Assembly (NCBI RefSeq): GCF_014698145.1
Contig: NZ_JACJSM010000008.1
Location: 62,001 to 126,000 of the forward strand
Length of the DNA stretch: 64,000 nt
Source: Oscillatoria sp. FACHB-1406
Lineage (GTDB): Bacteria > Cyanobacteriota > Cyanobacteriia > Cyanobacteriales > Spirulinaceae
Reading direction: 5' to 3'
Each line of letters opens with the position of its first letter. The stretch's first letter is position 1. The position numbers and the translations under genes are program-made. Positions 1 through 64,000 of the stretch are shown here, in pieces. The notes under the pieces were generated by a model. It saw nothing but the letters and a program-made list of their open reading frames with translations, was not told the DNA's origin and ran no database searches.

Positions 1-244
1 CGGTATTTTTTAAGGTGAAAGGAACGTAAAACTGACTTTCAACTTGACTAATTTCTTGATTTGTGGTGACTGACAGAATGGGCGGCTGGTCTTGCGCGCT
101 TGCCCAGCGATACAATACTAAACCGACAATCGTCGTTAAAATAGCCAGGGCAATGCTGAAGCTAACCCATTCTACGGGCGATCGCGGTTCTTTTTGCTTG
201 TTTTCTTCTGAATCTTGTTGACCTTGTTCGGAATTCTCGTTCAA
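1..244 (-). CDS. TIGR02588-family protein, partial (3' end outside window)
   Basis: The minus strand from 244 to the window edge is open. It encodes a polar, Glu/Gln-rich N-terminus of about 24 residues, then one hydrophobic segment (roughly residues 27-46) and the start of a beta-rich domain. The probable start is TTG at 244, whose bases overlap the TGA stop of the upstream gene (TTGA), which suggests translational coupling. A small single-span protein directly after a TIGR02587 membrane protein is the known arrangement of the TIGR02588 family. The function of the pair is unknown. The start codon and family are inferred from this context; the C-terminus is not visible. Confidence 0.6.
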   Translation of the reverse strand, partial: MNENSEQGQQDSEENKQKEPRSPVEWVSFSIALAILTTIVGLVLYRWASAQDQPPILSVTTNQEISQVESQFYVPFTLKNT

Positions 245-1137
245 ACGGCTAACCTCCCTGCTGCACCGCCTACTGTGGCGGGCAATCCTAAAACCAAAGT
301 TTGTTGAAGCCAAAGATGCCAGGGATCGCTCCAAGTCAGTCTTTGGAAAAACCAGAGCATCAATGCCGAAGCGATTAGCGAAACCAGGTAAGAGAAAACA
401 GTTTCGCCGAGGGGACGTTGAAATAAGCCCTGCTGCTGGCGGCGTTTTTTGTGACTGGTAAAGCCCGAAGCAAAAACAATGCAGTAAGACACTAAGAGGG
501 AAACCGCGATAACCGCTAAAAGCCAAGGGGGAGAGGCTGCTGCTGACATCATCGGTACTTCGTCAGTGGGCGCAATATTGAAAGCAATAATGATTGCCCC
601 GATCGCCGTCGCGCTCAAATCCGTCAGCGTATCTTTCCAGAGGGAGGCTTTGCCGTTCTTAGGACTCGAATTGGAAGATTGGTTATTTTGCGAAGCCCAG
701 CGATCGCCGCTCAAGATCGAGCGCGAGAGGGCTACCCCCAACGAAAAAGGTACGCCTTCAAAGATAATTTTCCCTAAAAGCTCGTTTAAGGGCGTTTTCG
801 GCGTAATTTCCTGGAATAAGGCTAACATCAAGGCAGCACAAACCATACCAATCGCGATCGCCTCAATCGTTTCTCCCACGCCATTCCAAAAACCACCGCT
901 ATTGCTGCTGCGAAACCCTTCGGCACGATTGAGCAACAGCACCACCGCGAACGTTACCCCCAGAATGGCTAGTAACATCGGTGGCTGCACTTCCGAACCG
1001 ATAAACCAAACCTCCATTGTATAAAGCAGAGGAATCCCAAAGAGAAATCCCCCAGAAGCACCGCCAACTATTTCGCTCAGTTCTTTTGAGACAGAGCGAT
1101 TGCGAGCTTGGGAGCGAGAGTACGATTTGGATGCCAT
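241..1137 (-). CDS. TIGR02587-family integral membrane protein
   Basis: A 298-residue protein with a basic N-terminus (several Ser/Arg in residues 1-18) followed by about seven to eight hydrophobic segments spread to the C-terminus. The overall pattern and the partner gene match the TIGR02587 family of putative integral membrane proteins, whose biochemical role is not known. It overlaps the next gene by four bases, so the two are likely one transcript and may form one membrane complex. The ATG at 1137 is the first in-frame start after the intergenic gap. HIP1 octamers are normal for the genome, so nothing suggests recent transfer. Confidence 0.75.
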   Translation of the reverse strand: MASKSYSRSQARNRSVSKELSEIVGGASGGFLFGIPLLYTMEVWFIGSEVQPPMLLAILGVTFAVVLLLNRAEGFRSSNSGGFWNGVGETIEAIAIGMVCAALMLALFQEITPKTPLNELLGKIIFEGVPFSLGVALSRSILSGDRWASQNNQSSNSSPKNGKASLWKDTLTDLSATAIGAIIIAFNIAPTDEVPMMSAAASPPWLLAVIAVSLLVSYCIVFASGFTSHKKRRQQQGLFQRPLGETVFSYLVSLIASALMLWFFQRLTWSDPWHLWLQQTLVLGLPATVGGAAGRLAV

Positions 1138-1250
1138 CTAACGCGAGTTAGCCGTAATTACAGGCTTAATTTTATCGAAAAATTTGGGTTTAAAACCCCG
1201 TCCACTTCAGCAGGCTCAGTGCATCGCTTCCAGGACGGCTTTTCATGTCC

Positions 1251-1595
1251 GTGCTAGAATATAGCACAGTGGGTCGGGTAATCAACCGCTCTAAAAACCC
1301 AGTTGCCGAAAGGTACAACGCTGAACCTTGAACAATTAAATCTATGCGGTTCTACTGCATTTTCCTAGACTCGGCCTCGCAGTAGGTAAAAGATTTAGAG
1401 GAGCTAGGCAAACAGTCCTTTGAAACATATCGTTTCACGCTTCAAAAAGAACTTGAAGCAATTCAACTAGGGTAGGGCATACCCGAAGTCGCTTGGGGAG
1501 AGTCCCACCTCTGGGGTAGGCATTGCAAGGTATCTACTTTAAGTGGTCTCGTTGAACCAAGAATCCCCACACCTTTAGGTTGGGGAGTGTCAAAG
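1251..1595. mobile_element. IS200/IS605-like remnant with omega-RNA-like right end
   Basis: The gap between 1138 and 1785 has no gene but holds the probable ends of a small transposon. At 1251-1267 there is a perfect hairpin (GTGCTA, 5-base loop, TAGCAC). At 1562-1585 there is a CCCC...ttta...GGGG hairpin followed by GGGAGTGTCAA, a right-end pattern I recognise from cyanobacterial tnpB-type elements of the IS200/IS605 superfamily. The distance is only about 345 bp, too short for tnpB (about 1.2 kb), and no transposase frame remains. A 29-codon open stretch (1386-1475) ending in TAG reads like a protein tail but is not identified. The right hairpin carries a bulge, so the copy looks decayed. 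Nothing else is seen in the gap. Confidence 0.5.
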
Positions 1596-1785
1596 TATTA
1601 TCCCGCTCTCCAATCCTGCCGAACGGGGAAAGAGTGGCAAGTCAGAAGCTATGCTATTATCTATTGAAGCGCTGGAATGGGCTAATGCTTAGAGTCAATC
1701 GCTCTTGAAAGTTTTAGAGAGAGCGAGTTTAAGTGTTGTTCTCGTCTGGTAACTTACTGACATCATCGCAACTAGCCACATCGGC

Positions 1786-2298
1786 ATGGGGTTTTGGAAA
1801 AATTTATTTAGCAGTTCGGAATCCATCACGACATCGCCTAAGTCGATGTCCGGCGATCCCGATGCAATTTCAAACGAGACGCGAATCGTCTTCAGTACGG
1901 AGCGAGACATCGACCTCTACGAACTTGAAGAACTCTGCGATGCCGTTGGTTGGGCGCGCCGCCCGCTTAGAAAAGTTAGAAAAGCCCTCCAACATAGTTT
2001 TCTTGTGGTTACTATGTGGGAACAGCGGGGCGTAAAGCGTCGTTTGATCGGCTTTTCTCGGGCGACTTCCGATCGCGCTTTTAATGCCACGATTTGGGAT
2101 GTCGTCGTGCATCCTCAATTCCAGAATCGCGGTCTTGGCAAAGCTTTGATGAAATACACGATCAAAAAGCTGCGTAGCGAAGATATCAGCAATATTACCC
2201 TTTTCGCCGACCCTCAAGTTATCGATTTTTATCGCCGCCTTGGTTTTACCTTGGATCCGGAGGGAATTAAAGGGATGTTTTGGTATCCAGATTCTTAA
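1786..2298 (+). CDS. GNAT N-acetyltransferase, plastid NSI/SNAT-like
   Basis: A 170-residue GNAT acetyltransferase that would transfer acetyl from acetyl-CoA to an amine. The acetyl-CoA loop is visible as QNRGLGKAL near residues 118-126, after the beta-4 stretch ending WDVVVHPQ. From about residue 38 to the end it strongly resembles the plant chloroplast GNAT enzymes NSI/SNAT, including the motifs [25 protein letters not shown] and the terminal GIKGMFWYP. Plant relatives acetylate serotonin in vitro and protein lysines or N-termini in plastids; the bacterial substrate is unknown. It precedes tRNA-Pro on the same strand but is probably independent of it. The ATG at 1786 gives the usual short hydrophobic-aromatic start (MGFWKNLF). 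Confidence 0.85.
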
Positions 2299-2367
2299 AA
2301 GGACGCGATCGCCTTGAGGTCTGAAGCGATCGATCTTGTGTTATGATGGTCGCTGTTATTAATACAG

Positions 2368-2441
2368 CGGGATGTAGCGCAGCTTGGTAGCGCGCTTGCT
2401 TTGGGAGCAAGATGCCGCAGGTTCAAATCCTGTCATCCCGA
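2368..2441 (+). tRNA. tRNA-Pro (anticodon TGG)
   Basis: A complete cloverleaf: acceptor CGGGATG pairs with CATCCCG, the D-arm contains AGCTTGGTA, the anticodon stem CTTGC/GCAAG encloses loop TTTGGGA (anticodon TGG), and the T-loop is GTTCAAATC. The discriminator base A is at 2441 and CCA is not encoded. The 3' part from the anticodon stem onward is repeated at 5191, because this gene is the integration site of the 2.8-kb element to its right. The intact copy is the left one, so tRNA function is kept after integration. Confidence 0.97.
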
Positions 2442-2491
2442 TTTAACATAAAGCCCTAGAACGTTATCACTGTAACGCTTCAAGGGCTTTT
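2394..2491 (+). repeat. attL direct repeat, tRNA-Pro 3' part plus terminator
   Basis: These 98 bases are identical to 5191-5288. Beyond them the similarity continues for about 16 more bases with two mismatches. The repeat starts at the anticodon stem of tRNA-Pro, so the strand exchange site is probably in the anticodon arm, where the symmetric CTTGC/GCAAG could serve as the recombinase core. The length of the identity, which includes the transcription terminator, suggests a recent insertion or continuing exchange. Confidence 0.92.
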
Positions 2492-2492
2492 T
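2450..2492 (+). terminator. Terminator of tRNA-Pro
   Basis: The stem AAAGCCCT/AGGGCTTT closes a long loop with internal AACGTTA/TAACGCT pairing and ends in a T-run. It lies nine bases after the tRNA end. A second copy (5247-5289) is part of the right att repeat. Confidence 0.75.
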
Positions 2493-2539
2493 AGCTTGTA
2501 GACGAGCCGATTGAGAAAGCTGGGATGAGGGGAGATTTT

Positions 2540-2571
2540 GGTATTAAAGCGGTATTAAAACCAATAATACC
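2540..2571. repeat. Left arm-type repeats (GGTATTA x3)
   Basis: GGTATTA occurs at 2540 and 2551 in direct orientation, 11 bases apart, and once inverted at 2565-2571 (TAATACC). The same heptamer occurs four times near the right end of the element. Position close to att and helical spacing suggest arm-type binding sites for the element's recombinase. The rest of 2442-2802 shows no gene. Confidence 0.6.
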
Positions 2572-2802
2572 AACTTAGTACCCATGTATTGACTAGCTTT
2601 CAGCCCTCTCGCCTTACTGTCTAAATCAGTTCACATGAACGCATATATGTAATCAATATGCAATCAGCAAAGTAGTCCAATTAAGTGGTATCGTCTGTTT
2701 TGACACGGATAAGTCAAAATAGACTCAGACAACAAAATGACCAGCGCAGGTAGTTACTGCCACTGGTCACGTAGTTTTATATGTACTCACCCCGATAATA
2801 CC

Positions 2803-3108
2803 ATGACACAACAACACCAATCGGCGATTGCTGACATTGTTTCACGCTTGTCAATTCAATTGACTCAACTTGAAGCTCAATTGATGGTTGTCACTCACGT
2901 TCAAGAACACATTTTAGAAGATTTCAGCGTCTTTGACCTACCATTACTCACTACTGACAATGAGCATCTTTTTTACGACCAATCAGCCTTTGCCAGTGAA
3001 ATCTTAAAGTGTTATCGCACTTCAATGGAATCCCGACTAAAGGTAATGAACGAACAGGTTAGTTGCCATGTTGGTGTAACCATTTTTTCGTCTCAGGAAG
3101 CAGGGTGA
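2803..3108 (+). CDS. Unknown 101-residue protein of the tRNA-Pro element
   Basis: I do not recognise this protein. From ATG 2803 it has 101 residues and begins MTQQHQSAIADIVSRL. Residues 5-35 are predicted helical with heptad-like Leu/Ile spacing, the centre is acidic, and the end is polar. The frame is open from 2737, but the extra 22 residues are unlike a protein start and no ribosome site supports them. It lies alone between the left arm repeats and the first operator-like site at 3196. In small integrative elements a gene in this position can encode an excisionase or regulator; nothing in the residues proves that here. Confidence 0.45.
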   Translation: MTQQHQSAIADIVSRLSIQLTQLEAQLMVVTHVQEHILEDFSVFDLPLLTTDNEHLFYDQSAFASEILKCYRTSMESRLKVMNEQVSCHVGVTIFSSQEAG

Positions 3109-3195
3109 AGTTACAGCGTATCTTTTTTTCTTTCGGTTTTGTACGCATAATGGGGAAGGTATGTGTAGAACTAACGTACTGATATTATGCCATAA

Positions 3196-3215
3196 GTTGT
3201 ACACGGTAGTACAAC
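3196..3215. promoter_or_regulatory. Operator-like site 1 of tRNA-Pro element
   Basis: GTTGTACACGGTAGTACAAC has 7-bp inverted arms (GTTGTAC/GTACAAC) around a 6-base centre. It lies 90 bases before the winged-helix gene. Related sequences occur at 3611-3628 and 3760-3781 in the opposite orientation. A binding site for the winged-helix protein, or a replication or transfer signal, is likely. Confidence 0.55.
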
Positions 3216-3305
3216 CCAACGACAAAACTCTGACGGCAAGGCGTTGCAATGGGGTTGGAGTGATGGAAGGATAGATGATGCAAGTATCCCGACGTAACAC
3301 ACATC

Positions 3306-3599
3306 ATGACAATTGACGTGCATACCCTTGCTGAGGAATTGGGTGTTAGCGCTGAAAGGCTGACAAAGCGACTGGTTCGATTGAGTATTGATAAGTACAG
3401 GCAGAGTCCTGAGTGTGTAGTCTTGAGATATCTAAAAAAGGTCAATGAGCCGCAATCGGTAAAGGAAATTACGTTAGGTAGTGGACTAGATGAAAGGACG
3501 ATTTACCGAGCCTGCGGTGAACTTTATAGTGATGGATTGATTGAGAGTCACGGCGTTAAACCTGTACTGTATTCCCTTGTGGATGATGACACGAACTAG
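3306..3599 (+). CDS. Winged-helix DNA-binding protein of the tRNA-Pro element
   Basis: A 97-residue protein with two helix-turn-helix-like parts. The first (residues 5-25, VHTLAEELGVSAERLTKRL) resembles a short N-terminal HTH. The second (about 42-92) has the order helix, VKEITLGSGLDERTIYRAC recognition region, then a wing with LIESHGVKPVLYSL, typical of MarR/IclR-like winged helices. It is the only regulator in the element and lies between copies of a GTTGTACACGG-type site, so it probably controls the element's genes by binding them. No ribosome site is evident upstream of the ATG. A role as excisionase or copy-control protein cannot be excluded. Confidence 0.65.
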   Translation: MTIDVHTLAEELGVSAERLTKRLVRLSIDKYRQSPECVVLRYLKKVNEPQSVKEITLGSGLDERTIYRACGELYSDGLIESHGVKPVLYSLVDDDTN

Positions 3600-3610
3600 G
3601 TTTAGCTTTG

Positions 3611-3628
3611 GTATGTACAACCGTGTAC
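3611..3628. promoter_or_regulatory. Operator-like site 2 of tRNA-Pro element
   Basis: The complement reads GTACACGGTTGTACATAC, matching the core of site 1 (GTACACGGTAGTACAAC) with few changes. It begins 12 bases after the winged-helix stop codon. Confidence 0.5.
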
Positions 3629-3676
3629 CGCCTAACGTATTTACGTCGTTCTAGCTTAGTCCCTCCCTCTATTTCT

Positions 3677-3717
3677 GGATAATTAAATTATTAATTAAAT
3701 TATTAATTTAATTATCC
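3677..3717. terminator. AT-rich palindrome between convergent genes
   Basis: The 14-base arms GGATAATTAAATTA and TAATTTAATTATCC pair perfectly around an AT-only centre that itself contains repeats of ATTAAATTATTA. Outside it a CCTCCCTCTA tract (from 3662) can pair partly with TAGGGGGGGAGG (from 3724), making a longer stem. It lies between the convergent winged-helix and integrase genes, so a two-way terminator is the simplest reading. Its size and AT content would also suit an origin or transfer signal. Confidence 0.45.
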
Positions 3718-3759
3718 CCAAAGTAGGGGGGGAGGTGTCCCCTAGGATGACGTTTTATC

Positions 3760-3781
3760 GTTGTGTATCACCGTGTACAAC
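3760..3781. promoter_or_regulatory. Operator-like site 3 of tRNA-Pro element
   Basis: The complement starts GTTGTACACGGT, identical to the first 12 bases of site 1, and continues to an imperfect inverted arm ending ACAAC. It lies 88 bases beyond the 3' end of the integrase gene. Confidence 0.5.
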
Positions 3782-3868
3782 TCTCAGGAAAGGACTGTCC
3801 TTCAGACAAAAGAAAGCGAGGCATAAGTCACCTCACTTTAATGTGTATAAAGCCTTTAAAGGCATTAA

Positions 3869-5062
3869 CTACATAGGCACAATATGAGCAATGCCAGCGT
3901 CCCCTAGATAATGCTTTTCAATCATTGCCGTTGAAGTATCGCACCATTTAGCTACGATAGCAGAGCTAATACCTTTAGCTATTTGTTCGCTGATAAATGT
4001 GTCTCGACAACAGTAGGGAGTAGTACCGGGCTTAATTGGGTCAACAATCTTGTTCCACGCTCGCCTTGAAAAATCTGAATAACGAATAGGATTACCCTTG
4101 GGAGAGAGGAACACTAAGTTATCAGATTGATAACTTTCAGGACAAATGTCCAACAAAAATTGACGCAGTTCCTCATTGCAGGGAAACGTGCGTTTTTTGT
4201 TATTTTTACTTCCTTTTGTCTTTATCCATTTTCCATTTTTATTGTATAACCCACCATTAAAAGTAATACGGCTCATGTCCGGCGAAATATCTCCCCAACG
4301 CAGTCCTACAGCCTCACCAGGACGGCAACCCGAAAGGAACATGAATTTAACAAAAGGAAGATAGTGACAATATTTTATACCTGTATAGTGTTTGCTGTTA
4401 TAGTTGCCGCGATGATTCTTAAACTCCTCTAGAATGTATTGCTTTTCTTCTTGAGTAAATGGGTTAGGTTCGGGGTCTTCTTCATATTTATGCTTTAACC
4501 CATCTGTTATCCCTTCATAGGGATTTTGTCCTTTCACAATTCCATGCTTGAGTCCCCATTTGAAGGCTGCATTAGTATGGGTCAATACTCGTTTGGTCAT
4601 GCTTTCCGAGTAATTATCGAGTAACCATTGACGAAATTCTAGCGCTTGGTAAGGCGATTTAATAGGCGACTTTTGAAATTTGTTAGGAAAAGTCTCCGTA
4701 TAACCAATGTAAGTCGTCTCCTTGATTGTTGGCTTTAAATATCCTAGATAACGGTCGTACAAGTCACCCAGTGTAGTCTCTGGGAACAGCGATTGTACTT
4801 TCTCTAAATGAGCCTTCTGTTTGTACTTCTGTTTGTACCGTTCCAGCGTTAAATCAAACTGTCCGAAGTCAATGTCCGTTTGGATAGCTTTGATACGCTT
4901 CTCAGCTTCAATACGGTTCTCTGGAGTGTCTTTCAGCCCTAATGCCAGTCGCTTCCGTTTACCGCCAAACAGGGAACGGGGGAAGTTGACCTGTAACGTG
5001 CCATTGACTGAAATAACTGAACATTGACCGTGAGGCGACTGCGTTCTGTCTGTTGAATACAT
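3869..5062 (-). CDS. Tyrosine recombinase (integrase) of tRNA-Pro element
   Basis: A 397-residue integrase that should insert and excise the element by strand exchange at tRNA-Pro. The N-terminal third resembles the arm-binding region of phage integrases. A core-binding domain follows (about 88-195), then the catalytic domain with the first Arg in SGCRPGEAVGLRWGD, the box II segment TPYCCRDTF and the nucleophile Tyr in IEKHYLGD. Box II has Tyr where most family members have the His of HxxR, as reported for the cyanobacterial excisases XisA and XisC. The gene reads inward from the right att, 128 bases from it, across four GGTATTA repeats. There is no HIP1 octamer in it. It looks intact, so the element may still move. 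Confidence 0.92.
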   Translation of the reverse strand: MYSTDRTQSPHGQCSVISVNGTLQVNFPRSLFGGKRKRLALGLKDTPENRIEAEKRIKAIQTDIDFGQFDLTLERYKQKYKQKAHLEKVQSLFPETTLGDLYDRYLGYLKPTIKETTYIGYTETFPNKFQKSPIKSPYQALEFRQWLLDNYSESMTKRVLTHTNAAFKWGLKHGIVKGQNPYEGITDGLKHKYEEDPEPNPFTQEEKQYILEEFKNHRGNYNSKHYTGIKYCHYLPFVKFMFLSGCRPGEAVGLRWGDISPDMSRITFNGGLYNKNGKWIKTKGSKNNKKRTFPCNEELRQFLLDICPESYQSDNLVFLSPKGNPIRYSDFSRRAWNKIVDPIKPGTTPYCCRDTFISEQIAKGISSAIVAKWCDTSTAMIEKHYLGDAGIAHIVPM

Positions 5063-5105
5063 AGGAACTAAATCTAAGTAACTACACCCTCATCATACTC
5101 TGAAT

Positions 5106-5147
5106 GGTATTAAATTGGTATTATTTACGGTATTAGACCTGGTATTA
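5106..5147. repeat. Right arm-type repeats (GGTATTA x4)
   Basis: GGTATTA starts at 5106, 5117, 5129 and 5141, all in the same direction and spaced 11, 12 and 12 bases, about one helical turn. They lie between the integrase start and the right att repeat. The gap 5063-5401 otherwise contains only the att repeat and tRNA fragment. Confidence 0.65.
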
Positions 5148-5190
5148 AAACGCTAAGCTTATATATAGCTTGTTTCCGTTGACTCTATTT

Positions 5191-5238
5191 GCTTGCTTTG
5201 GGAGCAAGATGCCGCAGGTTCAAATCCTGTCATCCCGA
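5191..5238 (+). pseudogene. 3' fragment of tRNA-Pro
   Basis: Forty-eight bases identical to the 3' half of the tRNA-Pro at 2368-2441, from the anticodon stem to the discriminator base. The acceptor 5' strand and D-arm are missing, so it cannot make a tRNA. It is the displaced end of the original gene after integration. Confidence 0.9.
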
Positions 5239-5288
5239 TTTAACATAAAGCCCTAGAACGTTATCACTGTAACGCTTCAAGGGCTTTT
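5191..5288 (+). repeat. attR direct repeat
   Basis: Identical over 98 bases to 2394-2491. It contains the tRNA-Pro 3' half and the terminator hairpin, and marks the right border of the element. HIP1 octamers resume at 5320. Confidence 0.92.
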
Positions 5289-5401
5289 CAGCGTGTAGAC
5301 GAGCGAAAAATTAAGAGTTAAGCGATCGCGCCTTACTTGTAACACACTTAAATTATGTACTACACTATAGAGGTTTGCCTTTCAATGTGACCTGATTAGT
5401 C

Positions 5402-7213
5402 ATGGCTTCCTTTTGGCATCTGCTTAAACCCTATCGACCGTACCGCGCGATCGCGATCGCCAGTATCTTAATGTCCGGTTTCTTCGAGATGGTGGATTTG
5501 GTCGTTCCCTACGCGATCGGTCAAATCCTCAACATTCTCTCAAAGCAGCCCATCGATAACCTTTTACAAGCGTTTAACTCAAAAATTGCTGCCTTTCTCA
5601 ACCTTCCCGATCGCCGTGTTGTAGATTTAGGAGTCTTACTCGCAATTATCTTCATCGTTAATGTTGTCCGCGCGCCCATTCAACTGTGGGTTAGCAGTTG
5701 GCATCATTGGGCAATCTCCTTAAAAGCACGCCGCGACCAATCGCAGCAAGTGATGGAGAAAATTCTGACGCTGCCGGTTGAATATTACGACGAAAATAAC
5801 CCCGGTCGCATTGCCGGACGAGTGGCGCGCGGACTCTCCAACCAAACTTGGACATATCCAGAAATTGCCGGACAGTTAATTCCGAAACTGATGCGCGTGT
5901 TGGGAATTTTTGCAATGATTTTGCTGATTGAATGGCGCATCGCGATCGCCTTTGCAATCTCCTTCATTGTTATCCTGTCTTTAACCTTACGCGACCTCAG
6001 TCGAATTATCAAACGAGAAGAAAAAATCGATAATTACATCGAAAATACCGAAAGCCGCACGTCCGAAATTATCACCAATATCAAGACCGTAAAAGCATTT
6101 GCAAACGAGGCATCCGAACTCAAACGCCAGCAGCAGCGGTTTATTCGCGAATGTAAAGTTGTAATCGATCGCATTCATCGCAGCTACGTTTGGCTCTCGA
6201 CTAAGCAGCGAACATTGACTCAAATTTGCTTTTTCTTAGTGTTATTTTTTGCTCTAACGGCTACCCTTCGCGGTCAAATCTCCCTCGGACATTTTGCAAC
6301 AACTTTGACCATTGCTAGCATGGCCTATGCCGAATTAGAGCCGATTGGGATGCTTGCTGAAGTCTTAACTCGCCGCTATGCTTCAATGATACGCCTCTAC
6401 GAATTTATGGAGCAGTCGGACGGTGGCGATGCAGCCAATTTATCGCCCAATACGCTATCGCCTTACCACTTTACGGGAAAAATCGATCTAATTAATGCGA
6501 GCTTTGGGTACAACCCTCACCGTCAGGTTTTGGAGAATATTAATCTCTTAATCGAACCTAATCAAACCGTTGCCTTAGTCGGTCGGTCGGGTTCGGGTAA
6601 ATCGACATTAGTGAAACTGTTATTCCGCTATTTCGATCCTTCTAGCGGGCAAATTCTCATCGACGGCGAAGACATTCGCACGCTGGATATTACTCGCTAT
6701 CGCCAACGTTTAGCTATCGTCCATCAAGAAGTCGATATTTTTAACGGAACGCTACTATCTAACCTCAAATACGGCAATCCGCAGGCAAGTTGGGAAGAAG
6801 TCGAGGCAGCGTGTAAAATTGCACGGGTGGATGAATTCGTGCGGGAACTGCCTGATGGTTATTCAACCATTGTTGGAGAGCGAGGCGTGCGTTTGTCGGG
6901 CGGGCAGCGTCAACGTTTAGGGATTGCGCGTGCGTTGATTGTCAATCCGGATGTGTTGATTTTTGACGAGGCGACTTCGAGCTTAGACTACGAATCGGAA
7001 CGTCTGATTCAGTTAGCGATGCGATCGATTTACGGAACGCGCACGACGATTATTATCGCTCACCGTTTGAGTACGGTTCGAGAAGCCGATAAGATTGTGG
7101 TGTTAGATTCGGGGAGAATACTTGAAGTTGGGAATCATGAGGAGTTATTGAATCAACGGGGAATTTATCATCGCTTGCATTCGTTGCAAGAGACGGGAGA
7201 ATTAATAGCTTGA
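5402..7213 (+). CDS. ABC exporter, fused permease and ATPase
   Basis: A 603-residue half-transporter that should work as a homodimer in the membrane. Residues 1-320 form the six-helix exporter domain and residues 360-600 the ATPase, with Walker A GRSGSGKST near 394-402, signature LSGGQ near 498, Walker B VLIFDEA near 517-523 and the switch His in IIAHRLST near 553. The architecture is that of type IV exporters of lipids, peptides or drugs; substrate is unknown. The ATG at 5402 stands just after the right border of the mobile element, so its promoter lies in the short DNA after 5289 and could be affected by the insertion. A strong shared terminator follows the gene. Confidence 0.9.
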   Translation: MASFWHLLKPYRPYRAIAIASILMSGFFEMVDLVVPYAIGQILNILSKQPIDNLLQAFNSKIAAFLNLPDRRVVDLGVLLAIIFIVNVVRAPIQLWVSSWHHWAISLKARRDQSQQVMEKILTLPVEYYDENNPGRIAGRVARGLSNQTWTYPEIAGQLIPKLMRVLGIFAMILLIEWRIAIAFAISFIVILSLTLRDLSRIIKREEKIDNYIENTESRTSEIITNIKTVKAFANEASELKRQQQRFIRECKVVIDRIHRSYVWLSTKQRTLTQICFFLVLFFALTATLRGQISLGHFATTLTIASMAYAELEPIGMLAEVLTRRYASMIRLYEFMEQSDGGDAANLSPNTLSPYHFTGKIDLINASFGYNPHRQVLENINLLIEPNQTVALVGRSGSGKSTLVKLLFRYFDPSSGQILIDGEDIRTLDITRYRQRLAIVHQEVDIFNGTLLSNLKYGNPQASWEEVEAACKIARVDEFVRELPDGYSTIVGERGVRLSGGQRQRLGIARALIVNPDVLIFDEATSSLDYESERLIQLAMRSIYGTRTTIIIAHRLSTVREADKIVVLDSGRILEVGNHEELLNQRGIYHRLHSLQETGELIA

Positions 7214-7224
7214 AAAATCGCTCG

Positions 7225-7261
7225 AACTGCTTTTTCTTTAATGGGTAAAGAAAGAGCAGTT
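7225..7261. terminator. Bidirectional terminator between convergent genes
   Basis: Arms AACTGCTTTTTCTTTA and TAAAGAAAGAGCAGTT pair with one mismatch around ATGGG. The A/T-rich arm edges could stop transcription from both sides, and the hairpin overlaps the TAA of the minus-strand gene at 7260. Confidence 0.75.
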
Positions 7262-9122
7262 ATTGTTTGATAGCGAAGATGCGACCGTCGGGGGCAATGG
7301 AGTCTTTTAACTTTGCTCCCGTCCAATCGACTGCGGTTAGATTTGCATGGGTAAAATCAGCATAGCGAAAGTCAATATATCTAAATTTCGCGTTTGAGAG
7401 GTTTGCGCTGCGGAAAGAGGTCGATCGCCGTGCGACTAATAAACCGACGAGATTGCCTGCTAGCGCCCCCCAAGCTGCTAAGGTTGCGAGAAACCAAATT
7501 CCTTGTAAGATTGGCTCGTCGAACCACCATTTAGGAACGAGTTGGGCGATGAAATGTGCGATCGCTTCTTTGCCCCCGAGTAGTAGAAGCGCCCAAAAAG
7601 ACATAGCACTGGCAATCCCTATCCAAGTGCAGTAAGTCTTCCATTGGTAGCGTTTTAAGCTTCTGGCAGCCAGAAAGACGCAGGCGAGTAGGATGAGGCT
7701 ACTGAGGCAAGAAACAATGAGGAGATCGAGGGAGAGGGCGGCGGGGAATAATAACTGCAAACTCCGAGCCATTGAAGAGATGGCGGCGATCGCTAGAACG
7801 GTAAGTAACGCGATCGCGAGACTGCGCCGCCGATTGAGGCTTAGAGTTAAGGCGGTTAAACTGACAACTAATCCTGCGGTAAAACAACTGAGAACAAAGG
7901 GTACGTGCGCCATCCAAAAATCCCAGGAAAGCTCTAGCGGCCCGGTGACGAGTAAGCCCAAGGGAGAACCGAAAAAGAATCCCCACAATAACAGTTGAGC
8001 GAGGAGTAAGCCGAAACCCACGGGAATCCACCAAGGGAAAAATTTTTCAATGTTTTGCTGAGAACCTCGCAGCCAGATGTTGGAGGCGCGAGTCAAGTTT
8101 GCTCCGTTTAAGTCGGCGCGATCGAAGTTTACTCCCCACAGGTTTGCCGAGCTAAAATTTGCCTGACTCAGATTTGTATTCATAAAGTTAACGCCAATCA
8201 GTTTGGCTTGCCTAAAGTCTGCACCTTGGAGATTTGAACCTTGAAAGTTTGCCCCGGTTAAGTCTTTTCCAACAAAAGAAATTCCGCCGATATTATGATT
8301 TCTGACTGTTTTTATAACATTGAGTTTTAATAAGATTGAATGAAAAAAAGCAACTAAAAATAGAGAGATTCCGTAAATATACCAATTAATAAAACTTTTC
8401 TTTTTAGAATTTGCTATTATCGCCGGAATTAGACCAAAAATCAAGTTAGGAACGAGGAGTAAAGTTCCGATCCCATCAGAAAAACCATTAACAAAAACTC
8501 CACCCAAAAATAAGGCAATAATGCTGTAAGGATTGAAACCGTTTAAGAAGGCAGAATGAAGGGTAGCGGGAAAGTATAGATTTAAACCATAGGCATACCA
8601 AGCCCAAAAACTGCGTCCGCGATTATAGGCAACAGTGGCAGGAATTAGGGCTAAAAATAAACCCGCAAAAAAATTAAAATGGAGCAGCCGACAAAAAATA
8701 ATAAATAATAAAAAACCGAAGCCCAATAAAACTAATTCGCCAACTCCGATGAGGGATTCTAATTTGGGCTTTGGGGAAGGGGATAAGGAAGAAGCTTCAA
8801 GCGGGCGATCGCGGGTCGGGGAATCTTTATCGCTGAGATTGAATTCGTAAGTCCAAATGGGGGAGAATGAGCCTTCTTGTAGGGATTGCAGCCGAATGAT
8901 TTCAATGCCTTCGGGGTTAAGTTGGAGCAATCGCTTCTGCATTCCTGCGATCGCAACCTCTTTGTTCAATGCTTTCGGAGATTCAAGCAACAGCAGCAGG
9001 CAATCGCGCTCTCGTACTGCTTTGACGGTAACACCTTTGGCGCTAAGCTGGCGATTGAAAAGAGTCGCGATCGCGGATGGATCTCCCTGTCTGGCGAGTT
9101 GAACGAGGTCCGAATCGGTCAT
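7260..9122 (-). CDS. Pentapeptide-repeat membrane protein with cyanobacterial N-terminal domain
   Basis: A 620-residue protein of mixed build. Residues 1-100 form a small alpha/beta domain (LVQLARQGDPSAIATLFN at the start, IWTYEF at the end) that recurs at the start of the 735-residue protein at 60467. Membrane segments follow (about 125-270), then a pentapeptide-repeat run (about 277-350, e.g. GANFQGSNLQGADF), more membrane helices (about 355-560) and a short second pentapeptide run (about 571-607). Pentapeptide repeats form a four-sided beta-helix; those here would sit on one side of the membrane. The role is unknown. Some HIP1-poor, AT-rich stretches lie in the middle (8280-8720) but the frame is intact. 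Confidence 0.75.
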   Translation of the reverse strand: MTDSDLVQLARQGDPSAIATLFNRQLSAKGVTVKAVRERDCLLLLLESPKALNKEVAIAGMQKRLLQLNPEGIEIIRLQSLQEGSFSPIWTYEFNLSDKDSPTRDRPLEASSLSPSPKPKLESLIGVGELVLLGFGFLLFIIFCRLLHFNFFAGLFLALIPATVAYNRGRSFWAWYAYGLNLYFPATLHSAFLNGFNPYSIIALFLGGVFVNGFSDGIGTLLLVPNLIFGLIPAIIANSKKKSFINWYIYGISLFLVAFFHSILLKLNVIKTVRNHNIGGISFVGKDLTGANFQGSNLQGADFRQAKLIGVNFMNTNLSQANFSSANLWGVNFDRADLNGANLTRASNIWLRGSQQNIEKFFPWWIPVGFGLLLAQLLLWGFFFGSPLGLLVTGPLELSWDFWMAHVPFVLSCFTAGLVVSLTALTLSLNRRRSLAIALLTVLAIAAISSMARSLQLLFPAALSLDLLIVSCLSSLILLACVFLAARSLKRYQWKTYCTWIGIASAMSFWALLLLGGKEAIAHFIAQLVPKWWFDEPILQGIWFLATLAAWGALAGNLVGLLVARRSTSFRSANLSNAKFRYIDFRYADFTHANLTAVDWTGAKLKDSIAPDGRIFAIKQ

Positions 9123-9300
9123 TGATTACCCTAAACGGTGAGAGAAGCTAGATTAACCATAAAAGCATAGAATCGATCCCCTTCATCGCCTCAATTGTCG
9201 AACGAAGGCTGAATTTGAGAAATCTTTAAATAAGTTATTAAATAAGTTTGCAGCTTGCCGATCGACAAATGTTTTATAAACGGTTCCGACAGGGCGCGCT

Positions 9301-9990
9301 TCACTGTAAATATCGAATCCAGGCTTCCCGAACCTCCGGAGAACCGTACCACAAACGACCGCCGCGCGGCGAGTGCATCACTCCTTCTAGCGTCAAGTTT
9401 TCTGCATTTTTGAGGTGCGCCGCAACGATGGGAGTAATGCCATCTCCCCAACAATTGCCAATTCCACAAGTGAGTTTGTAGCTATTGTAAGCCAGCCAAT
9501 GCTGGCGAAGAGAACCATAAATCGCTTTCCCGGCAACGCAAACATATTTAACCTCCGGATAGAATGCGCCGGGGTAATTATCATTAACAAAGTTGAGATT
9601 GCGCCGCGTCCATCGTTCTTGGCTGAGATGGGGCGTACCGAGCGTGATGAGAGTCGCGACGCGATCGCGCGCATTCCAGAGCGTTTCAGTATCGCCGTGA
9701 ATATTGTAATGCTTCTGACCCAAGTAAATGCGAGCAATCCAGCCCCCCGCCGAATGAGCGACTAAATTAACGCGATCGCTGTTATGCTGCTGCAATAATT
9801 GCCCAACCGCGCGATCGATCTGGCGCAAAATCGGCACCATCGAGCGCCCGCCCAGCGTCGGAACCCAACTGCGCGCCAGCAGCGGAACAGTAATTGTCGG
9901 AATGCCTAGGGTGTTGAGTTCCCATTCAAGCGGTTTATACTCAGTAGCACTGGCAAAATAGCCCGGTAAAATAACAGTGGGTAACGGCAT
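9301..9990 (-). CDS. Alpha/beta hydrolase, lipase-like
   Basis: From ATG 9990 the protein has 229 residues and begins MPLPTVILPGYFASATEY, where the PGYF segment is the usual oxyanion loop region of cyanobacterial lipase-like hydrolases. The nucleophile elbow is VAHSAGG with Ser80; a late His in GVMHSPRGG and an Asp in CWGDGI could complete the triad. It has no signal peptide, so a cytoplasmic or membrane-facing esterase or lipase acting on lipids is likely, substrate unknown. The open frame runs 30 codons further upstream, but those residues are not hydrolase-like. It is divergent from the CobI gene. Confidence 0.8.
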   Translation of the reverse strand: MPLPTVILPGYFASATEYKPLEWELNTLGIPTITVPLLARSWVPTLGGRSMVPILRQIDRAVGQLLQQHNSDRVNLVAHSAGGWIARIYLGQKHYNIHGDTETLWNARDRVATLITLGTPHLSQERWTRRNLNFVNDNYPGAFYPEVKYVCVAGKAIYGSLRQHWLAYNSYKLTCGIGNCWGDGITPIVAAHLKNAENLTLEGVMHSPRGGRLWYGSPEVREAWIRYLQ

Positions 9991-10120
9991 TAGGTCAAAC
10001 TCGAAACTCGACAGGCTGAGACTCAATGGGTAGCATCGTACTATATTGCCGCTCCCGTTCGCAGAACCAAGACCCTGCAAAGGGACATTCTATAGCTATT
10101 CGCTGGACGCAGAAGAAAAC

Positions 10121-10870
10121 GTGCAAATCGGTACTCTTTACGGTATTAGCGTCGGTCCGGGCGATCCGGAACTGATTACGCTCAAAGGATTGCGACTGCT
10201 GAGAACGGCAAGCGCTATTGCCTTCCCCGCAGGAATAAAAGGGAAACCGGGGAAAGCCGAACGAATTATCGCTCCGTGGTCGATCTCGGAGCAAAAAATG
10301 CTGCCGTTGAACTTTCCTTACGTCCCCGACTTCGACGTTCTCACCCGCGCTTGGCACGAAGCCGCCGAACAAGTTTGGCAATATCTCGAACGCGGCGAAG
10401 ATGTTGCCTTTGCTTGCGAAGGCGACATTAGTTTTTATGGAACCTTCGCTTATTTAGCCCAAACGCTGCAACAATTACACCCAGAAGTCGTCATCGAAAT
10501 CGTTCCAGGCGTATCTTCTCCCTTAGCCGCCGCAGCCACACTCGGTTTGCCCTTAACGGCTCGCGACCAGCGCCTTGCGGTATTGCCTGCCATTTATACA
10601 ATCGGAGAATTAAAATCGGTCTTGCAATGGGCGGATGTATTGGTCTTGATGAAAGTCAGTTCTGTGTACGAGCAAGTTTGGCAGATTCTACAGGAGTATC
10701 GCCTCCTCGATCGCGCTGTTGCGGTGGAAAATGTAACGCTCCCCGAACAAAAGATTTATACTGACCTATGCGATCGCCCAACCCTCAAACTTTCCTATTT
10801 TTCCTTGATCGTCGTCCAAGTTCGGGATCCCGTTCTCGCCAACACGGAAATCTCGGACGGAAGACCGTAA
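10121..10870 (+). CDS. cobI: Precorrin-2 C20-methyltransferase
   Basis: This enzyme methylates C-20 of precorrin-2 with S-adenosylmethionine in cobalamin synthesis. The N-terminal glycine-rich motif ISVGPGDPELITLKG, the PAGIKGKPGKAERI stretch and EIVPGVSSPLAAAATLG match the CobI/CbiL group of tetrapyrrole methylases; about 249 residues is the usual size. GTG at 10121 is chosen because the protein then begins VQIGTLYGISVG as relatives do; an ATG at 10046 would add 25 residues of non-conserved sequence. CobH, another enzyme of the pathway, lies far away at 53.9 kb, so the pathway is not clustered here. Confidence 0.9.
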   Translation: MQIGTLYGISVGPGDPELITLKGLRLLRTASAIAFPAGIKGKPGKAERIIAPWSISEQKMLPLNFPYVPDFDVLTRAWHEAAEQVWQYLERGEDVAFACEGDISFYGTFAYLAQTLQQLHPEVVIEIVPGVSSPLAAAATLGLPLTARDQRLAVLPAIYTIGELKSVLQWADVLVLMKVSSVYEQVWQILQEYRLLDRAVAVENVTLPEQKIYTDLCDRPTLKLSYFSLIVVQVRDPVLANTEISDGRP

Positions 10871-10916
10871 TATAAAAAGCAATCTTGCCCGATTCCCTCG
10901 CTCTCAATTAATTCTT

Positions 10917-12227
10917 ATGTTTAAACTCGGCCTTAGCAGCGTCAGTCCGCCCACCGCCTTTGCTGTGTTAGGTTCCGTTGGCGCTCATGCCTTACTCGGT
11001 ATCTCTTTGCCCGTACTGCCCCTTTTCTCAAAAGCACCACCCGGCCCTCTCGAAGTTCCCATCGTCGAGTTAAGTCCGGAGGAAATGGCTCGCATTCCTG
11101 CCCTACAATCGGCTCCCCCCGTCGCCTTCATCCCGCCGAATGCGACTCAACTCCTGCCCTTACCCCCGAATTTTCAACTCCCCTCCGCCACGCAGCGAGC
11201 GACTCCAGCGGCTCCTACCATGCCCGCAACTCCAGCAATTCCAGTAACGCCGAAAGTTACGACTCGCTCCCTACTGCCGACGAGGCCCAGCAGCGAAGCG
11301 CCTCCTTATCAATATCCGACCTTCACCAGACCGCAGCGCGTTGTAACTCGCGGTCGCGGCGGACTGCCCCTAACGCCCTCCGTTCCCGTGGGGATGGGTT
11401 CGAGGATGGGGCGCACGGTAGCCAGTTCTGAGGGCTTAGCCAGAGGTACTCGCACTGTTGGATCCCGCACGCCAGAGTTTGTCCCCAATCCCAATGCGAA
11501 TCCGATGGGAACGCTCAGGGACTCGCTTCAACAATCCTTCAATCAAACCCCAGCGCAACCTTTGCCCGTACTTCAAGGACGAGAGAAAGATCATACCAAT
11601 CCTAATGAAATTGGTCTGGTCAATCCGGCTAATGGTTCGCAAGGTGCAACGCCCGCAACTCCAGCGGTTCCGCTCCCCGTTTTGACACCAGAACGAGGCA
11701 ATCTCACGCCTCTTAAGCCGTCTGAAACGCCGAATACGCCGGGAAGTCAACCGCAAGAAGCCCGGAACGGCAGCGTTTCTCCTGCCCCGGCAAGCGAGCC
11801 TCCCCAAGCTTTGCCAACGCCTCGAGGGACTGAAACCACGCGGACGAATGAAAACCGCGCGCCGCTTCCTCCTTCAGAAAACCGGGTTCGAGAACCGTTA
11901 GATCCTCCTAAAGTCACAACTTCTAGCGAGTCCAACGACCCTCGCAACGTCGCGCCGAGCCGCCAGCAGCCAGAAACGCCCGCTCCTCGCCGCCAAGAAC
12001 GGGAAAACCTCGTTCCTCGCCCCCAAGAGCCAGAAACGCCCGCTCCTCGCCGTCAGGAACGGGAAAGCCTCGTTCCTCGCCGTCAGGAATCCCGCGATCG
12101 CGATTCGGCAGAAAATACGCCTCCCCAAAACTCAGATGCTCGTTCTAACCCGCCGAGTTCTCAACCCGAGGTTAAGAAAGACAAACCCGTTGCCTCAGAA
12201 AACAACGATACTGCTCCAGCCGAATAA
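10917..12227 (+). CDS. Proline-rich membrane-anchored protein, TonB-like N-terminus
   Basis: A 436-residue protein with one hydrophobic segment (about residues 12-36) and then a long Pro/Ala/Thr/Arg-rich tail of low complexity. Hydrophobic anchor plus proline-rich, periplasm-spanning tail is the design of TonB-type proteins, but no C-terminal TonB domain is present, so energy coupling is not supported. Near the end a 20-residue unit (PETPAPRRQERENLVPRPQE) occurs twice in tandem, followed by an acidic/basic tail. It is 46 bases after CobI on the same strand and could be co-transcribed. It could also be a cell-wall spacer or envelope organiser. Confidence 0.6.
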   Translation: MFKLGLSSVSPPTAFAVLGSVGAHALLGISLPVLPLFSKAPPGPLEVPIVELSPEEMARIPALQSAPPVAFIPPNATQLLPLPPNFQLPSATQRATPAAPTMPATPAIPVTPKVTTRSLLPTRPSSEAPPYQYPTFTRPQRVVTRGRGGLPLTPSVPVGMGSRMGRTVASSEGLARGTRTVGSRTPEFVPNPNANPMGTLRDSLQQSFNQTPAQPLPVLQGREKDHTNPNEIGLVNPANGSQGATPATPAVPLPVLTPERGNLTPLKPSETPNTPGSQPQEARNGSVSPAPASEPPQALPTPRGTETTRTNENRAPLPPSENRVREPLDPPKVTTSSESNDPRNVAPSRQQPETPAPRRQERENLVPRPQEPETPAPRRQERESLVPRRQESRDRDSAENTPPQNSDARSNPPSSQPEVKKDKPVASENNDTAPAE

Positions 12228-12316
12228 GCAGGCGAATTGTAGGGGGTGTGCGAGAACCATTAGTGTCAACTTAGCGTGAAATCGCCCTCACCCCCAGCCC
12301 CTCTCCTAACCCCAGG

Positions 12317-12689
12317 CTACCGTGTACACACATCTCGATCGCGGAACCGTTTCGGAACATTCCGATGTCTCAAGAGCCGATAGCTCGTTTCTCTTTCTCA
12401 ATAAGCTTGAGTTGTTAAGAATCAACTCCGAATTGCGAAAGCCTTGCCTAGCAAGGCTTATACAGATTGGGGGTCTCAATTTTCTACTTGTGTGTACACA
12501 GTAGCTTTTTAAGGGGGATTTTAGGGGCGCTGTTTTCGAGGTTTTAGGGGCGCGGATTTCGAGGTTTTAGGGGCGCGGATTTCGAGGTCTCCTCGAAATT
12601 AAACGCCGCCCCGTCTCGAAAATTGGAGCCGCCCCGTGAGGGATCGACCCAGCTTGCCACTCAACCAATGAGTTGTGTGTACACCGTAG
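12317..12689. mobile_element. MITE-like element with TIRs and 10-bp target duplication
   Basis: The sequence starts CTACCGTGTACACACA and ends TGTGTGTACACCGTAG, inverted repeats with one mismatch in 16. It is flanked on both sides by TAACCCCAGG (12307-12316 and 12690-12699), a 10-bp target duplication. Removing it restores a CTCTCCTAACCCCAGGAGAG-type palindrome common in this genome. There is no transposase frame, so it needs a helper. A third TIR copy lies inside (12489-12504), so it may be two units joined or nested. The transposase family is not identified. The rest of 12228-12955 shows no gene. Confidence 0.75.
12519..12587. repeat. Three 23-bp tandem repeats in the MITE
   Basis: Three head-to-tail 23-bp units starting TTTTAGGGGCGC and ending TTTCGAGG (12519, 12542, 12565). 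Units 2 and 3 are identical and unit 1 differs at two bases. An inverted CCTCGAAAT follows at 12591. Confidence 0.85.
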
Positions 12690-12946
12690 TAACCCCAGGA
12701 GAGGGGAGAAATAGAGAATTCCTCCACCCTCGCAATATTTACGGGCTAGGGGCTTGAATTTTGTCAATTTTGCCGGAAGCTCGCATTTTTTAGCGAAACA
12801 ATGTCGGTTTGAGGGCGCTCAATGTTACCCCCTGGCTCAGTCAAATAACGTTACGAAACGTTGAGCGACAGAAGGGGGTTGCTCCGGTGCGATCGCGATC
12901 GCATTAAACTAATTTGAGCCACAAAACATTGAGACTTATTTTATAA

Positions 12947-13939
<993 letters not shown>

Positions 13940-14595
13940 GGATGGGGTACGGGAGTTCAGCATTGGTCATTAGCCTCAATTTAAGGTAAAAGGTATAGCC
14001 CGCCAAATGTAGGGACGTTCAATTGAACGTCCCTACCGTTGAAATGGGTTAACGAGCGAGCGTGAATTTAACATTTCAAGAGCCATTGTTGGCCACCTTT
14101 AATCCCTCTATAAGGGCTTAAGGCAGTCTCGCCGCTTACCGCTCGATTCGATCGCATAAATCTATCAAATCGGCTTCCCCAAGAGCGAGAAAGCCGATCG
14201 CATACTACAACAGCGATCGCCGTTCTAAATAATAAGATTCTCGAACTCGGTTCGCCGCCTCGGTTGCTTTTTCTGTCGAAGCGAGAGTTTCCGAGCGGCT
14301 TTCAGAAATGGGCGCGAGCGTTTCAGGCTTTTCGGGCTTCCGGCTGTCGAGAAAATGTTTGTATAATGGGATAAAAAACATAGCCTGTTACCTCCACAGG
14401 ATTCCCCAATCTCTTTGCAACACAAAAAATACAAGCCGTTAAGTGTAGGGGGATTTATCTTAACGGCAACCTTTGTAGTTTTCGCTTGTACAAAACTTCT
14501 ACAACCTGGGGACGCGATATTCCCGAAAGAGCGATCGCCGTTTTTCCAGTTTTATCTAAAACCTTTTATAAAACCCCTTCTAAAACCCTAAAACA
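13940..14595. other. Gene-poor gap with a perfect 28-bp palindrome
   Basis: At 14009-14036 two 14-base arms (GTAGGGACGTTCAA and its complement) form a perfect palindrome, one of the dispersed GTAGGGACG extragenic repeats of this genome; it may terminate hemB transcripts. A 69-codon open frame at 14225-14434 on the minus strand has low complexity and no ribosome site, and is not called. I see nothing else. Confidence 0.6.
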
Positions 14596-14910
14596 ATGAA
14601 CATTTTAAAATTGCTCGCGCTCAAAACCCTTCAGTTTGTTTTGTTGACGTTACTGTTCGTTCTGCCTGCATCGGGCATCGCGCTAGCCGAAGAAACTGCC
14701 TCCCCTCAAGCGCCGCCCGATAAGACCGTTGAGGAGGTTGTGCCGCTAAAACCCACTAATGAGTTGCCCACTCGACCGGAAATAGCGCCAAAAGAAGAAA
14801 ACAAACCGCTAGCTACACCTTCAACTCGCCGTCCTACCGCGCGTCCTTACGATTACAACGCGATCGATCGCTTTACGACTGAATTGTATGGTGAGGGAGA
14901 GGGAAATTAA
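14596..14910 (+). CDS. Small secreted proline-rich protein, unknown
   Basis: A 104-residue protein with a clear signal peptide: Lys at 5 and 10, hydrophobic core at about 12-28 and a probable cleavage after IALA near residue 31. The mature part is Pro/Glu/Thr-rich, and ends in the better conserved-looking PYDYNAIDRFTTELYGEGE. I have seen similar short exported proteins in cyanobacteria but know no function. It converges with the multicopper oxidase gene, leaving a 24-base gap. An extracytoplasmic location is likely. Confidence 0.6.
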   Translation: MNILKLLALKTLQFVLLTLLFVLPASGIALAEETASPQAPPDKTVEEVVPLKPTNELPTRPEIAPKEENKPLATPSTRRPTARPYDYNAIDRFTTELYGEGEGN

Positions 14911-14934
14911 TGCAATTTGAGTCCCCTCGCCTTC

Positions 14935-16464
14935 TCACAAAGGAGTTGCGGGTAGGGATTTCGGGGGGGCAGAAAAAGGACTGTAGCCCCCCTGACCGAC
15001 CTCGAACTGGGCCATCATGGCGTGGTCTTCGTGAACCAGGTTGTGACAGTGCATCATGTAGCGACCGATTTGGGGACCAAATTTGCCAATGACCTGCACG
15101 GTTTGAAATTCGCCAACATAAAAGACATCTTTCCAACCGATTTCGTAAGGACGCGGACTGCTGCCGTTGCGGGCGAGAAGCTGCATATCGAGCAAATGAA
15201 TATGGATGGGGTGGAACCATCCTCCCGTCGAAACCAGGTTCCAAATTTCGATATCTCCATAGTTCGGGTTAGCTTCGCTGCGATTTTTATTCCAGGTTCT
15301 ACCGTTAATCGTCCAGTTGTTGATGTTGCGTTCCAAGCGAAAAGTTCGAGTTCGCACGGCTAGGGCGGGATCGATGGGTTTGAAGTCGCGCAGAACGGCA
15401 GGAATGGTACTATCATCGCTTTCGCGGCGCACGACTTCAAAGCGCATAAGCTCTTGGGTGTTGCTGCTGTAATCGACACTGAGGGGTACGCCGAGGTTAC
15501 GCAGGACGATTTGCGTTCCGACGGGATATTTAGAGAAGTCAATGATGAATTCGTAACGTTCTGCGGGAAAAATCTCGAAATTTTTGGTTTTAAGCGGCGT
15601 ACCGCGCAATCCTGCGTCGGTTCCGATGACAATAAGGTCGTCTCCGGTACTGAGGGCGAGTTGATAGCCTCGGCTTACGGAAGCGTTGAGGAGGCGGAAG
15701 CGATATTTGCGGTTGGCAACTTCCATATGCGGCCAAGGTACGCCGTTGACGAGAATGATGTCGCCGAAGAGACCTTTTTGTCCGCGATCGTCGAAGATGA
15801 AGGAGCCATCGGTAGCAAAACGTTTGTCCTGAAGAATGAGAGGGACATCGTATTCGCCTTGGGGGAGATTTAATTGGGTCAGTTCGTAGTCGTCTTCGAC
15901 GATATACATTCCCGCCAAACCCATGTAGGCATTGCGCGAAGTGAGGTCTATTGCGTGGTCGTGATACCAGAGGGTCGCAGGGCGCTCGTTTGGATAGATA
16001 TAGTCTTTATATTGACCGGGCGCGGTTAAGTCTTCGGCGTAGCCGTCGTATTGGGGCAGGGAAGCCATTCCGTGGAGGTGGACGGAGGTTTTGATGGGTC
16101 TGCCTTGAGGATCGGTGCCGAGTTGATTGATGAAGCGGATGATGGACTGACGGCCGCCGAGATCGCGTTTTCCGCCTTTTTGACGGATAAGCGGCCCGGG
16201 AGTCATGCCGTTATACCCCCAAATTTCTGTGGTTTTCCCGGGCAGAATTTCGACCCGAGACTTCTGCATGGTTATCTCGTAGTAGTCTGTGGTGTCGTCG
16301 CTGCGGACGGGTTGCAGAAGAGGCGGTCGGCGGAAGGGAAGGTCGAATCGCTTAACTTGCGGGCTAAATTGGGCTTGTGCTGGGGGTTGATAGCCAAAGG
16401 GTAAGAGTAACCCGCCGCCGCCGACAATGCCGAGTCGAATTGCTTCTCGTCTGGTTAGTTTCAT
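14935..16464 (-). CDS. Multicopper oxidase, CotA/bilirubin-oxidase-like
   Basis: A 509-residue three-domain copper oxidase that would oxidise phenols, bilins or metal ions (Mn or Cu) and reduce oxygen to water. It starts with a twin-arginine-type signal (KLTRREAIRLG, hydrophobic run, AQA at about residue 31), so it is exported folded with copper. Copper ligands are all visible: HLHG near 127-130, WYHDHA near 166-171, HPIHIHL near 417-423 and HCHNLVHEDHAM near 468-479. The length, the domain 2 features and the LLDMQLL after the third motif resemble CotA-type laccases. The physiological substrate is not evident. It is transcribed alone. Confidence 0.9.
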   Translation of the reverse strand: MKLTRREAIRLGIVGGGGLLLPFGYQPPAQAQFSPQVKRFDLPFRRPPLLQPVRSDDTTDYYEITMQKSRVEILPGKTTEIWGYNGMTPGPLIRQKGGKRDLGGRQSIIRFINQLGTDPQGRPIKTSVHLHGMASLPQYDGYAEDLTAPGQYKDYIYPNERPATLWYHDHAIDLTSRNAYMGLAGMYIVEDDYELTQLNLPQGEYDVPLILQDKRFATDGSFIFDDRGQKGLFGDIILVNGVPWPHMEVANRKYRFRLLNASVSRGYQLALSTGDDLIVIGTDAGLRGTPLKTKNFEIFPAERYEFIIDFSKYPVGTQIVLRNLGVPLSVDYSSNTQELMRFEVVRRESDDSTIPAVLRDFKPIDPALAVRTRTFRLERNINNWTINGRTWNKNRSEANPNYGDIEIWNLVSTGGWFHPIHIHLLDMQLLARNGSSPRPYEIGWKDVFYVGEFQTVQVIGKFGPQIGRYMMHCHNLVHEDHAMMAQFEVGQGGYSPFSAPPKSLPATPL

Positions 16465-16738
16465 ATTGGCCTCGAGCGAAATGCGCTCTTTTGCGAATTG
16501 AATATTCCCGAAAGGCGTGCAAATTTGTTCGAGAATCCAGAAGCCGAGGGTTTTACGCGATCGGGATGCTTAATCCTAACAATTGCATAACCAAACACCG
16601 CAAGAGGCTGTAGCAATTCTTTATTTCACCCGTCCCCCCGTCTCCGGTACACTGAGTCTCGACTTCGCTCGACTGCCGCGAAGTCGAAGTGCCGTCTCCC
16701 CGTCAGCCTTAACTTAGGTCATTCAACCGGATTTTAGA

Positions 16739-19126
16739 TTAAGGGTTGTCTTTGCAGAACGCGATCGCTAAAAACAGCGTTTCCTCAATTTTCTGGCGCG
16801 TCTCTTTGCTAACATCGCACTCGCTGTTGAGACATTGCATTAAGAGTTTATTTGCCTCCCAATAATCCATAAGTAACGCTCTTTGTTCATCGCTAAACTT
16901 CCAATTGTGACCTATATTGCGATGTTGAATCATTACTCGTCTAAGGTTTATATTCCAGTTTTGACTATTTTCTATCCACCAATCGCTAGAAATTGTCTTT
17001 CTTTCGTCTGGAAGTTGTTCATTTAATTGTTTTAGCTTTTCATGCAAGATTTTCCCTGACTTCGAGAGGTGTAAACAATGATATAAGTCTGAAATTATTT
17101 CGCTGTGAACATTTCTCAAATGCTGATTGAATCCCGGATAGGTTGCGTGAAATATAGATTTTTCATGAAATCTTCCCGACAGATATATTGAGCGAGAGAG
17201 CAACCGAAGTAAATTTGAGTCAAGAGATAAAGAAGGTTCTAAATATATGTATACTAAACTGTAATTCATGGCAGAAAAAGATCGTGGGTACGGTAAAAAA
17301 CTGGATATACCCAAGGGAGTAAATAAGTATTGATACAAGTAAGTATAAATATAAAAAGAACGAGTACGAGATAAATCGTTTTCAATCTTAAACTTCAACA
17401 GATTTGACACTTTTTCCACCATTTCAGGCGTATAACTCACCTTAACCGATCGCGCTTTTTCCATCCCCCAAGTCAACCACTCTTGAATCTTCTCATCCCC
17501 CGCCACCATTGCATCTGCGCGTTCCTTCATCAACAGTAATAAACGGTCTGCCTTCGGTGACATCGCCGCTGCCAACAGAAAAACCTCCTGCCAGCGTGGT
17601 TCTGTCAAATGTACCGTTAATTCCTGCAACTTCTCTAGTGCAGACTGTTGCACGGTCACAATCTCTCGCGCGGCAAAATACTCGTGAAAAGTCAGGTGAG
17701 AAAAGGAATAAATTCCCTTTGCTCGCTCCACTAACAGACCGTGTTGCGCCTCAATCGACCGCAACACCTTTTCGCTGTCGAGTTGCAACGCTTCTTCGTC
17801 ATCAGCCGCCCCCGGTAAATTGCGAATATACTCGACAATTTCTCGTTCCGCTCGCTCCTGCTTGAAAAAATAATCGCTCTCTACAAACGTCGTCCAAGCC
17901 AGTTGACTCAACAAATCTTCCTTGCGCCCCAGCGAAAGTTTTTTATAAGGATTGTTGCGCTTGATGCCTCGCTCTGCATCCCATTTTTTCAGCAGCGCAT
18001 CGACTCCTTCTTTATACAAATTCGCCCGATTTTCTGAGAAATCTCCCGACTCTTCAAATACCAAACAGAGCAGCGTCAATAGCAGTGGATCTGTTGCCAA
18101 CTTCTTAACCGCTTCTTGTCCATTTAGCCGTTCAAGAAACTTTTCCGATCGCACTTGTTTGTCTTTGAACCAGTTGTTCGCGAACGTCGCAATCTGCTCG
18201 TCGTCAAAATCGGCAATTTCAACCTCTGTAAACTTTTCAAAGATATATTCTTTTGCAGCAATGCGACAGGTTAAAATAACCCGGTTGTTGGGATAGTCAT
18301 AGCAAAAATTGTCAATCTCTTTGAGAACGCGACTGCTATCTTCCTCTCTGACCTCATCCAAACCATCCAATAAAACTAGAGTAAAATTTGCTTTTAAAAT
18401 ATTCTTTAATCGTTCTGGAGTGACCGCAGATTGAAAGCGAGTCGCAATATAATCGAGTAAATTCGGACTATTCTGAGCTTCCGCAAAATCTTTTAACGTC
18501 ACAAAAAAGGGAACGCATTCTTGACAAAATTTTCCGTCAAGGCAATGAATGGCAAGAAATTTTAGAAACGTGGTTTTCCCGGCTCCCGGTTTTCCTAAAA
18601 TCAGCAAGTGAGGATAATCTTTGACCGCTGTTAATGCAGGGACTCGCTTTTCTTTAACTTGACTCAATCCCCACCGATTAAAATCATCGTCAAAATTAAA
18701 GTTTTCCAATAATTCATTGATATTTTTGCGGCGGCTTGCCGTAATTTTTTCGAGAATATTAACGTCGGTATAAATTTCATTCAATCCTATCGGGTGCGTC
18801 ATATCGAGAATCCGCATTTTTCCGCAACGCTCTCGAATCTGCTCGCTTATCGCTGCCCGCACTTCCCGGACAATAACGTCTGTTTCTTCTTCTGTTTCAT
18901 CGTGTGAAGGTTTTTCGATAATTTCCTGCCAATCTAACTCTAACCAATCGCAAATTTTAATCAAGTTATTGCGAACAATTGGCTTCCGAGCAAAAAAGTT
19001 AGTGACTGTACTGCGGCTGATTAGCAAGCTTTCTGCTAGCACAGTTTTAGAAATCCTTTGTCGTTCGAGGGCGCGTTCGGCTTTTTTAATTCCTTCTTCC
19101 GAAGCAACGAGCGAGCGTCCAGTCAT
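16739..19126 (-). CDS. NACHT-domain STAND ATPase with N-terminal HTH
   Basis: A 795-residue STAND NTPase. Residues 20-66 hold an XRE-like helix-turn-helix (LLISRSTVTNFFARK). The NACHT core has Walker A GKPGAGKTT near 178-186 and Walker B LVLLDGLDEV near 248-257, followed by winged-helix and helical segments including SFSHLTFHEYFAAREIV near 470. The C-terminal 250 residues are helical, AT-rich in DNA and without recognisable repeats; this is likely the sensor. Several bacterial NACHT proteins defend against phage, and this one could, but the HTH might instead make it a ligand-controlled regulator. The gene stands alone, which is usual for bacterial NACHT genes. The frame is intact. Confidence 0.85.
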   Translation of the reverse strand: MTGRSLVASEEGIKKAERALERQRISKTVLAESLLISRSTVTNFFARKPIVRNNLIKICDWLELDWQEIIEKPSHDETEEETDVIVREVRAAISEQIRERCGKMRILDMTHPIGLNEIYTDVNILEKITASRRKNINELLENFNFDDDFNRWGLSQVKEKRVPALTAVKDYPHLLILGKPGAGKTTFLKFLAIHCLDGKFCQECVPFFVTLKDFAEAQNSPNLLDYIATRFQSAVTPERLKNILKANFTLVLLDGLDEVREEDSSRVLKEIDNFCYDYPNNRVILTCRIAAKEYIFEKFTEVEIADFDDEQIATFANNWFKDKQVRSEKFLERLNGQEAVKKLATDPLLLTLLCLVFEESGDFSENRANLYKEGVDALLKKWDAERGIKRNNPYKKLSLGRKEDLLSQLAWTTFVESDYFFKQERAEREIVEYIRNLPGAADDEEALQLDSEKVLRSIEAQHGLLVERAKGIYSFSHLTFHEYFAAREIVTVQQSALEKLQELTVHLTEPRWQEVFLLAAAMSPKADRLLLLMKERADAMVAGDEKIQEWLTWGMEKARSVKVSYTPEMVEKVSNLLKFKIENDLSRTRSFYIYTYLYQYLFTPLGISSFLPYPRSFSAMNYSLVYIYLEPSLSLDSNLLRLLSRSIYLSGRFHEKSIFHATYPGFNQHLRNVHSEIISDLYHCLHLSKSGKILHEKLKQLNEQLPDERKTISSDWWIENSQNWNINLRRVMIQHRNIGHNWKFSDEQRALLMDYWEANKLLMQCLNSECDVSKETRQKIEETLFLAIAFCKDNP

Positions 19127-19216
19127 AGTTAGGTGAATGAAGCGATCGCGTCCAATTGTAGCCTGTTTCTCAAAATGCCGGTAGGGATATAGCAGCGTTC
19201 ATTCGCGTCAACTTAT

Positions 19217-19434
19217 GGTGAAACGCTTAGCCCGCCAGGAACTCAAGTTCCTGGCTAATAGCTGAAACCCGTTGAAACGGGTTGGATACATTGGTATTAA
19301 GGTGAAACACTTAGCCCGCCAAGAACTCAAGTTCTTGGCTAATAGCTGAAACCCGTTGAAACGGGTTGGATACATCTAAATTTACCAATCCTATAAAGAG
19401 GACTTGAGTGATTAACCTTGGGTTGAACCCAAGG
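19217..19434. repeat. Palindromic extragenic repeats, two direct copies and one inverted
   Basis: Two 75-bp copies (19217-19291 and 19301-19375) differ at only three bases. Each holds a 20-bp palindrome (CCAGGAACTCAAGTTCCTGG, or CCAAGAACTCAAGTTCTTGG in copy 2) and a second hairpin AACCCGTT/AACGGGTT. A third, diverged and inverted relative occurs at 19416-19434 (CCTTGGGTTGAACCCAAGG followed by CGGGCT). The gap 19127-19616 has no gene. Confidence 0.85.
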
Positions 19435-19616
19435 CGGGCTGTGCGAGCAGGTTTAAGCTTAAGTTGACACCAATGAGTAGTGCTATGCCCTCGGCATTGT
19501 ACTTAATTTTTAATTTTTAATTTTTAAAAGTCATGCAACTCGGGCGCAAACTCGGGCATGAAAACCAGCAGCCCTTTTTTAGAGTGAGAAGACAACGAAC
19601 TCAAAGGGAACAAGCA

Positions 19617-19832
19617 ATGGAGAATATTCTGTTTTTATTCGGTTGGTGGGCTGTCCAAAAGATTGCTGATGCTGTCTTCGCTAAAGTCCTGGAAAAAGCG
19701 CTTAGCGATGAAAATTTGAAGCGTTGGACTAGCGCATCCAAGCGTCAAGTTTTAGCGTTTTACTTAACTTATTTGTTGCGAACTCAGCCCTTGCAAAGCT
19801 CGCAGCAACAAACACAGAATGAGGAGGCTTAA
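19617..19832 (+). CDS. Small unknown protein, 71 residues
   Basis: From ATG 19617, preceded by AAAGGGAAC, a 71-residue protein begins MENILFLFGWWAVQKIADAV. The first 25 residues are hydrophobic or amphipathic, the middle is a charged helix, and the end is Gln-rich. I do not recognise it. The open frame extends to 19533, but those 28 residues are Arg/Gln-rich and unlike a protein start. It converges with the DnaJ gene, ending eight bases before that gene's stop. It may associate with the membrane; function is unknown. Confidence 0.5.
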   Translation: MENILFLFGWWAVQKIADAVFAKVLEKALSDENLKRWTSASKRQVLAFYLTYLLRTQPLQSSQQQTQNEEA

Positions 19833-19840
19833 GGTAATGC

Positions 19841-21139
19841 CTAAAAAAACAATGCACTAAATGCGATATAAGTCAACCACCCGGCAATGAGGAGGAAGAG
19901 GGGGGTTGCGATCGCGGCGACGGATTCAGGTAAGTTATTAATCTGGGTGCAACCGTGGTACAAAATCAGAACGGTATAGCTACTCCCTAACACAGTCAGG
20001 GCGACAGCTACGGGCAATCCCCACTGCGTCGAAAAGGCACTCGCCAGCGCTAAGAATCCTGTCGGAAGTACGGTTAACCCCGCGACAAAGATATCTCCCG
20101 CCCAACTGCCGGAACGCCGCCAGCTAAATCGCGCGATCGCGCCCAGAACAGTCAGCGCTAAAAAGGGAACCAGTCCAACCAACAGCAAATCGAAGAAGGA
20201 ATAAATAAACCACTTGCGCCAGCCCCAAAACGCCCCCGTAATGAAGGCACAATTCGCGATCGCGGCGAACACCGTCCCCACTGCCACCGCCTCACCGCGA
20301 TCCAAGCGCAGATAGGCGTTCAGCAAGCCCCCGTTCGGATTGCGCGCCACATCCCATAAGGTTAACAGCGTCATCCCAGCAATCCGACTCGCTCCAAAAA
20401 AACCGTCTCCGAGTGGGTTTTCGCCCCAACGCCAGCGTTGCTTTTTCAACCGCCGCAAGCTATCCCGCGCCAGCTTGTAGCCGCTGCCATCGCCTTGCGC
20501 TTGGAACATCGCGATCGCGGTTTGCCAATCCTTCACTGCCATTGCCATCTCGTTGAGATCGTGATGGGCTACGCCGCGATGATAATACGCTTGACCATCA
20601 TCCGGTTCTATAGCGATCGCTTGATTGTAAGCTTCGATCGCGGACTGAGTATAACCCAGCCGATAGCGGGCGCGACCTTGATAATAGTAAGCATCGCTAT
20701 AATTGGGATCGATAGCGAGGGCGAGGCGGCAATCTTCCAACGCGCCGCGATCGTCGCCCAGCTTGTGGCGTACTTCTGCCCGTTTGAGGTAGGCTTCGAC
20801 AAAATTGGGATTGAGGCGAATGGCGCGATCGTACTGCGCGATCGCACCCCGATAGTTTTTCTCTAAGATTTTCTTCGCACCCCGCACGTAAAAATCGTAA
20901 GCATTGGGCGCTGAATCTCGCGGTTCCGGAGTGCCGGTGCGATCGTACAATTGACGCTGAGCCAGATCCGAAAGCACTTCATACGCTTCGCAAATCCGTT
21001 TAAACTCTGCCTCCGCTTCGGGATTATCCGGATGCAAATCGGGATGATACTGACGCGCTAACTTCCGAAATGCGGCCTTAATTTCCTCCAGATTAGCTCG
21101 GTGCGAAATGCGGAGAATTTGATAGTAATCTTGATTCAC
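19841..21139 (-). CDS. J-domain protein with TPR repeats and membrane C-terminus
   Basis: A 432-residue DnaJ-type co-chaperone. Residues 1-65 are a J domain with the HPD motif (QYHPDLHPDN near 33-42), which stimulates Hsp70 ATPase. Three tetratricopeptide repeats follow (about 85-190) for binding client proteins. The last 150 residues contain about four hydrophobic helices, so the protein is membrane-bound with J and TPR parts in the cytoplasm. It lacks the Gly/Phe and zinc regions of DnaJ itself. A role in guiding Hsp70 to membrane or thylakoid clients is inferred. ATG at 21139 starts the J domain directly. Confidence 0.85.
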   Translation of the reverse strand: MNQDYYQILRISHRANLEEIKAAFRKLARQYHPDLHPDNPEAEAEFKRICEAYEVLSDLAQRQLYDRTGTPEPRDSAPNAYDFYVRGAKKILEKNYRGAIAQYDRAIRLNPNFVEAYLKRAEVRHKLGDDRGALEDCRLALAIDPNYSDAYYYQGRARYRLGYTQSAIEAYNQAIAIEPDDGQAYYHRGVAHHDLNEMAMAVKDWQTAIAMFQAQGDGSGYKLARDSLRRLKKQRWRWGENPLGDGFFGASRIAGMTLLTLWDVARNPNGGLLNAYLRLDRGEAVAVGTVFAAIANCAFITGAFWGWRKWFIYSFFDLLLVGLVPFLALTVLGAIARFSWRRSGSWAGDIFVAGLTVLPTGFLALASAFSTQWGLPVAVALTVLGSSYTVLILYHGCTQINNLPESVAAIATPLFLLIAGWLTYIAFSALFF

Positions 21140-21231
21140 TGCCCGCTGTTTGCCAAATACACCTTCAACTCTTCTTCACCCTTCACCGTTCATTATTCAT
21201 TGCTCACTATTCATCATTCATTATTCATTAT

Positions 21232-22434
21232 TCATTCTTTCGGCAATTCGTACTGCCCGACAATTCGCTTTGCATATTCCGGAACGTGCGCTTCGAGCTT
21301 TTCGGGATGATTGCGCCGCACGTAAAGATAATTGCGCGTAAAATGAGAATCAATCGAAAAACGGGCGTATTCCAAACCCTGCGGCCCGATTTTATCAATA
21401 ACCACACCCATTAACTTCGCCGCCCACATCGGTAACGTCACGCCCGCATCGTAAGCCGGGATTCCCTGTTGAACGGCAGCTTGACGTTTGCCCTTAGAAA
21501 AAACCGGCTGCGTGTTGAGTTGTTCGTTCACTAAATCCAGCATTTCTTGCCCGGTTTCGTTGCGAACCACAATCCACTGCCAGCCGAAGGGCGCGCCCAT
21601 ATAGCCCACGACTAAATCGGCGAGGGAGTTGACATAATCGAAGCAACTTAAACAGGAAGGCGCGAAGATATCTTTTAACTTTTTAGTATTCAAACCGAAG
21701 AAGGGAACGGTTTCGATCGAACCGTCCTCGTGTTTGAAATGAATGCGGAAATCTTGCATGAATTCATAATGCACCACTGTTTCCGGCGATCGGCTGGTGG
21801 TTTCGAGGAATTTTTGCAATCCGGCGCGAGAAACATTATCAACGCAGGGCGTACCCAGCACGTAGAGTTTTTCGAGTCCTAATTCTTTCTCCACTGCGCG
21901 CAGGGCTTGAATTTGACAGCCAACGCCGATAACAAGCAAGCGTTTTAGCCCCGACTGTTCGATCTGTTCGAGGACGGAAAGATTGGGGGAGAGGGTGGGT
22001 TTATTGACGCGCGCGGCGAGGACTTCTTCGGGAGTGCGGGCAATAACTGGCATCGGCTGAAAGCGATCTTCGGCGGTATTCTGGACGCAGACTACGCCCT
22101 CGACTAAGCCGCGATTCAGCATTTCGCAGGCAATGGTGCTGACAATTCCCGTCCACTGCGCGCCTTCAATCGGTTCCTTTTTTTGGGCTGCCATCATGCT
22201 TTGATGAACTCCGAAGTACCAATCGTCTTGGTTTTCTAGATCGCGCGATCGCCCGTGAGTTTGTTCCTCCAGTTCGGCGATTTGCTGGTTGAGAAAAGCG
22301 CAGGCATCCTTGACATAATGGATATAATATGTATCGCACAGCCCGCATTCGCTACAGAGTTCTTTCGCAGGGCGGCGACTGTCCGCTTTCAAGGCTTTGG
22401 ATTTGAGGTGTTTGCGCGTCGGGGCTGAAGTCAT
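21232..22434 (-). CDS. bciB: 3,8-divinyl (proto)chlorophyllide 8-vinyl reductase, ferredoxin type
   Basis: It reduces the C-8 vinyl group of divinyl chlorophyllide, a late step of chlorophyll a synthesis, using ferredoxin electrons through FeS clusters and a flavin. The 400-residue protein belongs to the F420-hydrogenase beta-subunit family and resembles Synechocystis slr1923. Cluster cysteines are seen in CSECGLCDTYY (about 23-33) and in APSCLSCFDYVN (about 255-266), with further Cys between. The start MTSAPTRKHLKSKAL matches relatives. Related enzymes also reduce 7-hydroxymethyl chlorophyll, but the cyanobacterial context favours BciB. It is monocistronic. A simple ATTATTCAT repeat lies just beyond its 3' end. 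Confidence 0.88.
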   Translation of the reverse strand: MTSAPTRKHLKSKALKADSRRPAKELCSECGLCDTYYIHYVKDACAFLNQQIAELEEQTHGRSRDLENQDDWYFGVHQSMMAAQKKEPIEGAQWTGIVSTIACEMLNRGLVEGVVCVQNTAEDRFQPMPVIARTPEEVLAARVNKPTLSPNLSVLEQIEQSGLKRLLVIGVGCQIQALRAVEKELGLEKLYVLGTPCVDNVSRAGLQKFLETTSRSPETVVHYEFMQDFRIHFKHEDGSIETVPFFGLNTKKLKDIFAPSCLSCFDYVNSLADLVVGYMGAPFGWQWIVVRNETGQEMLDLVNEQLNTQPVFSKGKRQAAVQQGIPAYDAGVTLPMWAAKLMGVVIDKIGPQGLEYARFSIDSHFTRNYLYVRRNHPEKLEAHVPEYAKRIVGQYELPKE

Positions 22435-22585
22435 GGGTTCGAGCAGTAGAGTTTTAAAGAGGGAGTGCTGTTGTCAGAGTAGCAAAGAATATGGATACAA
22501 GCGTGCCAGAGTTCAAAGAAGGGCAGATGCGATCGTACCGAATGCGCCCAAACGAGTCGGGTTCGACGGTGTTGATTAACAAAAT

Positions 22586-24025
22586 TCACCTTTTCTCAAC
22601 CACCTGAACTTCAGTAACGGGCATTTCCAACCAAATACCCAGTTCGTTCGCCAACCATTCCGCTTCGCCTTGGGATAACCAAAAGGTTCGATTGCCGACT
22701 AAAAAGTCATCTTTGTTTGAATAACTCGTCACCAATTTGATGTGATAAAAATTGTCTTTATGGACTAACTGTACTTTTCTGATATTAGCGGAAAATGCTT
22801 GTTTTAGGCAAATAGATTCCCGCTCTTTATCTTGAAATTGTCTCCAAAGAAAAATCTCATTTTTATCAATTTTTAAGACAATATAGCTTGATTCAATACT
22901 ACTTTTTCGGTCTTGCAAAATACTTCTAAAAATTGCGAAAATTCCGATTACATTAAAAAAGCTTGCTAAAGATGGCTGGTCTATATTATTCAGAATCGGA
23001 GCTAATACCAAAAATCCTAAAAATAGACCAATACTGACCCCGGAAAACCTAAAAAAATCTGGTGCAGTAATGCTAATCTCTTCAGGCTCTTTTTTGATAA
23101 AGCACCGAGCAGAGTCCGGACGAGCAAATGGCTTTAGGTTACTTGCAAGCGTTTTAGTAAGGGGAGATAATTGTTCTGAAGTCTCCCTAAATTGGGGATT
23201 ATTTAAAGCTTGAAGCGCTTCCTTGGCACTAGCAAATCGTTGGGAAGGGGTTGATTGTACCATCCGCCAAAGCCAATGGGTAAATTGAGCCGATAATTGA
23301 GTGGATTGCTGAAAATCCAGTCGTAAGTCATCGGTCATGAACTCGGCGGGATGTTGTCCCGTTGCGAGATAAATGATTGTTGCCCCTAAACTGTATAAAT
23401 CGGAGAGTTGGGTCGCGCGTCCGCCAAACTGTTCGGGAGGCATATAACCATAAGTCCCGACAATAGTCATTGTTCCCGAATGAATTGCGGTTTGCACCGA
23501 GCCAAAATCGACGAGATACACTTTTCCGGGACTATTGCCGGTGCGCCCCGCTACGCGGTTCCCTGCGGGATCGCCGAGTAAGATATTACTGGGTTTAAGA
23601 TCGCGGTGAATGACGGGCGGTTTGCGATCGTGGAGGTAGCTTAAAATCTCCAGTAATTCCTTAGCAATGGCTTTTAATTCTGCCTCGCTAAAACTGCGCC
23701 CGCTTTGAATCCAATCTTGGAGCGATCGCGCTTCGATATAATTTTGGACTAAGGCAAACCCTTTACCCAACTCCGTCTCAATTTCAAAAGAATCAAGATA
23801 CTGCGGGATTGAGGAGTGTTCGAGAACTTTTAAGGTTTCTGCTTCTCGCTCGAACAGTTTGAGATCGTCCCAGGTGAAGTCGGGACCGAACAAGAGTAAC
23901 TTGATGATAACGGTGGCCTGGGTTTGCAGATCCTTGGCTAAAAAGGTTCGCCGTCCGGTTTTGCGACTGAGGAGGGATTGAATTCGATAGCGATCGCGCA
24001 ATACTCGATTAATCAGTTGCTCCAT
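22586..24025 (-). CDS. Ser/Thr protein kinase with membrane segments
   Basis: A 479-residue eukaryotic-type kinase. The kinase domain spans about 8-270: invariant Lys in VIIKLL near 41, catalytic HRDLKPSN near 138-145, DFG in YLVDFGSVQT near 168 and the APE-like MPPEQFGG. An insert with AGNRVAGRTG before the DFG is typical of cyanobacterial SPK-type kinases. Two hydrophobic segments follow (about 322-362), then a C-terminal domain of about 110 residues that may be cytoplasmic and regulatory. The substrate is unknown. ATG at 24025 is supported by the kinase start. Confidence 0.88.
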   Translation of the reverse strand: MEQLINRVLRDRYRIQSLLSRKTGRRTFLAKDLQTQATVIIKLLLFGPDFTWDDLKLFEREAETLKVLEHSSIPQYLDSFEIETELGKGFALVQNYIEARSLQDWIQSGRSFSEAELKAIAKELLEILSYLHDRKPPVIHRDLKPSNILLGDPAGNRVAGRTGNSPGKVYLVDFGSVQTAIHSGTMTIVGTYGYMPPEQFGGRATQLSDLYSLGATIIYLATGQHPAEFMTDDLRLDFQQSTQLSAQFTHWLWRMVQSTPSQRFASAKEALQALNNPQFRETSEQLSPLTKTLASNLKPFARPDSARCFIKKEPEEISITAPDFFRFSGVSIGLFLGFLVLAPILNNIDQPSLASFFNVIGIFAIFRSILQDRKSSIESSYIVLKIDKNEIFLWRQFQDKERESICLKQAFSANIRKVQLVHKDNFYHIKLVTSYSNKDDFLVGNRTFWLSQGEAEWLANELGIWLEMPVTEVQVVEKR

Positions 24026-24160
24026 TGCTCTTAAAGCGCAAAATAAGTTGTATCGCTTTTCCCCTTTCTATTCTATCCTCACTTTCTCATGCCACTTTAA
24101 ATTTGTCTCAAAATCGTTAATTGTTCGTTATTCAGGATTTTCCCGTCTTCCCTTTCCCCG

Positions 24161-25249
24161 TCAATCTTCAATTCGCGATCGCAACTCGACCAATTCTTCT
24201 GGCGGTGGCATGGGGATTTTTTCAGGATTGAATAAGTCCACCATACTTTTAATAAAACCGGCAATGGGAACGGCTATCACTAAGCCGAGAAAGCCAGCAA
24301 TCTTAGCCGCAATTAACAGAGAAATCAGAATCCAAACGGGATTGAGTCCAATAAATCCACCTAGAAGACGGGGCGCGATCGCGTTTTCAATCGCTTGTTC
24401 GACGGCTAGGGCAATGATGAAGACTTTACCGCCCAACCAGATACTATTTAAGCCAACTAAAATACTAATTAACAAGATTCCAGAAACGCCACCAAAAGGA
24501 ATTAAGGCAAAAATCCCCTCAATGATTCCAAATAGCAGTCCGAAAGGAACTTGCAGTAGCAGCAGTGTAAGGGTGATACTTACGCCGATAATGGCAGCGA
24601 GTGTCGCTTGCCCAACATAGTAGTTATGAAAGTTTTGTCCGAGAGATTCGCGAACGCGATCGCGAAATTTAGCCGGAAAGATCGAAAATAATCCATCCCA
24701 TAACTCTGCGCCATGCAGCAGCATATAAAAGGTCAGAACTAAGGTTAAAACAAGATCTAAAACTCGTCCGATCGCCGAAACAAGTCCGCCCAATAAGTGA
24801 CCGCTGACATCTTGCAATTGCGACGATAACCGTTCTAAAGATTGAGCCGTCAAACTACCGACATTACTAATGAGTCGATATTGGGCTGCCCATTTTTCAA
24901 ATCCTTGCAGTTGCAAGCGCGCGGATTCCAACCACGAGGGCAGACGCTCTAGGAAAGTATTGCCTTGATCGATCGCGATCGGAACCAGGGTTACGCCTAA
25001 AATTGCTAATACTATAATTAAACCCAGCAACACGAGCAAAATCGCTATAGGCCGTTTGAGTCGATAGCGCTCTAACAGTTTTACCGGATAGTCTAAAATA
25101 AACGAGAGTAGGGTTGCCGCGACGACGACGTTAATGAGCGATTGAAAATACTGAAGAATTAATAATAAAATCCAGCCATTTAGTGCTAGCAAAGGGAGAA
25201 ACAATCCCACAATAAACCACTGCACAAACCTTCGTATTGTTCCTTTCAT
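24161..25249 (-). CDS. AI-2E family membrane transporter
   Basis: A 362-residue membrane protein of the AI-2E (TqsA/YdiK, formerly UPF0118) family, with about eight helices: hydrophobic pairs at the N-terminus, a polar amphipathic stretch (about 90-150) and a C-terminal set with the GGVSGILLISI and GLNPVWILISLL patterns of the family. Members have been linked to autoinducer export, sodium/proton exchange or unknown solutes, so substrate is open. The acidic tail ends with a Glu/Arg-rich segment. It stands 135 bases upstream of the kinase start on the same strand, so co-transcription is possible. Confidence 0.85.
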   Translation of the reverse strand: MKGTIRRFVQWFIVGLFLPLLALNGWILLLILQYFQSLINVVVAATLLSFILDYPVKLLERYRLKRPIAILLVLLGLIIVLAILGVTLVPIAIDQGNTFLERLPSWLESARLQLQGFEKWAAQYRLISNVGSLTAQSLERLSSQLQDVSGHLLGGLVSAIGRVLDLVLTLVLTFYMLLHGAELWDGLFSIFPAKFRDRVRESLGQNFHNYYVGQATLAAIIGVSITLTLLLLQVPFGLLFGIIEGIFALIPFGGVSGILLISILVGLNSIWLGGKVFIIALAVEQAIENAIAPRLLGGFIGLNPVWILISLLIAAKIAGFLGLVIAVPIAGFIKSMVDLFNPEKIPMPPPEELVELRSRIED

Positions 25250-25491
25250 TTCCCGTCTAACCTAAGTTAAGCTGTCAATTGCGCAAATTGGATTTGCATT
25301 TACAATATTATCGCTTCTACAGTTTACTGGGGGATTGGCGCGGTAAATTGGCTCGGAAGCGCGATCGCTCGGACGAGGTGACAAGCAAGCGTGTTACAAG
25401 AATGGGGAACCCGTCAATCAACCCATTAATTCTCATTTAAAAAAGTCTTAGGCTTGACATTATACAATAATTTTTTTTAATGACGCTTGCT

Positions 25492-26052
25492 TTAAAAACG
25501 TTTTCTGAGGGTAAAAACGACACTCGATACGAAAAAGATTATCGCGATCGCAACGCCAATCGAGGGCCACTCGAAACCTCGCTCTGAGGAGGTGGGAGTT
25601 TTCACAATGATAGCCGTTGTCGGCGAAACTTCAGTACGAGAACTCGGACTAACGGTAACGGGATAACTTAACCGAAAAGCCTGAAATTCTCCCGCTTTTT
25701 TTGGCGTTCCTTTCAATTCCACTTGGTAGAGTCCGGCAGTCGGAAACTCGAAACTTGCTGCTGGAATGCTACGATAGCGCTCGACATCGATCGCGCTTAA
25801 ATTAGGCTCGATAATCTTCTTAAACGGCGTTGTCGAGCTATCGTAAACTGTTAACTGACAATTACACGCTTCGAGGGGAATCGGTTCGCCGCCCCGATGC
25901 GTCAGCGCGAACCAAACGCGGGCTGTTTCTCCGGCGCGCGGTTGATGGTTGGGTTCGAGGTGAAAGGTTGCCCCGACATCGGCATCCGTTTCAATGTTAT
26001 GGGCGATACGATCGCGATTCAAAAAACTCTTATAATCAATGACAATTGTCAT
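25492..26052 (-). CDS. Unknown protein with C-terminal membrane anchor
   Basis: A 186-residue protein with a beta-rich domain (about 17-140; HNIETDADVGATFHLEPN at the start, CNCQLTVYD in the middle) and one hydrophobic helix at the C-terminus (about 163-182, followed by RKRF). I recognise the domain type from periplasmic cyanobacterial proteins, where an N-terminal signal peptide precedes it, but here the 16 residues before it (MTIVIDYKSFLNRDRI) are charged and no signal is found upstream in any frame. It may be a broken or cytoplasm-facing version. It is divergent from the DsbD_2/TauE-like gene, a plausible functional partner. Confidence 0.6.
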   Translation of the reverse strand: MTIVIDYKSFLNRDRIAHNIETDADVGATFHLEPNHQPRAGETARVWFALTHRGGEPIPLEACNCQLTVYDSSTTPFKKIIEPNLSAIDVERYRSIPAASFEFPTAGLYQVELKGTPKKAGEFQAFRLSYPVTVSPSSRTEVSPTTAIIVKTPTSSERGFEWPSIGVAIAIIFFVSSVVFTLRKRF

Positions 26053-26138
26053 TTTAATGCTCTCTCTTTTAGCAATTAAAAATTACCTTTTACTTTTTAT
26101 AATTTAGCCTTTAAAACTCATGATTTATCTTTGACGAC

Positions 26139-26166
26139 TTGTCATTTGTTGCTCATCCTTTATAAT
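26139..26166 (+). promoter_or_regulatory. Sigma-70-type promoter for the TauE-like gene
   Basis: TTGTCA at 26139-26144 and a perfect TATAAT at 26161-26166 with a 16-base spacer, 33 bases before the GTG start at 26200. It is the clearest consensus promoter I see in the window. Confidence 0.6.
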
Positions 26167-26199
26167 GCTTTATTTATAACTCATAATTGATGATTTATC

Positions 26200-27417
26200 G
26201 TGTTAGATTTATCGCTTTTAGTCGCATTAGGATTTTTAGGAAGTTTTGGGCATTGCGTGGGAATGTGCGGCCCCTTGGCGGTCGCTTTCTCGCTCTCAAA
26301 TGAAACTTCCCAATCGTCCAACGGGTTGCAAAACTTACGATTTCATCTCCTCCTTAATAGCAGTCGTCTTTTGAGTTATGCAGTCGTGGGTGCAATTTTA
26401 GGGGGGGTGAGTGGCGCGATCGCAACGGGGGGACAACTGGCAGGAGTTGGGAGCAGTTTTCGGCAAGGAATCGCGATTTTGACGGGTTTAATGCTGATTT
26501 GGTTTGCTTTAGTGCAGCTTGCGCCCAATTTCTTACCCCGTCTCCCTTTTTTGCACCCCGGACGCGGATTGTGGCATCAAGGTTTAGGGGGAATGCTAAC
26601 CGGGCTATCGGGCGGGCAGCAATGGTGGACTCCTGCTGTTTTAGGCGCACTTTGGGGATTGATGCCCTGCGGTTTTCTGTATGCGGCTCAAATTAAAGCG
26701 GCGGCGACGGGGAGTTGGTTTTTAGGAGCGCTAACAATGTTGGGGTTTGGGCTGGGAACGCTGCCGACAATGGTAGGAGCGGGGCTTTCAGCTTCGCACT
26801 TCAGTGCCGCCCGCCGCAGTCAGTTGTTTCGGTTGGGGGGCTGGATAACGCTAGCGATTGGCTGCCTCACCTTATTCCGCAGCGATGTCATGCTTGATTA
26901 TACGGGTCATGCTGCCCTGTTGCTGCTAGCCCTGGCCTTAAGCGCGCGTCCGATCGCGGGATTTTGGGCTGCACCGCTCCGATACCGCCGCGCGATTGGC
27001 GTGGGGGCTTTCATCCTCGCTGCGGCGCATACGGGGCAGATGATGGAACATTCATTAAATTGGAATTTCGAGGCGATCGCGTTTCTGTTGCCGGAGCATC
27101 GTTGGGCATTATTATCCGGCGCGATCGCGTTGTTACTTTTAACTCCCCTCGCTCTGACCAGTTTCGACTATTGGCAGCGAATTTTGGGGCGTTACTGGCG
27201 GCGCTTGCACTTGCTTGCCGTGCCTGCTTTCCTACTCGCCGCACTCCATACGGTTTTCTTTGGTTCGAGTTATTGGGGCGCTCTGGATGGCGGATGGCAG
27301 AATTCTCTCCACGCCTACAGTCTTGGGGCGATCGCGCTCCTCATTCTGGCGCTGCGATCGCCGCTTGTTTGGTCGCTTTTCTCTCTAGCTCGGTTTTACC
27401 GCAAACCCGGAAATTAA
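26200..27417 (+). CDS. DsbD_2/TauE-like membrane protein fused to ferric-reductase-like domain
   Basis: A 405-residue, all-membrane protein. Residues 1-225 match the DsbD_2/TauE-SafE-like group (start [20 protein letters not shown] with two Cys; [11 protein letters not shown] near 150-160 with a third), a family tied to cytochrome c, copper or thiol transfer across membranes. Residues 230-400 form a second helical block with paired His (HTGQMMEHS near 275, [19 protein letters not shown] near 335-350), as in ferric-reductase/YedZ-type haem membrane domains. A redox relay through the membrane is inferred. GTG is the start. Its stop shares the sequence TTAA with the stop of convergent rpiA (four-base overlap). 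Confidence 0.75.
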
Positions 27418-28127
27418 GTAATTTCGCGGATAACGGGTTCTCCGTCTTTAATTTCGCCCACCAAAATCACATCGGCAACGCCAACAAACAAGCCATTTTC
27501 TAATACGCCAGGAATGTTATTCAGCGTCTTTTCCAATTCGGCGGGATTATCGATGTTATCAAATTTAACATCGATTACTAAATTTCCCTGATCCGTCACG
27601 ACCGGGCCTGCTTTTTTCACGCCCATGCGCAATTCCGGCTTGCCGCCCAGTTTCTCGATCGCGCGCGTTACCGGCGCAACCGCCATCGGAATCACTTCTA
27701 CCGGCAGTAAAAAGGTCGAGCCTAATTTATCGACCAACTTACCGCCATCCACCACCACGATAAACTCTTCGGCGAGGCAGTCTACTACTTTCTCGCGGGT
27801 GTGGGCTGCACCGCCGCCTTTAATCAAGTTTTTGTTCGGATCGACTTCATCGGCCCCGTCGATGGCAATATCGATGCGATCGATCGCGTCGAGGGTGACT
27901 AGGGGAATACCGTACTTCTTCGCTAAAACTTCCGCTTGAAAGGAAGTTGGAACCCCGACAATATCTTTTAATTCTCCTGAAGCGAGCCGCTCGCCCAAAT
28001 ACTCAATGGCGTAAGCTGTGGTCGATCCCGTTCCCAAACCAACAATCGACCCGGAGCGAACTTTTGCCGCCGCCGCTTTGCCGACTTCTTGTTTCATTAC
28101 AATTACCGGATCCGTTTCCCCTGACAC
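27414..28127 (-). CDS. rpiA: Ribose-5-phosphate isomerase A
   Basis: It interconverts ribose 5-phosphate and ribulose 5-phosphate in the Calvin and pentose phosphate cycles. The 237-residue protein shows the phosphate loop [12 protein letters not shown] (near 31-42), [10 protein letters not shown] (near 91-100) and the [14 protein letters not shown] segment with catalytic residues (near 103-117). GTG at 28127 is chosen because a good ribosome site (AAGGAGAGG) lies about six bases upstream; an ATG ten codons later is the alternative. It is a soluble cytoplasmic enzyme, monocistronic here. Confidence 0.96.
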
Positions 28128-28290
28128 GCTGACCTCTCCTTAAACTTTGCAATCGATCGAGTTAAAATTGGCGCGCCAAATCCTCCCAATCGGTTTTGAC
28201 GCGAAAGTCTTTGATTCCTCTATTTGAGGACGAGAAAAAAGCATCGCACAGCAGAAAATCTCGCCGACTTTCTCCCGTCATCCTCCGGTT

Positions 28291-28785
28291 TTAGCTATTC
28301 GTCGCTTGAGCGCTGAGCATCTCTTTCAATTTAGCTAACTCGTCTGCCCAACGCGGATCGGGTTGAACGCCTCCCGCATTCGCTGTCGAGGTACTGCTGC
28401 TGCTGCTGCTGCGATCGTTGCGCTTGGCTTTGTTGCCGCGATCGCTGCGCTTGCTCGACCCACTGCTGCCGACGTTCGTAATCGGTTTCGGTGCGCTCTC
28501 GCTTGTTTCGTCGCCCCCTTCCGGTTTCGACTTCGCACGCGGGAGGGCTTTTTCGATCTTCAGGGTCGTATCCATAAAGGCTTGACCGTTATGCTTTTCG
28601 ATTAGCTCGTTAGCCATCTCATCAGTCGGAACCGTGACAAAGGCAAAACCTCTACACTTCCCCGTTTTCCGGTCTTTGATCACCTTGGTGGAGACTGCAT
28701 CCCCAGCGTCGGCGAATACCGCCTGTAAATCCTTGCGCTCGATGGGTTCTTTGGGTAAATTGCCCACATATAGCCGAATAGACAT
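28291..28785 (-). CDS. RRM-type RNA-binding protein
   Basis: A 164-residue protein with one RNA recognition motif (residues 1-82): RNP2 is LYVGNL near 5-10 and RNP1 is KCRGFAFV near 43-50. The rest is a Ser/Arg/Lys-rich linker ending in a separate short motif (DPRWADELAKLKEML). It lacks the glycine-rich tail of the cold-induced Rbp proteins and so belongs to the longer cyanobacterial Rbp type; such proteins bind RNA and some help place mRNAs at the thylakoid. Ser-rich simple coding sequence at 28395-28440 makes the linker variable. ATG at 28785 is supported by the RRM start. Confidence 0.88.
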   Translation of the reverse strand: MSIRLYVGNLPKEPIERKDLQAVFADAGDAVSTKVIKDRKTGKCRGFAFVTVPTDEMANELIEKHNGQAFMDTTLKIEKALPRAKSKPEGGDETSESAPKPITNVGSSGSSKRSDRGNKAKRNDRSSSSSSTSTANAGGVQPDPRWADELAKLKEMLSAQATNS

Positions 28786-29428
28786 CTTGAGAATTACCTC
28801 CGGATTGTTATGAAATCAAAACTTGACAGGCTGGCTCGGGGCGGCTTGATGCAAAATCTATTACGACTCAAAGTGCAAATTCTCAATTCATCGAACAATT
28901 TAGTTCGCCTTCCCCTGCGCTCGCCAACTGCTCTCTCTTCCTGCGGCGATTTAAATCTTTGCTTCAGCAAACCGCTCTTTCCTCATACGACGTTAATTTG
29001 ACGTTCTCTTGGATTGGAACTGCTCGAACTACTTGTAGAGCTACACAGGTCTCACCGCCGTTGCCGAGCGAGCATTACAACAGGTTTAAACCCTTTACAA
29101 ACTTATCACGCTCCGAGCATTTTTACACAAAATCAGCGAGTTTGTGGCCCTCGAGCGAGCTTACTTCCAGGGAAAGTTGACACAATTTGTTCGCTCCGAG
29201 CTTTTTCCGCCTGCTGCAATTGGTACAACTACCAGCGAACGAGATTTCCCTCGTCCTTTCGGATTTTCTCCCCCTGTCGAAAGAAGGATGGCACTTTTGT
29301 CAAACGTTTGTTATATTTCTTCATAAGCTAGATCGAAGTCGAAGTTCTCCCGAACCGGAAAGCCTCCAAGATCGGCTTATTGCTTCCATTCTGTCCTGTT
29401 GTTTGTTTCGTTTGGAGATTGGGTAATT
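28786..29428. other. Long gene-free region upstream of nblA
   Basis: No convincing gene. Overlapping frames on the plus strand (28810-29426) are Ser/Phe/Cys-rich and lack starts or domains. It probably holds the promoters of nblA and of the RRM gene, and perhaps a long nblA leader; nblA is known to be controlled by NtcA and NblR in other cyanobacteria, but I cannot point to a convincing GTA-N8-TAC site. Confidence 0.5.
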
Positions 29429-29626
29429 ATGTTTCAACCGTCAGACTTCACTTTAGAGCAACAATTCAGCATCCGTTCCTTTGAGACTCAGGTTCAGCAG
29501 ATGAGTCGCGAGCAAGCTCAGGATTTCCTGGTCAAGCTCTACGAACAAATGCTCGCTCGTGAGAATATGTACAAATCTTTCCTCAAGCATGAATGGGGCT
29601 TAGATACTCCCTGGCAGGCTCAGTAA
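29429..29626 (+). CDS. nblA: Phycobilisome degradation protein NblA
   Basis: A 65-residue NblA, which binds phycobilisome rods and brings them to the Clp protease during nutrient starvation. Typical features: an N-terminal segment LTLEQQF-like (here FTLEQQFSIRSFE), a helical middle (SREQAQDFLVKLYEQML) and the C-terminal helix with ENMYKSFLKHEW. ATG at 29429 is chosen, with TTGGAG 12 to 17 bases before it; the frame is open 30 bases further up without a good start. A long gene-free region precedes it and a structured RNA segment follows at 29690. Confidence 0.93.
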   Translation: MFQPSDFTLEQQFSIRSFETQVQQMSREQAQDFLVKLYEQMLARENMYKSFLKHEWGLDTPWQAQ

Positions 29627-29689
29627 TGAGTCCGCAATTGCTGCGGTTGCCTCTTTCTTTAGCTAAGTTCCCGAAGACGGAAAGAAGCT

Positions 29690-29755
29690 GAGGATGCTGG
29701 GGTACCCTAGCGAGAGTCTCAATGCTGTTGGTTCGCTCCACTAGCGGCTATCCTC
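29690..29755 (+). ncRNA. Structured RNA or terminator after nblA
   Basis: GAGGATGCTG pairs with CGGCTATCCTC (one bulge) and encloses GGGTACCC and AGCGA/TCGCT pairings, so the segment could fold as a multi-branched stem. A T-rich run (ATTATTTTTTATTTTT) follows from 29765. This may be the end of the nblA transcript or a small RNA. The rest of 29627-29963 has no gene. Confidence 0.4.
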
Positions 29756-29963
29756 ACACGATTGGATTATTTTTTATTTTTACTTCAGGTCCCGGCTTAG
29801 CGATAAGCTGTTATGAGTTTTTTCCTAAACTAACGCCTCACTTAACCCTTCTGTGCGTAATTATTAAGCAGCAACTTTGCTAGGGTGCGAGCGATCGCGC
29901 TCGAAAACTCGGTCAATCGGAACTACACTAGAGAGGTAGAGCAACTTGCTGGTAACACAGCCT

Positions 29964-30836
29964 ATGTTTACGCGCAGCCTCATTTGCACTGATTTTTCCG
30001 ATAGTTTAGACCGACTGACTCGCTTTGTGCCTCAACTCGCCCACGGCGGGTTGCGTCAAATCGTCTTCGTCCACAGCGTTCCATTATGGGAAGGCGGTCA
30101 AATTCCCCACATTGACGAAGAAAAGGTGGAGAAGGCGAAAGTACGCCTGAATGAAGCGTTAAGTGACATTCCCGAAGGGATAGAAGTCATTGTGGAAACG
30201 CCTTCGGGTCGTCCGGTCGATACTCTTCCCAAGCTCGTTGGTAAATATCAGAGTGAAGTTGTTATTACGGGAAGTTCGATTCGCAATTTACTCCAAGAGA
30301 AAGTAGCAGGAAGTACGACCTTGGAGTTGACGAGATTGACAGCAACGCCGCTGATGATTCTTCGCCCTCAACTGATTTCAACCTATCGCTCGCCAGAGTT
30401 AGCGCTGCGATGCGAGAATTTGTGGAGTTATTTGTTGATTCCCTATAATGACGGGGATACGGCACGTTATTTGCTCGATCGCGTCAAAAATTGCCTTGAG
30501 AAGAGTCAGCAGGGGACTTCGACTCAATGTATGCTGTTGTGGGTGGTGGACGACGGACAAAAGAACATCCCGGTTGAATATCGCATTCAAGAAGCCGAAC
30601 AAAAGCTAGCAGCCGCAAAAGTAGAGTTAGAAGCGTTGGGGGTAGCGGTGCAGACGCAAGTGCGTACCGGCACGCCGTTTTTAGAGATTATTAAGACAGC
30701 CGGGGAATTTGATATCAGTGCGATCGCGACTTCCCACCTGACGCGCGGCGCTCTTTTAGATTGGACGGTTCCCAGTATCGCCAACGAAATTTTACGCCGT
30801 TCCTGGTTTCCCGTCCTCTTTTTCCCGCCGAGGTGA
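29964..30836 (+). CDS. Universal stress protein, two Usp domains
   Basis: A 290-residue protein with two UspA folds in tandem. The first (about 3-140) starts RSLICTDFSDS and ends with GSSIRNLLQEKVAGSTT, the usual nucleotide-loop region; the second (about 155-290) ends with ATSHLTRGALLDWTV and GIVFFPPR-like FPVLFFPPR. Such proteins help survive starvation and oxidative stress, often as dimers binding ATP; the specific role is unknown. ATG at 29964 gives the start of relatives (MFTRSLICTD); a TTG at 29946 with GAGG before it is the alternative. Confidence 0.88.
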   Translation: MFTRSLICTDFSDSLDRLTRFVPQLAHGGLRQIVFVHSVPLWEGGQIPHIDEEKVEKAKVRLNEALSDIPEGIEVIVETPSGRPVDTLPKLVGKYQSEVVITGSSIRNLLQEKVAGSTTLELTRLTATPLMILRPQLISTYRSPELALRCENLWSYLLIPYNDGDTARYLLDRVKNCLEKSQQGTSTQCMLLWVVDDGQKNIPVEYRIQEAEQKLAAAKVELEALGVAVQTQVRTGTPFLEIIKTAGEFDISAIATSHLTRGALLDWTVPSIANEILRRSWFPVLFFPPR

Positions 30837-30867
30837 AAAAGCGATCGCGATCGCTCTTTTAGCCCGC

Positions 30868-31464
30868 CTACCAACCGCCGATCGCGTAGCTGGGTTGCGG
30901 GTTCGTCGTCGGAGTGGCGATCGCGTCCGGTAACGTCACCTCGCCATCCACCCGCGCTTCGATGCAAAACGTCGCCGTACTCAAACCGCCGAAGCGCTTC
31001 ACCGTACTGCTACGCAGGCGCACATCTGGCGACAAAAACCAGAAGCGCTCGATAATGCTCATGCTTTCGTACTCGGTAATCAGGTTTAACCCTTCCTCGT
31101 CGTCCACCTCGTAATGCCCAGCAACCGGGACGATTTCAGCGTACCCGCGTTCGCGCAACAATTGTCCTTTGCGAGGATTATCCGGATCCGGGATTAAGGA
31201 AAATACCGTCGATCCGGCGTGATCTTCTCCCTCCTTATCCCACGCCATCGCCCCATCCCACGTTACAAACGCGCCGCCGCAAGCCAAACTCGGATCGACA
31301 TCGTGCATTTGACAGATTTCAATAATTTTGGGATCGTCGGCGGCGAGGGTTTCGACGACGATATCCGAACCGCCACTCTCGGCGCGACGGAAGGGGAGAT
31401 GATGGGTAGTGCGTTGCGATCGCCACCGTCCAGCACTTCGCTGGAAAAATTCCATTGCATCCAC
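30868..31464 (-). CDS. cpcS: Phycobiliprotein lyase CpcS/CpeS
   Basis: It attaches phycocyanobilin to cysteine (the Cys-84 type site) of phycobiliprotein beta subunits. The 198-residue protein has the family start EFFQRSAGRWRSQRTTHHL (residues 5-23), a lipocalin-like beta-barrel, and SIIERFWFLSPDVRLRSS near 140-157. GTG at 31464 gives MDAMEFF; ATG at 31455 is the alternative. The presence of CpcS and NblA in the window shows a phycobilisome-bearing organism. It lies 44 bases after the speA stop-side gap on the same strand: speA is upstream and the two may share a transcript. Confidence 0.9.
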   Translation of the reverse strand: MDAMEFFQRSAGRWRSQRTTHHLPFRRAESGGSDIVVETLAADDPKIIEICQMHDVDPSLACGGAFVTWDGAMAWDKEGEDHAGSTVFSLIPDPDNPRKGQLLRERGYAEIVPVAGHYEVDDEEGLNLITEYESMSIIERFWFLSPDVRLRSSTVKRFGGLSTATFCIEARVDGEVTLPDAIATPTTNPQPSYAIGGW

Positions 31465-31508
31465 GATCTTGCTCTTTCCCTAGAATGTGTAGAGTTCTAT
31501 TCTCTATT

Positions 31509-33527
31509 TCAACACAAATAGGTATAGCTGTTCAAACTATGTTCGTAATTTTGCAGCAGTCGTTGCGATTCTTCGAGGCTAATTTTTCCCTCTTGGAGGG
31601 CTTCTTCGGTGCGGCGGCGAATCCGTTCGACTAAATCTTTAACATCGTATTGAACGTAACCGAGTACATCCGCGATCGCGTCTCCTTTAACAACGTGCTC
31701 GACTTGATAACCTTTCGGAGTCATGCGGATATGAACGACATTCGTATCGCCGAAAAGATTGTGTAAGTTTCCCATGATTTCTTGATAAGCACCCACCAAA
31801 AACATTCCCAAGTAATAAGGTTTTCTTTCCTTACAATTTCCAGGATATTCCATCCATTCTAAAGGATGAAGTTCTAGGATCGATTTAATATCGCGCAGGT
31901 CGATAAACTTGTCGATTTTACCATCGCTATCGCAGGTTAAATCGGCAAGAATTCCGCGTTGGGTAGGTTCTTCGTTGAGACGATGAATAGGGAGAATGGG
32001 AAAAAGTTGATCGATCGCCCAAGCATCGGGAGCCGATTGAAAGACGGAAAGGTTGGCATAATAAATCGATGCCATATTTTTTTCCAAATCTTCTAAGTCG
32101 TCGGGAACGTAATCTTGCGTGCGAGTAATATCTAGAATTTTTCGGCAGCACGCCCAATACAATTGCTCGGCTCGGGAGCGTTCCTTTAAACTCAGATAGC
32201 CGAAGCTAAATAAACTAATCGCCTCATCCTTAAACTGAATCGCATCGTGATAGGTTTCTTGGTAGTTTTCAAGATTAATCGATTCGTAAGTTTCCCGAAG
32301 ATTGCGCAGAATCAAATGTTCTTTGGATTGGGGGGGCTGCGGTAGGGCTGCCGACACTTCGTTCGTGCTGAGAACATCAAAGATCAGGACGGCTTGATGA
32401 GACGCGATCGCGCGGCCGCTTTCGCTAATGAGAATCGGGGCAGCAATATTGCGTTCGTCGCAGGCTTCCTTCACTTCGGCCACGATATCGTTAGCATAAT
32501 TTTGCATATTGTAGTTTTTGGAAGCATAAAAGTTAGTTTTCGAGCCGTCGTAGTCCACCGCCAAACCGCCGCCGACATCGAGATATTGCATTTTTGCCCC
32601 TAATTTTGCTAACTCGCCGTAAATTTGCGCGGCTTCGCGGATGGCATCTTTAACGACCCCGATCGCGGAAATCTGCGAACCGATATGATAGTGCAAAAGT
32701 TGCAAGCAATCTAACATTCCGCAGGCTTCTAATTTCTCGACAACTTCGACAATTTGCGGCACGGTTAACCCGAATTTGGCGCGATCGCCCGTGGAATCGC
32801 CCCAATGCCCGGAACCTTTCGCACTCAACTTTGCCCGCACCCCTAAAATCGGTAAAATTCCGAGTTTCTGGCTGAGTTCGATCGCGACATACAACTCTTC
32901 TAACTGTTCGATAACGATGACGGGAGTATGCCCTAATTTGGTCGCCAGCAGCGCCATTTCAATGTATTCGCGATCCTTATAACCGTTGCAGATTAAGAGG
33001 GTTTCTCGGGCATTTTTCGGCGGGTGGAGAGAGGGTTCGAGGGTGGCAAGGGCGATGGTAAGTTCGGGTTTCGATCCGGCTTCCAATCCGAAGTGATAGG
33101 GCTTGCCAAACTGGACTAAAGCTTCGACGAGATGGCGATTTTGGTTGCATTTAACTGGGTAAACGCCGCGATATTGATTGGGGTAGTTATAACGCGCGAT
33201 CGCTTTGGCAAAGCAAGCATTTAAGCGTTCGATGCGATCGGCGAGAATATCGGAGAAGCGAATTAAGAGGGGCAATCCGAGATTGCGCTTGCGTAAAGAT
33301 TCGACCAGTTCGTAAAGGTCGAGGGAACCGCCGCGATCGCCTTGGGGGGACACGATTACCCGTCCGGCCGCATTGATGGAAAAATAGGGATCGCCCCATC
33401 CTTTAATGCGGTACAGTTCCTCGCTATCTTCAATCGTCCAGGTTTCCCGAACCTCCGGACGTACAAAATCGTCTCCCGAAGCGGGGAGTAACGCCCGTTC
33501 ATTTCTCAGTTTCGTCTTTGCACCCAT
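31509..33527 (-). CDS. speA: Biosynthetic arginine decarboxylase
   Basis: It decarboxylates arginine to agmatine, the first step of polyamine synthesis, using pyridoxal phosphate. The 672-residue length is usual. The PLP lysine is in GVYPVKCNQNRH (Lys126), the glycine-rich phosphate region is YLDVGGGLAVDYDGSKT (near 330), and the C-terminus carries the long helical insertion of SpeA enzymes. ATG at 33527 starts with the polar MGAKTKLRNE seen in cyanobacterial relatives. The enzyme is cytoplasmic. Downstream on the strand is cpcS. Confidence 0.95.
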   Translation of the reverse strand: MGAKTKLRNERALLPASGDDFVRPEVRETWTIEDSEELYRIKGWGDPYFSINAAGRVIVSPQGDRGGSLDLYELVESLRKRNLGLPLLIRFSDILADRIERLNACFAKAIARYNYPNQYRGVYPVKCNQNRHLVEALVQFGKPYHFGLEAGSKPELTIALATLEPSLHPPKNARETLLICNGYKDREYIEMALLATKLGHTPVIVIEQLEELYVAIELSQKLGILPILGVRAKLSAKGSGHWGDSTGDRAKFGLTVPQIVEVVEKLEACGMLDCLQLLHYHIGSQISAIGVVKDAIREAAQIYGELAKLGAKMQYLDVGGGLAVDYDGSKTNFYASKNYNMQNYANDIVAEVKEACDERNIAAPILISESGRAIASHQAVLIFDVLSTNEVSAALPQPPQSKEHLILRNLRETYESINLENYQETYHDAIQFKDEAISLFSFGYLSLKERSRAEQLYWACCRKILDITRTQDYVPDDLEDLEKNMASIYYANLSVFQSAPDAWAIDQLFPILPIHRLNEEPTQRGILADLTCDSDGKIDKFIDLRDIKSILELHPLEWMEYPGNCKERKPYYLGMFLVGAYQEIMGNLHNLFGDTNVVHIRMTPKGYQVEHVVKGDAIADVLGYVQYDVKDLVERIRRRTEEALQEGKISLEESQRLLQNYEHSLNSYTYLC

Positions 33528-33600
33528 TGCGATCGCCGCCTCTTACATTTAAACATTTCGCATTTCATGGTAGCGACTTTTGAGAAAGATTCGGTTGAGG

Positions 33601-33894
33601 TTAGCGATACTTCTTCGTGCAAGTCTTTCCCGCTGCAACTTGTCCGGCGTAGTAAGCATCGGCAGAAGCCATATCGCCGAATTTTCGGATCGAAGTTATC
33701 GTTTGACCTTGGGCTTTGCATTCTACCGCGTAAGGCGCGCCAAAGACTAGCGCCCAACTTCCCGCGATCGCAATAATCGCGCCCAGCATCAAACAGCCGC
33801 AGCCCGTTTTGAGAAACTCAGCTTTAGAGATAACAAGGGATTTTACGCTTTGCTGTTCGGTGGAGTTATCTTGTTGTTCGGTTGAATCGGACAT
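33601..33894 (-). CDS. Small membrane protein, unknown
   Basis: From ATG 33894 a 97-residue protein begins MSDSTEQQDNSTEQQ (a STEQQ pair), then a hydrophobic segment (about 31-54, GCGCLMLGAIIAIAG...), and a C-terminal polar domain with two Cys (VECKAQG and KTCTKKYR) that may form a disulphide outside the cytoplasm. I know no function. The open frame starts 27 codons earlier inside ATTGACA-type extragenic repeats, which is not a real start. It lies directly upstream of speA on the same strand. Confidence 0.55.
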   Translation of the reverse strand: MSDSTEQQDNSTEQQSVKSLVISKAEFLKTGCGCLMLGAIIAIAGSWALVFGAPYAVECKAQGQTITSIRKFGDMASADAYYAGQVAAGKTCTKKYR

Positions 33895-33912
33895 GATAGG
33901 TAGGGATTGCTG

Positions 33913-34130
33913 AATAATTGACAATTGACAATTGACAATTGATAACGTTTGAAGCAGTACATCAACGTTGTCCATTATCCATTATCCAATGGCACTGAAA
34001 TAAGAGTTGAAAAATCGCCTGTAGAGACGTTGACTTGCAACGTCTCTACAGATAATTTCGTAGGGTGGGCAGCGCCCACCAGCCTTAAGTCAGTGCCATT
34101 CATCCATTATCAATTCTCAATTGATATAGT
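33913..34130. repeat. Mixed extragenic repeats
   Basis: ATTGACA repeated three times (33917-33940), a hairpin CTGTAGAGACGTT/AACGTCTCTACAG (34019-34051), a GTAGGGTGGGCAGCGCCCACC unit (34070) and ATTATCCATT repeats on both sides. All these families recur elsewhere in the window (14009, 53840, 62866). Confidence 0.75.
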
Positions 34131-34159
34131 ATAATAGTATTACCGAGTTTGAGGTAGCT

Positions 34160-34882
34160 ATGGCAACTTCTCAAATAGAAGTACCGACACCAGTCGATAT
34201 TAATTATCCAGACAGCGACGGCAAGCCAATGTCAGATAATACCAAGCAATTCCGCTGGATTACCGTTATTTATTACAACTTAGACTGGCTATTTTCTCAA
34301 GATGAAAACGTCTTTGTCGCGGGCGATTTACTGTGGTATCCCGTGGAAGGAAATAACAAATTACGTCAAGCCCCCGATGTTATGGTAGCCTTTGGCGTGA
34401 AAAAAGGCGATCGCGGCTCTTATATGCAGTGGAAAGAAGGAGGAATCGCCCCTCAAGTCGTCTTTGAAATTCTCTCCCCCGGCAATCGATTGACCCCCAT
34501 GAATCAAAAGCAAGTCTTTTACAATCGTTACGGGGTTGAAGAATACTATGTTTACGACCCAGATCGGAATGATTTAAGCGGTTGGTTGCGAGGAGAAAAT
34601 GGTCTAGATGTCATCGAAGAAATTAAAAACTGGGTCAGTCCTCGATTGGGTATTCAGTTCGATTGGTCGGAAGAAAGATTGCAACTTCTGCGTCCGAACG
34701 GAGAACCCTTTATCGGCTACATTGAAATTTCCCAGCAACTAGAACTTGCCCGCCAAGAAGTCGAGCAAGAACGAGAACGAGCCGAGCGAGAACGAGAACG
34801 AGCCGAGCGAGAACGAGAACGAGCCGAGCGATTAGCAGAACGCTTAAAAGCGTTAGGAATCGATCCGGAAGCGCTCGATTAA
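34160..34882 (+). CDS. Uma2-family PD-(D/E)XK protein, copy 1
   Basis: A 240-residue Uma2 (DUF820) protein, a restriction-endonuclease-like fold very common in cyanobacteria. The active-site type residues are in RQAPDVMVAFG (Asp near 74) and QVVFEILSPGN (Glu near 100). The end (about 195-235) is a charged coiled coil encoded by a 21-bp DNA unit repeated three times (34768-34830, RERERAE), ending LKALGIDPEALD. No DNA cleavage has been shown for most members and the role is unknown. A paralogue with the same layout is at 44901. The coil length may vary by repeat slippage. Confidence 0.85.
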   Translation: MATSQIEVPTPVDINYPDSDGKPMSDNTKQFRWITVIYYNLDWLFSQDENVFVAGDLLWYPVEGNNKLRQAPDVMVAFGVKKGDRGSYMQWKEGGIAPQVVFEILSPGNRLTPMNQKQVFYNRYGVEEYYVYDPDRNDLSGWLRGENGLDVIEEIKNWVSPRLGIQFDWSEERLQLLRPNGEPFIGYIEISQQLELARQEVEQERERAERERERAERERERAERLAERLKALGIDPEALD

Positions 34883-34985
34883 AACCTATTTTTCGCGAAC
34901 TATTCTAAGTAAGCGTTGTGTGGGCATTGCCTTTTCTTGAGCAAACAAAAAAATATCTAAAAATTGGCAATGTCTACCTTTTTTG

Positions 34986-37900
34986 TTAGCCTCGTTTTTT
35001 AACCACCACTAAAGTAATATCATCCCAAACCTTATGCGAGCCAATATATTGCCGAACATTAGCAACAATCGCATCCCGAATTTCAGCGGCAGCCAGCGCT
35101 CGATGTTCCTGTACAACATCGTATAAGCGCTGCTGTCCGTAAAGTTTCCCCTCACCATTTTCCGCTTCTGTAATCCCGTCGCTATACAAAACTAGCGCAT
35201 CTCCGGGCTGTAGAATAAAACTTTCCGCAGCAACAAAATCGCTAATTTCTTCCTCTAAACCCAGAGGAAATCCTAGGGGAAGAGTATCAATAATTTCCAT
35301 CTCTCCGTTAGCGCGAGCGATAATTGCTTCTTCATGTTGCCCGCTTAACCAAAACTCTCCATCTCGATAATCTAATGTTGCTAACGTCATACTTCTTTCT
35401 ACTTTAAGGCGATCGATGTTGGCATAAAGAGTGCGATTGAGAATGTCGAAAAAACGAGCCGGATCGCGCTCTCCGCTTTGTTGCAAAGTTTGAACTGCCG
35501 TCTGCGCCATCATCATTAATACACCGCTTTCTAAGCCGTGTCCGGTGACATCGCCGATCGCAATTTTAACGCCATCCTCATCTTGAAGCACATCGTAGTA
35601 ATCGCCGCCCACTTCATCGGCGGGCTGCATAAATCCAGCGATATCGAGGTCTTTGACAACTTCTAACTCTTCAGTTTTAGGAAGAACCATTTGCTGCAAC
35701 TGCTTGACCACATCGAGTTCGGCACTCATGCGAAGATTCTCTTGTTTCAAGCGTTGATTGAGGAGCGTAATTTCTTCATTGGCGGTCGCGAGTTGCTCGG
35801 TACGTTCTTTGACTTTTTGCTCTAAAGTTCGGTAGAGTCTAGCATTTTCTAAGGAGATAGCAGCTTGGGAAGCAAGAATCTGGAGAACTTCTAAACGTGC
35901 GGGAGTAAAAGCATTAGTGACGAGATTATTTTCAAGGTAAAATATTCCAACAATTTTCCCTTGATTGAGAATTGGAGCCGCTAAAATTGACCGGGGTTGC
36001 GCTTGTAGAATGTAGGGATCGTTGCGATAGCGTTCTTCGTACCGAGCGTCGGCAACGACGACTTCAGATTGCGCGTGCTGGACGTATTGAATAATGGAAA
36101 GGGGAAGGTTTTGACTTTCTTCTAAAGGAAGTGGCGAGATTGCTTGTGCTGTTAAGATATCGGTCATTTCTCCCGTTGCTTCAATCTTCCAAGCATCGCC
36201 CTCGACTAGGATAAGAATGCCTCGTTGCGCGCCAGCATTTTCGATTAAAAGGGCCATTAACTGCGCGATCGATTTATCGAAAACAATTTCGCTAGAGAGA
36301 TTTCGAGCAGCTTGAGTAATAGTTTTAAGATCGAGACGTTGCGACTGTTCGTTAGTGCTACTCAATGAAGGTAAATCGCCTCCGTCGATTGTCGTAGCTT
36401 CTGCAACCGCTTTCGAGCCTAAAAATTGAGGATAGTTTTGTTCTAAATGAGCGATTTTTCCTCGTGCGTTCCAGCGAATGTAAGCATCGTATGCGTCCTG
36501 GAAGTATCCAGCAGCAATTCTTTCTTTTCCCCAAGCGAGATAGAATTTAGCAGCAAGTTCGCTAGCGAGGGCTTCATCTTGGGTAAAATGATGGGTTTTG
36601 GCTCCAGCAATAGCGCGATCGTAATAATCGCTTGCTTCGGAATTTTTACCCAAAACGCGATACTTTTCTGCTTCAATTAATTCTACATGATGTTGATAGT
36701 TTTGAGGAGCGTGGTGCGCCCAAGTTTGGAGAATCGTTTGACAAGAATTGACGCGATCGAGTCTCTCGTTTAAGTCGAGTTGCGATCGCGCTGCTGAAAG
36801 ATAGATGAGAGCAGTATAAACGTTGTAATATAAAGATTGAATAATTCCGGCTGCGGCTCGAACGTAAGACTGACCCTCCTCCATATGTTTGAAAGAGCGA
36901 TCGTAGTCGCCGAAGTAATAAGCCAGAATCATTTTGTAAGTATAAACAACAGCGATTGCGGCAATCTCATTACTTTGAAGATGCTTGGGCATCATGACCG
37001 TTTCGTCGTAAGCTTGACCGATTAATACATCTGGACAACTGACTTGTTCTTGTAAATTAGCCATCGCTTGCTGCGCCGTCCCAAAATAAATTAAGGGGGA
37101 CGATTGCTGGAGCGTTTTTAAGGTGGCTTCGTACTTAGACATTTCTGCCCGACTTTCATCAAGCGAAATTCCAGAAAAGAAGTATTTAGAGAAGCAACTT
37201 GCAATGCTATAACCAGCAAACAAAAAGTTGCCGCTTTCCATCCCGACGAGATACCCTTCTTTTGAGGTTAAAATACTCTCGCAAATGCTTTCTTTTCGAT
37301 ATTGAATGAAGGCAGTAAAGAGGAGTAAAGTCAAAGCTCTAAATTTTTGCGCCTTCAAGCGATCGCATAAACTCAATGCTAATTTACTGAATTGATAACT
37401 CCTTTCAACGTCAGCAAAAGCATTACAAAGTACGATTCCGTAACCGACGTATCCTACAACAGATGCAGAAGTATTGCCAAACTTCAGCGACAAGTTAACC
37501 ATCGTCGTACAAAGTAAAGGCAATAAAGCAGAATTTCCAAAAAAGACGGGAGGATACAAAAGAGCGAGCAATTCCATCGCCGCAATCGTTCGCTCGTCTG
37601 TCATTAACGGAAGATCGATTAATGCTTCAATCTCTCGATTTTGGAGTTGTTGGGCTGTATTTTTTAAGACCCGCTCGGTTGTAGACTGATTGGGTTGGGT
37701 GACGAATTCAACCTCTAATTCTCCTAAAGCGATTCTGCCGATCGCGATCGCGTCCAGCATTTGTCCTTGTGTTGTCTTGGCATTAATTTGAACTTCATAA
37801 ATTTTAACTTTATCGAGGGCAGTTCCAGCCGAGTTTAGAACGCGGTTTGCTAGCGCTTCAGCTTCCTCAAAGTTGCCGTTTAAATACGCGGCTTCTGCTG

Positions 37901-40325
37901 CCAAGGTCGATAGCTTTAGAGTGAGATCGTATTGGCTCTGCCAGCAATTATTCCGCAGTAATGAAAGCCCAGTTTTTAGGTAATTATAAGAAGCTTTAGA
38001 AGCGGTCGCATTTTTTGCTTTTTGAGCGGCAGATAAATTGAGCCTTGCTAAAGACTCTCGGTCTTTGGCGCGCTCGATCAAGGCTAAGCTTAAATTCAAA
38101 TGACCGACAATATCAAATAATCTTTCTTCCTTTTCAGTCTCGCTTAATTTTTGCTGAAGGAGTTGACCGATTCGGTAATGAAACTGTTGCTGTTGGCTGG
38201 GAGGAATGGCAGAATAGGCAGCTTGTTGTATGCGATCGTGAAGGAAACGATAGGTCGCATTTGCGGAAACCTTCAAAACTTTTTCTTCTTCTAAACGAAC
38301 AAAAAACTTATAGTTTTTATCAACCGGAATGACTAATTCTTCTTGTAAGGCAAACCAGAGATGACTGGCGATCGCTTCAGATGTGGATTCGCTGACAATG
38401 GCTAATGTATTGAGATCGAATTGCGGCCCGATACAAGCGGCAAGTTTGAGAATTTCTTGAGTCTGAGTTGGAATTTTTCGGAGGCGAGTTGCCACAAATT
38501 CGACAATATCGTCGGGAAGCGTCAAGGCGGTAACGCCCATAATATCGCACTGCCAGTGATTGATATCCCAGTTAAAGGTAATGTAAGCTTCTTCGTAGAG
38601 AAATTTCAAGAACTGGCTGGCAAAGAAAGGGTTGCCTTGCGTTTTTTGATGGATAAGTTGGGTTAAGGGTTCGGCAAGAGTGGGGGTTGACTGAAGGGTA
38701 TCGGCAATGAATTGATTTAAGTCTGAGAAGGATAAAGGAGATAGGGTTATGGTATTAACTCTCGCTCCGTTGCGAGCAATTTTTTCGACTGTTTTAATTA
38801 AAGGATGGTCTGGAGAAACTTCATTGTCTCTGTAGGCTCCTAACAGCAACAAATATTGTTGATTTTTCAGTAACAGTTCTAATAAATCTAAAGAGGAAGA
38901 ATCGAGCCATTGAAGATCGTCTATGAATAAAACAAGAGGGTGCTTTTTTTGGGTAAAAACTTTGAGGAACTTTTCAAATACAACATTGAAACGATTTCGG
39001 GCAGCTACCCCTAGTAGTTCTGGGACGGGCGGTTGTTCGCCAATAATTGTTTCGAGTTCTGGAATAACATCAATGAGTAGCTGTCCGCTTTTACCCACAG
39101 CTTTAAGAATTTGGGTTTTCCAAGCTTGCAGTTGTTCGTCGGATTCAGATAGAAGTTGCGATGTTAGATCGCGAAAAGCTTGGACTAAGGCGCTAAAAGG
39201 AATGTTGCGTTGATATTGCTCGTATTTACCTTTAATAAAATAGCCTCGTTGACGCACGAGCGGTTTATGAATTTCGTTGATGAGCGCGGTTTTCCCAATG
39301 CCAGAAAATCCGGCGACGAGCATCATTTCAGCACGCCCCGCACTGACGCGATCGAAGGCAGAGAGAAGTTCTTGGACTTCTTTATTTCTACCGTAAAGTT
39401 TTTCGGGAATGGGAAAACGATCGCAAATATCTCGTTGCGCGATCGCAAAAGATTTGACTGTACCCGTTGTTTGCAGTTGCGTCAAACATTGTTCCAAGTC
39501 GTGCTTTATTCCTAATGCGGTTTGATAGCGATCTTCGGTATTTTTTGCCATTAATTTATAAATAATATCGGCTATGGCTGGAGAAATTTCAGGAGAAATC
39601 GAATCAACGCGCGGCGGATTTTTGGCAAGATGACAGTGGACTAATTCCAGCGGATCGTCCGATTGAAAAGGGAGTTGCTGAGTCAGTAATTCAAATAGCG
39701 TCACTCCCATTGCATAGAAGTCGGCGCGATAGTCTAGCCCGCGATTCATACGTCCTGTTTGTTCGGGGGCGATATAAGCTAAGGTTCCTTCTAAGACGTT
39801 AGGCGTTTCAATTTCTGTGGTTTCTTTGGGTAATAGCGAGGCGATACCAAAGTCGATGAGTTGAATTTGTTGAGTCGCTGGCTCGATCAGAATATTGGAG
39901 GGTTTAATATCTTTATGGATGATGCAAGCTTGATGTATGTTGTGGAGAATTTGGGCGAGTTGAATCGCAATTTTTAAGACTTCTAGGAGGGATAAAGTCC
40001 GTTCGCGTGCATACTTTTTTAGGGAAATTCCGTTGAAATCTTCAAAGATAAGGGCGTAACTATTGCCGTTGGGAATAAAATTTGTGGGACGGACGATACC
40101 AGGAATATCGAGGTTTTTTGCGCCCAGCGAAGCGGTTCCTCGCAGGATCGCGTATTGATTTCGGAATTGCAACAAATCGTTGACGTTTGCATGATTTTGT
40201 TGCAGCAATTTAACGATAACCGATCGCGCTGTTTCTGTTTCGACAGCACGATACACTGTCGTTCGGGAACTTGTATGAAGTTCCTCGATACAAGTGTAAC
40301 CGGGGATGATAGGGAAGGAAGGCAT
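34986..40325 (-). CDS. Giant Ser/Thr kinase - AAA ATPase - GAF - SpoIIE phosphatase protein
   Basis: About 1,780 residues from ATG 40325 (TTG at 40358 is the alternative). Order: Ser/Thr kinase (about 5-280; HKDIKPSNIL, LIDFGIA, YIAPEQTGR), AAA-type ATPase (about 300-560; Walker A GFSGIGKT, Walker B VLFIDDLQWLD), long helical TPR-like region (about 640-1340), GAF (about 1385-1530), coiled coil, and PP2C/SpoIIE phosphatase (about 1590-1780; VGGDYYDV, IAIGDVTGHGLESG, YSDGITEAENG). Most cyanobacterial proteins with this front end finish in a histidine kinase; here it is a phosphatase, so one chain could add and remove phosphate on Ser/Thr. The signal and targets are unknown. The gene is monocistronic. 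Confidence 0.9.
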   Translation of the reverse strand: MPSFPIIPGYTCIEELHTSSRTTVYRAVETETARSVIVKLLQQNHANVNDLLQFRNQYAILRGTASLGAKNLDIPGIVRPTNFIPNGNSYALIFEDFNGISLKKYARERTLSLLEVLKIAIQLAQILHNIHQACIIHKDIKPSNILIEPATQQIQLIDFGIASLLPKETTEIETPNVLEGTLAYIAPEQTGRMNRGLDYRADFYAMGVTLFELLTQQLPFQSDDPLELVHCHLAKNPPRVDSISPEISPAIADIIYKLMAKNTEDRYQTALGIKHDLEQCLTQLQTTGTVKSFAIAQRDICDRFPIPEKLYGRNKEVQELLSAFDRVSAGRAEMMLVAGFSGIGKTALINEIHKPLVRQRGYFIKGKYEQYQRNIPFSALVQAFRDLTSQLLSESDEQLQAWKTQILKAVGKSGQLLIDVIPELETIIGEQPPVPELLGVAARNRFNVVFEKFLKVFTQKKHPLVLFIDDLQWLDSSSLDLLELLLKNQQYLLLLGAYRDNEVSPDHPLIKTVEKIARNGARVNTITLSPLSFSDLNQFIADTLQSTPTLAEPLTQLIHQKTQGNPFFASQFLKFLYEEAYITFNWDINHWQCDIMGVTALTLPDDIVEFVATRLRKIPTQTQEILKLAACIGPQFDLNTLAIVSESTSEAIASHLWFALQEELVIPVDKNYKFFVRLEEEKVLKVSANATYRFLHDRIQQAAYSAIPPSQQQQFHYRIGQLLQQKLSETEKEERLFDIVGHLNLSLALIERAKDRESLARLNLSAAQKAKNATASKASYNYLKTGLSLLRNNCWQSQYDLTLKLSTLAAEAAYLNGNFEEAEALANRVLNSAGTALDKVKIYEVQINAKTTQGQMLDAIAIGRIALGELEVEFVTQPNQSTTERVLKNTAQQLQNREIEALIDLPLMTDERTIAAMELLALLYPPVFFGNSALLPLLCTTMVNLSLKFGNTSASVVGYVGYGIVLCNAFADVERSYQFSKLALSLCDRLKAQKFRALTLLLFTAFIQYRKESICESILTSKEGYLVGMESGNFLFAGYSIASCFSKYFFSGISLDESRAEMSKYEATLKTLQQSSPLIYFGTAQQAMANLQEQVSCPDVLIGQAYDETVMMPKHLQSNEIAAIAVVYTYKMILAYYFGDYDRSFKHMEEGQSYVRAAAGIIQSLYYNVYTALIYLSAARSQLDLNERLDRVNSCQTILQTWAHHAPQNYQHHVELIEAEKYRVLGKNSEASDYYDRAIAGAKTHHFTQDEALASELAAKFYLAWGKERIAAGYFQDAYDAYIRWNARGKIAHLEQNYPQFLGSKAVAEATTIDGGDLPSLSSTNEQSQRLDLKTITQAARNLSSEIVFDKSIAQLMALLIENAGAQRGILILVEGDAWKIEATGEMTDILTAQAISPLPLEESQNLPLSIIQYVQHAQSEVVVADARYEERYRNDPYILQAQPRSILAAPILNQGKIVGIFYLENNLVTNAFTPARLEVLQILASQAAISLENARLYRTLEQKVKERTEQLATANEEITLLNQRLKQENLRMSAELDVVKQLQQMVLPKTEELEVVKDLDIAGFMQPADEVGGDYYDVLQDEDGVKIAIGDVTGHGLESGVLMMMAQTAVQTLQQSGERDPARFFDILNRTLYANIDRLKVERSMTLATLDYRDGEFWLSGQHEEAIIARANGEMEIIDTLPLGFPLGLEEEISDFVAAESFILQPGDALVLYSDGITEAENGEGKLYGQQRLYDVVQEHRALAAAEIRDAIVANVRQYIGSHKVWDDITLVVVKKRG

Positions 40326-40492
40326 AAAGGTGCGTGCAGATTTCAAGGTTGCTTTCAATTCAACTATGTTTTAAACTTTTTTTTTATGCAAGGGCGATCG
40401 CAAAAAAAACAGGAAACGGATTTACAAATCGACGTTTCCTGAATGGACAAGAAGCTTGTTATTTAATTTTTTTAGCGACTTGTGGACTTGCG

Positions 40493-40714
40493 TTAGTAGC
40501 TTTCTTCTTGATTTCCTTTGTTTTTGACGGTATGCAGCGCTAAATCGCGATTGGCACGCTCGAGGCGTTCTGCGATCGCTTGTCGCATAATTAAACTTAC
40601 GTCTTCGTCTGCTAGCACTTCCTGCGCTTGTTCGCGATGGGCGGCACTTTCAGCTAAATCTTCGCGATCGAGGTGTAAGAGGTTGTGGTAAACCTGTTTG
40701 GGGGAAATGTTCAC
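40493..40714 (-). CDS. Small helical protein, unknown
   Basis: A 73-residue, highly charged and almost wholly helical protein (MNISPKQVYHNLLHLDRE at the start), with an Ala/Glu/Arg-rich middle and no Cys. It resembles short conserved cyanobacterial proteins without known function. It lies upstream of the giant signalling gene on the same strand, 168 bases away, and may share regulation. The ATG at 40714 is the first in the frame. Confidence 0.55.
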   Translation of the reverse strand: MNISPKQVYHNLLHLDREDLAESAAHREQAQEVLADEDVSLIMRQAIAERLERANRDLALHTVKNKGNQEESY

Positions 40715-41129
40715 GCTCTTGTTTCCTTACGAATGGGATGCTCTCAGAAACTTCATCGATCCGACTGAAGTACGGTAAGTAATTACACTTATTCACGAAG
40801 GGGGGAGTTTTGCTGAACTTTCCCGACCTTTCGCAAATCCGTTGGCTTCGTTTCAGTCACGCTCTCACTCTAGCTCTGTTTTTGGGAACCTTTCGCGAGA
40901 TCTACTAGATATTTATTTTGATGTAATAAAATGCAATGAATATCAATATCGCTTAACAAATCCAGGTATATTTACTATATTTAAATCTCAAAAAATAAAA
41001 AACTGATTTTTATGCGTTAATTTACGCAATGCGCTGAGTGTTGGCGTATCCGTACAAAACTTTAAGCCGCGATCGCTACTTGCCCCCTTTCTCTCCTAAA
41101 ATTTGAAAGTCGTTTAGCCTACAACCGCC
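40715..41129. other. Gene-free divergent intergenic region
   Basis: It lies between the small helical protein (minus) and the aldolase-dehydrogenase (plus). An AT-rich stretch at 40905-41010 may hold promoters for either side. I see no gene, strong repeat or clear consensus promoter. Confidence 0.4.
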
Positions 41130-43091
41130 ATGCAAAGCCTGTGGAATGACGAAGAAGCCGCCCAATATTCGGGCGACTTAGCGCTGAGAGTGTATACTTC
41201 CCGCTTATTAGGGCGCGATCCTTCCCTGGTTCTCCACGGTGGCGGTAACACTTCAGTGAAAATTCGCGAAACCAATCTCGTCGGCGAATCCGAAGATATT
41301 CTTTATGTCAAAGGAAGCGGTTGGGATTTAGCAACCATTGAAGCGGCGGGTTTTTCGCCGGTACGGATGCCGCATCTACTGAAATTGGCGAAGTTGGAAG
41401 TGCTGTCGGATCCGCAAATGGCGAACGAACTGAAAACGCAGATGACACGCGCTGACGCTCCTGCGCCTTCAGTAGAAACAATTTTACACGCAACGCTGCC
41501 TTACAAATACGTCGATCATACCCACGCCGATGCTGTCGTTGCAATGACCAATACTGCTAACGGCAAAGAACGCATTGAAGAGATTTACGGCGATCGCGTC
41601 GTCATTATCCCCTATATTATGCCGGGATTTGACCTCGCTCGCCTCTGCGCCCGTGAATTTGCTGCCGCTGCGACGGAAAAAACTATCGGCATGGTACTAA
41701 TGAACCACGGTATCTTTTCCTTTGGGGAAACGGCGCAAGAATCCTACGAACGGATGATTGCATTAGTCTCGCTGGCGGAAGATTATTTAGTGCGGCAAGG
41801 TGCAACGGTTGAAACATCAGAGATTGAACCGGAAGAAGGAACGTTTCGCGACGAACTGGCGCAATTGCGGCAAGAACTGTCCCAAGCGGCAGGATTTCCG
41901 GTTATTTTAACGCGCGATCGCGCCCCCAAAACCCTCGCCTTCGCCCGTCGCGACGATATCGCCACGATATCCCAACAAGGCCCCGCTACGCCAGATCATG
42001 TGCTGCGTACCAAACGTATTCCCCTACTCGGGCGCGATGTTGCCGATTATTGCCAAGCTTACCAAGACTATTTCAAAGCCCACGCCACCCCCGATTTAAC
42101 CCAACTCGATCCGATTCCCCGCGTTATTTTAGATGCAGAATTGGGGATGGTAACAGTAGGAAAAACGGCGAAAGATGCGAAGATTGTTGCTGATATTTAT
42201 TGTCATACTATCGACATTATCGATCGCGCTACAAAACTAGGCGGTTACAAAGCGCTGTCTCCGAAAGAAATCTTTGCGGTTGAATATTGGGATTTAGAAC
42301 AGGCGAAACTGCGAAAAGGCGGTAAAAGTCCGATGTTTCTCGGCGAAATTGCCCTCGTTACCGGCGCAGCTTCGGGAATCGGGAAAGCCTGCGTTGCATC
42401 GCTACTCGAACGCGGTGCGGCGGTGGTAGGGTTGGATATTAATCCGGCGATTGAAACGCTCTACCAACGCGCGGATTATTGCGGGATTTGCTGCGATGTT
42501 ACTGAGGAAAGCGCGATCGAACAAGCCTTAGAAACTGCGGTGCAACGATTCGGCGGTATTGATATTTTAATCTTAAATGCCGGGATTTTTCCCCCCGCGC
42601 GCGCGATCGCGGAATTAAGTCTGGAAGAGTGGCACAAAGTCACCCAGATTAACCTCGATGCCAACTTAATTTTAATGCGCCAATGCTATCCCCTTTTAAA
42701 GCTAGCACCGAAGGGAGGGAAAGTGGTCGCGATCGGCTCGAAAAACGTCCCCGCACCCGGCCCCGGAGTCGCCGCTTATTCCGCTTCCAAAGCCGCTTTC
42801 AACCAACTGATGCGCGTCGCTGCCCTCGAATGGGGCAAAGATAACATTCGCCTCAATTCTGTCCATCCGAACGCCGTTTTCGATACCGGAATTTGGACGG
42901 AAGAAGTGTTAGAAAAACGCGCCCAGCATTATGGGTTAACGGTGGCAGAATATAAGACGAATAATGTGTTAAAGGTGGAAATTACTAGCGCATCGGTTGC
43001 GGAATTAGTAGCGGAACTTTGCGGGCCGTTATTTGGTTGCACGACGGGCGCGCAAATTCCGATTGATGGAGGGAACGAACGAGTCATTTAA
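41130..43091 (+). CDS. Bifunctional class II aldolase / short-chain dehydrogenase
   Basis: A 653-residue fusion. The first half (about 1-330) is a class II aldolase with metal-binding His in VDHTHADAV near 132-140 and LMNHGIFSFG near 188-198. The second half (about 405-650) is an SDR dehydrogenase: cofactor loop VTGAASGIGKA near 410-420, NAGIFP near 485, and the catalytic YSASK near 548. Relatives act as rhamnulose-1-phosphate aldolase plus lactaldehyde dehydrogenase; whether this one uses rhamnulose or another sugar phosphate is not shown. Isolated gene, cytoplasmic product. Confidence 0.88.
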   Translation: MQSLWNDEEAAQYSGDLALRVYTSRLLGRDPSLVLHGGGNTSVKIRETNLVGESEDILYVKGSGWDLATIEAAGFSPVRMPHLLKLAKLEVLSDPQMANELKTQMTRADAPAPSVETILHATLPYKYVDHTHADAVVAMTNTANGKERIEEIYGDRVVIIPYIMPGFDLARLCAREFAAAATEKTIGMVLMNHGIFSFGETAQESYERMIALVSLAEDYLVRQGATVETSEIEPEEGTFRDELAQLRQELSQAAGFPVILTRDRAPKTLAFARRDDIATISQQGPATPDHVLRTKRIPLLGRDVADYCQAYQDYFKAHATPDLTQLDPIPRVILDAELGMVTVGKTAKDAKIVADIYCHTIDIIDRATKLGGYKALSPKEIFAVEYWDLEQAKLRKGGKSPMFLGEIALVTGAASGIGKACVASLLERGAAVVGLDINPAIETLYQRADYCGICCDVTEESAIEQALETAVQRFGGIDILILNAGIFPPARAIAELSLEEWHKVTQINLDANLILMRQCYPLLKLAPKGGKVVAIGSKNVPAPGPGVAAYSASKAAFNQLMRVAALEWGKDNIRLNSVHPNAVFDTGIWTEEVLEKRAQHYGLTVAEYKTNNVLKVEITSASVAELVAELCGPLFGCTTGAQIPIDGGNERVI

Positions 43092-43292
43092 TTAGTAGAT
43101 ATTAGATTGGTAGGAGCGAATGCCCTTCGCCCGCGTGATGTACCTCGCGCCAACGAAATAATGCTATATCGAGTCAAACTAACCAGCGTTGATAGGTTAT
43201 TTGTTCGGTATCCCGAACCCCCATCCTACCCCTTATCACCCTAATAAAAAGCGTTATAATTAGTTAATAATGCTTGCCTTGATTTCCCTAAT

Positions 43293-44855
43293 ATGAACTT
43301 ACTTTGGTTTCGCCGAGATTTGCGCTTAACCGATAATGAAATTGTTGCTCTCGCCGCTGAAAATAACGCTAGCGTTCTTCCTTTTTTCATTATCGATCCT
43401 TGGTTCTATCAATGGGAAGATGTGGGACAGGCAAGAGTCCGATTTTTGTTTGAATCGTTAGAAGACTTACATAAAAACTTACAAAGACGGGGGAGTTATT
43501 TAACCTTATTTGAGGGCAATGCGGTTGAGATTATCCAACAATTAACCCAATATTTCCTCGATCGCGAACAATCCCCCAAACTCTACTTCAATCGCGACGT
43601 ACAGGTTGAATATGGGGTAACGCGCGATCGCGAAATCGTTGAGTTCTACCAAGCGTCTAACCTCGATTATCACCTCGGACTCAACCATTTTCTGCAACTA
43701 AAAGACGATCGCGATCGCTGGTTCTCTGAATATTATACCTATCAACGCGCCACTCCTTATACGTCTCCGAGCAATATTAATACGCCGCCACTCTCCATTC
43801 CCATAAAACAACTCTCCTTTCCCCAACTCAAGCGCAAATATCGCGAGTTTTGGCAGATGAAAAAAGTTTATTTTAAAGGGGGAGAATCGCGCGCGATGGC
43901 TACTTTAGACTCTTTTTTAGAGCGCCGATTTGAAGGCTATCATTGGAAACTTTCGCGTCCTTGGTTAGCACAACGGGGCGCAACTTCGCATCTTTCGCCC
44001 CACCTCACCTTTGGCACAATTTCTACCCGCGAAGTTTATCAGCAAACCAAAGCAAGAGCGGTACAATTGAGCCACATTCCCAAAGTAGAGTTTAGTCTAA
44101 AAAACTTTCGCGATCGCCTGCGCTGGCACGATAGTTTTACCCAACGCTTGTACTTCTATCCTGAAATCGCCTACCAGAACCGCTATCCAGAATTTGACGA
44201 CTGGTATACGCCCGCCCAATTGTCCCCCCAAAAACAAGAATTATTTCAAGCTTGGCAGGACGGAATGACAGGATTTCCGTTAGTTGATGCGAGTATGAGA
44301 CAGCTTAAAGTTATGGGCTGGATGAACTTTCGGATGCGAGCGATGTGCGCGACGTTTTTAACGATTAATTGCGGTATTTCCTGGCATCACGGCGCGCGTC
44401 ACTACATGAATTATTTAGTCGATGGGGATTTAGCGATCGATAATTGGCAGTGGCAAATGCAGGCGGGAATTACCAATCCCTTAAGCGAGACTTTCCGCAT
44501 TTATAACCCCAATAAAAATATCCAGGAAAAAGACCCTAACTTACGCTTTATTCACCATTGGGTAGAAGAACTGAAAGTGTATAATATCTCCGATATTTTA
44601 GCGGGAAAATATTTAACGGAGAGCGCCTACCCCAAACCTATCCTCGATTGGTCGCAAACTCGTAAAATTAACGGTAAAATCGTCTCTAACCTTCGCAAGC
44701 AAGTGAAGGAACGATTGCTCGCCGAGGGAGGAGAAGAATACGATAATGCTAAGGTTGCTAAGCGAACCGTAGAAAAATATCGGCAGTATCAGGAGCGGGA
44801 GTACGCTCAAATGAATTCTAATTTAGATGAGACTGCATCGCGCTTTTCCAGTTAA
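43293..44855 (+). CDS. Photolyase/cryptochrome family flavoprotein
   Basis: A 520-residue protein with the N-terminal alpha/beta antenna domain (starts LLWFRRDLRLTDNE) and the C-terminal FAD-binding helical domain. FAD-region motifs are GMTGFPLVDASMRQL near 325, WHHGARHYMNYLVDGDLA near 365-382 and DNWQWQMQAG near 385-394. Classical CPD photolyases have NNGGWQW where this has DNWQWQM, and an FRIYNP segment follows as usual. It may repair UV dimers or be a cryptochrome-like light sensor; the sequence alone does not decide. The ATG at 43293 is the natural start. The Uma2 gene follows 45 bases later on the same strand. Confidence 0.88.
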   Translation: MNLLWFRRDLRLTDNEIVALAAENNASVLPFFIIDPWFYQWEDVGQARVRFLFESLEDLHKNLQRRGSYLTLFEGNAVEIIQQLTQYFLDREQSPKLYFNRDVQVEYGVTRDREIVEFYQASNLDYHLGLNHFLQLKDDRDRWFSEYYTYQRATPYTSPSNINTPPLSIPIKQLSFPQLKRKYREFWQMKKVYFKGGESRAMATLDSFLERRFEGYHWKLSRPWLAQRGATSHLSPHLTFGTISTREVYQQTKARAVQLSHIPKVEFSLKNFRDRLRWHDSFTQRLYFYPEIAYQNRYPEFDDWYTPAQLSPQKQELFQAWQDGMTGFPLVDASMRQLKVMGWMNFRMRAMCATFLTINCGISWHHGARHYMNYLVDGDLAIDNWQWQMQAGITNPLSETFRIYNPNKNIQEKDPNLRFIHHWVEELKVYNISDILAGKYLTESAYPKPILDWSQTRKINGKIVSNLRKQVKERLLAEGGEEYDNAKVAKRTVEKYRQYQEREYAQMNSNLDETASRFSS

Positions 44856-44900
44856 CCTCCTACCGTTATAATTAAAGTTAGTTTATTTGTACCGATCGCG

Positions 44901-45623
44901 ATGGTTGCCCAACTCCCCAAAACAACCGCTTCTCCGATTGTCTACCCCGATGATGACGGCTTACCCATGTCCGACAACACGCTTCAGTTTGAATGGATTA
45001 TGACGTTTTACTACAACCTCGATTGGTTGTTTGCCGATAGTCCCGAAGTGTTTGTGGCTGGAAACTTACTGTGGTATCCCATCGAAGGACAAGTGAAAAC
45101 GCGCCAAGCGCCCGATGTCATGGTTGTTTTTGGTGCAAGAAAAGGCTATCGAGGTTCCTACAAACAATGGCAAGAGAAAAATATTGCCCCTCAAGTCGTG
45201 TTTGAGATTCTCTCTCCCGGCAATACGCAAACGGAGATGTCAAAAAAACTGCTCTTTTACAACTTCCACGGAGTTGAAGAGTATTATATCTATGACCCGC
45301 ACAAGAACGAACTGAGCGGTTTAATACGTCCCGAGCAGTCAGAAATACTAGAAACAGGAGCGCCATACCTTCAAGTCATCGAAGAAATGCAAGGGTGGAC
45401 GAGTCCGCGTGTGGGGATTCGCTTTGAGTTAAGCGAGGAAACGTTGCAGGTGTATCGTCCTGACGGCGAACCTTTTGCAACCTATCTCGAAGCCCAACGG
45501 CAACTCGAAGAAGTTCGCCAGCGCGCCGAACAAGCTGAAATTGCTTTAGCCCAGGAACGACAAAAAGCTCAACTGTTAGCAGAAAAATTGCGGCAGATGG
45601 GGGTTAATCCTGATGAATTGTAG
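44901..45623 (+). CDS. Uma2-family PD-(D/E)XK protein, copy 2
   Basis: A 240-residue paralogue of the protein at 34160, sharing the start (YPDDDGLPMSDNT versus YPDSDGKPMSDNT), the RQAPDVMVVFG and QVVFEILSPGN active-site segments and the terminal coiled coil ending GVNPDEL. An insertion in the middle (about residues 143-155) and a less repetitive coil distinguish it. The role is unknown. It follows the photolyase gene by 45 bases and may be co-transcribed. Confidence 0.85.
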   Translation: MVAQLPKTTASPIVYPDDDGLPMSDNTLQFEWIMTFYYNLDWLFADSPEVFVAGNLLWYPIEGQVKTRQAPDVMVVFGARKGYRGSYKQWQEKNIAPQVVFEILSPGNTQTEMSKKLLFYNFHGVEEYYIYDPHKNELSGLIRPEQSEILETGAPYLQVIEEMQGWTSPRVGIRFELSEETLQVYRPDGEPFATYLEAQRQLEEVRQRAEQAEIALAQERQKAQLLAEKLRQMGVNPDEL

Positions 45624-45682
45624 GTAATGCTTCCATCGTTTGACATCATGTCAGAGCGAAGAACTTTCGCTCCTTACAATTG

Positions 45683-45886
45683 TCATTTTTCTAAGATATC
45701 CGAACTGCTTTCCTCCGCAAGCGTCGCCTTGTCTCCCCAGAACAGCGTCTGGAAAATAGAGCCAAAAAACCAAAGCGAACCCAGAACTAAGAAACAAATC
45801 ATTAAGGGAGCTAAGCCTGCAAACGGCGCTAAAATCACCGAAAGCAATAAAGAAAAGAGGACAAATTTATTGAGCGGACGGTTCAT
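45683..45886 (-). CDS. Small two-helix membrane protein, unknown
   Basis: A 67-residue protein with two hydrophobic segments (about 7-24 and 28-51) separated by a Pro-containing turn, and an acidic tail (EESSSDILEK). The opposite frame is open too, but its product is Ser/Lys/Asn-rich and lacks a plausible start, so the minus-strand reading is preferred. I know no function. It lies between a Uma2 gene and the manganese catalase. Confidence 0.5.
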   Translation of the reverse strand: MNRPLNKFVLFSLLLSVILAPFAGLAPLMICFLVLGSLWFFGSIFQTLFWGDKATLAEESSSDILEK

Positions 45887-45973
45887 GAGTTTTCTTTGTT
45901 AAAAAATAAAGCGCGATCGAAGTTTTGGTAAAACCGCGATCGCACCATTCTATTTACAGAACAAATCCTTAGA

Positions 45974-46693
45974 CTAAGAAATCTTCTGTTTTTCGTTAAG
46001 ATCGGCGTTCATCGGATCTGCAATATAGCGAAAATCGGGTTCTTTATTCCAGGATCCGCGCTCGTCAGTTCCTTGCTTTCCTTCTGTCGATAAATTGTAG
46101 TAAATATCGACGGTTTCATCAGGTTTAATATTCCCGAAGAAGGGGTCAGTTAGCTTCCCTAAAGATTCCAGCGCATTCATAAACATTTTCGTGTGCGAAA
46201 TTTCGCGAGTCAGTAAATGAACGAGCATTTCTTTACTATTTTCATCGGGAGCCATTTTAATTAATGCCTCATAAGTTTGGCGCGCCCCTGCTTCTGCTGC
46301 AATATTTGCCCGCAAATCGCGTACAACATCGCCGCCTTCGTTGAGGTAGCTAGCGCTCCAAGCCACACCTTGAGAATCTAAAAAGTGGGGACCTTGACCG
46401 CGCACGGCAAACAAAGTGCTTTTAAAGGCTTCAGTTTGATCGACATTTTTGGTATGAACTTCGATCATTTTGCCAATCATTTCTAAGTGGCTGAACTCTT
46501 CAACGGCGATATCTTGTAGCATATCTTTGATGCCGGGATTCTCGATATGAAAAGATTGTACCCAGTATTGCAAAGCTGCCGAAAGTTCCCCCGTTGCACC
46601 GCCAAACTGCTCTAGAAGCAGTTGAGCAAATTTCGGATCTGGATCCTTGACATTAATATCCTTATGGATTAACTCTTTTTTGTGAAAAAACAC
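45974..46693 (-). CDS. Manganese catalase
   Basis: A 239-residue non-haem catalase that dismutates hydrogen peroxide with a two-manganese centre. The ferritin-like four-helix bundle supplies Glu and His ligands: ELSAALQYWVQSF near 37-49, EEFSHLEMIGKM near 67-78 and REISHTKMFMNAL near 164-176. The GTG start at 46693 gives MFFHKKELIHKD as in relatives, with GGGAG upstream. The C-terminus (about 195-239) is longer and polar, as usual. It is cytoplasmic and probably oxidative-stress related. Confidence 0.93.
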   Translation of the reverse strand: MFFHKKELIHKDINVKDPDPKFAQLLLEQFGGATGELSAALQYWVQSFHIENPGIKDMLQDIAVEEFSHLEMIGKMIEVHTKNVDQTEAFKSTLFAVRGQGPHFLDSQGVAWSASYLNEGGDVVRDLRANIAAEAGARQTYEALIKMAPDENSKEMLVHLLTREISHTKMFMNALESLGKLTDPFFGNIKPDETVDIYYNLSTEGKQGTDERGSWNKEPDFRYIADPMNADLNEKQKIS

Positions 46694-46894
46694 GCTACTT
46701 GGTTCTCCCTCTGGGTAATAAAAGTCTGACCCAGTTGCCCGCCAATTGAATTCTAACGATTAGGGAGCTAAACTGGTGTTCATAACTCTAGGTTAAACAT
46801 CTATTTTCGATCGCCCCTCCCTCGAAATGCAGACTTTAGCGATCGCCGCTCGATAGATATGTCTAACTATTGAAGGACGACAAGTTAAAGCCCT

Positions 46895-47650
46895 ATGCAC
46901 ATCCCAACTGCACAACTGTTACGAGTTACAGCATCTCAACCTTACCCGCTCTTATTTGCCAGTCTCAGCGGGGCGCACCTCTACGGGTTTCCCTCCCCAG
47001 ACTCCGATTTTGACCTACGGGGCAGCCATCTGCTTCCCCTACGCGAAATCGTCGGGTTGTACCCCCTTCGCGAAACTATTGAGGTTTCTGAAGTGCGGGA
47101 CAATACTCTCGAACTCGATCTCGTTACTCACGATGTCAAAAAGTTGTTCGAGATGTTGCTGAAAAAAAATGGCTATGTTTTGGAGCAGATTTTCTCGCCT
47201 CTAGTTCTTCATGCTGCCCCCGAATATGAAGAGTTAAAGGCGATCGCAAAAAGCTGTATCACGCGCTATCATAGCTATCACTATCTCGGTTTCGCGCGGA
47301 CGCAGTGGCGAGCATTCCAGCAAGAAGACCCCCCGCGCCTTAAACCTTTGCTTTATGTTTACCGCACGTTGCTCACCGGAATTCATTTAATGCAAACGGG
47401 GGATGTTAATGCAAATTTAATCGAACTCAATGAAGAATTTAAGCTGAGTTATATTTCTGAATTGGTCGCTCGAAAGTTACAAGGACAAGAACAATCGACG
47501 TTAGCGAGTCAGGATATCGAGTTCCATCAGCGGGAATACGAGCAACTGCAAGCTCGCTTACAAGCAGCCGCAGAAGAGACTTTTTTACCGGTCGTCCCCT
47601 CAGCGAAAGCAGCATTGCACGATCTATTAGTGCGCTTGCGTTTATCTTAG
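46895..47650 (+). CDS. Nucleotidyltransferase, DNA polymerase beta superfamily
   Basis: A 251-residue protein with the nucleotidyltransferase motif SGAHLYGFPSPDSDFDLRG (about 25-43), i.e. a GS-like turn followed by DxD metal ligands, and a third acid in LELDLVTHDVKK near 73. Helices after residue 100 (TRYHSYHYLGF, YVYRTLLTG) match the YcgL/RelA-unlike predicted nucleotidyltransferases of this superfamily. Some such proteins are antitoxins or modify toxins, but no partner gene is adjacent. The substrate is unknown. ATG at 46895 is the first start. Confidence 0.75.
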   Translation: MHIPTAQLLRVTASQPYPLLFASLSGAHLYGFPSPDSDFDLRGSHLLPLREIVGLYPLRETIEVSEVRDNTLELDLVTHDVKKLFEMLLKKNGYVLEQIFSPLVLHAAPEYEELKAIAKSCITRYHSYHYLGFARTQWRAFQQEDPPRLKPLLYVYRTLLTGIHLMQTGDVNANLIELNEEFKLSYISELVARKLQGQEQSTLASQDIEFHQREYEQLQARLQAAAEETFLPVVPSAKAALHDLLVRLRLS

Positions 47651-47689
47651 AATCCCCTTTTTGCGGGTTTGCGGCACAAAGGCGGGTGG

Positions 47690-47825
47690 AAATCGAAACG
47701 GGAGCAGGTCAAACTTGCGCCGCGATCGCCCTCATCCCCCGGCCCCTTCTCCCAACCTTGGGCGAAGGGGAGTAGCCTCAAAGTCCCTCTCCCAAAGTTG
47801 GGAGAGGGATTTAGGGAGAGGGCGA
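47690..47825. repeat. Extragenic palindromic repeat
   Basis: CCCTCATCCCCCGGCCCCTTCT, then CCCAACCTTGGGCGAAGGGG and CCCTCTCCCAAAGTTGGGAG segments can pair with GAGAGGGATTTAGGGAGAGGGCG. This is the common genomic boilerplate of the type also found at 12285-12316 and 12690-12712. The 47651-47973 gap has no gene. Confidence 0.75.
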
Positions 47826-47973
47826 CAAACGTGACTTGCTCCCATCGAAACAGACCGTTCAAAATAGCTGGGAGTCGCCTGGGAAGCTCGCTTTGAATTC
47901 TGAATTTTGGCTTCCGCCTAATGATAAGATAGAAGGTAACTTGTTTGAAATCGATGGTTTTAACGCAAAACTT

Positions 47974-48063
47974 ATGGATATCTTGACACTGGGTTGGGTT
48001 GGATTGCTCTCGCTGTTTACATGGTCGATCGCGATGGTTGTCTGGGGACGAAACGGGTTTTAG
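47974..48063 (+). CDS. petN: Cytochrome b6-f complex subunit PetN
   Basis: A 29-residue single-span subunit of the cytochrome b6f complex, which links photosystems II and I. The product [20 protein letters not shown] plus the terminal MVVWGRNGF matches PetN nearly residue for residue. The gene is too short for most gene finders. The longer frame beginning at 47836 is not real: its first 46 codons are repeat-derived. Only three bases separate its stop from the next small gene, so they are probably co-transcribed. Confidence 0.97.
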
Positions 48064-48066
48064 ATT

Positions 48067-48210
48067 GTGGAAACGAGTTCAATTCTCAATACCCTCTTTT
48101 TAGCTGCGTTGGGGCTGCTCGTCCTCGTTAGCGCCGGTATTGCGTACTTAACCATCATGGAGTGGCGCGATCGCCGCCGTCAAGACCGCGACAAAAAATT
48201 GAAAAAATAA
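48067..48210 (+). CDS. Tiny single-span membrane protein next to petN
   Basis: GTG at 48067 opens a 47-residue frame: METSSILNTLFLAALGLLV begins it and the tail is WRDRRRQDRDKKLKK. One hydrophobic helix (about 7-32) and a strongly basic C-terminus. It begins three bases after the petN stop, so an operon is likely. Small thylakoid-complex subunits have this shape, but I do not recognise a named family. It was found by reading the sequence directly; a strong terminator follows at 48247. Confidence 0.65.
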   Translation: METSSILNTLFLAALGLLVLVSAGIAYLTIMEWRDRRRQDRDKKLKK

Positions 48211-48246
48211 ACGAGGGTGGGATAAATCGCCGATACCCCCTTGCCA

Positions 48247-48279
48247 AGAAGCCCGATTTATGCTAAGAATCGGGCTTCT
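48247..48279. terminator. Bidirectional terminator after petN operon
   Basis: Perfect 12-base arms AGAAGCCCGATT and AATCGGGCTTCT with a 9-base loop, between the convergent petN operon and the Amt-kinase gene. Confidence 0.8.
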
Positions 48280-48289
48280 CTGATTGAGA

Positions 48290-50890
48290 TTAACGCTGCT
48301 GCACCGGAATTTCGATATTAAACTCCGCGCCTCTGCCCAACTCCGAATGACAAGTCATCTCGCCGCCGTGCCGTTCGACGACAATTTGATAGCTAATCGA
48401 TAGCCCCAAACCCGTCCCCTTACCCACAGGTTTAGTGGTGAAAAAGGGATCGAATAATTTCTGAGTTACGTCCGGTTCGATACCGGGGCCATTATCGGCA
48501 ATTTTAATCCCAATCCGGTCTGGCGCGATCGCGCGCGTTTCGATCCAAATCGTCGGCGCTTTATGCCCGTTCGATTTCCACCCATCCGCCCAAACACTTT
48601 CGAGCGCATCAATCGAATTGCTCAACAAATTCATAAACACTTGATTGAGTTGTCCCGCATAGCATTCAATTCGCGGTAACTCCCCATAATGCTTCACAAC
48701 ATTCAATCCCGGACTGTCGCTTCCCAGTTTGTGGGCAAAGTTCTTAAAGCGATTTTGCAAAATCATCAACGTACTCTCAATCCCTTCATGGATATCAACC
48801 TGCTTCACCTCCGCTTCATCCAAGCGCGAAAACGTGCGCAGCGAAGCCACAATTTCTTGAATGCGTTCTGCCCCCACCAACAAAGAATCTTGTAACTTCA
48901 AAAAATCGTCCCTAAGAAACTCCAGATCGATATCTTCGATAGTTCTTTTAATCTCTGAAGGCGGCGTGGGATACTCTTGCTGATAAAGCGAAACTAAATG
49001 CAGCAAGTCTCTAGCATAATTCTTCGCATAAACGAGATTGCCGTAAATAAAATTAACGGGATTGTTGATCTCGTGGGCGACACCCGCCACCATCTGCCCC
49101 AAACTCGACATCTTTTCGCTTTGAATTAACTGCGTTTGCGTGCGTTGCAACTTTTCCAACGCTTGTTCCAATTTTTCGCTTTTCTCGCGCGCGCGAGCCG
49201 TTTCCTCCGCCTGCTTGCGTTCGGTAATATCGCGCAGCGTACCCATATAAAACGAACGCGAACCCACTTGCACGCGAGCTAGACTAACTTCCAACGGAAA
49301 CACCGCACCACTCGCCCGATGTCCGACAACCTCCGACCAAGACCTATCCAATAACTTGCTCAATAAACGAGCTTTGTTGGCAATGCTACTCTCCGACCAA
49401 CCCATTAATTTATCGATAGGCATTCCGATGAGTTCGGAGCGGGAGTAGCCAAAAATTTTTTCAGCACTGGGATTAGCACTAATAATTTCCAGTGTTGGCG
49501 TAGAAAACGTGATAATCGCATCGCTCGCGGCTTGGACGACTGCTTCAGTGCGCGTTACAGCCTCTTCCATCGCTTCCATCACTTGATTGTAGCGAGAGGC
49601 AATGCGTCCGACATCCGTGAAGGGTTCGACGGGAACGCGCAGGCTTAAATCTTTGGTCAGCGCTTGCTCTTCCATTGCTTCGAGCAGCGCGTAGGTTTCT
49701 GTTGTAGCGCGGTGTTCGGATACATTCAGTCCCATTTCTTCTTCATCGGGAGAAACGCGCAAGCCGAAGATAGTATTAATCGCGTAAACCAAGACGAAGG
49801 TTACGCCAAAAGCCCACAGAAAAGCAGCGCTAATTCCCCACAACTGCACGCCTAATTGCTCCGCGCGCGTCAGTCCCGTCTGCCAGCGTTCCGGGTCTCC
49901 AAAGAGTGCCACGGCGAGCGTTCCCCAAACGCCAGCGCCGACATGAACGGCAACAGCATCCACCGCATCGTCAATGCGAAAGCGCTGTAAGAGCAGGCTG
50001 ACCGCGATCGCGATAATACTGCCGATCGCGCCAATAATCGCGGCATCGGTTGTCGAAACAACATGGCAACAGGCAGTAATCGAAACGAGTCCGGCGAGGG
50101 AACCATTCACCATCGACTCGACTTCCGGATGCTTGCGCAGCATCCAGGAAAGCATCGATCCAGAAACCATACCCGCAGAACCCGCGAGAATAGTTTTAAC
50201 GATAATTCCAGCGACTTCGTAATTGAGGACGAACAGACTGCCGCCGTTGAACCCCAACCAACCAATCCAAAGCAACATCGCCCCCAATACCGATAAGGGA
50301 AGATTAGCACCTTGGATTTTCCGAACGGCTCCATCATCGGCAAAACGTCCCATTCTCGGCCCGACAATCAGTAACACCGCCAGGGAAACCCACCCACCGA
50401 CGCTGTGAACGACCGTCGAACCCGCAAAATCAATGAATCCCATCTGCTTGAGCCAGCCGAGGGAAGGGTCGGTATGCGTGCCTTTCCAGGCCCAGTGACC
50501 GAAGATGGGGTAAATCAGCCCCGAAATGAGAACGGTAACGATTAAGTAAGCCGGAAATTTAAGACGCTCGGCAACAGCCCCCGATACAATCGTGGTCGCT
50601 GTGCCGCAATACATCATCTGGAATAAAAAGTAAGTTGCTATGGCCGGAGCGGACTCGACGCTAAAAGAGAACCCAGTCGAACCAATCCACCCCGAACGAG
50701 AAACTCCAAACATTAAGGCGTATCCAAAACCCCAAAATAATAGGGCGGAAACGCCGAAATCTGCTAGGTTCTTAACAGCAACGTTGATGCTATTTTTTGA
50801 GCGCGTGAGTCCCGACTCCAGGCACATAAAGCCTGGTTGCATCAGAAAAACCAAGCCAGAGCAACCAATCAGCCAAAGAGTATCAATCAC
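48290..50890 (-). CDS. Ammonium transporter fused to histidine kinase
   Basis: An 866-residue fusion. Residues 1-400 are an Amt/Rh ammonium channel with eleven helices (DFAGSTVVHSVGGW with the pore His, GFNGGSLF, VHVGAGVWGTLAVALFGD). A HAMP-like linker follows (about 405-440), then a PAS domain (about 450-570), a coiled coil, HisKA with H-box VAHEINNPVNF near 605, and HATPase with N-box NLLSNSIDALE near 740 and G-boxes DNGPGIEP and GKGTGLGLSI. It could sense external ammonium by conduction state and phosphorylate a response regulator. No regulator gene is adjacent. Amt-linked sensor kinases are known from a few bacteria; this is a membrane sensor by inference. Confidence 0.92.
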   Translation of the reverse strand: MIDTLWLIGCSGLVFLMQPGFMCLESGLTRSKNSINVAVKNLADFGVSALLFWGFGYALMFGVSRSGWIGSTGFSFSVESAPAIATYFLFQMMYCGTATTIVSGAVAERLKFPAYLIVTVLISGLIYPIFGHWAWKGTHTDPSLGWLKQMGFIDFAGSTVVHSVGGWVSLAVLLIVGPRMGRFADDGAVRKIQGANLPLSVLGAMLLWIGWLGFNGGSLFVLNYEVAGIIVKTILAGSAGMVSGSMLSWMLRKHPEVESMVNGSLAGLVSITACCHVVSTTDAAIIGAIGSIIAIAVSLLLQRFRIDDAVDAVAVHVGAGVWGTLAVALFGDPERWQTGLTRAEQLGVQLWGISAAFLWAFGVTFVLVYAINTIFGLRVSPDEEEMGLNVSEHRATTETYALLEAMEEQALTKDLSLRVPVEPFTDVGRIASRYNQVMEAMEEAVTRTEAVVQAASDAIITFSTPTLEIISANPSAEKIFGYSRSELIGMPIDKLMGWSESSIANKARLLSKLLDRSWSEVVGHRASGAVFPLEVSLARVQVGSRSFYMGTLRDITERKQAEETARAREKSEKLEQALEKLQRTQTQLIQSEKMSSLGQMVAGVAHEINNPVNFIYGNLVYAKNYARDLLHLVSLYQQEYPTPPSEIKRTIEDIDLEFLRDDFLKLQDSLLVGAERIQEIVASLRTFSRLDEAEVKQVDIHEGIESTLMILQNRFKNFAHKLGSDSPGLNVVKHYGELPRIECYAGQLNQVFMNLLSNSIDALESVWADGWKSNGHKAPTIWIETRAIAPDRIGIKIADNGPGIEPDVTQKLFDPFFTTKPVGKGTGLGLSISYQIVVERHGGEMTCHSELGRGAEFNIEIPVQQR

Positions 50891-51016
50891 TGCAAACTTG
50901 CTCTATCTTGGGACAGTTTCTCTATTCTGAGAGACTTTTACGGAATTCGGCTGTACTCTTGGATACAAACAAGCGAAATTACAGCACGTTTCGATCGAGT
51001 AACAGTACGTTCCCGA

Positions 51017-51052
51017 ACAAAACCGTCCCCAAGTTATTAGGAACGGTTTTGT
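51017..51052. terminator. Hairpin between lipoprotein and Amt-kinase genes
   Basis: Arms ACAAAACCGT and ACGGTTTTGT pair perfectly around a 16-base loop; no long T-run follows. It is in the right place to end the minus-strand lipoprotein transcript before the Amt-kinase gene. The 50891-51158 gap has no gene. Confidence 0.5.
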
Positions 51053-51158
51053 CGTCTTACTGAGAACCTTCGGGGACAGCTAAAGAAAGTGCTGAAGTCG
51101 GCACTTCCAAGAGTCTCCCTATAGCGCTGCGAGATTTACGAATTTCGCAAGCAGGCTC

Positions 51159-51596
51159 CTAGTTTTTACTCTCTTTCTTAGCTGCGTCGCCTGCTTTCTC
51201 TGCTTCGTTGCCTGCTTTTTTAGCTGCGTCGCCTGCTTTCTCTGCCGCGTCGCCCGCTTTTTTGGCTGCGTCGCCCGCTGTTTCCTTCGCTGCCGCACCG
51301 GTTTCTTTAGCAGCTTCGCCTGTTTTAGCGGCGCTATCTTTTGCCGCAGCACCAGCCGCAGCACCCGCTTCTTTAGCCGCTTCGCCCGCTTTAGCCGCGC
51401 TTTCCTTAGCCGCAGCACCCGCTTCTTTAGCCGCTTCGCCCGCTTTAGCTGCACTGTCTTTCGCTGGCGATTCAGTGCTTGCCGCCGGACTGGTGGTTCC
51501 TGCATCTGGCGTTGCGGTGTCGCTGGTTTGAGTGCAAGCACCGAGGGTAGCAGCTAAGCTTATCGCTAGAAACAATTGGACGGTCTTCGATCGCAT
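51159..51596 (-). CDS. Lipoprotein with LEA-like alanine-rich repeats
   Basis: From ATG 51596 (GAGG upstream; GTG at 51611 is the alternative) a 145-residue protein carries a signal peptide and lipobox SLAATLGAC near residues 13-21, so it is lipid-anchored. The rest is an 11-residue amphipathic repeat, mainly AAKEAGAAAKESAAKAGE and AGDAAKKAGDAAEKAGDA, like group 3 LEA proteins that protect membranes or proteins in drying or cold. No enzyme motif. The gene is GC-biased and prone to slippage. The lipoprotein at 51858 has a very similar signal peptide. Confidence 0.75.
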   Translation of the reverse strand: MRSKTVQLFLAISLAATLGACTQTSDTATPDAGTTSPAASTESPAKDSAAKAGEAAKEAGAAAKESAAKAGEAAKEAGAAAGAAAKDSAAKTGEAAKETGAAAKETAGDAAKKAGDAAEKAGDAAKKAGNEAEKAGDAAKKESKN

Positions 51597-51857
51597 GATT
51601 TTAATCCTCACACATTGATTTTATTGATTTTAATGATTGGCGACTGGCACTCTCACGAGAGCGTTCAGTGAACCCAAATACCCCGCTCGGTTGAAACTAA
51701 GGATATTCTGGGTTCGGCGACTTAACCGTATTAAGTTTTTTGTCGAACCAATTGCCAAAAATTCTACTATATCAGTCCGAGTACAGCAGCAAAAATCAGG
51801 ATAAATCATCTAAAGACGCGCAATCATTTCTACTACTTCATCAATGCGCGCCCTCAA

Positions 51858-52082
51858 TTAGCCTTCGCCGCCTTCACCCCCTTCATCATTCTTTTTCTCG
51901 GATTCCTTTGTAGCGGGAGTGCTTTGACCGCCTTCGTTACTTTTTTGCTGAGACTCGACTTTATCGGGCGTGCTACCGCCGCTTTCGCCTGCTTCTGGGG
52001 ATCCCCCACCGGAACCGCAAGCGACCAGCGTCGCAGATAAGCCTAAAGCCAGGAACAATTCAACTGTTTTGGAGTGCTTCAT
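51858..52082 (-). CDS. Small Gly/Glu-rich lipoprotein
   Basis: A 74-residue lipoprotein: MKHSKTVELFLALGLSATLV then lipobox VAC at about 19-22, like the neighbouring lipoprotein (KTVQLFLAISLAATLGAC). The mature part is Gly/Ser/Glu/Lys-rich and unstructured, with an EGGEGG end. Shared signal peptides and neighbouring position suggest a duplication in which the mature parts diverged. Function is unknown; an envelope role in stress is possible. Confidence 0.65.
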   Translation of the reverse strand: MKHSKTVELFLALGLSATLVACGSGGGSPEAGESGGSTPDKVESQQKSNEGGQSTPATKESEKKNDEGGEGGEG

Positions 52083-52335
52083 TTTCTATTCTTGCCTTAC
52101 ACATTGAGTCGAGCGTGTCAGTGTTCGGGAGACAGCCTAATTTTGTCTACCTCGGACAACTCTTAGTAATAATTCTCTTTTAAATAATAGAGTAACTAAG
52201 AGATTTTGCAGCAAAGATAATGAGGGATAATCGGGAATCGTCGAATTTATAAGGATAAAAGAGCGATCGCGCGTTGCTGTCAGCAGGAAAACCTGGGACA
52301 ATCGCCAAATCCTATAATGCTAATAGTTCTCAAAA

Positions 52336-53004
52336 ATGATTCTCCTGATGGATGGCGTGCTTGCGCTGGAAGAATTAGACTCGCTCAAAGGTTTGCTAGA
52401 GCGCGTCGTTCCCGTCGATGGTAAAACGACGGCGGGATGGTACGCCAAGAGCGTTAAAAACAATTTACAACTCGATCGCGATGCGCCCGAAACCCAGGAA
52501 GCACAGGAGTTCGTCTCCCAAGCGTTCGCTCGCAACGCCCTCTTTCAAGCCGCCGTAAACCCGAAGAAAATTCATACAATCCTCTTCAGTCGCTACGATC
52601 GCGGGATGTCCTACGGAACCCACGTCGATAATGCTTTCATGGGCAAGGAAGCATTCTGGCGCGCGGATGTTTCCTTTACCTTATTTCTCAGTCCGCCCGA
52701 CAGCTACGAAGGCGGCGAATTGGTTATTGAGGAGGGCGACGGCGAACGCAGCTACAAACTCGAAGCGGGTTCGGCGATTGTGTATCCCTCCTCTAGCTTG
52801 CATCGCGTCGAAACCGTTACGGCGGGAACGCGATGGGCGGCGGTGGGCTGGGTGCAAAGTCTGCTGCGCGATCCCCGCGATCGCGAACTCCTGTTCGACC
52901 TCGACACCGTGCGGCGATCGATCTTTGCTAAAGAAGGAAAAACCTTAGAGTTCGATTTAATCTCGAAAACTTACTCCAACTTACTGCGGCGCTGGGCAGA
53001 GTAG
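52336..53004 (+). CDS. Fe(II)/2-oxoglutarate PKHD-type hydroxylase
   Basis: A 222-residue dioxygenase of the PKHD/YbiX-PiuC family, which hydroxylates with Fe(II) and 2-oxoglutarate and is often linked to iron uptake. Iron ligands: His and Asp in YGTHVDNAFMG (near 97-107) and the distal His in PSSSLHRVETVTAG near 156-168, followed by the 2-oxoglutarate Arg in TAGTRWAAVGWVQS. Length matches the family. The substrate is unknown and no siderophore receptor gene is adjacent. The ATG at 52336 is preferred. Confidence 0.9.
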   Translation: MILLMDGVLALEELDSLKGLLERVVPVDGKTTAGWYAKSVKNNLQLDRDAPETQEAQEFVSQAFARNALFQAAVNPKKIHTILFSRYDRGMSYGTHVDNAFMGKEAFWRADVSFTLFLSPPDSYEGGELVIEEGDGERSYKLEAGSAIVYPSSSLHRVETVTAGTRWAAVGWVQSLLRDPRDRELLFDLDTVRRSIFAKEGKTLEFDLISKTYSNLLRRWAE

Positions 53005-53008
53005 TAGG

Positions 53009-53270
53009 GGGTGATGGGGGAATGGTGAATTATGAATGATGAGTGATGAATTATGAATGGTGAGTGGTGAGTGATGAATTATGAGGGGTGATGGGGGAAT
53101 GGTGAATTATGAATGGTGAGTGATGAATTATGAATAATGAGGGGTGATGGGGGAATGGTGAATTATGAATGGTGAGTGATGAATAATGAGGGGTGATGGG
53201 GGAATGGTGAATTATGAATGGTGAGTGATGAATTATGAATGGTACGTGGTGAGTGATGAATAATGAGGGG
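53009..53270. repeat. Degenerate minisatellite, four imperfect units
   Basis: Units begin with GGGTGATGGGGGAATGGTG at about 53009, 53086, 53142 and 53191 and continue with AATTATGAATG/GTGAGTGATGAA-type words; spacing is 77, 56 and 49 bases. The words ATTATGAAT and GTGAGTGATG recur inside the units, so expansion by slippage is likely. A 96-codon frame crosses it but reads only this repeat. No gene occupies 53005-53386. Confidence 0.85.
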
Positions 53271-53386
53271 AGATGGGGTGACGGGGTGATGGGGGGATGA
53301 GGGAATTGGTATGACCTTAAGACTTTTTCGGTACAATTCAAAGGAATCTCAATAAAAACCCTGAAATTAAAACGCGCAAGATTATT

Positions 53387-53821
53387 ATGGCTTTAAAAGC
53401 AGGAACCAAAGCACCTGAATTTACCACCACCGACGACATGGGCAACACCGTTTCTTTATCCGATTTCGCCGGAAAAGTGGTCGTCCTGTACTTTTATCCT
53501 AAAGATGACACTCCCGGCTGTACCAAGCAAGCCCAAAGCTTCCGCGATAACTACGAGCAGTATCAGGGAAAAGATATGGTGGTGCTGGGCGTGAGTATGG
53601 ACGATGAAGCGTCCCACCAAAAGTTCAAAGAAAAGTACGGTTTGCCGTTCCAGTTGCTGGTCGATAGCGATGGGGCAATTACCAAAGCGTATGATGTCGA
53701 AGGCGGCGGCTATGCCAAGCGCGTTACTTATATCATCGATGGGGAGGGGACGATTACCCACGTCGATGAGAAAGTTAATACCGCATCCCACGCCCAGGAT
53801 GTTTTAGCAACGTTAGGTTAA
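53387..53821 (+). CDS. Peroxiredoxin of Bcp/PrxQ type, single cysteine
   Basis: A 144-residue thiol peroxidase that reduces hydroperoxides with thioredoxin. The peroxidatic Cys is in FYPKDDTPGCTKQAQSFRD (near 36-54). Typical PrxQ enzymes have a resolving Cys five residues on (CTxEAC), but here the position is Ala and the protein has no other Cys, so it must use an outside thiol. Thr and Arg of the catalytic network (PGCT, RVTYIID) are present. The ATG at 53387 is natural. It converges with cobH, with a hairpin repeat between them. Confidence 0.92.
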   Translation: MALKAGTKAPEFTTTDDMGNTVSLSDFAGKVVVLYFYPKDDTPGCTKQAQSFRDNYEQYQGKDMVVLGVSMDDEASHQKFKEKYGLPFQLLVDSDGAITKAYDVEGGGYAKRVTYIIDGEGTITHVDEKVNTASHAQDVLATLG

Positions 53822-53839
53822 TTCGCTCCTCATGACTTC

Positions 53840-53868
53840 GTAGGGACGCTCTTATACAGCGTCCCTAC
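53840..53868. repeat. GTAGGGACG extragenic hairpin
   Basis: Arms GTAGGGACGCT and AGCGTCCCTAC around CTTATAC. The repeat overlaps the stop codon of cobH and lies after the peroxiredoxin gene, where it could terminate both. Confidence 0.75.
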
Positions 53869-54467
53869 ATCTGTTCCGAGGCGAGAACGAGCAACGCATT
53901 AACAATCGCCGCTGCCACCGGAGAACCGCCTTTACGCCCTTCAACGCGAATTTGAGGAACGGGCGTATTTTTTAGCGCTTGCTTGGCTTCAAGGACGGAA
54001 ATGAAGCCGACGGGCGCGCCGATGATGAGGGCGGGTTGGAAGGTGGAATGGGGGAGTTCGGCGCACAGTGCGAGGAGGGCGGTGGGGGCATTGCCGATCG
54101 CGTAAATGGCTTCGGGATATTGCTCGAAACAGCGCAGCAAGCCGGTTTCAGTGCGAGTTTTGCCCCCCTCAGCGACGGGAGCGCGATCGACGGCAATCAT
54201 AACGGGATTTTGCGTGGTTTTCGCCACCATCCCCACAATGCCGCGTTCTACCATACTGACATCGACGACGATAGGAACGCCTTGTTGGAGGGCGTTAATT
54301 CCGGAGGAAATCGCGCCGGGACTGAATTGCAGCAGGTGGAGAAAGTCGAAATCGGCGGTACTGTGAATGACGCGCCGCGCGATCGCGTATTCTGCCTCAT
54401 TCAAGGAATGATCGCCGACTTCGCGATCGATCGCGGCAAAACTTTGAGTGAGAATCGGATGATTCAA
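53865..54467 (-). CDS. cobH: Precorrin-8X methylmutase
   Basis: It moves the C-11 methyl group to C-12, turning precorrin-8 into hydrogenobyrinate in cobalamin synthesis. From TTG 54467 the product starts (M)NHPILTQSFAAIDREVGDH like family members and has 200 residues. Motifs: RRVIHSTADFDF with the catalytic His near residue 31, and AIGNAPTALLAL and GAPVGFISV near 130-160. The frame is open to 54584, but those 39 residues are a shadow of the upstream gene. The start lies three bases after the upstream stop, suggesting an operon with the 2H phosphoesterase. Confidence 0.9.
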   Translation of the reverse strand: MNHPILTQSFAAIDREVGDHSLNEAEYAIARRVIHSTADFDFLHLLQFSPGAISSGINALQQGVPIVVDVSMVERGIVGMVAKTTQNPVMIAVDRAPVAEGGKTRTETGLLRCFEQYPEAIYAIGNAPTALLALCAELPHSTFQPALIIGAPVGFISVLEAKQALKNTPVPQIRVEGRKGGSPVAAAIVNALLVLASEQM

Positions 54468-54472
54468 CTCGC

Positions 54473-55246
54473 TCAAAGGGCTAATTCCGGCCAATCCGGT
54501 TCTCGATAGAAGCGATTCATATGATCGAACTTGCACAACTGCACGCGCGTCGCAAGGGGCGAAGGCAGTTCGATTTCGAGCCATTCTTCGTTCAAAGCGC
54601 TCAAAACCTCAGCAACGCGATCGCGGTCTAAATTCGGTGAAATTTTGCCAAAATAACCGAGAGTAATATGACCCGTAAAATCGTACTGCTGTTCGATTCC
54701 CAGACGCATCAACTCCGAATTTTGATAGAGCGTGCGGCGCAGATGCAAGATGCGATCGTAACCATCCTCGCTTTGCGGGACTAAAGCCGCCATAATCGCG
54801 CGAGGACGCAGCATCAAGCCCAGCACTTGTAAGGGAATCGGTCGATCTTGGCTGACAGTGGGGGCGCAACGAGTAAAAGATTGCGCGATCGCCGCGCGCA
54901 ACTGCTCCTCATAATTAGGTTGTTGCTCGACCGCTTCGCGATAAGCTTCATCCCAAATCAAATCGGCCACCGTCAAATGAAAGCTATCCGGATTGACGGG
55001 AACTATTAAACCGTCATCCAACTGCTCGATCAGTTTTTGCTGCGCTTGTGCTAGTTGAGTGGTAAGGGCGGCAACTTCTTCGCCCCCTTCCCATAACGGC
55101 ACGACAACGCTGTAACCCGGGAAAGAAACGGCTTTCCCGTCCTTAAACTTCGGTGAAGTTTGCAACCCTGCTAATTGGGAGCGAAGGGTAGTGTGGCGAG
55201 TCAGTCGCGCCACGCGATTGAGATAAATCGGATAAGAATCGTCCAA
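54473..55246 (-). CDS. 2H phosphoesterase-like (DUF1868-type) protein
   Basis: A 257-residue protein of the 2H phosphoesterase/2'-5' RNA ligase-like fold. The two HxT motifs are visible: FHLTVAD near 107-113 and FTGHITLGYFGKI near 206-218. Proteins of this fold break or form 2'-5' or cyclic phosphate bonds in RNA or nucleotides; DUF1868 is the nearest recognised type by build. Its natural substrate is unknown. It lies directly upstream of cobH, only five bases apart from that gene's start, so the two are likely co-transcribed even though no metabolic link is obvious. The ATG at 55246 is natural. Confidence 0.78.
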   Translation of the reverse strand: MDDSYPIYLNRVARLTRHTTLRSQLAGLQTSPKFKDGKAVSFPGYSVVVPLWEGGEEVAALTTQLAQAQQKLIEQLDDGLIVPVNPDSFHLTVADLIWDEAYREAVEQQPNYEEQLRAAIAQSFTRCAPTVSQDRPIPLQVLGLMLRPRAIMAALVPQSEDGYDRILHLRRTLYQNSELMRLGIEQQYDFTGHITLGYFGKISPNLDRDRVAEVLSALNEEWLEIELPSPLATRVQLCKFDHMNRFYREPDWPELAL

Positions 55247-55296
55247 GGTAACTTAGGGTGTTGAGGACTGCAACGAAAATTGAAATGAGAGCCAGA

Positions 55297-55512
55297 TTAA
55301 GCGGCTTCGAGTTGGTCGAGACGCAACCAAATATTGGGAGTTGGCACGTAAAATTTGACTAAGGCGTACTCATCGTTTAGTTCGAGGATTTCGCCTTTGC
55401 TTTCAAACAGATAAGACGAAAACCGGTTATCGCTGGCTTTCGCTTCGAGACTATTATCTAATTTCTCGCGCGAGACGCGCACAAAGCTTCCTTTCTTCAG
55501 TTTGTCAGCCAT
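55297..55512 (-). CDS. ndhO: NAD(P)H-quinone oxidoreductase subunit O
   Basis: A 71-residue peripheral subunit of the thylakoid NDH-1 complex, which takes part in cyclic electron flow and respiration. The start MADKLKKGSFVRVSREKL, the central LEAKASDNRFSSYLFESKGEI and the end PNIWLRLDQLEAA match NdhO. A frame open to 55551 would add 13 unconserved residues. It is 50 bases upstream of the 2H phosphoesterase on the same strand. Only this NDH-1 gene is in the window. Confidence 0.94.
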   Translation of the reverse strand: MADKLKKGSFVRVSREKLDNSLEAKASDNRFSSYLFESKGEILELNDEYALVKFYVPTPNIWLRLDQLEAA

Positions 55513-55663
55513 AACGGAGTTAAAAAGGTGTCCTAGGTTTGATTTTGACACGATTTTGCATTTGGGAGAAGCACGAGAGCTTATTTGCCTTAAAAGAAAC
55601 GGCAGTGCTTCAGGGGAGTTGGAAAACCGCCTATCATAACATTAAGTGTGCCGATTCAGATCG

Positions 55664-57004
55664 ATGACCGCCATGCCTCGATTGCTGGAATGTTTAAAAA
55701 ATCCCCAATTTGCCAGACTTTACCTGGCACAAACTATTAATTTGGTTGGAGATGCTTTTACTTGGTTGGGGTTAGCACTGTTAGCTTTTGAGGTTGGGGG
55801 TGGGAAGGCGGCAGCGATTTTGTCTGGGGCGCTGACGCTGCGAGTGATGGCGTTTGCGATTTTGTCGCCGGTTGCTGGCGCGATCGCGGATCGGTGCGAT
55901 CGCAAGCAGATGATGATACTGACCCATATTTTACGCGCGATCGCGGTGTGTTTGTTTCCCTTTGTTACCCAAATCTGGCACATTTACGCCCTCGTGCTGG
56001 CGCTCAATGTTGTGGGTGCATTTTTTACCCCGACTTATACCGCAACTATTCCCTTCGTAACGGGGAAAGATGACTACCCCAACGCGATCGCGCTTTCGAG
56101 TACGACTTATCAGTTACTCGGTGTTTTAGGGCCGGGTTTAGCCGGAAGCGTTGCGGCTTTTGTCGGTACGCGATCGGTATTTTTCATCGATGGATTGACT
56201 TTTCTCAGTGCCGCTTTTTTACTCCTCACTTTACCCGGAAAACTCGCTGTAATTCAGCCTCAAGACGAACGCAGAACCATCGGCAAAATGTTCAAAGACC
56301 TGGGTCTCGGAACGAATTGTCTATTCAGCGATCCACCGATTCGTTACGCCCTTTTCGTACAACTCGTAGCCGCCATTTCTGGCGCGCAAATTCTGGTCAA
56401 TACTGTTAGTTACGTTCGGGGAACTTTGAACCTCGGAAAAGTCGAATATGGATGGGTAATGGCAGCCTTTGGGATTGGGGCAACGATCGCGTCTGTGGGC
56501 TTAGGAAACTTAGATCGCTCCTATCGAAAAACTAAGTTCGTAGGCATCGGTATCATCTTACTCACTTTAGCGCTCCTGCCTGCTAATGTTGCTAATTTAG
56601 GAGGATTGCTAGTATTGTGGGCGATCGCGGGAATCGGACAAACCCTCGTCAATCTTCCCACTCAAACCTTAATAGCCGATCGCGTTGCGGTTGAAATTCA
56701 AGGAAGAGTTTACGGCGCTCACTTTGCTTGGAGTCACTTATGGTGGGCTTTTTCCTATCCCTTAGCTGGATGGATGGGCAGTCATTTTCCCGCCCAAAGT
56801 TTTTTCTATAGTAGTTTGATAAGTGCTGTACTACTAATCCTCGTTCGTTTTGCCTTCAATCCAACGCGGGGAAGAATGGCGAATAACGGACTGTGGCACG
56901 AACACGAACACATTCACGACGAACACCACGCTCACCACCGCTCAACAAATGGCACGATACCTACTCATCGCCATCTGCACTTTCACCCCGAATTGACTTC
57001 TTAA
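55664..57004 (+). CDS. MFS exporter with histidine-rich tail
   Basis: A 446-residue major facilitator protein with twelve helices (start MPRLLECLKNPQFARLYLAQ) and the MFS loop motif GAIADRCDRKQMM near 80-92. Its type is the EntS/NreB-like group of exporters. The last 35 residues contain fifteen His (HEHEHIHDEHHAHH and THRHLHFH), a likely metal-binding tail in the cytoplasm, as in nickel exporter NreB. Metal export or metal sensing is inferred; nickel, zinc and cobalt are all possible. Starts at ATG 55664, or 55673; a GTG at 55646 is also in frame. Confidence 0.82.
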   Translation: MTAMPRLLECLKNPQFARLYLAQTINLVGDAFTWLGLALLAFEVGGGKAAAILSGALTLRVMAFAILSPVAGAIADRCDRKQMMILTHILRAIAVCLFPFVTQIWHIYALVLALNVVGAFFTPTYTATIPFVTGKDDYPNAIALSSTTYQLLGVLGPGLAGSVAAFVGTRSVFFIDGLTFLSAAFLLLTLPGKLAVIQPQDERRTIGKMFKDLGLGTNCLFSDPPIRYALFVQLVAAISGAQILVNTVSYVRGTLNLGKVEYGWVMAAFGIGATIASVGLGNLDRSYRKTKFVGIGIILLTLALLPANVANLGGLLVLWAIAGIGQTLVNLPTQTLIADRVAVEIQGRVYGAHFAWSHLWWAFSYPLAGWMGSHFPAQSFFYSSLISAVLLILVRFAFNPTRGRMANNGLWHEHEHIHDEHHAHHRSTNGTIPTHRHLHFHPELTS

Positions 57005-57056
57005 AAAAATTAACTTAGATAGCAAAAGAACTGTTCGTCTGCATATAAACGAGCCA

Positions 57057-57380
57057 TTATTCTTCATTCTCCCAAATAGCTGTCGCTATTTCCTCTGTAT
57101 AGGCTGCCGCATAAACCCAAGCATTGGCTAAGTCGGTTGCAGACAAAGTTGGATAGTCTTTCAAAAGTTGAGCTTCGCTAATCCCTAAATCGCGAGCATT
57201 AACTAAAACCCAAACAGGGATTCGAGTTCCACTAATACAAGCATCTCCACCGCATACCCCTGGGATTTTCTCGATTCCACGCCAAGAATTTCCTAAACTT
57301 CGAGCGAGGATTTGAATTGCCTGTACTTTCTCGTTTGGCGTTAAGGCAAGTAATTCGGGTTCTAACTTTTGAAGCGTCAT
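57057..57380 (-). CDS. DUF433-domain protein (VapB45-like antitoxin type)
   Basis: From ATG 57380 a 107-residue protein. The C-terminal half is a DUF433 winged HTH (IPGVCGGDACISGTRIPVWV then LGISEAQLLKDYPTLSATDL), normally the antitoxin of a toxin-antitoxin pair whose toxin is a DUF5615 PIN-like protein. No such toxin gene lies beside it, so it may be an orphan or may act only as a regulator. The first 40 residues (LEPELLALTPNEKVQAIQIL) form a helical extension common in cyanobacterial members. Confidence 0.82.
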   Translation of the reverse strand: MTLQKLEPELLALTPNEKVQAIQILARSLGNSWRGIEKIPGVCGGDACISGTRIPVWVLVNARDLGISEAQLLKDYPTLSATDLANAWVYAAAYTEEIATAIWENEE

Positions 57381-57470
57381 CGCATTACTCCCCACCTAAA
57401 AAGACTGTATAGAATATTATAACCCATGCCTAAAAATGAAGCGATCGACGAGCAATAGTTCGCACTTCAT

Positions 57471-58850
57471 TTAATCCAAGCTACGGGATATCTGGGTTAC
57501 AAATTGTGCCAGTATGGGGGGAAGAACGAACTGAATTTGATTCTCCCGATCTTGAATTGTTAACCAGCAACGTTGCTCTAAAGACTGGATAGCACTCAAC
57601 AACGTACTCAAGTCGGCAAGATTAGCTTCGAGGAGTTGCGCGATCGCGACAGGTTTATTGTGTTGGCTCAGCCAAAATAGAATATTTTTTTCCAATTCTG
57701 ACAAACGCTGAAATTGCCGTTCTAAATTCCCTTTCAGCACTGCTCCTAAAAATAGAGTTTCATGACGGCAAAATTCAGTAATGCTGCCTCGAAACAAGGT
57801 TTTAATTGGGGTTGCTACGTCTTTCAACCAAAGTGGATTACCTTGATAAGTTTCGATCGGGATTGCCCAATGTTCCTCATCAGCTAATTCTTTATCCCTG
57901 AGAATTTCTCGAGCGATAGTTCCCAAACCTTGGAGGCGCAAGGAGTAAACTGGAGCGCGATCTCCTTCCCATTGGAAAAACTCTCGGGGTTTTTCCCAAC
58001 CGATCGCGACAAAACAACTGTTGTGAGAAACTTCCGCAACCAGCTTGAAGAGTTCCTGATAATTTTTGCAATCGGGTTGGTAACATCCCGCAAGTTGTCC
58101 GCTGCCGAACAAGGCGTGTATGTCATCTAGAATAACAAAGACGCGATCGCGCCGCAAAACTTCAAGAAGTTGCGACAGTTTTCCCTCCATCGTTTGAGAA
58201 ACTTTATCGGAATTGGAGAGGAATTGCAGCAAATCGGTTAGCCTTGTTTCAAGGGAAGGAGCAAAACGCAGACTGCGATAGATCGCGCGATCGAAGTGAG
58301 TCTTAATCTGTTCGACTAATCGCACCGCAAGAGACGTTTTCCCAATTCCATTCATCCCTACAATCGTCGTGAGGCGACAGCGTTTTTCAACAATCCAGCG
58401 TTCCAGAATGGCGAGTTCTTCCGTTCTTCCGTAAAAACGGACAACCTCTGGTGCATTTCCTAAATCTATCTGGGTGCGAAGCGAAGTTGGCTGCGTTTGA
58501 TTAGTGCCGTCCCCAGTTTTTGAGGGATTGGTGCAAACATTGACATCACCAATATGTTGTACGATATCCTTCCCAAAATGCGAAATATTAGAGTATCGCA
58601 AGCGTTCCATTGTGGCGCGGAAATTGGATTTTTTTACATCTTCTCCTAATTCTTTTGACAGTATTTTCCACAATTGGCAAGCAGCATCTTTGACGTGACC
58701 TTCAGTAAGATCGCGCTCTTCAGCGATCTTAATGTATCTCTTCCCTTGAAATGTTTCTCGCAATATCGCTAGTTGAAGATCGTCAAGATGTTTATTCGTT
58801 TGCCGAAAAATAAGGCGATCTGCAAGCTTAATGATTTCTTCCACTTCCAT
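57471..58850 (-). CDS. STAND/NB-ARC ATPase with cyanobacterial N-terminal HTH domain, no sensor repeats
   Basis: A 459-residue STAND ATPase. Residues 1-85 form a helical/HTH domain typical of cyanobacterial conflict proteins (start MEVEEIIKLADRLIF, then ITEGHVKDAACQLWKIL-like residues), often called vMAP-N type. The NB-ARC core has Walker A GMNGIGKTSLA near 162-172, Walker B RVFVILDDIH near 235-244 and a winged-helix region near 380-450. In most relatives WD40, TPR or other repeats follow; here the chain ends after the winged helix, so the sensor is missing or supplied by another protein. It is divergent from the 59045-62674 genes. It is intact, without frameshift. Confidence 0.8.
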   Translation of the reverse strand: MEVEEIIKLADRLIFRQTNKHLDDLQLAILRETFQGKRYIKIAEERDLTEGHVKDAACQLWKILSKELGEDVKKSNFRATMERLRYSNISHFGKDIVQHIGDVNVCTNPSKTGDGTNQTQPTSLRTQIDLGNAPEVVRFYGRTEELAILERWIVEKRCRLTTIVGMNGIGKTSLAVRLVEQIKTHFDRAIYRSLRFAPSLETRLTDLLQFLSNSDKVSQTMEGKLSQLLEVLRRDRVFVILDDIHALFGSGQLAGCYQPDCKNYQELFKLVAEVSHNSCFVAIGWEKPREFFQWEGDRAPVYSLRLQGLGTIAREILRDKELADEEHWAIPIETYQGNPLWLKDVATPIKTLFRGSITEFCRHETLFLGAVLKGNLERQFQRLSELEKNILFWLSQHNKPVAIAQLLEANLADLSTLLSAIQSLEQRCWLTIQDRENQIQFVLPPILAQFVTQISRSLD

Positions 58851-58876
58851 CGATCGGATGTTGCCGTTTAGCTGAG

Positions 58877-58940
58877 CTTAATCCGATCTTATCCGACTTT
58901 TTAAGTTTCACAACACTTAATCCGATTTTATCCGACTTTT
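58877..58940. promoter_or_regulatory. Direct repeats in divergent promoter region
   Basis: CTTAATCCGAT plus TTATCCGACTTTT occurs twice, starting at 58877 and 58916 (one base difference), giving four T(A/T)ATCCGA half-sites paired about 11 bases apart. A partial copy (CCCGATTTAATAAGACTTT) follows at 58953. It lies just upstream of the STAND ATPase start (58850) and 105 bases before the 59045 gene, so a regulator controlling both is plausible. Confidence 0.55.
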
Positions 58941-59044
58941 CAGACTTCAAGAATCCCGATTTAATAAGACTTTTTCCATCTGGCAAAAGCTTAAAAATTA
59001 GTAAAGAATAGAATTGTACAGCTTTTCCTACTAAAATCGAGACG

Positions 59045-59578
59045 ATGACAGCAAGAGAACTCTCCCTCGCACAATCTAATCTCAAAATGGCATTGTGGCA
59101 AGCCGATGCGGACTCAATGAGCAGTAGCGAGTTATATGTCTGGTTAGTGGATAGTGGATTGTCCCACGAAGTCGCAATCCGATTGCACGAGTTGATTTCC
59201 TTTACCAAGAGAGTCGGAAGTAAAGTTATCGCCATCGGCAAAATTATTCTGATAAAAATTATTGAGTTTGTCAAGGAACATCGAAATTTAGTTATCGGTG
59301 CTGGAATCGGTGCTGCGGTGGCTGCTGCCGTGTCTAGTTTGATAACTTCAGTTCCTTTTTTAGGACAAGTCTTAGCCCCCGTTGCCGCAGCTTTGGGGAT
59401 CGCAATAACTGCCGTTGGCGCGATCGCGGGACACAGATTGGACAAACGCGATCGGGGAATACAAAGCTCAGGAGGCGTTATCGGATTGGCAGAAGACATC
59501 GTGGAAATTGCCAAAGCGTTTTTTCAGTTAGTCATCGACGTTTTTAATACAGTATTTCGTCATGTCATAACTGCTTAA
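59045..59578 (+). CDS. Unknown membrane protein, Gly/Ala-rich hydrophobic core
   Basis: A 177-residue protein. Residues 1-55 are polar helix, 56-78 partly hydrophobic (IGKIILIKIIEFV), and 82-132 a long Gly/Ala/Val-rich core (LVIGAGIGAAVAAAVSSLI, then a Pro turn and LGQVLAPVAAALGIAITA), enough for two membrane helices. The C-terminus is amphipathic (VEIAKAFFQLVIDVFNTVF). I recognise no family. The hairpin design resembles small pore-forming or membrane-damage proteins; that is inference from shape. It is the first gene on the plus strand facing the STAND ATPase. Confidence 0.6.
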   Translation: MTARELSLAQSNLKMALWQADADSMSSSELYVWLVDSGLSHEVAIRLHELISFTKRVGSKVIAIGKIILIKIIEFVKEHRNLVIGAGIGAAVAAAVSSLITSVPFLGQVLAPVAAALGIAITAVGAIAGHRLDKRDRGIQSSGGVIGLAEDIVEIAKAFFQLVIDVFNTVFRHVITA

Positions 59579-59706
59579 GCATCAGAACAGAAGCCGGGTT
59601 TCTGTTGGCAAGTGTTAAATTTCGCGAACGCTGTCACAAAAACCTAGTTTCTCGCCATACTGTACCGAGTCTCAAAGCATGAAAACTCAAAATTTGGAGA
59701 ACAGAA

Positions 59707-60264
59707 ATGTCCGATCCTAAAAAGCCTAGTAAGGAGCAATTGCTCAAAGCAATTGAGAAGTTGGAGAAAAATCCAGGCGATCGAGTGGGTATCTTAGCAG
59801 ATGTTGGGATTGCCGCATTTGGAGCGGCTGGAGCCGGAGCATTAGCTGCCGTCTTTGGAGCAGGAGCTACCTCAATTCCAATTGTTACAGCCTTGACTGG
59901 GGCTAGTTTAGTTGTCGCTGCACCCGTCACTTTAGTTGCTGGAGCGGCGGTAGCAGGCGGTGCTGCCATCTTTGGAATCACTCGATTGATTAAAGGGAGC
60001 GGTTACAGCGAAGGCAAACGAGCAGAAATTCTTAGCAATTTAAAAGATCGGCTCAAAGAAGTTGAAGCTAAAGAAAGGCAATCGAGTCTTAGCGGTGATG
60101 ATAAGACAGGATTTTATGTTTTCTTGAAAGAACCATTGCAGCTAGAATTGATTAGCCCGGAAGATGCTCGACAACTTATGTCAGCAGTAGAAAGCGGTCA
60201 GATTCCGATCAAGGAAGCATATCAGTTGCTTAAAAACATTATCGTAGAGGCTGGTAAAAAATAA
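59707..60264 (+). CDS. Unknown membrane protein with glycine-zipper-like helices
   Basis: A 185-residue protein with a charged N-terminal helix (SKEQLLKAIEKLEKNPGD), a Gly/Ala-rich hydrophobic region (about 27-100, AAFGAAGAGALAAVFGAG then VTLVAGAAVAGGAAIFG) enough for two to three membrane helices, a helical linker and a C-terminal domain (LISPEDARQLMSAVESGQI) that is soluble. The GxxxG-like spacing would suit oligomerisation. I know no family. It follows the 59045 gene by 128 bases and is similar in general design without clear residue identity. A ribosome site is weak. Confidence 0.6.
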   Translation: MSDPKKPSKEQLLKAIEKLEKNPGDRVGILADVGIAAFGAAGAGALAAVFGAGATSIPIVTALTGASLVVAAPVTLVAGAAVAGGAAIFGITRLIKGSGYSEGKRAEILSNLKDRLKEVEAKERQSSLSGDDKTGFYVFLKEPLQLELISPEDARQLMSAVESGQIPIKEAYQLLKNIIVEAGKK

Positions 60265-60466
60265 ATCAATCCACACACTTTTTTTACTGAAGCTAAAGAC
60301 GAGCGGCAAGCACTGAAAATTTGCGTTGGACGCTTTGAATCTTTTGTAGTGATTCGTAGGGTGGGTTAGGCGCGGCTGCAATCTCTCGGAAAACTCATAA
60401 CTCTCGTTCCGCGCCGTAACCCACCATTTCCAGCTTTAATAGCATCGTCTAAGGAGATATTCAGTT

Positions 60467-62674
60467 GTGAGTCAATCCAGTTCGCTGATTTATCAAGCCA
60501 AGCAAGGGAACCCCAATGCCATTGCAAGTTTAGTTAATAAATCCCTTGACTCGCACGGTATAAAAGTAATCAAGTCTGTTATTAAACAAAAATGCTTGCA
60601 TTTTCTCCTCGAAGCCGAAGACTTCTCAGATCGAGAGAAATTAATTAAATTCATAAAATCTGTCTTGCTTAAGCTGAATCCTAATAATATTAATTCTGTA
60701 AAAATTTATGGATGCCATAATGGTAATACTGCTCCAGTTTGGAATGCCGAGTTTGTTTTGCTGAGAAGCAATCAAGCACCAAATCAGTCGTCCATTTTGG
60801 AATCGCTAGAATCTCAAGTAAGATCGTTATTAAAAACAGAGTCTACTATTACAATTCGGAAAAAACAAGATGCGTTGATTTTTTTCATTAAGTCTTCCAA
60901 CGACTTAGAAAAGTCTGAAACTTGTAATATTGTTCGCGAATCAGTAGAAAAAACTAGAATTGACGATAACCTAACGACAATCAAAATTTATTTTCAAAAA
61001 ACAGACGAAGACGTTCCCGATTGGCATCATGAAGAGCGGTTAGAACGCACAAGTCTTAAAGAACAAAATTCTCAAGCGTCTCAAAGTCCTCGATCGCAAG
61101 AACAATCTCTTCAGCGCCCATCGCCAGTTATACAAGTAGAACAACTCTCTTATGAATTATTTGAGAAACTACATCTTGCTTTTTTAGCTCCGGTTGCAAG
61201 TCGAAATCAGTTTATCCTAAGTGCTTCAGAAGACCCAACAATTTCATCAGATGATGTGGTTCGAGGTTTAAATATTGAATCACTGTCTTCAGAGCTAAAA
61301 GAATCTCTGATGCACTCCAGTCAAGTTTTTAAGAACTTGGCGTTAAAATACTCTCTCGATTGCTCATCTCTTGGGGAAGATATCAAAAATCTATTCGATT
61401 CCATCAGCGCCGAACTCAAACAAGAAATTAAAGAAAAACTAAACATTGTCCACCAATTAGGTCAAAACTATTTAGAAATTCAAGAAGGAGAATTAAATGT
61501 TCTCGAACAGGTGGGGAAGGGGGCTACTCAAGGTGCAATGCAGAGTTTTAGTTGGTTTGGTGGATTGGTTGGAGCATATCAAGGATATCAATCTGTCAAC
61601 CAAAGAAAACAAGACTTGAAGGTAACAGAGGAACAGTATCTTCAAGCTAGGGAAATGCTGTTTGAAAATATTTTTTCATTCTGGAGGCAATTATACTTAG
61701 CAATCGCTGACTTTTGCGATCGCAAACTTGCAGTTAAATTAATTGCCTACCAAGACATTCGGGAAAAAATAGAGCTACACGAACAAAAGGTTGAAAGAGC
61801 AATTGAACTATTAAATTCCGATCGCGCTAGCGAAGCAGTTTGCGAATTCGAGTCTGCAAGAGACCTTTTCTGGGAAAAAATAACCCCCTCATTTGCAGAC
61901 CGGATTATGCTCAAAAATTTATCTGGTAATGAATCGCTTCAGTGGAGAGTTTTTGTTTGGGCAAATGCTTACTTAGAAAACGGCAATCCGCAGCAAGCGA
62001 AATATTTCTATGAAATGATACGAGATAACTATACAGCTATTGCTGATGCAGAGTTTGGATTGGCTTGTGTTTACTCTGTTGAAGATCGGGTTGAACAAGC
62101 TTTTGATTGCTTGAAATCTGCAATTCAGAAGGGCTTTTGCGATCTCGAATTGCTTGATTCAAAACAAGCATTAGAAAATTTGAGAATGAAAGAAAGCTAC
62201 ACCTTATTTTTTGCTAATGCTTGTAAAACTTGTTCTCCAACAGGCATTGATTACAGTACCTTGGCAGATTATCTTACTGAGAAGCAATGGAAAAAAAGCG
62301 ATTTTGAAACGTACACCTTAATCTGTAAATCTTTAAAGAAAGGAAGTGAGTCAACTTTTAATAATAACGAAATTGAGCAAATTTCTATTGCCGATCTAAA
62401 AAATATTGATTATTTGTGGCGAAAACATAGCGATCGGCTCTATGGGTTTTCAATTCAAAAAGAAATTCAACAAGACTTGGATCCAAACACCTTAATTACG
62501 GATAAACTAAGTTGGCCGCAATCTGATAGTCCTGATGAGTTTTTTAAAGACTTTAGTTCAAATGCTCAAAAATCTAGCACTAAGGGGACTCTTCCTTACA
62601 CAATTCATTGCAAAGGTAGTGGTTGGCTGAATTCGTTTATGTTTTATAAAATTATTGCAAGATTTGAAGAATGA
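60467..62674 (+). CDS. Large helical protein with tandem cyanobacterial N-terminal domains
   Basis: A 735-residue protein from GTG 60467, which has AAGGAG ten bases upstream. Residues 1-105 are the same domain as the start of the pentapeptide protein at 7260 (AKQGNPNAIASLVNKSL versus ARQGDPSAIATLFNRQL; a VWNAEF end). A second, diverged copy spans about 110-195 (VPDWHHEERLE at its end). The middle is helical with one Gly-rich hydrophobic stretch (GATQGAMQSFSWFGGLVGA near 355-373), and TPR-like helices cover about 490-580. The DNA is AT-rich and poor in HIP1 compared with the genome, a sign of foreign or fast-changing origin. Function is unknown. It follows the two membrane-protein genes. Confidence 0.65.
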   Translation: MSQSSSLIYQAKQGNPNAIASLVNKSLDSHGIKVIKSVIKQKCLHFLLEAEDFSDREKLIKFIKSVLLKLNPNNINSVKIYGCHNGNTAPVWNAEFVLLRSNQAPNQSSILESLESQVRSLLKTESTITIRKKQDALIFFIKSSNDLEKSETCNIVRESVEKTRIDDNLTTIKIYFQKTDEDVPDWHHEERLERTSLKEQNSQASQSPRSQEQSLQRPSPVIQVEQLSYELFEKLHLAFLAPVASRNQFILSASEDPTISSDDVVRGLNIESLSSELKESLMHSSQVFKNLALKYSLDCSSLGEDIKNLFDSISAELKQEIKEKLNIVHQLGQNYLEIQEGELNVLEQVGKGATQGAMQSFSWFGGLVGAYQGYQSVNQRKQDLKVTEEQYLQAREMLFENIFSFWRQLYLAIADFCDRKLAVKLIAYQDIREKIELHEQKVERAIELLNSDRASEAVCEFESARDLFWEKITPSFADRIMLKNLSGNESLQWRVFVWANAYLENGNPQQAKYFYEMIRDNYTAIADAEFGLACVYSVEDRVEQAFDCLKSAIQKGFCDLELLDSKQALENLRMKESYTLFFANACKTCSPTGIDYSTLADYLTEKQWKKSDFETYTLICKSLKKGSESTFNNNEIEQISIADLKNIDYLWRKHSDRLYGFSIQKEIQQDLDPNTLITDKLSWPQSDSPDEFFKDFSSNAQKSSTKGTLPYTIHCKGSGWLNSFMFYKIIARFEE

Positions 62675-62954
62675 GCTTTTAAGCCAAAACTACTTAAATT
62701 TAGTCTTACGGAAACTGGGCGAATACCATTCGCCCCTACCAATTTTATTTTGAAATGCGGTAGAACGTTTCAATGGGCAATTCCGGTAACAAAATACTGC
62801 GATCGCACATCCTCAATATTCGCTGATTTTACAAGGGTAGGGGGCTTAATAGCACTGATTGAAAGCTGGTGGGCGCTGCCCACCCTACGAAAGATAAAGG
62901 TTTTGGCTACCTCAACTCAAAGTTATCCATTGTCCATTATCCATTGTCAATTAT
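62675..62954. repeat. Extragenic repeats between genes
   Basis: A GGGCGAATACCATTCGCCC hairpin (62715) and a GGTGGGCGCTGCCCACCCTAC unit (62869), both families seen elsewhere (43110, 34070), plus ATTGTCCATTATCC words. No gene found in this gap. Confidence 0.7.
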
Positions 62955-64000
62955 CTAAGCCCGAATCTCTTGCGCCAACCGCTGTCGATATAACTCCCAA
63001 GTATAAACCTCGGCTTTGCGTCGCGCCGCGCGCCCCATTTCCGCGAGTTCTTGCGGATGGGTATAACACCATTCCAACTTTTCTTGCAAGGCGGTAACAT
63101 CGCGAATTGGAACGATAAATCCTTCGACTCCATCTTCGATTAAATCCGCGCCCCCCGAATGGGTGGTGGTAATAATCGGAATTCCGCACGCCATCGCTTC
63201 GAGGAGGACAAGCGCCAATCCTTCGACGAGGGAGGGAAAGACAAAAACGCTGGCACGGCTGTAGTATTCGTTGAGGGAGGCGTGGGGAACGGAGGGGACG
63301 TACTGCACCCAATCTTGCCATTGCGCCCACCATTGGGTCGGAAATTCATTCAAACCGACGCAGAGTAATTCGGATGCGGGGAAGTTCAGTTTTTGCCAAG
63401 CTTGCAAGAGGTAGTGTACGCCTTTGCGAGGCCCGACTCTGCCGACGAAGAGGGCGCGGAAAATGGAATCGGGTTTGGGTTGCGGGGAAAAGTAATCGTG
63501 GGGACAACCGTAGGGGATGACGCGAATTTTTTCGGCGGGGATGCCTGCATTGAGAACGGATTGTTTGACAATGGAGGAGGGAACGAAGATGCGATCGCTG
63601 AGTTGAATTTCTCGTTCTTTGCGTTCCAGTTTCCAAGCGGGTTCGCGGGTGGATTGCAAGGCGGCGGCGAGTTCGGGAAAGGTTTCGCGTTCTTCGCTTT
63701 GCAGTTGGCAACTTTGGCGGTAAAACGCGATCGGCAAGTCGTAAAAACAGGCGATTCCTCGTGCTTTTGCGGCGGCAAAGGTGTTTGCAGCACCGTCTTC
63801 GTAGGCATAGACTCCCGTCAGTCCATCTAAATGATGGCGGGAAACGCGATCGTCTAAACCCACATAAACCCAATCTACGAGCGATTGTGGGTTCAATTGC
63901 AATTTTTGCACGATCCGCGATCGCATCAAGGCAACGCGCGCGATTTCTCGCAAAGGGTAAGTTCGCAAATTCACCCCCTCGGGCGCAACCCAAGTCCGCC
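62955..64000 (-). CDS. Glycosyltransferase, GT4 type, partial (5' end outside window)
   Basis: A GT-B fold glycosyltransferase. The C-terminal half shows FVGRVGPRKGVHYLLQAW and the GT4 signature EGLALVLLEAMACGIPIITT with Glu contacts to the sugar nucleotide; a central Asp/His region (VYAYEDGAAN) follows the usual order. The frame remains open to the window edge: codons upstream of the GTG at 63974 read TWVAPEGV, consistent with an interior sequence, so the real start is probably outside. At least 348 residues are visible. It transfers a sugar, perhaps to lipid or polysaccharide; donor and acceptor are unknown. Confidence 0.85.
   Translation of the reverse strand, partial: RTWVAPEGVNLRTYPLREIARVALMRSRIVQKLQLNPQSLVDWVYVGLDDRVSRHHLDGLTGVYAYEDGAANTFAAAKARGIACFYDLPIAFYRQSCQLQSEERETFPELAAALQSTREPAWKLERKEREIQLSDRIFVPSSIVKQSVLNAGIPAEKIRVIPYGCPHDYFSPQPKPDSIFRALFVGRVGPRKGVHYLLQAWQKLNFPASELLCVGLNEFPTQWWAQWQDWVQYVPSVPHASLNEYYSRASVFVFPSLVEGLALVLLEAMACGIPIITTTHSGGADLIEDGVEGFIVPIRDVTALQEKLEWCYTHPQELAEMGRAARRKAEVYTWELYRQRLAQEIRA

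Follow-up and report, generated by a model that had tools for sequence, protein, structure and literature searches.

A probable reduced integrative element of 2.8 kb in the tRNA-Pro(TGG) gene of the cyanobacterium Oscillatoria sp. FACHB-1406

The window analysed here is a stretch of 64,000 nt from the genome of Oscillatoria sp. FACHB-1406, and the only tRNA gene that ARAGORN finds in it, tRNA-Pro(TGG), carries an element of 2797 bp bounded by att repeats (Table 1). A first-pass annotation had described these as direct repeats of 98 bp, and they are indeed exact over that length (2394-2491 and 5191-5288); extended to 114 bp, they contain two mismatches (112/114 identical). Both mismatches sit at the repeat’s outer end and indicate that the insertion is slightly old or that the source allele was not the same. 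As is characteristic of genomic islands, an intact tRNA gene is found at one end, a 3′ tRNA fragment at the other, and a tyrosine integrase between the repeats. A GNAT-like gene adjoins the tRNA gene, as is also the case in genomes of the host’s family, and nothing but tRNAs was found above the Rfam gathering score.

Table 1. Features of the tRNA-Pro element (positions within the window).
Feature	Position	Strand	Basis or remark
tRNA-Pro(TGG), intact target gene rebuilt by left repeat copy	2368..2441	+	ARAGORN
attL: 3′ tRNA part, anticodon stem onward, plus terminator	2394..2507	+	exact to 2491
Left arm-type sites: two direct GGTATTA (2540, 2551), one inverted (2565)	2540..2571		motif count
Start leader, 18 bp, same as in the sister element	2789..2806	+	genome sequence search
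ORF1, 101 aa, two long helices predicted; tail overlaps broken RHH-like gene	2803..3108	+	ORF list, prediction
Broken ribbon-helix-helix-like (RHH) gene: stop after 29 codons; upstream region retained	3059..3148	-	sequence comparison
Palindromic operator-like site TTGTACACGGTAGTACAA, upstream of broken RHH-like gene	3197..3214
Winged-helix DNA-binding protein, 97 aa, TrmB/MarR/Csa3-like wHTH	3306..3599	+	profile matches
Operator-like site, copy 2	3613..3630		4 mismatches
Long hairpin between converging wHTH and int genes	3660..3733		-17.8 kcal/mol (single-stranded DNA), z -4.1
Operator-like site, copy 3	3763..3780		3 mismatches
Terminator-like stem-loop after int	3813..3839	-	consensus scan; 4 found in region against 2.5 expected, class not above chance
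Tyrosine integrase of 397 aa including an arm-binding domain; residues R247, K286, Y350xxR353, D375, Y385	3869..5062	-
Right arm-type sites: GGTATTA x4 at 5106, 5117, 5129, 5141	5106..5147	+	motif count
attR: displaced 3′ tRNA part plus terminator	5191..5304	+	exact to 5288

Three genes had been recognised in the element, and the integrase, the wHTH protein and ORF1 are all present; a fourth, the broken RHH-like gene, had been missed. It can be compared with a sister element of 5.4 kb located on another contig of the same genome, at tRNA-Val(CAC) (L008:2906-8366). Each of the two elements has a tRNA 3′ repeat (82 bp exact in the sister), and they share TTGTAC clusters, the start leader, and promoter/RHH stretches that are 88-89% identical. 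They differ in size, in their integrases, which are just 30% identical, and in the extra cargo of the sister, among it a protein whose zinc ribbon was recognised by eye. A stop interrupts the RHH-like gene in the 2.8-kb element, whereas the sister’s copy and the listed homologues are open; the RHH label is itself a reading of the sequence by eye, and a Pfam scan of the sister’s copy gave no RHH match. At six RHH-homologue loci in other genomes, neither an integrase of this kind nor the wHTH gene nor any cargo of the sister was matched at E 1e-3 in the stretches examined, and a tRNA gene is present in five of these six stretches. The 18-bp leader occurs exactly at two places in the 5.47-Mb genome and at a third with two mismatches, and from its position ORF1 probably starts at 2803. 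ORF1 and the sister’s protein at the same place have no significant similarity (E 0.70), so the leader is the sole shared part there. Single-sequence structure prediction gave two helices for ORF1 (mean pLDDT 71) and a mean pLDDT of 53 for the wHTH protein, which could be a regulator, an excision factor or an initiator of replication. Homologues of the wHTH protein and ORF1 were matched in the host’s own genome only (1/291, 1/386 and 1/291 genomes searched).

The integrase deserves the name of complete recombinase that it had been given, being of full length with its catalytic positions kept and matching PF00589 (E 1.2e-10), PF12167 (Arm-DNA-bind_2; E 5.3e-8) and the PHROG integrase family (E 1.6e-42). 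All 58 rows of an integrase alignment that includes the window and the sister retain the catalytic R, K, R and Y, 8 of 66 rows having been dropped for internal stops or shortness. Its putative arm-type sites are equally conspicuous: the heptamer GGTATTA occurs nine times on both strands of the element against 0.27 expected (P 2e-11), and seven of the nine copies lie in the two arm arrays. Five other delimited elements have heptamer arrays of their own at both ends, each with another heptamer (TGAGGGTAA, TGACAGTCA, TGTTTCGCA, TTGGAGACAA and a GAGTACG-type, counted without a shuffle control). A remnant at a tRNA-Arg gene of the same genome shares the left arm and its flanks, but its three arm heptamers have all changed in concert. 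Comparison across the family suggests that arm arrays are retained while the arm sequence is re-specified between elements, in one case visibly in every copy simultaneously, so that co-evolution of integrase and arms becomes directly testable.

The GC content of the element is 0.41 versus 0.47 for the window, and the reported absence of HIP1 octamers is confirmed, as none of the window’s 97 (an overlapping count; 94 without overlaps) falls in the element, where 4.4 are expected (Poisson P 0.012). Only 4 of 1225 sliding windows of 2797 bp are free of HIP1, every one of them on the element. HIP1 is absent from the sister too, and the joint P is about 2e-6 when the window’s HIP1 density is used for both. 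Among 12 other genomes of the family, approached through the upstream gene, no second tRNA-Pro 3′ copy was found at any of the 11 readable tRNA-Pro(TGG) sites (0/11) within a flank of 1.5 kb, or of 206 bp at one site, beyond which larger insertions could lie. The downstream ABC gene led to four orthologues (67-69% identity) with no tRNA in their 1.5-kb flanks. Genome-wide matches gave one other 3′-only tRNA-Pro piece, a tRNA gene within an array. A tRNA-Pro-like match in genome G008 was rejected as an element, being a tRNA gene array with no integrase, and in G001 a match to the 5′ part of tRNA-Pro, next to an integrase, belongs to tRNA-Pro(GGG), a different gene. The sites with no second copy in the flank (11/11) and the missing HIP1, together with near-perfect att repeats and an intact integrase, agree with the initial description of the element as compact and recently inserted.

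The integrase belongs to a cyanobacterial family sited beside many tRNA genes. Plasmids and phages yielded only integrases of 26-31% identity at E 1e-10, and 48-bp matches in plasmid DNA comprise the tRNA part alone; the literature, covered as titles and abstract openings with few subscription papers, contained no report of the family. Three larger relatives with mapped ends, of 6.1, 7.2 and 9.0 kb (L053, L056 and L066), contain DUF5906/DUF3987 primase-helicases. At the other extreme, the four shortest of the relatives whose ends were mapped, at 1.4-1.8 kb, have space for little besides the integrase, and their repeats are only 76-84% identical. For example, the tRNA-Arg(TCT) element of Cyanosarcina radialis (L039/L055) has an integrase 53% identical to that of the 2.8-kb element, the same arrangement and heptamer arrays at both ends; it differs in being 1.8 kb long, with a 50-codon ORF beside the integrase and repeats 84% identical over 57 bp. 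The family suggests that elements cut down to an integrase arise repeatedly, and purifying selection appears to act on one integrase-only element beside tRNA-Thr in Nostocales, which prompts the question of why a lone integrase should be kept.

Taken together, these features are best explained by a reduced, tRNA-targeted integrative element that would be able to excise and integrate by means of its own integrase, with no replication or transfer functions, a reading to which we give a probability of about 0.68 on the strength of the sequence. The annotation had likewise seen nothing to replicate or transfer the element: no gene for replication, conjugation or a capsid was recognised in it, and no relaxase or conjugation gene was found among the ORFs scanned with Pfam, PHROGs and NCBIfam. 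The best explanation of its origin is that it is a deletion derivative or a naturally minimal element. In the proposed mechanism, the integrase would bind the tRNA core together with the GGTATTA arms and recombine attL with attR in excision or attP with attB in integration. The crossover would probably fall within the anticodon stem-loop, at the start of the repeat. Insertion would be neutral, since the element’s copy restores the tRNA-Pro 3′ end and terminator. The wHTH protein, or ORF1, may set direction or transcription, and, there being no replication gene, an excised circle would be lost, reintegrated or moved by another element’s transfer. The element would most likely have originated when a larger relative in its integrase family lost cargo, and regulatory cassettes would have been exchanged with the sister in the same cell. 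No larger relative with the same gene set was found, so that loss, as against never having gained the cargo, is a direction that we infer. A primase match occurs anywhere in the stretch examined at 15 of 64 loci; none was found at the other 49, many of whose stretches end at contig ends, and primase carriage may therefore not be ancestral. Similarly, the wHTH protein and ORF1 need not derive from larger relatives, given their lack of homologues in the other genomes searched.

Some other explanations were rejected. An assembly artefact is contradicted by the same design in the sister on another contig, a transposon by the tRNA site and the lack of a recognised transposase, and an ICE or IME by the lack of a recognised relaxase. 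It is unlikely that the element is an immobile remnant, in which a larger island decayed and att sites and integrase gene survived by chance. The broken RHH-like gene, the larger relatives, a shortened integrase of this type adjoining tRNA-Gly in another genome of the family (L042) and the left-end remnant at tRNA-Arg would all suit such decay, but the exact repeats, the full-length integrase and the two intact arm arrays do not, and the shortest mapped relatives have less similar repeats. It had been proposed that relatives within much larger islands would identify a decayed remnant, and this is borne out in part by the 6-9-kb relatives; yet the 1.4-1.8-kb, near-integrase-only elements exist as well, and small size alone is therefore no proof of decay. 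As for the three readings originally offered, the reduced island is the best supported, given the primase-helicases of some 6-9-kb relatives and the one broken gene; a new small family has weak support, the integrase family being broad but wHTH and ORF1 being confined to the host’s own among the genomes searched, and a satellite dependent on another element is possible.

We consider it rather improbable that the 2.8-kb element is a satellite of the 5.4-kb sister and not of a phage, with cassettes exchanged and the sister’s intact RHH protein controlling both in trans, as would follow from the loss of its own RHH protein alongside retention of the RHH promoter and TTGTAC operators. If true, this would be a case of one small integrative element parasitised by another in a single chromosome. 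A phage satellite, mobilised and packaged by a helper phage with the wHTH protein as a switch, is quite improbable. The three larger delimited relatives pair integrase with a DUF5906 or DUF3987 primase, as PICMI do in the part of their description cited here (PMC10803314), and at E 1e-5 or better in a phage collection the L053 primase matches only two Streptococcus satellite phages (23% identity, 31% of query). Neither a primase nor a match to AlpA or Fis nor a recognised packaging gene is present in the 2.8-kb element, no helper was identified, and only four loci on viral contigs match the integrase, at 24-29% identity. Least credible is a self-replicating, cryptic plasmid-like element whose wHTH protein starts replication at the hairpin/operator region. 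Operator-like palindromes and a strong hairpin do flank the wHTH gene, and the same idea was raised for a 2.6-kb archaeal element, where it was called premature without tests (PMC6563490). Profile searches, however, liken the wHTH protein to transcription regulators, no plasmid homologue was found at E 0.01, and the hairpin, lying between convergent genes, may be a terminator.

The preferred reading of a reduced integrative element offers a compact and testable model for the lower size limit of such elements in cyanobacteria, consisting of an integrase, att sites with arms and one regulator. Moreover, an integrase this small, directed to a defined tRNA gene, would be a candidate tool for strain engineering.

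Among known systems, tRNA islands of the Islander type resemble the element in their tyrosine integrase, in having an intact tRNA gene and a 3′ tRNA fragment at opposite ends, and in a repeat that begins at the anticodon stem, whereas its 2.8 kb lies far below their lower size peak of 13.6 kb, as far as the cited extract of PMC4383910 goes. The tRNA border and tyrosine recombinase of tycheposons are likewise present, but the definition, as relayed in an excerpt of PMC10872708, requires a cargo-carrying element of 4-200 kb, a range that 2.8 kb does not reach. With PICMI, the phage satellites of Vibrionaceae, the likeness outlined in PMC10803314 resides in the larger 6-9-kb relatives, which join integrase with a DUF3987/DUF5906 primase; the 2.8-kb element lacks this primase, and the five element ORFs scanned have no Pfam match to the AlpA or Fis regulators. 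It does have the defining properties of cryptic integrated elements (PMC6563490), namely an integrase and att repeats with no viral, conjugation or transposon signature genes. Its kind is already known from the published NitUzo-E2 of Thaumarchaeota, a small cryptic integrated element of 2.6 kb that encodes an integrase and a single wHTH protein besides one or two uncharacterised ORFs, and no replication or transfer gene is recognised in either (PMC6563490). The likeness to this archaeal element is one of gene content, with no claim of homology, and the cyanobacterial element is another member of the kind, one that differs in having a family context from its relatives and sister.

The tRNA-Pro(TGG) gene carries a compact element delimited by a duplication of the gene's own 3′ part: the portion beginning at the anticodon stem recurs at 5191 along with the terminator-like hairpin that follows it, and the resulting direct repeats (2394-2491 and 5191-5288) are exact over 98 bp, as the first-pass annotation had proposed, with a longer match of 112/114. 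From repeat start to repeat start the element measures 2797 bp. Its GC content is 0.41 vs 0.47 for the whole window, and none of the window's 97 HIP1 octamers falls within it (4.4 expected), which bears out their reported absence; no equally long stretch elsewhere in the window is free of the octamer. Three visible genes had been counted, and the integrase, the winged-helix (wHTH) gene and ORF1 indeed stand, with a broken ribbon-helix-helix (RHH)-like gene additionally present.

Features of the tRNA-Pro(TGG) element and its target gene, in window coordinates
Feature	Position	Strand	Remarks
tRNA-Pro(TGG)	2368-2441		sole tRNA gene in the window
ORF1	2803-3108		function not assigned
Broken RHH-like gene	3059-3148	-	29 codons, then stop; overlaps end of ORF1; upstream region kept
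Operator-like palindromes built on TTGTAC	3197, 3613, 3763		by sequence
wHTH protein	3306-3599		97 aa; TrmB, E 9e-6, barely over curated cut-off
Integrase	3869-5062	-	397 aa; matches PF00589 and arm-binding PF12167

The recombinase is complete, as first thought. R247, K286, R353 and Y385 are invariant in 58 aligned integrase rows (window and sister copies included; 8/66 left out for internal stops or shortness), while Y350 is kept in 57/58 and D375 in 47/58; these two residues occupy what we take to be positions where the enzyme class usually carries histidines. The heptamer GGTATTA occurs twice at the left end, with one inverted copy, and four times at the right end; the entire element has nine copies against 0.27 expected. 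In the delimited elements tested, both ends carry heptamer arrays whose sequence differs from element to element. The window element, L053, L066 and L099 have the inverted copy at the end next to the tRNA, the Cyanosarcina radialis tRNA-Arg(TCT) element (L039) at the opposite end; the end arrays of L056, a larger relative, have none. The same test found no repeated heptamer in the 5.4-kb sister element, where TGTGACC-like copies were seen by eye only.

The 97-aa protein resembles the wHTH of Csa3/CasR regulators. By the author's reading, the broken gene is a candidate RHH gene; a Pfam scan of its open sister copy returned no RHH match. TTGTAC occurs nine times in the element (1.1 expected, P 3e-6), four of them within the integrase gene. 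Queries with wHTH and ORF1 (the latter without its tail) matched in no genome searched besides their own, and wHTH was absent from phages, plasmids and viral contigs at the thresholds used; thus, these genes were not inherited from any identifiable relative.

An integrase query returned two integrases in the host genome, the window's own and a second (30% identity) residing in the sister, which occupies tRNA-Val(CAC) between exact 82-bp repeats (L008) and likewise contains no HIP1 octamer. The two elements have segments of 64 and 81 bp in common (88-89% identical), which take in the operator and start of the RHH-like gene as well as some of the gene itself, and a further 28-bp stretch corresponding to window 3739-3766. 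Their common 18-bp leader has two exact sites in the 5.47-Mb genome and a third with 2 mismatches. TTGTAC occurs 19 times in the sister against 2.2 expected, sometimes within reading frames, and the RHH-like gene is open there but broken in the window element. Strong TTGTAC-rich hairpins (L008:3440-3545 and 6944-7030; z -8.0 and -6.3) flank the sister's cargo, the first adjoining the 28-bp stretch. The predicted DNA fold of a 146-nt segment (L008:3280-3425; z -2.8) shows what resembles the acceptor stem and T-arm of a tRNA; the segment has no Rfam match. Related proteins at L008:5818-6465 and L099:12455-13090 (29% identity), from tRNA-borne elements of different cyanobacteria, end in a zinc ribbon by eye and are SprT-like by eye only. 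At tRNA-Arg(TCT) of the same genome (L007), only a left-end remnant exists, 76% identical to window 2413-2619, with flanks kept and all three GGTATTA-type sites reading GATACTG, in register except for one 1-nt gap. The site yielded no further tRNA copy, and the sequence that follows resembles, in the author's reading, a transposon-associated gene.

The upstream gene plus tRNA-Pro matched in 13/13 Spirulinaceae genomes. No second tRNA copy occurs in the available flank (1.5 kb; one 206 bp) of 11 of the 12 others, those with a readable tRNA; in G002 the match ends before it. A family member (G001) carries a 27-30% identical integrase beside a different gene, tRNA-Pro(GGG); this integrase (L185:6060-7380, contig C223; 27%) is transcribed toward the tRNA, which adjoins a repeated GATTGGGCGCA motif seen by eye. 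Contig C76 of genome G008 (L184), 15.5 kb long, bears an array of 37 predicted tRNA genes.

Integrase matches (E 0.001) occur in 27/59 genomes, own included, and a bacterial and archaeal collection yielded 64 loci, partly coinciding with these and all titled as cyanobacteria. By raw count, 46/64 lie <1 kb from a tRNA gene, of eleven kinds; in 8/64, scanning revealed another tRNA 3′ copy on the far side of the integrase. Delimited relatives are those of Tychonema LEGE 07203 (9.0 kb), Tychonema LEGE 06208 (a tandem pair, 7.1-7.2 kb), Cyanothece BG0011 (tRNA-Gly, about 6.1 kb), Stenomitos (4.0 kb), Cyanosarcina (1.8 kb) and three Nostoc (1.4-1.7 kb). Primase-helicases with DUF5906 or DUF3987 lie inside the 6.1-, 7.2- and 9.0-kb elements, and 15/64 loci have such a gene somewhere in the available stretch, many stretches ending at contig ends. 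Relatives in much larger islands had been named as the sign of a decayed remnant; 6.1-9.0-kb primase-helicase elements do exist, but so do relatives of 1.4-1.8 kb. The window integrase, flagged among long end branches, groups with those of Cyanothece (tRNA-Gly), Aphanothece and Cyanosarcina (tRNA-Arg) at 100/99 support, a foursome using different tRNA genes and spanning 1.8, 2.8 and 6.1 kb (Aphanothece ends unmapped); the sister's integrase sits well apart from these, on a very long branch of unsure placement. The tandem pair (L066:2641-16980, tRNA-Arg(TCT)) encodes proteins that look nearly identical by eye, and its att repeats are 85-100% identical. In another family member, a truncated window-type integrase adjoins tRNA-Gly(CCC) (L042:8651-12790); 3.4 kb off, beyond some other genes, lies a second partial copy. 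Judged by its sequence, this locus is a decayed relative.

Across Nostocales, integrases of this family flank tRNA-Thr(GGT) (L063, L064, L071, L075, L077, L079, L080, L082-L084, L086, L087) in what looks like one conserved locus. A second tRNA-Thr copy, where present (3 loci), is only 76-77% identical, no primase match appears in the available stretches, and the integrase is under purifying selection (median dN/dS 0.11; 63/66 pairs, dS below 1.5). This lone integrase may have been retained or domesticated, although a thirteenth copy, L081, excluded for its internal stop, speaks against this.

Present by sequence are the cis sites, the enzyme and a broken regulator; replication and transfer genes are not recognisable in the window element. 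The integrase would both insert and excise the element, crossing over in the anticodon region, and a DNA-binding protein, wHTH being the first candidate and ORF1 the second, could serve as directionality or transcription factor. Spread would be passive. The element probably arose through cargo loss from a larger member of the integrase family, though original simplicity may also account for it; against cargo loss counts that wHTH and ORF1 matched in no genome searched besides their own. The integrase family occurs repeatedly in so reduced a state, as its very short members show.

The window element is of a kind already known, in an unusually informative family context. The closest published counterpart found comes from a thaumarchaeon: NitUzo-E2, as presented in PMC6563490, is a cryptic integrated element of 2.6 kb that encodes an integrase, a wHTH protein and two unknown proteins. 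Tycheposons are bigger (as outlined in PMC10872708). PICMI satellites, as characterised in PMC10803314, have defining genes that the window element lacks, yet share the integrase-plus-primase plan with its larger relatives.
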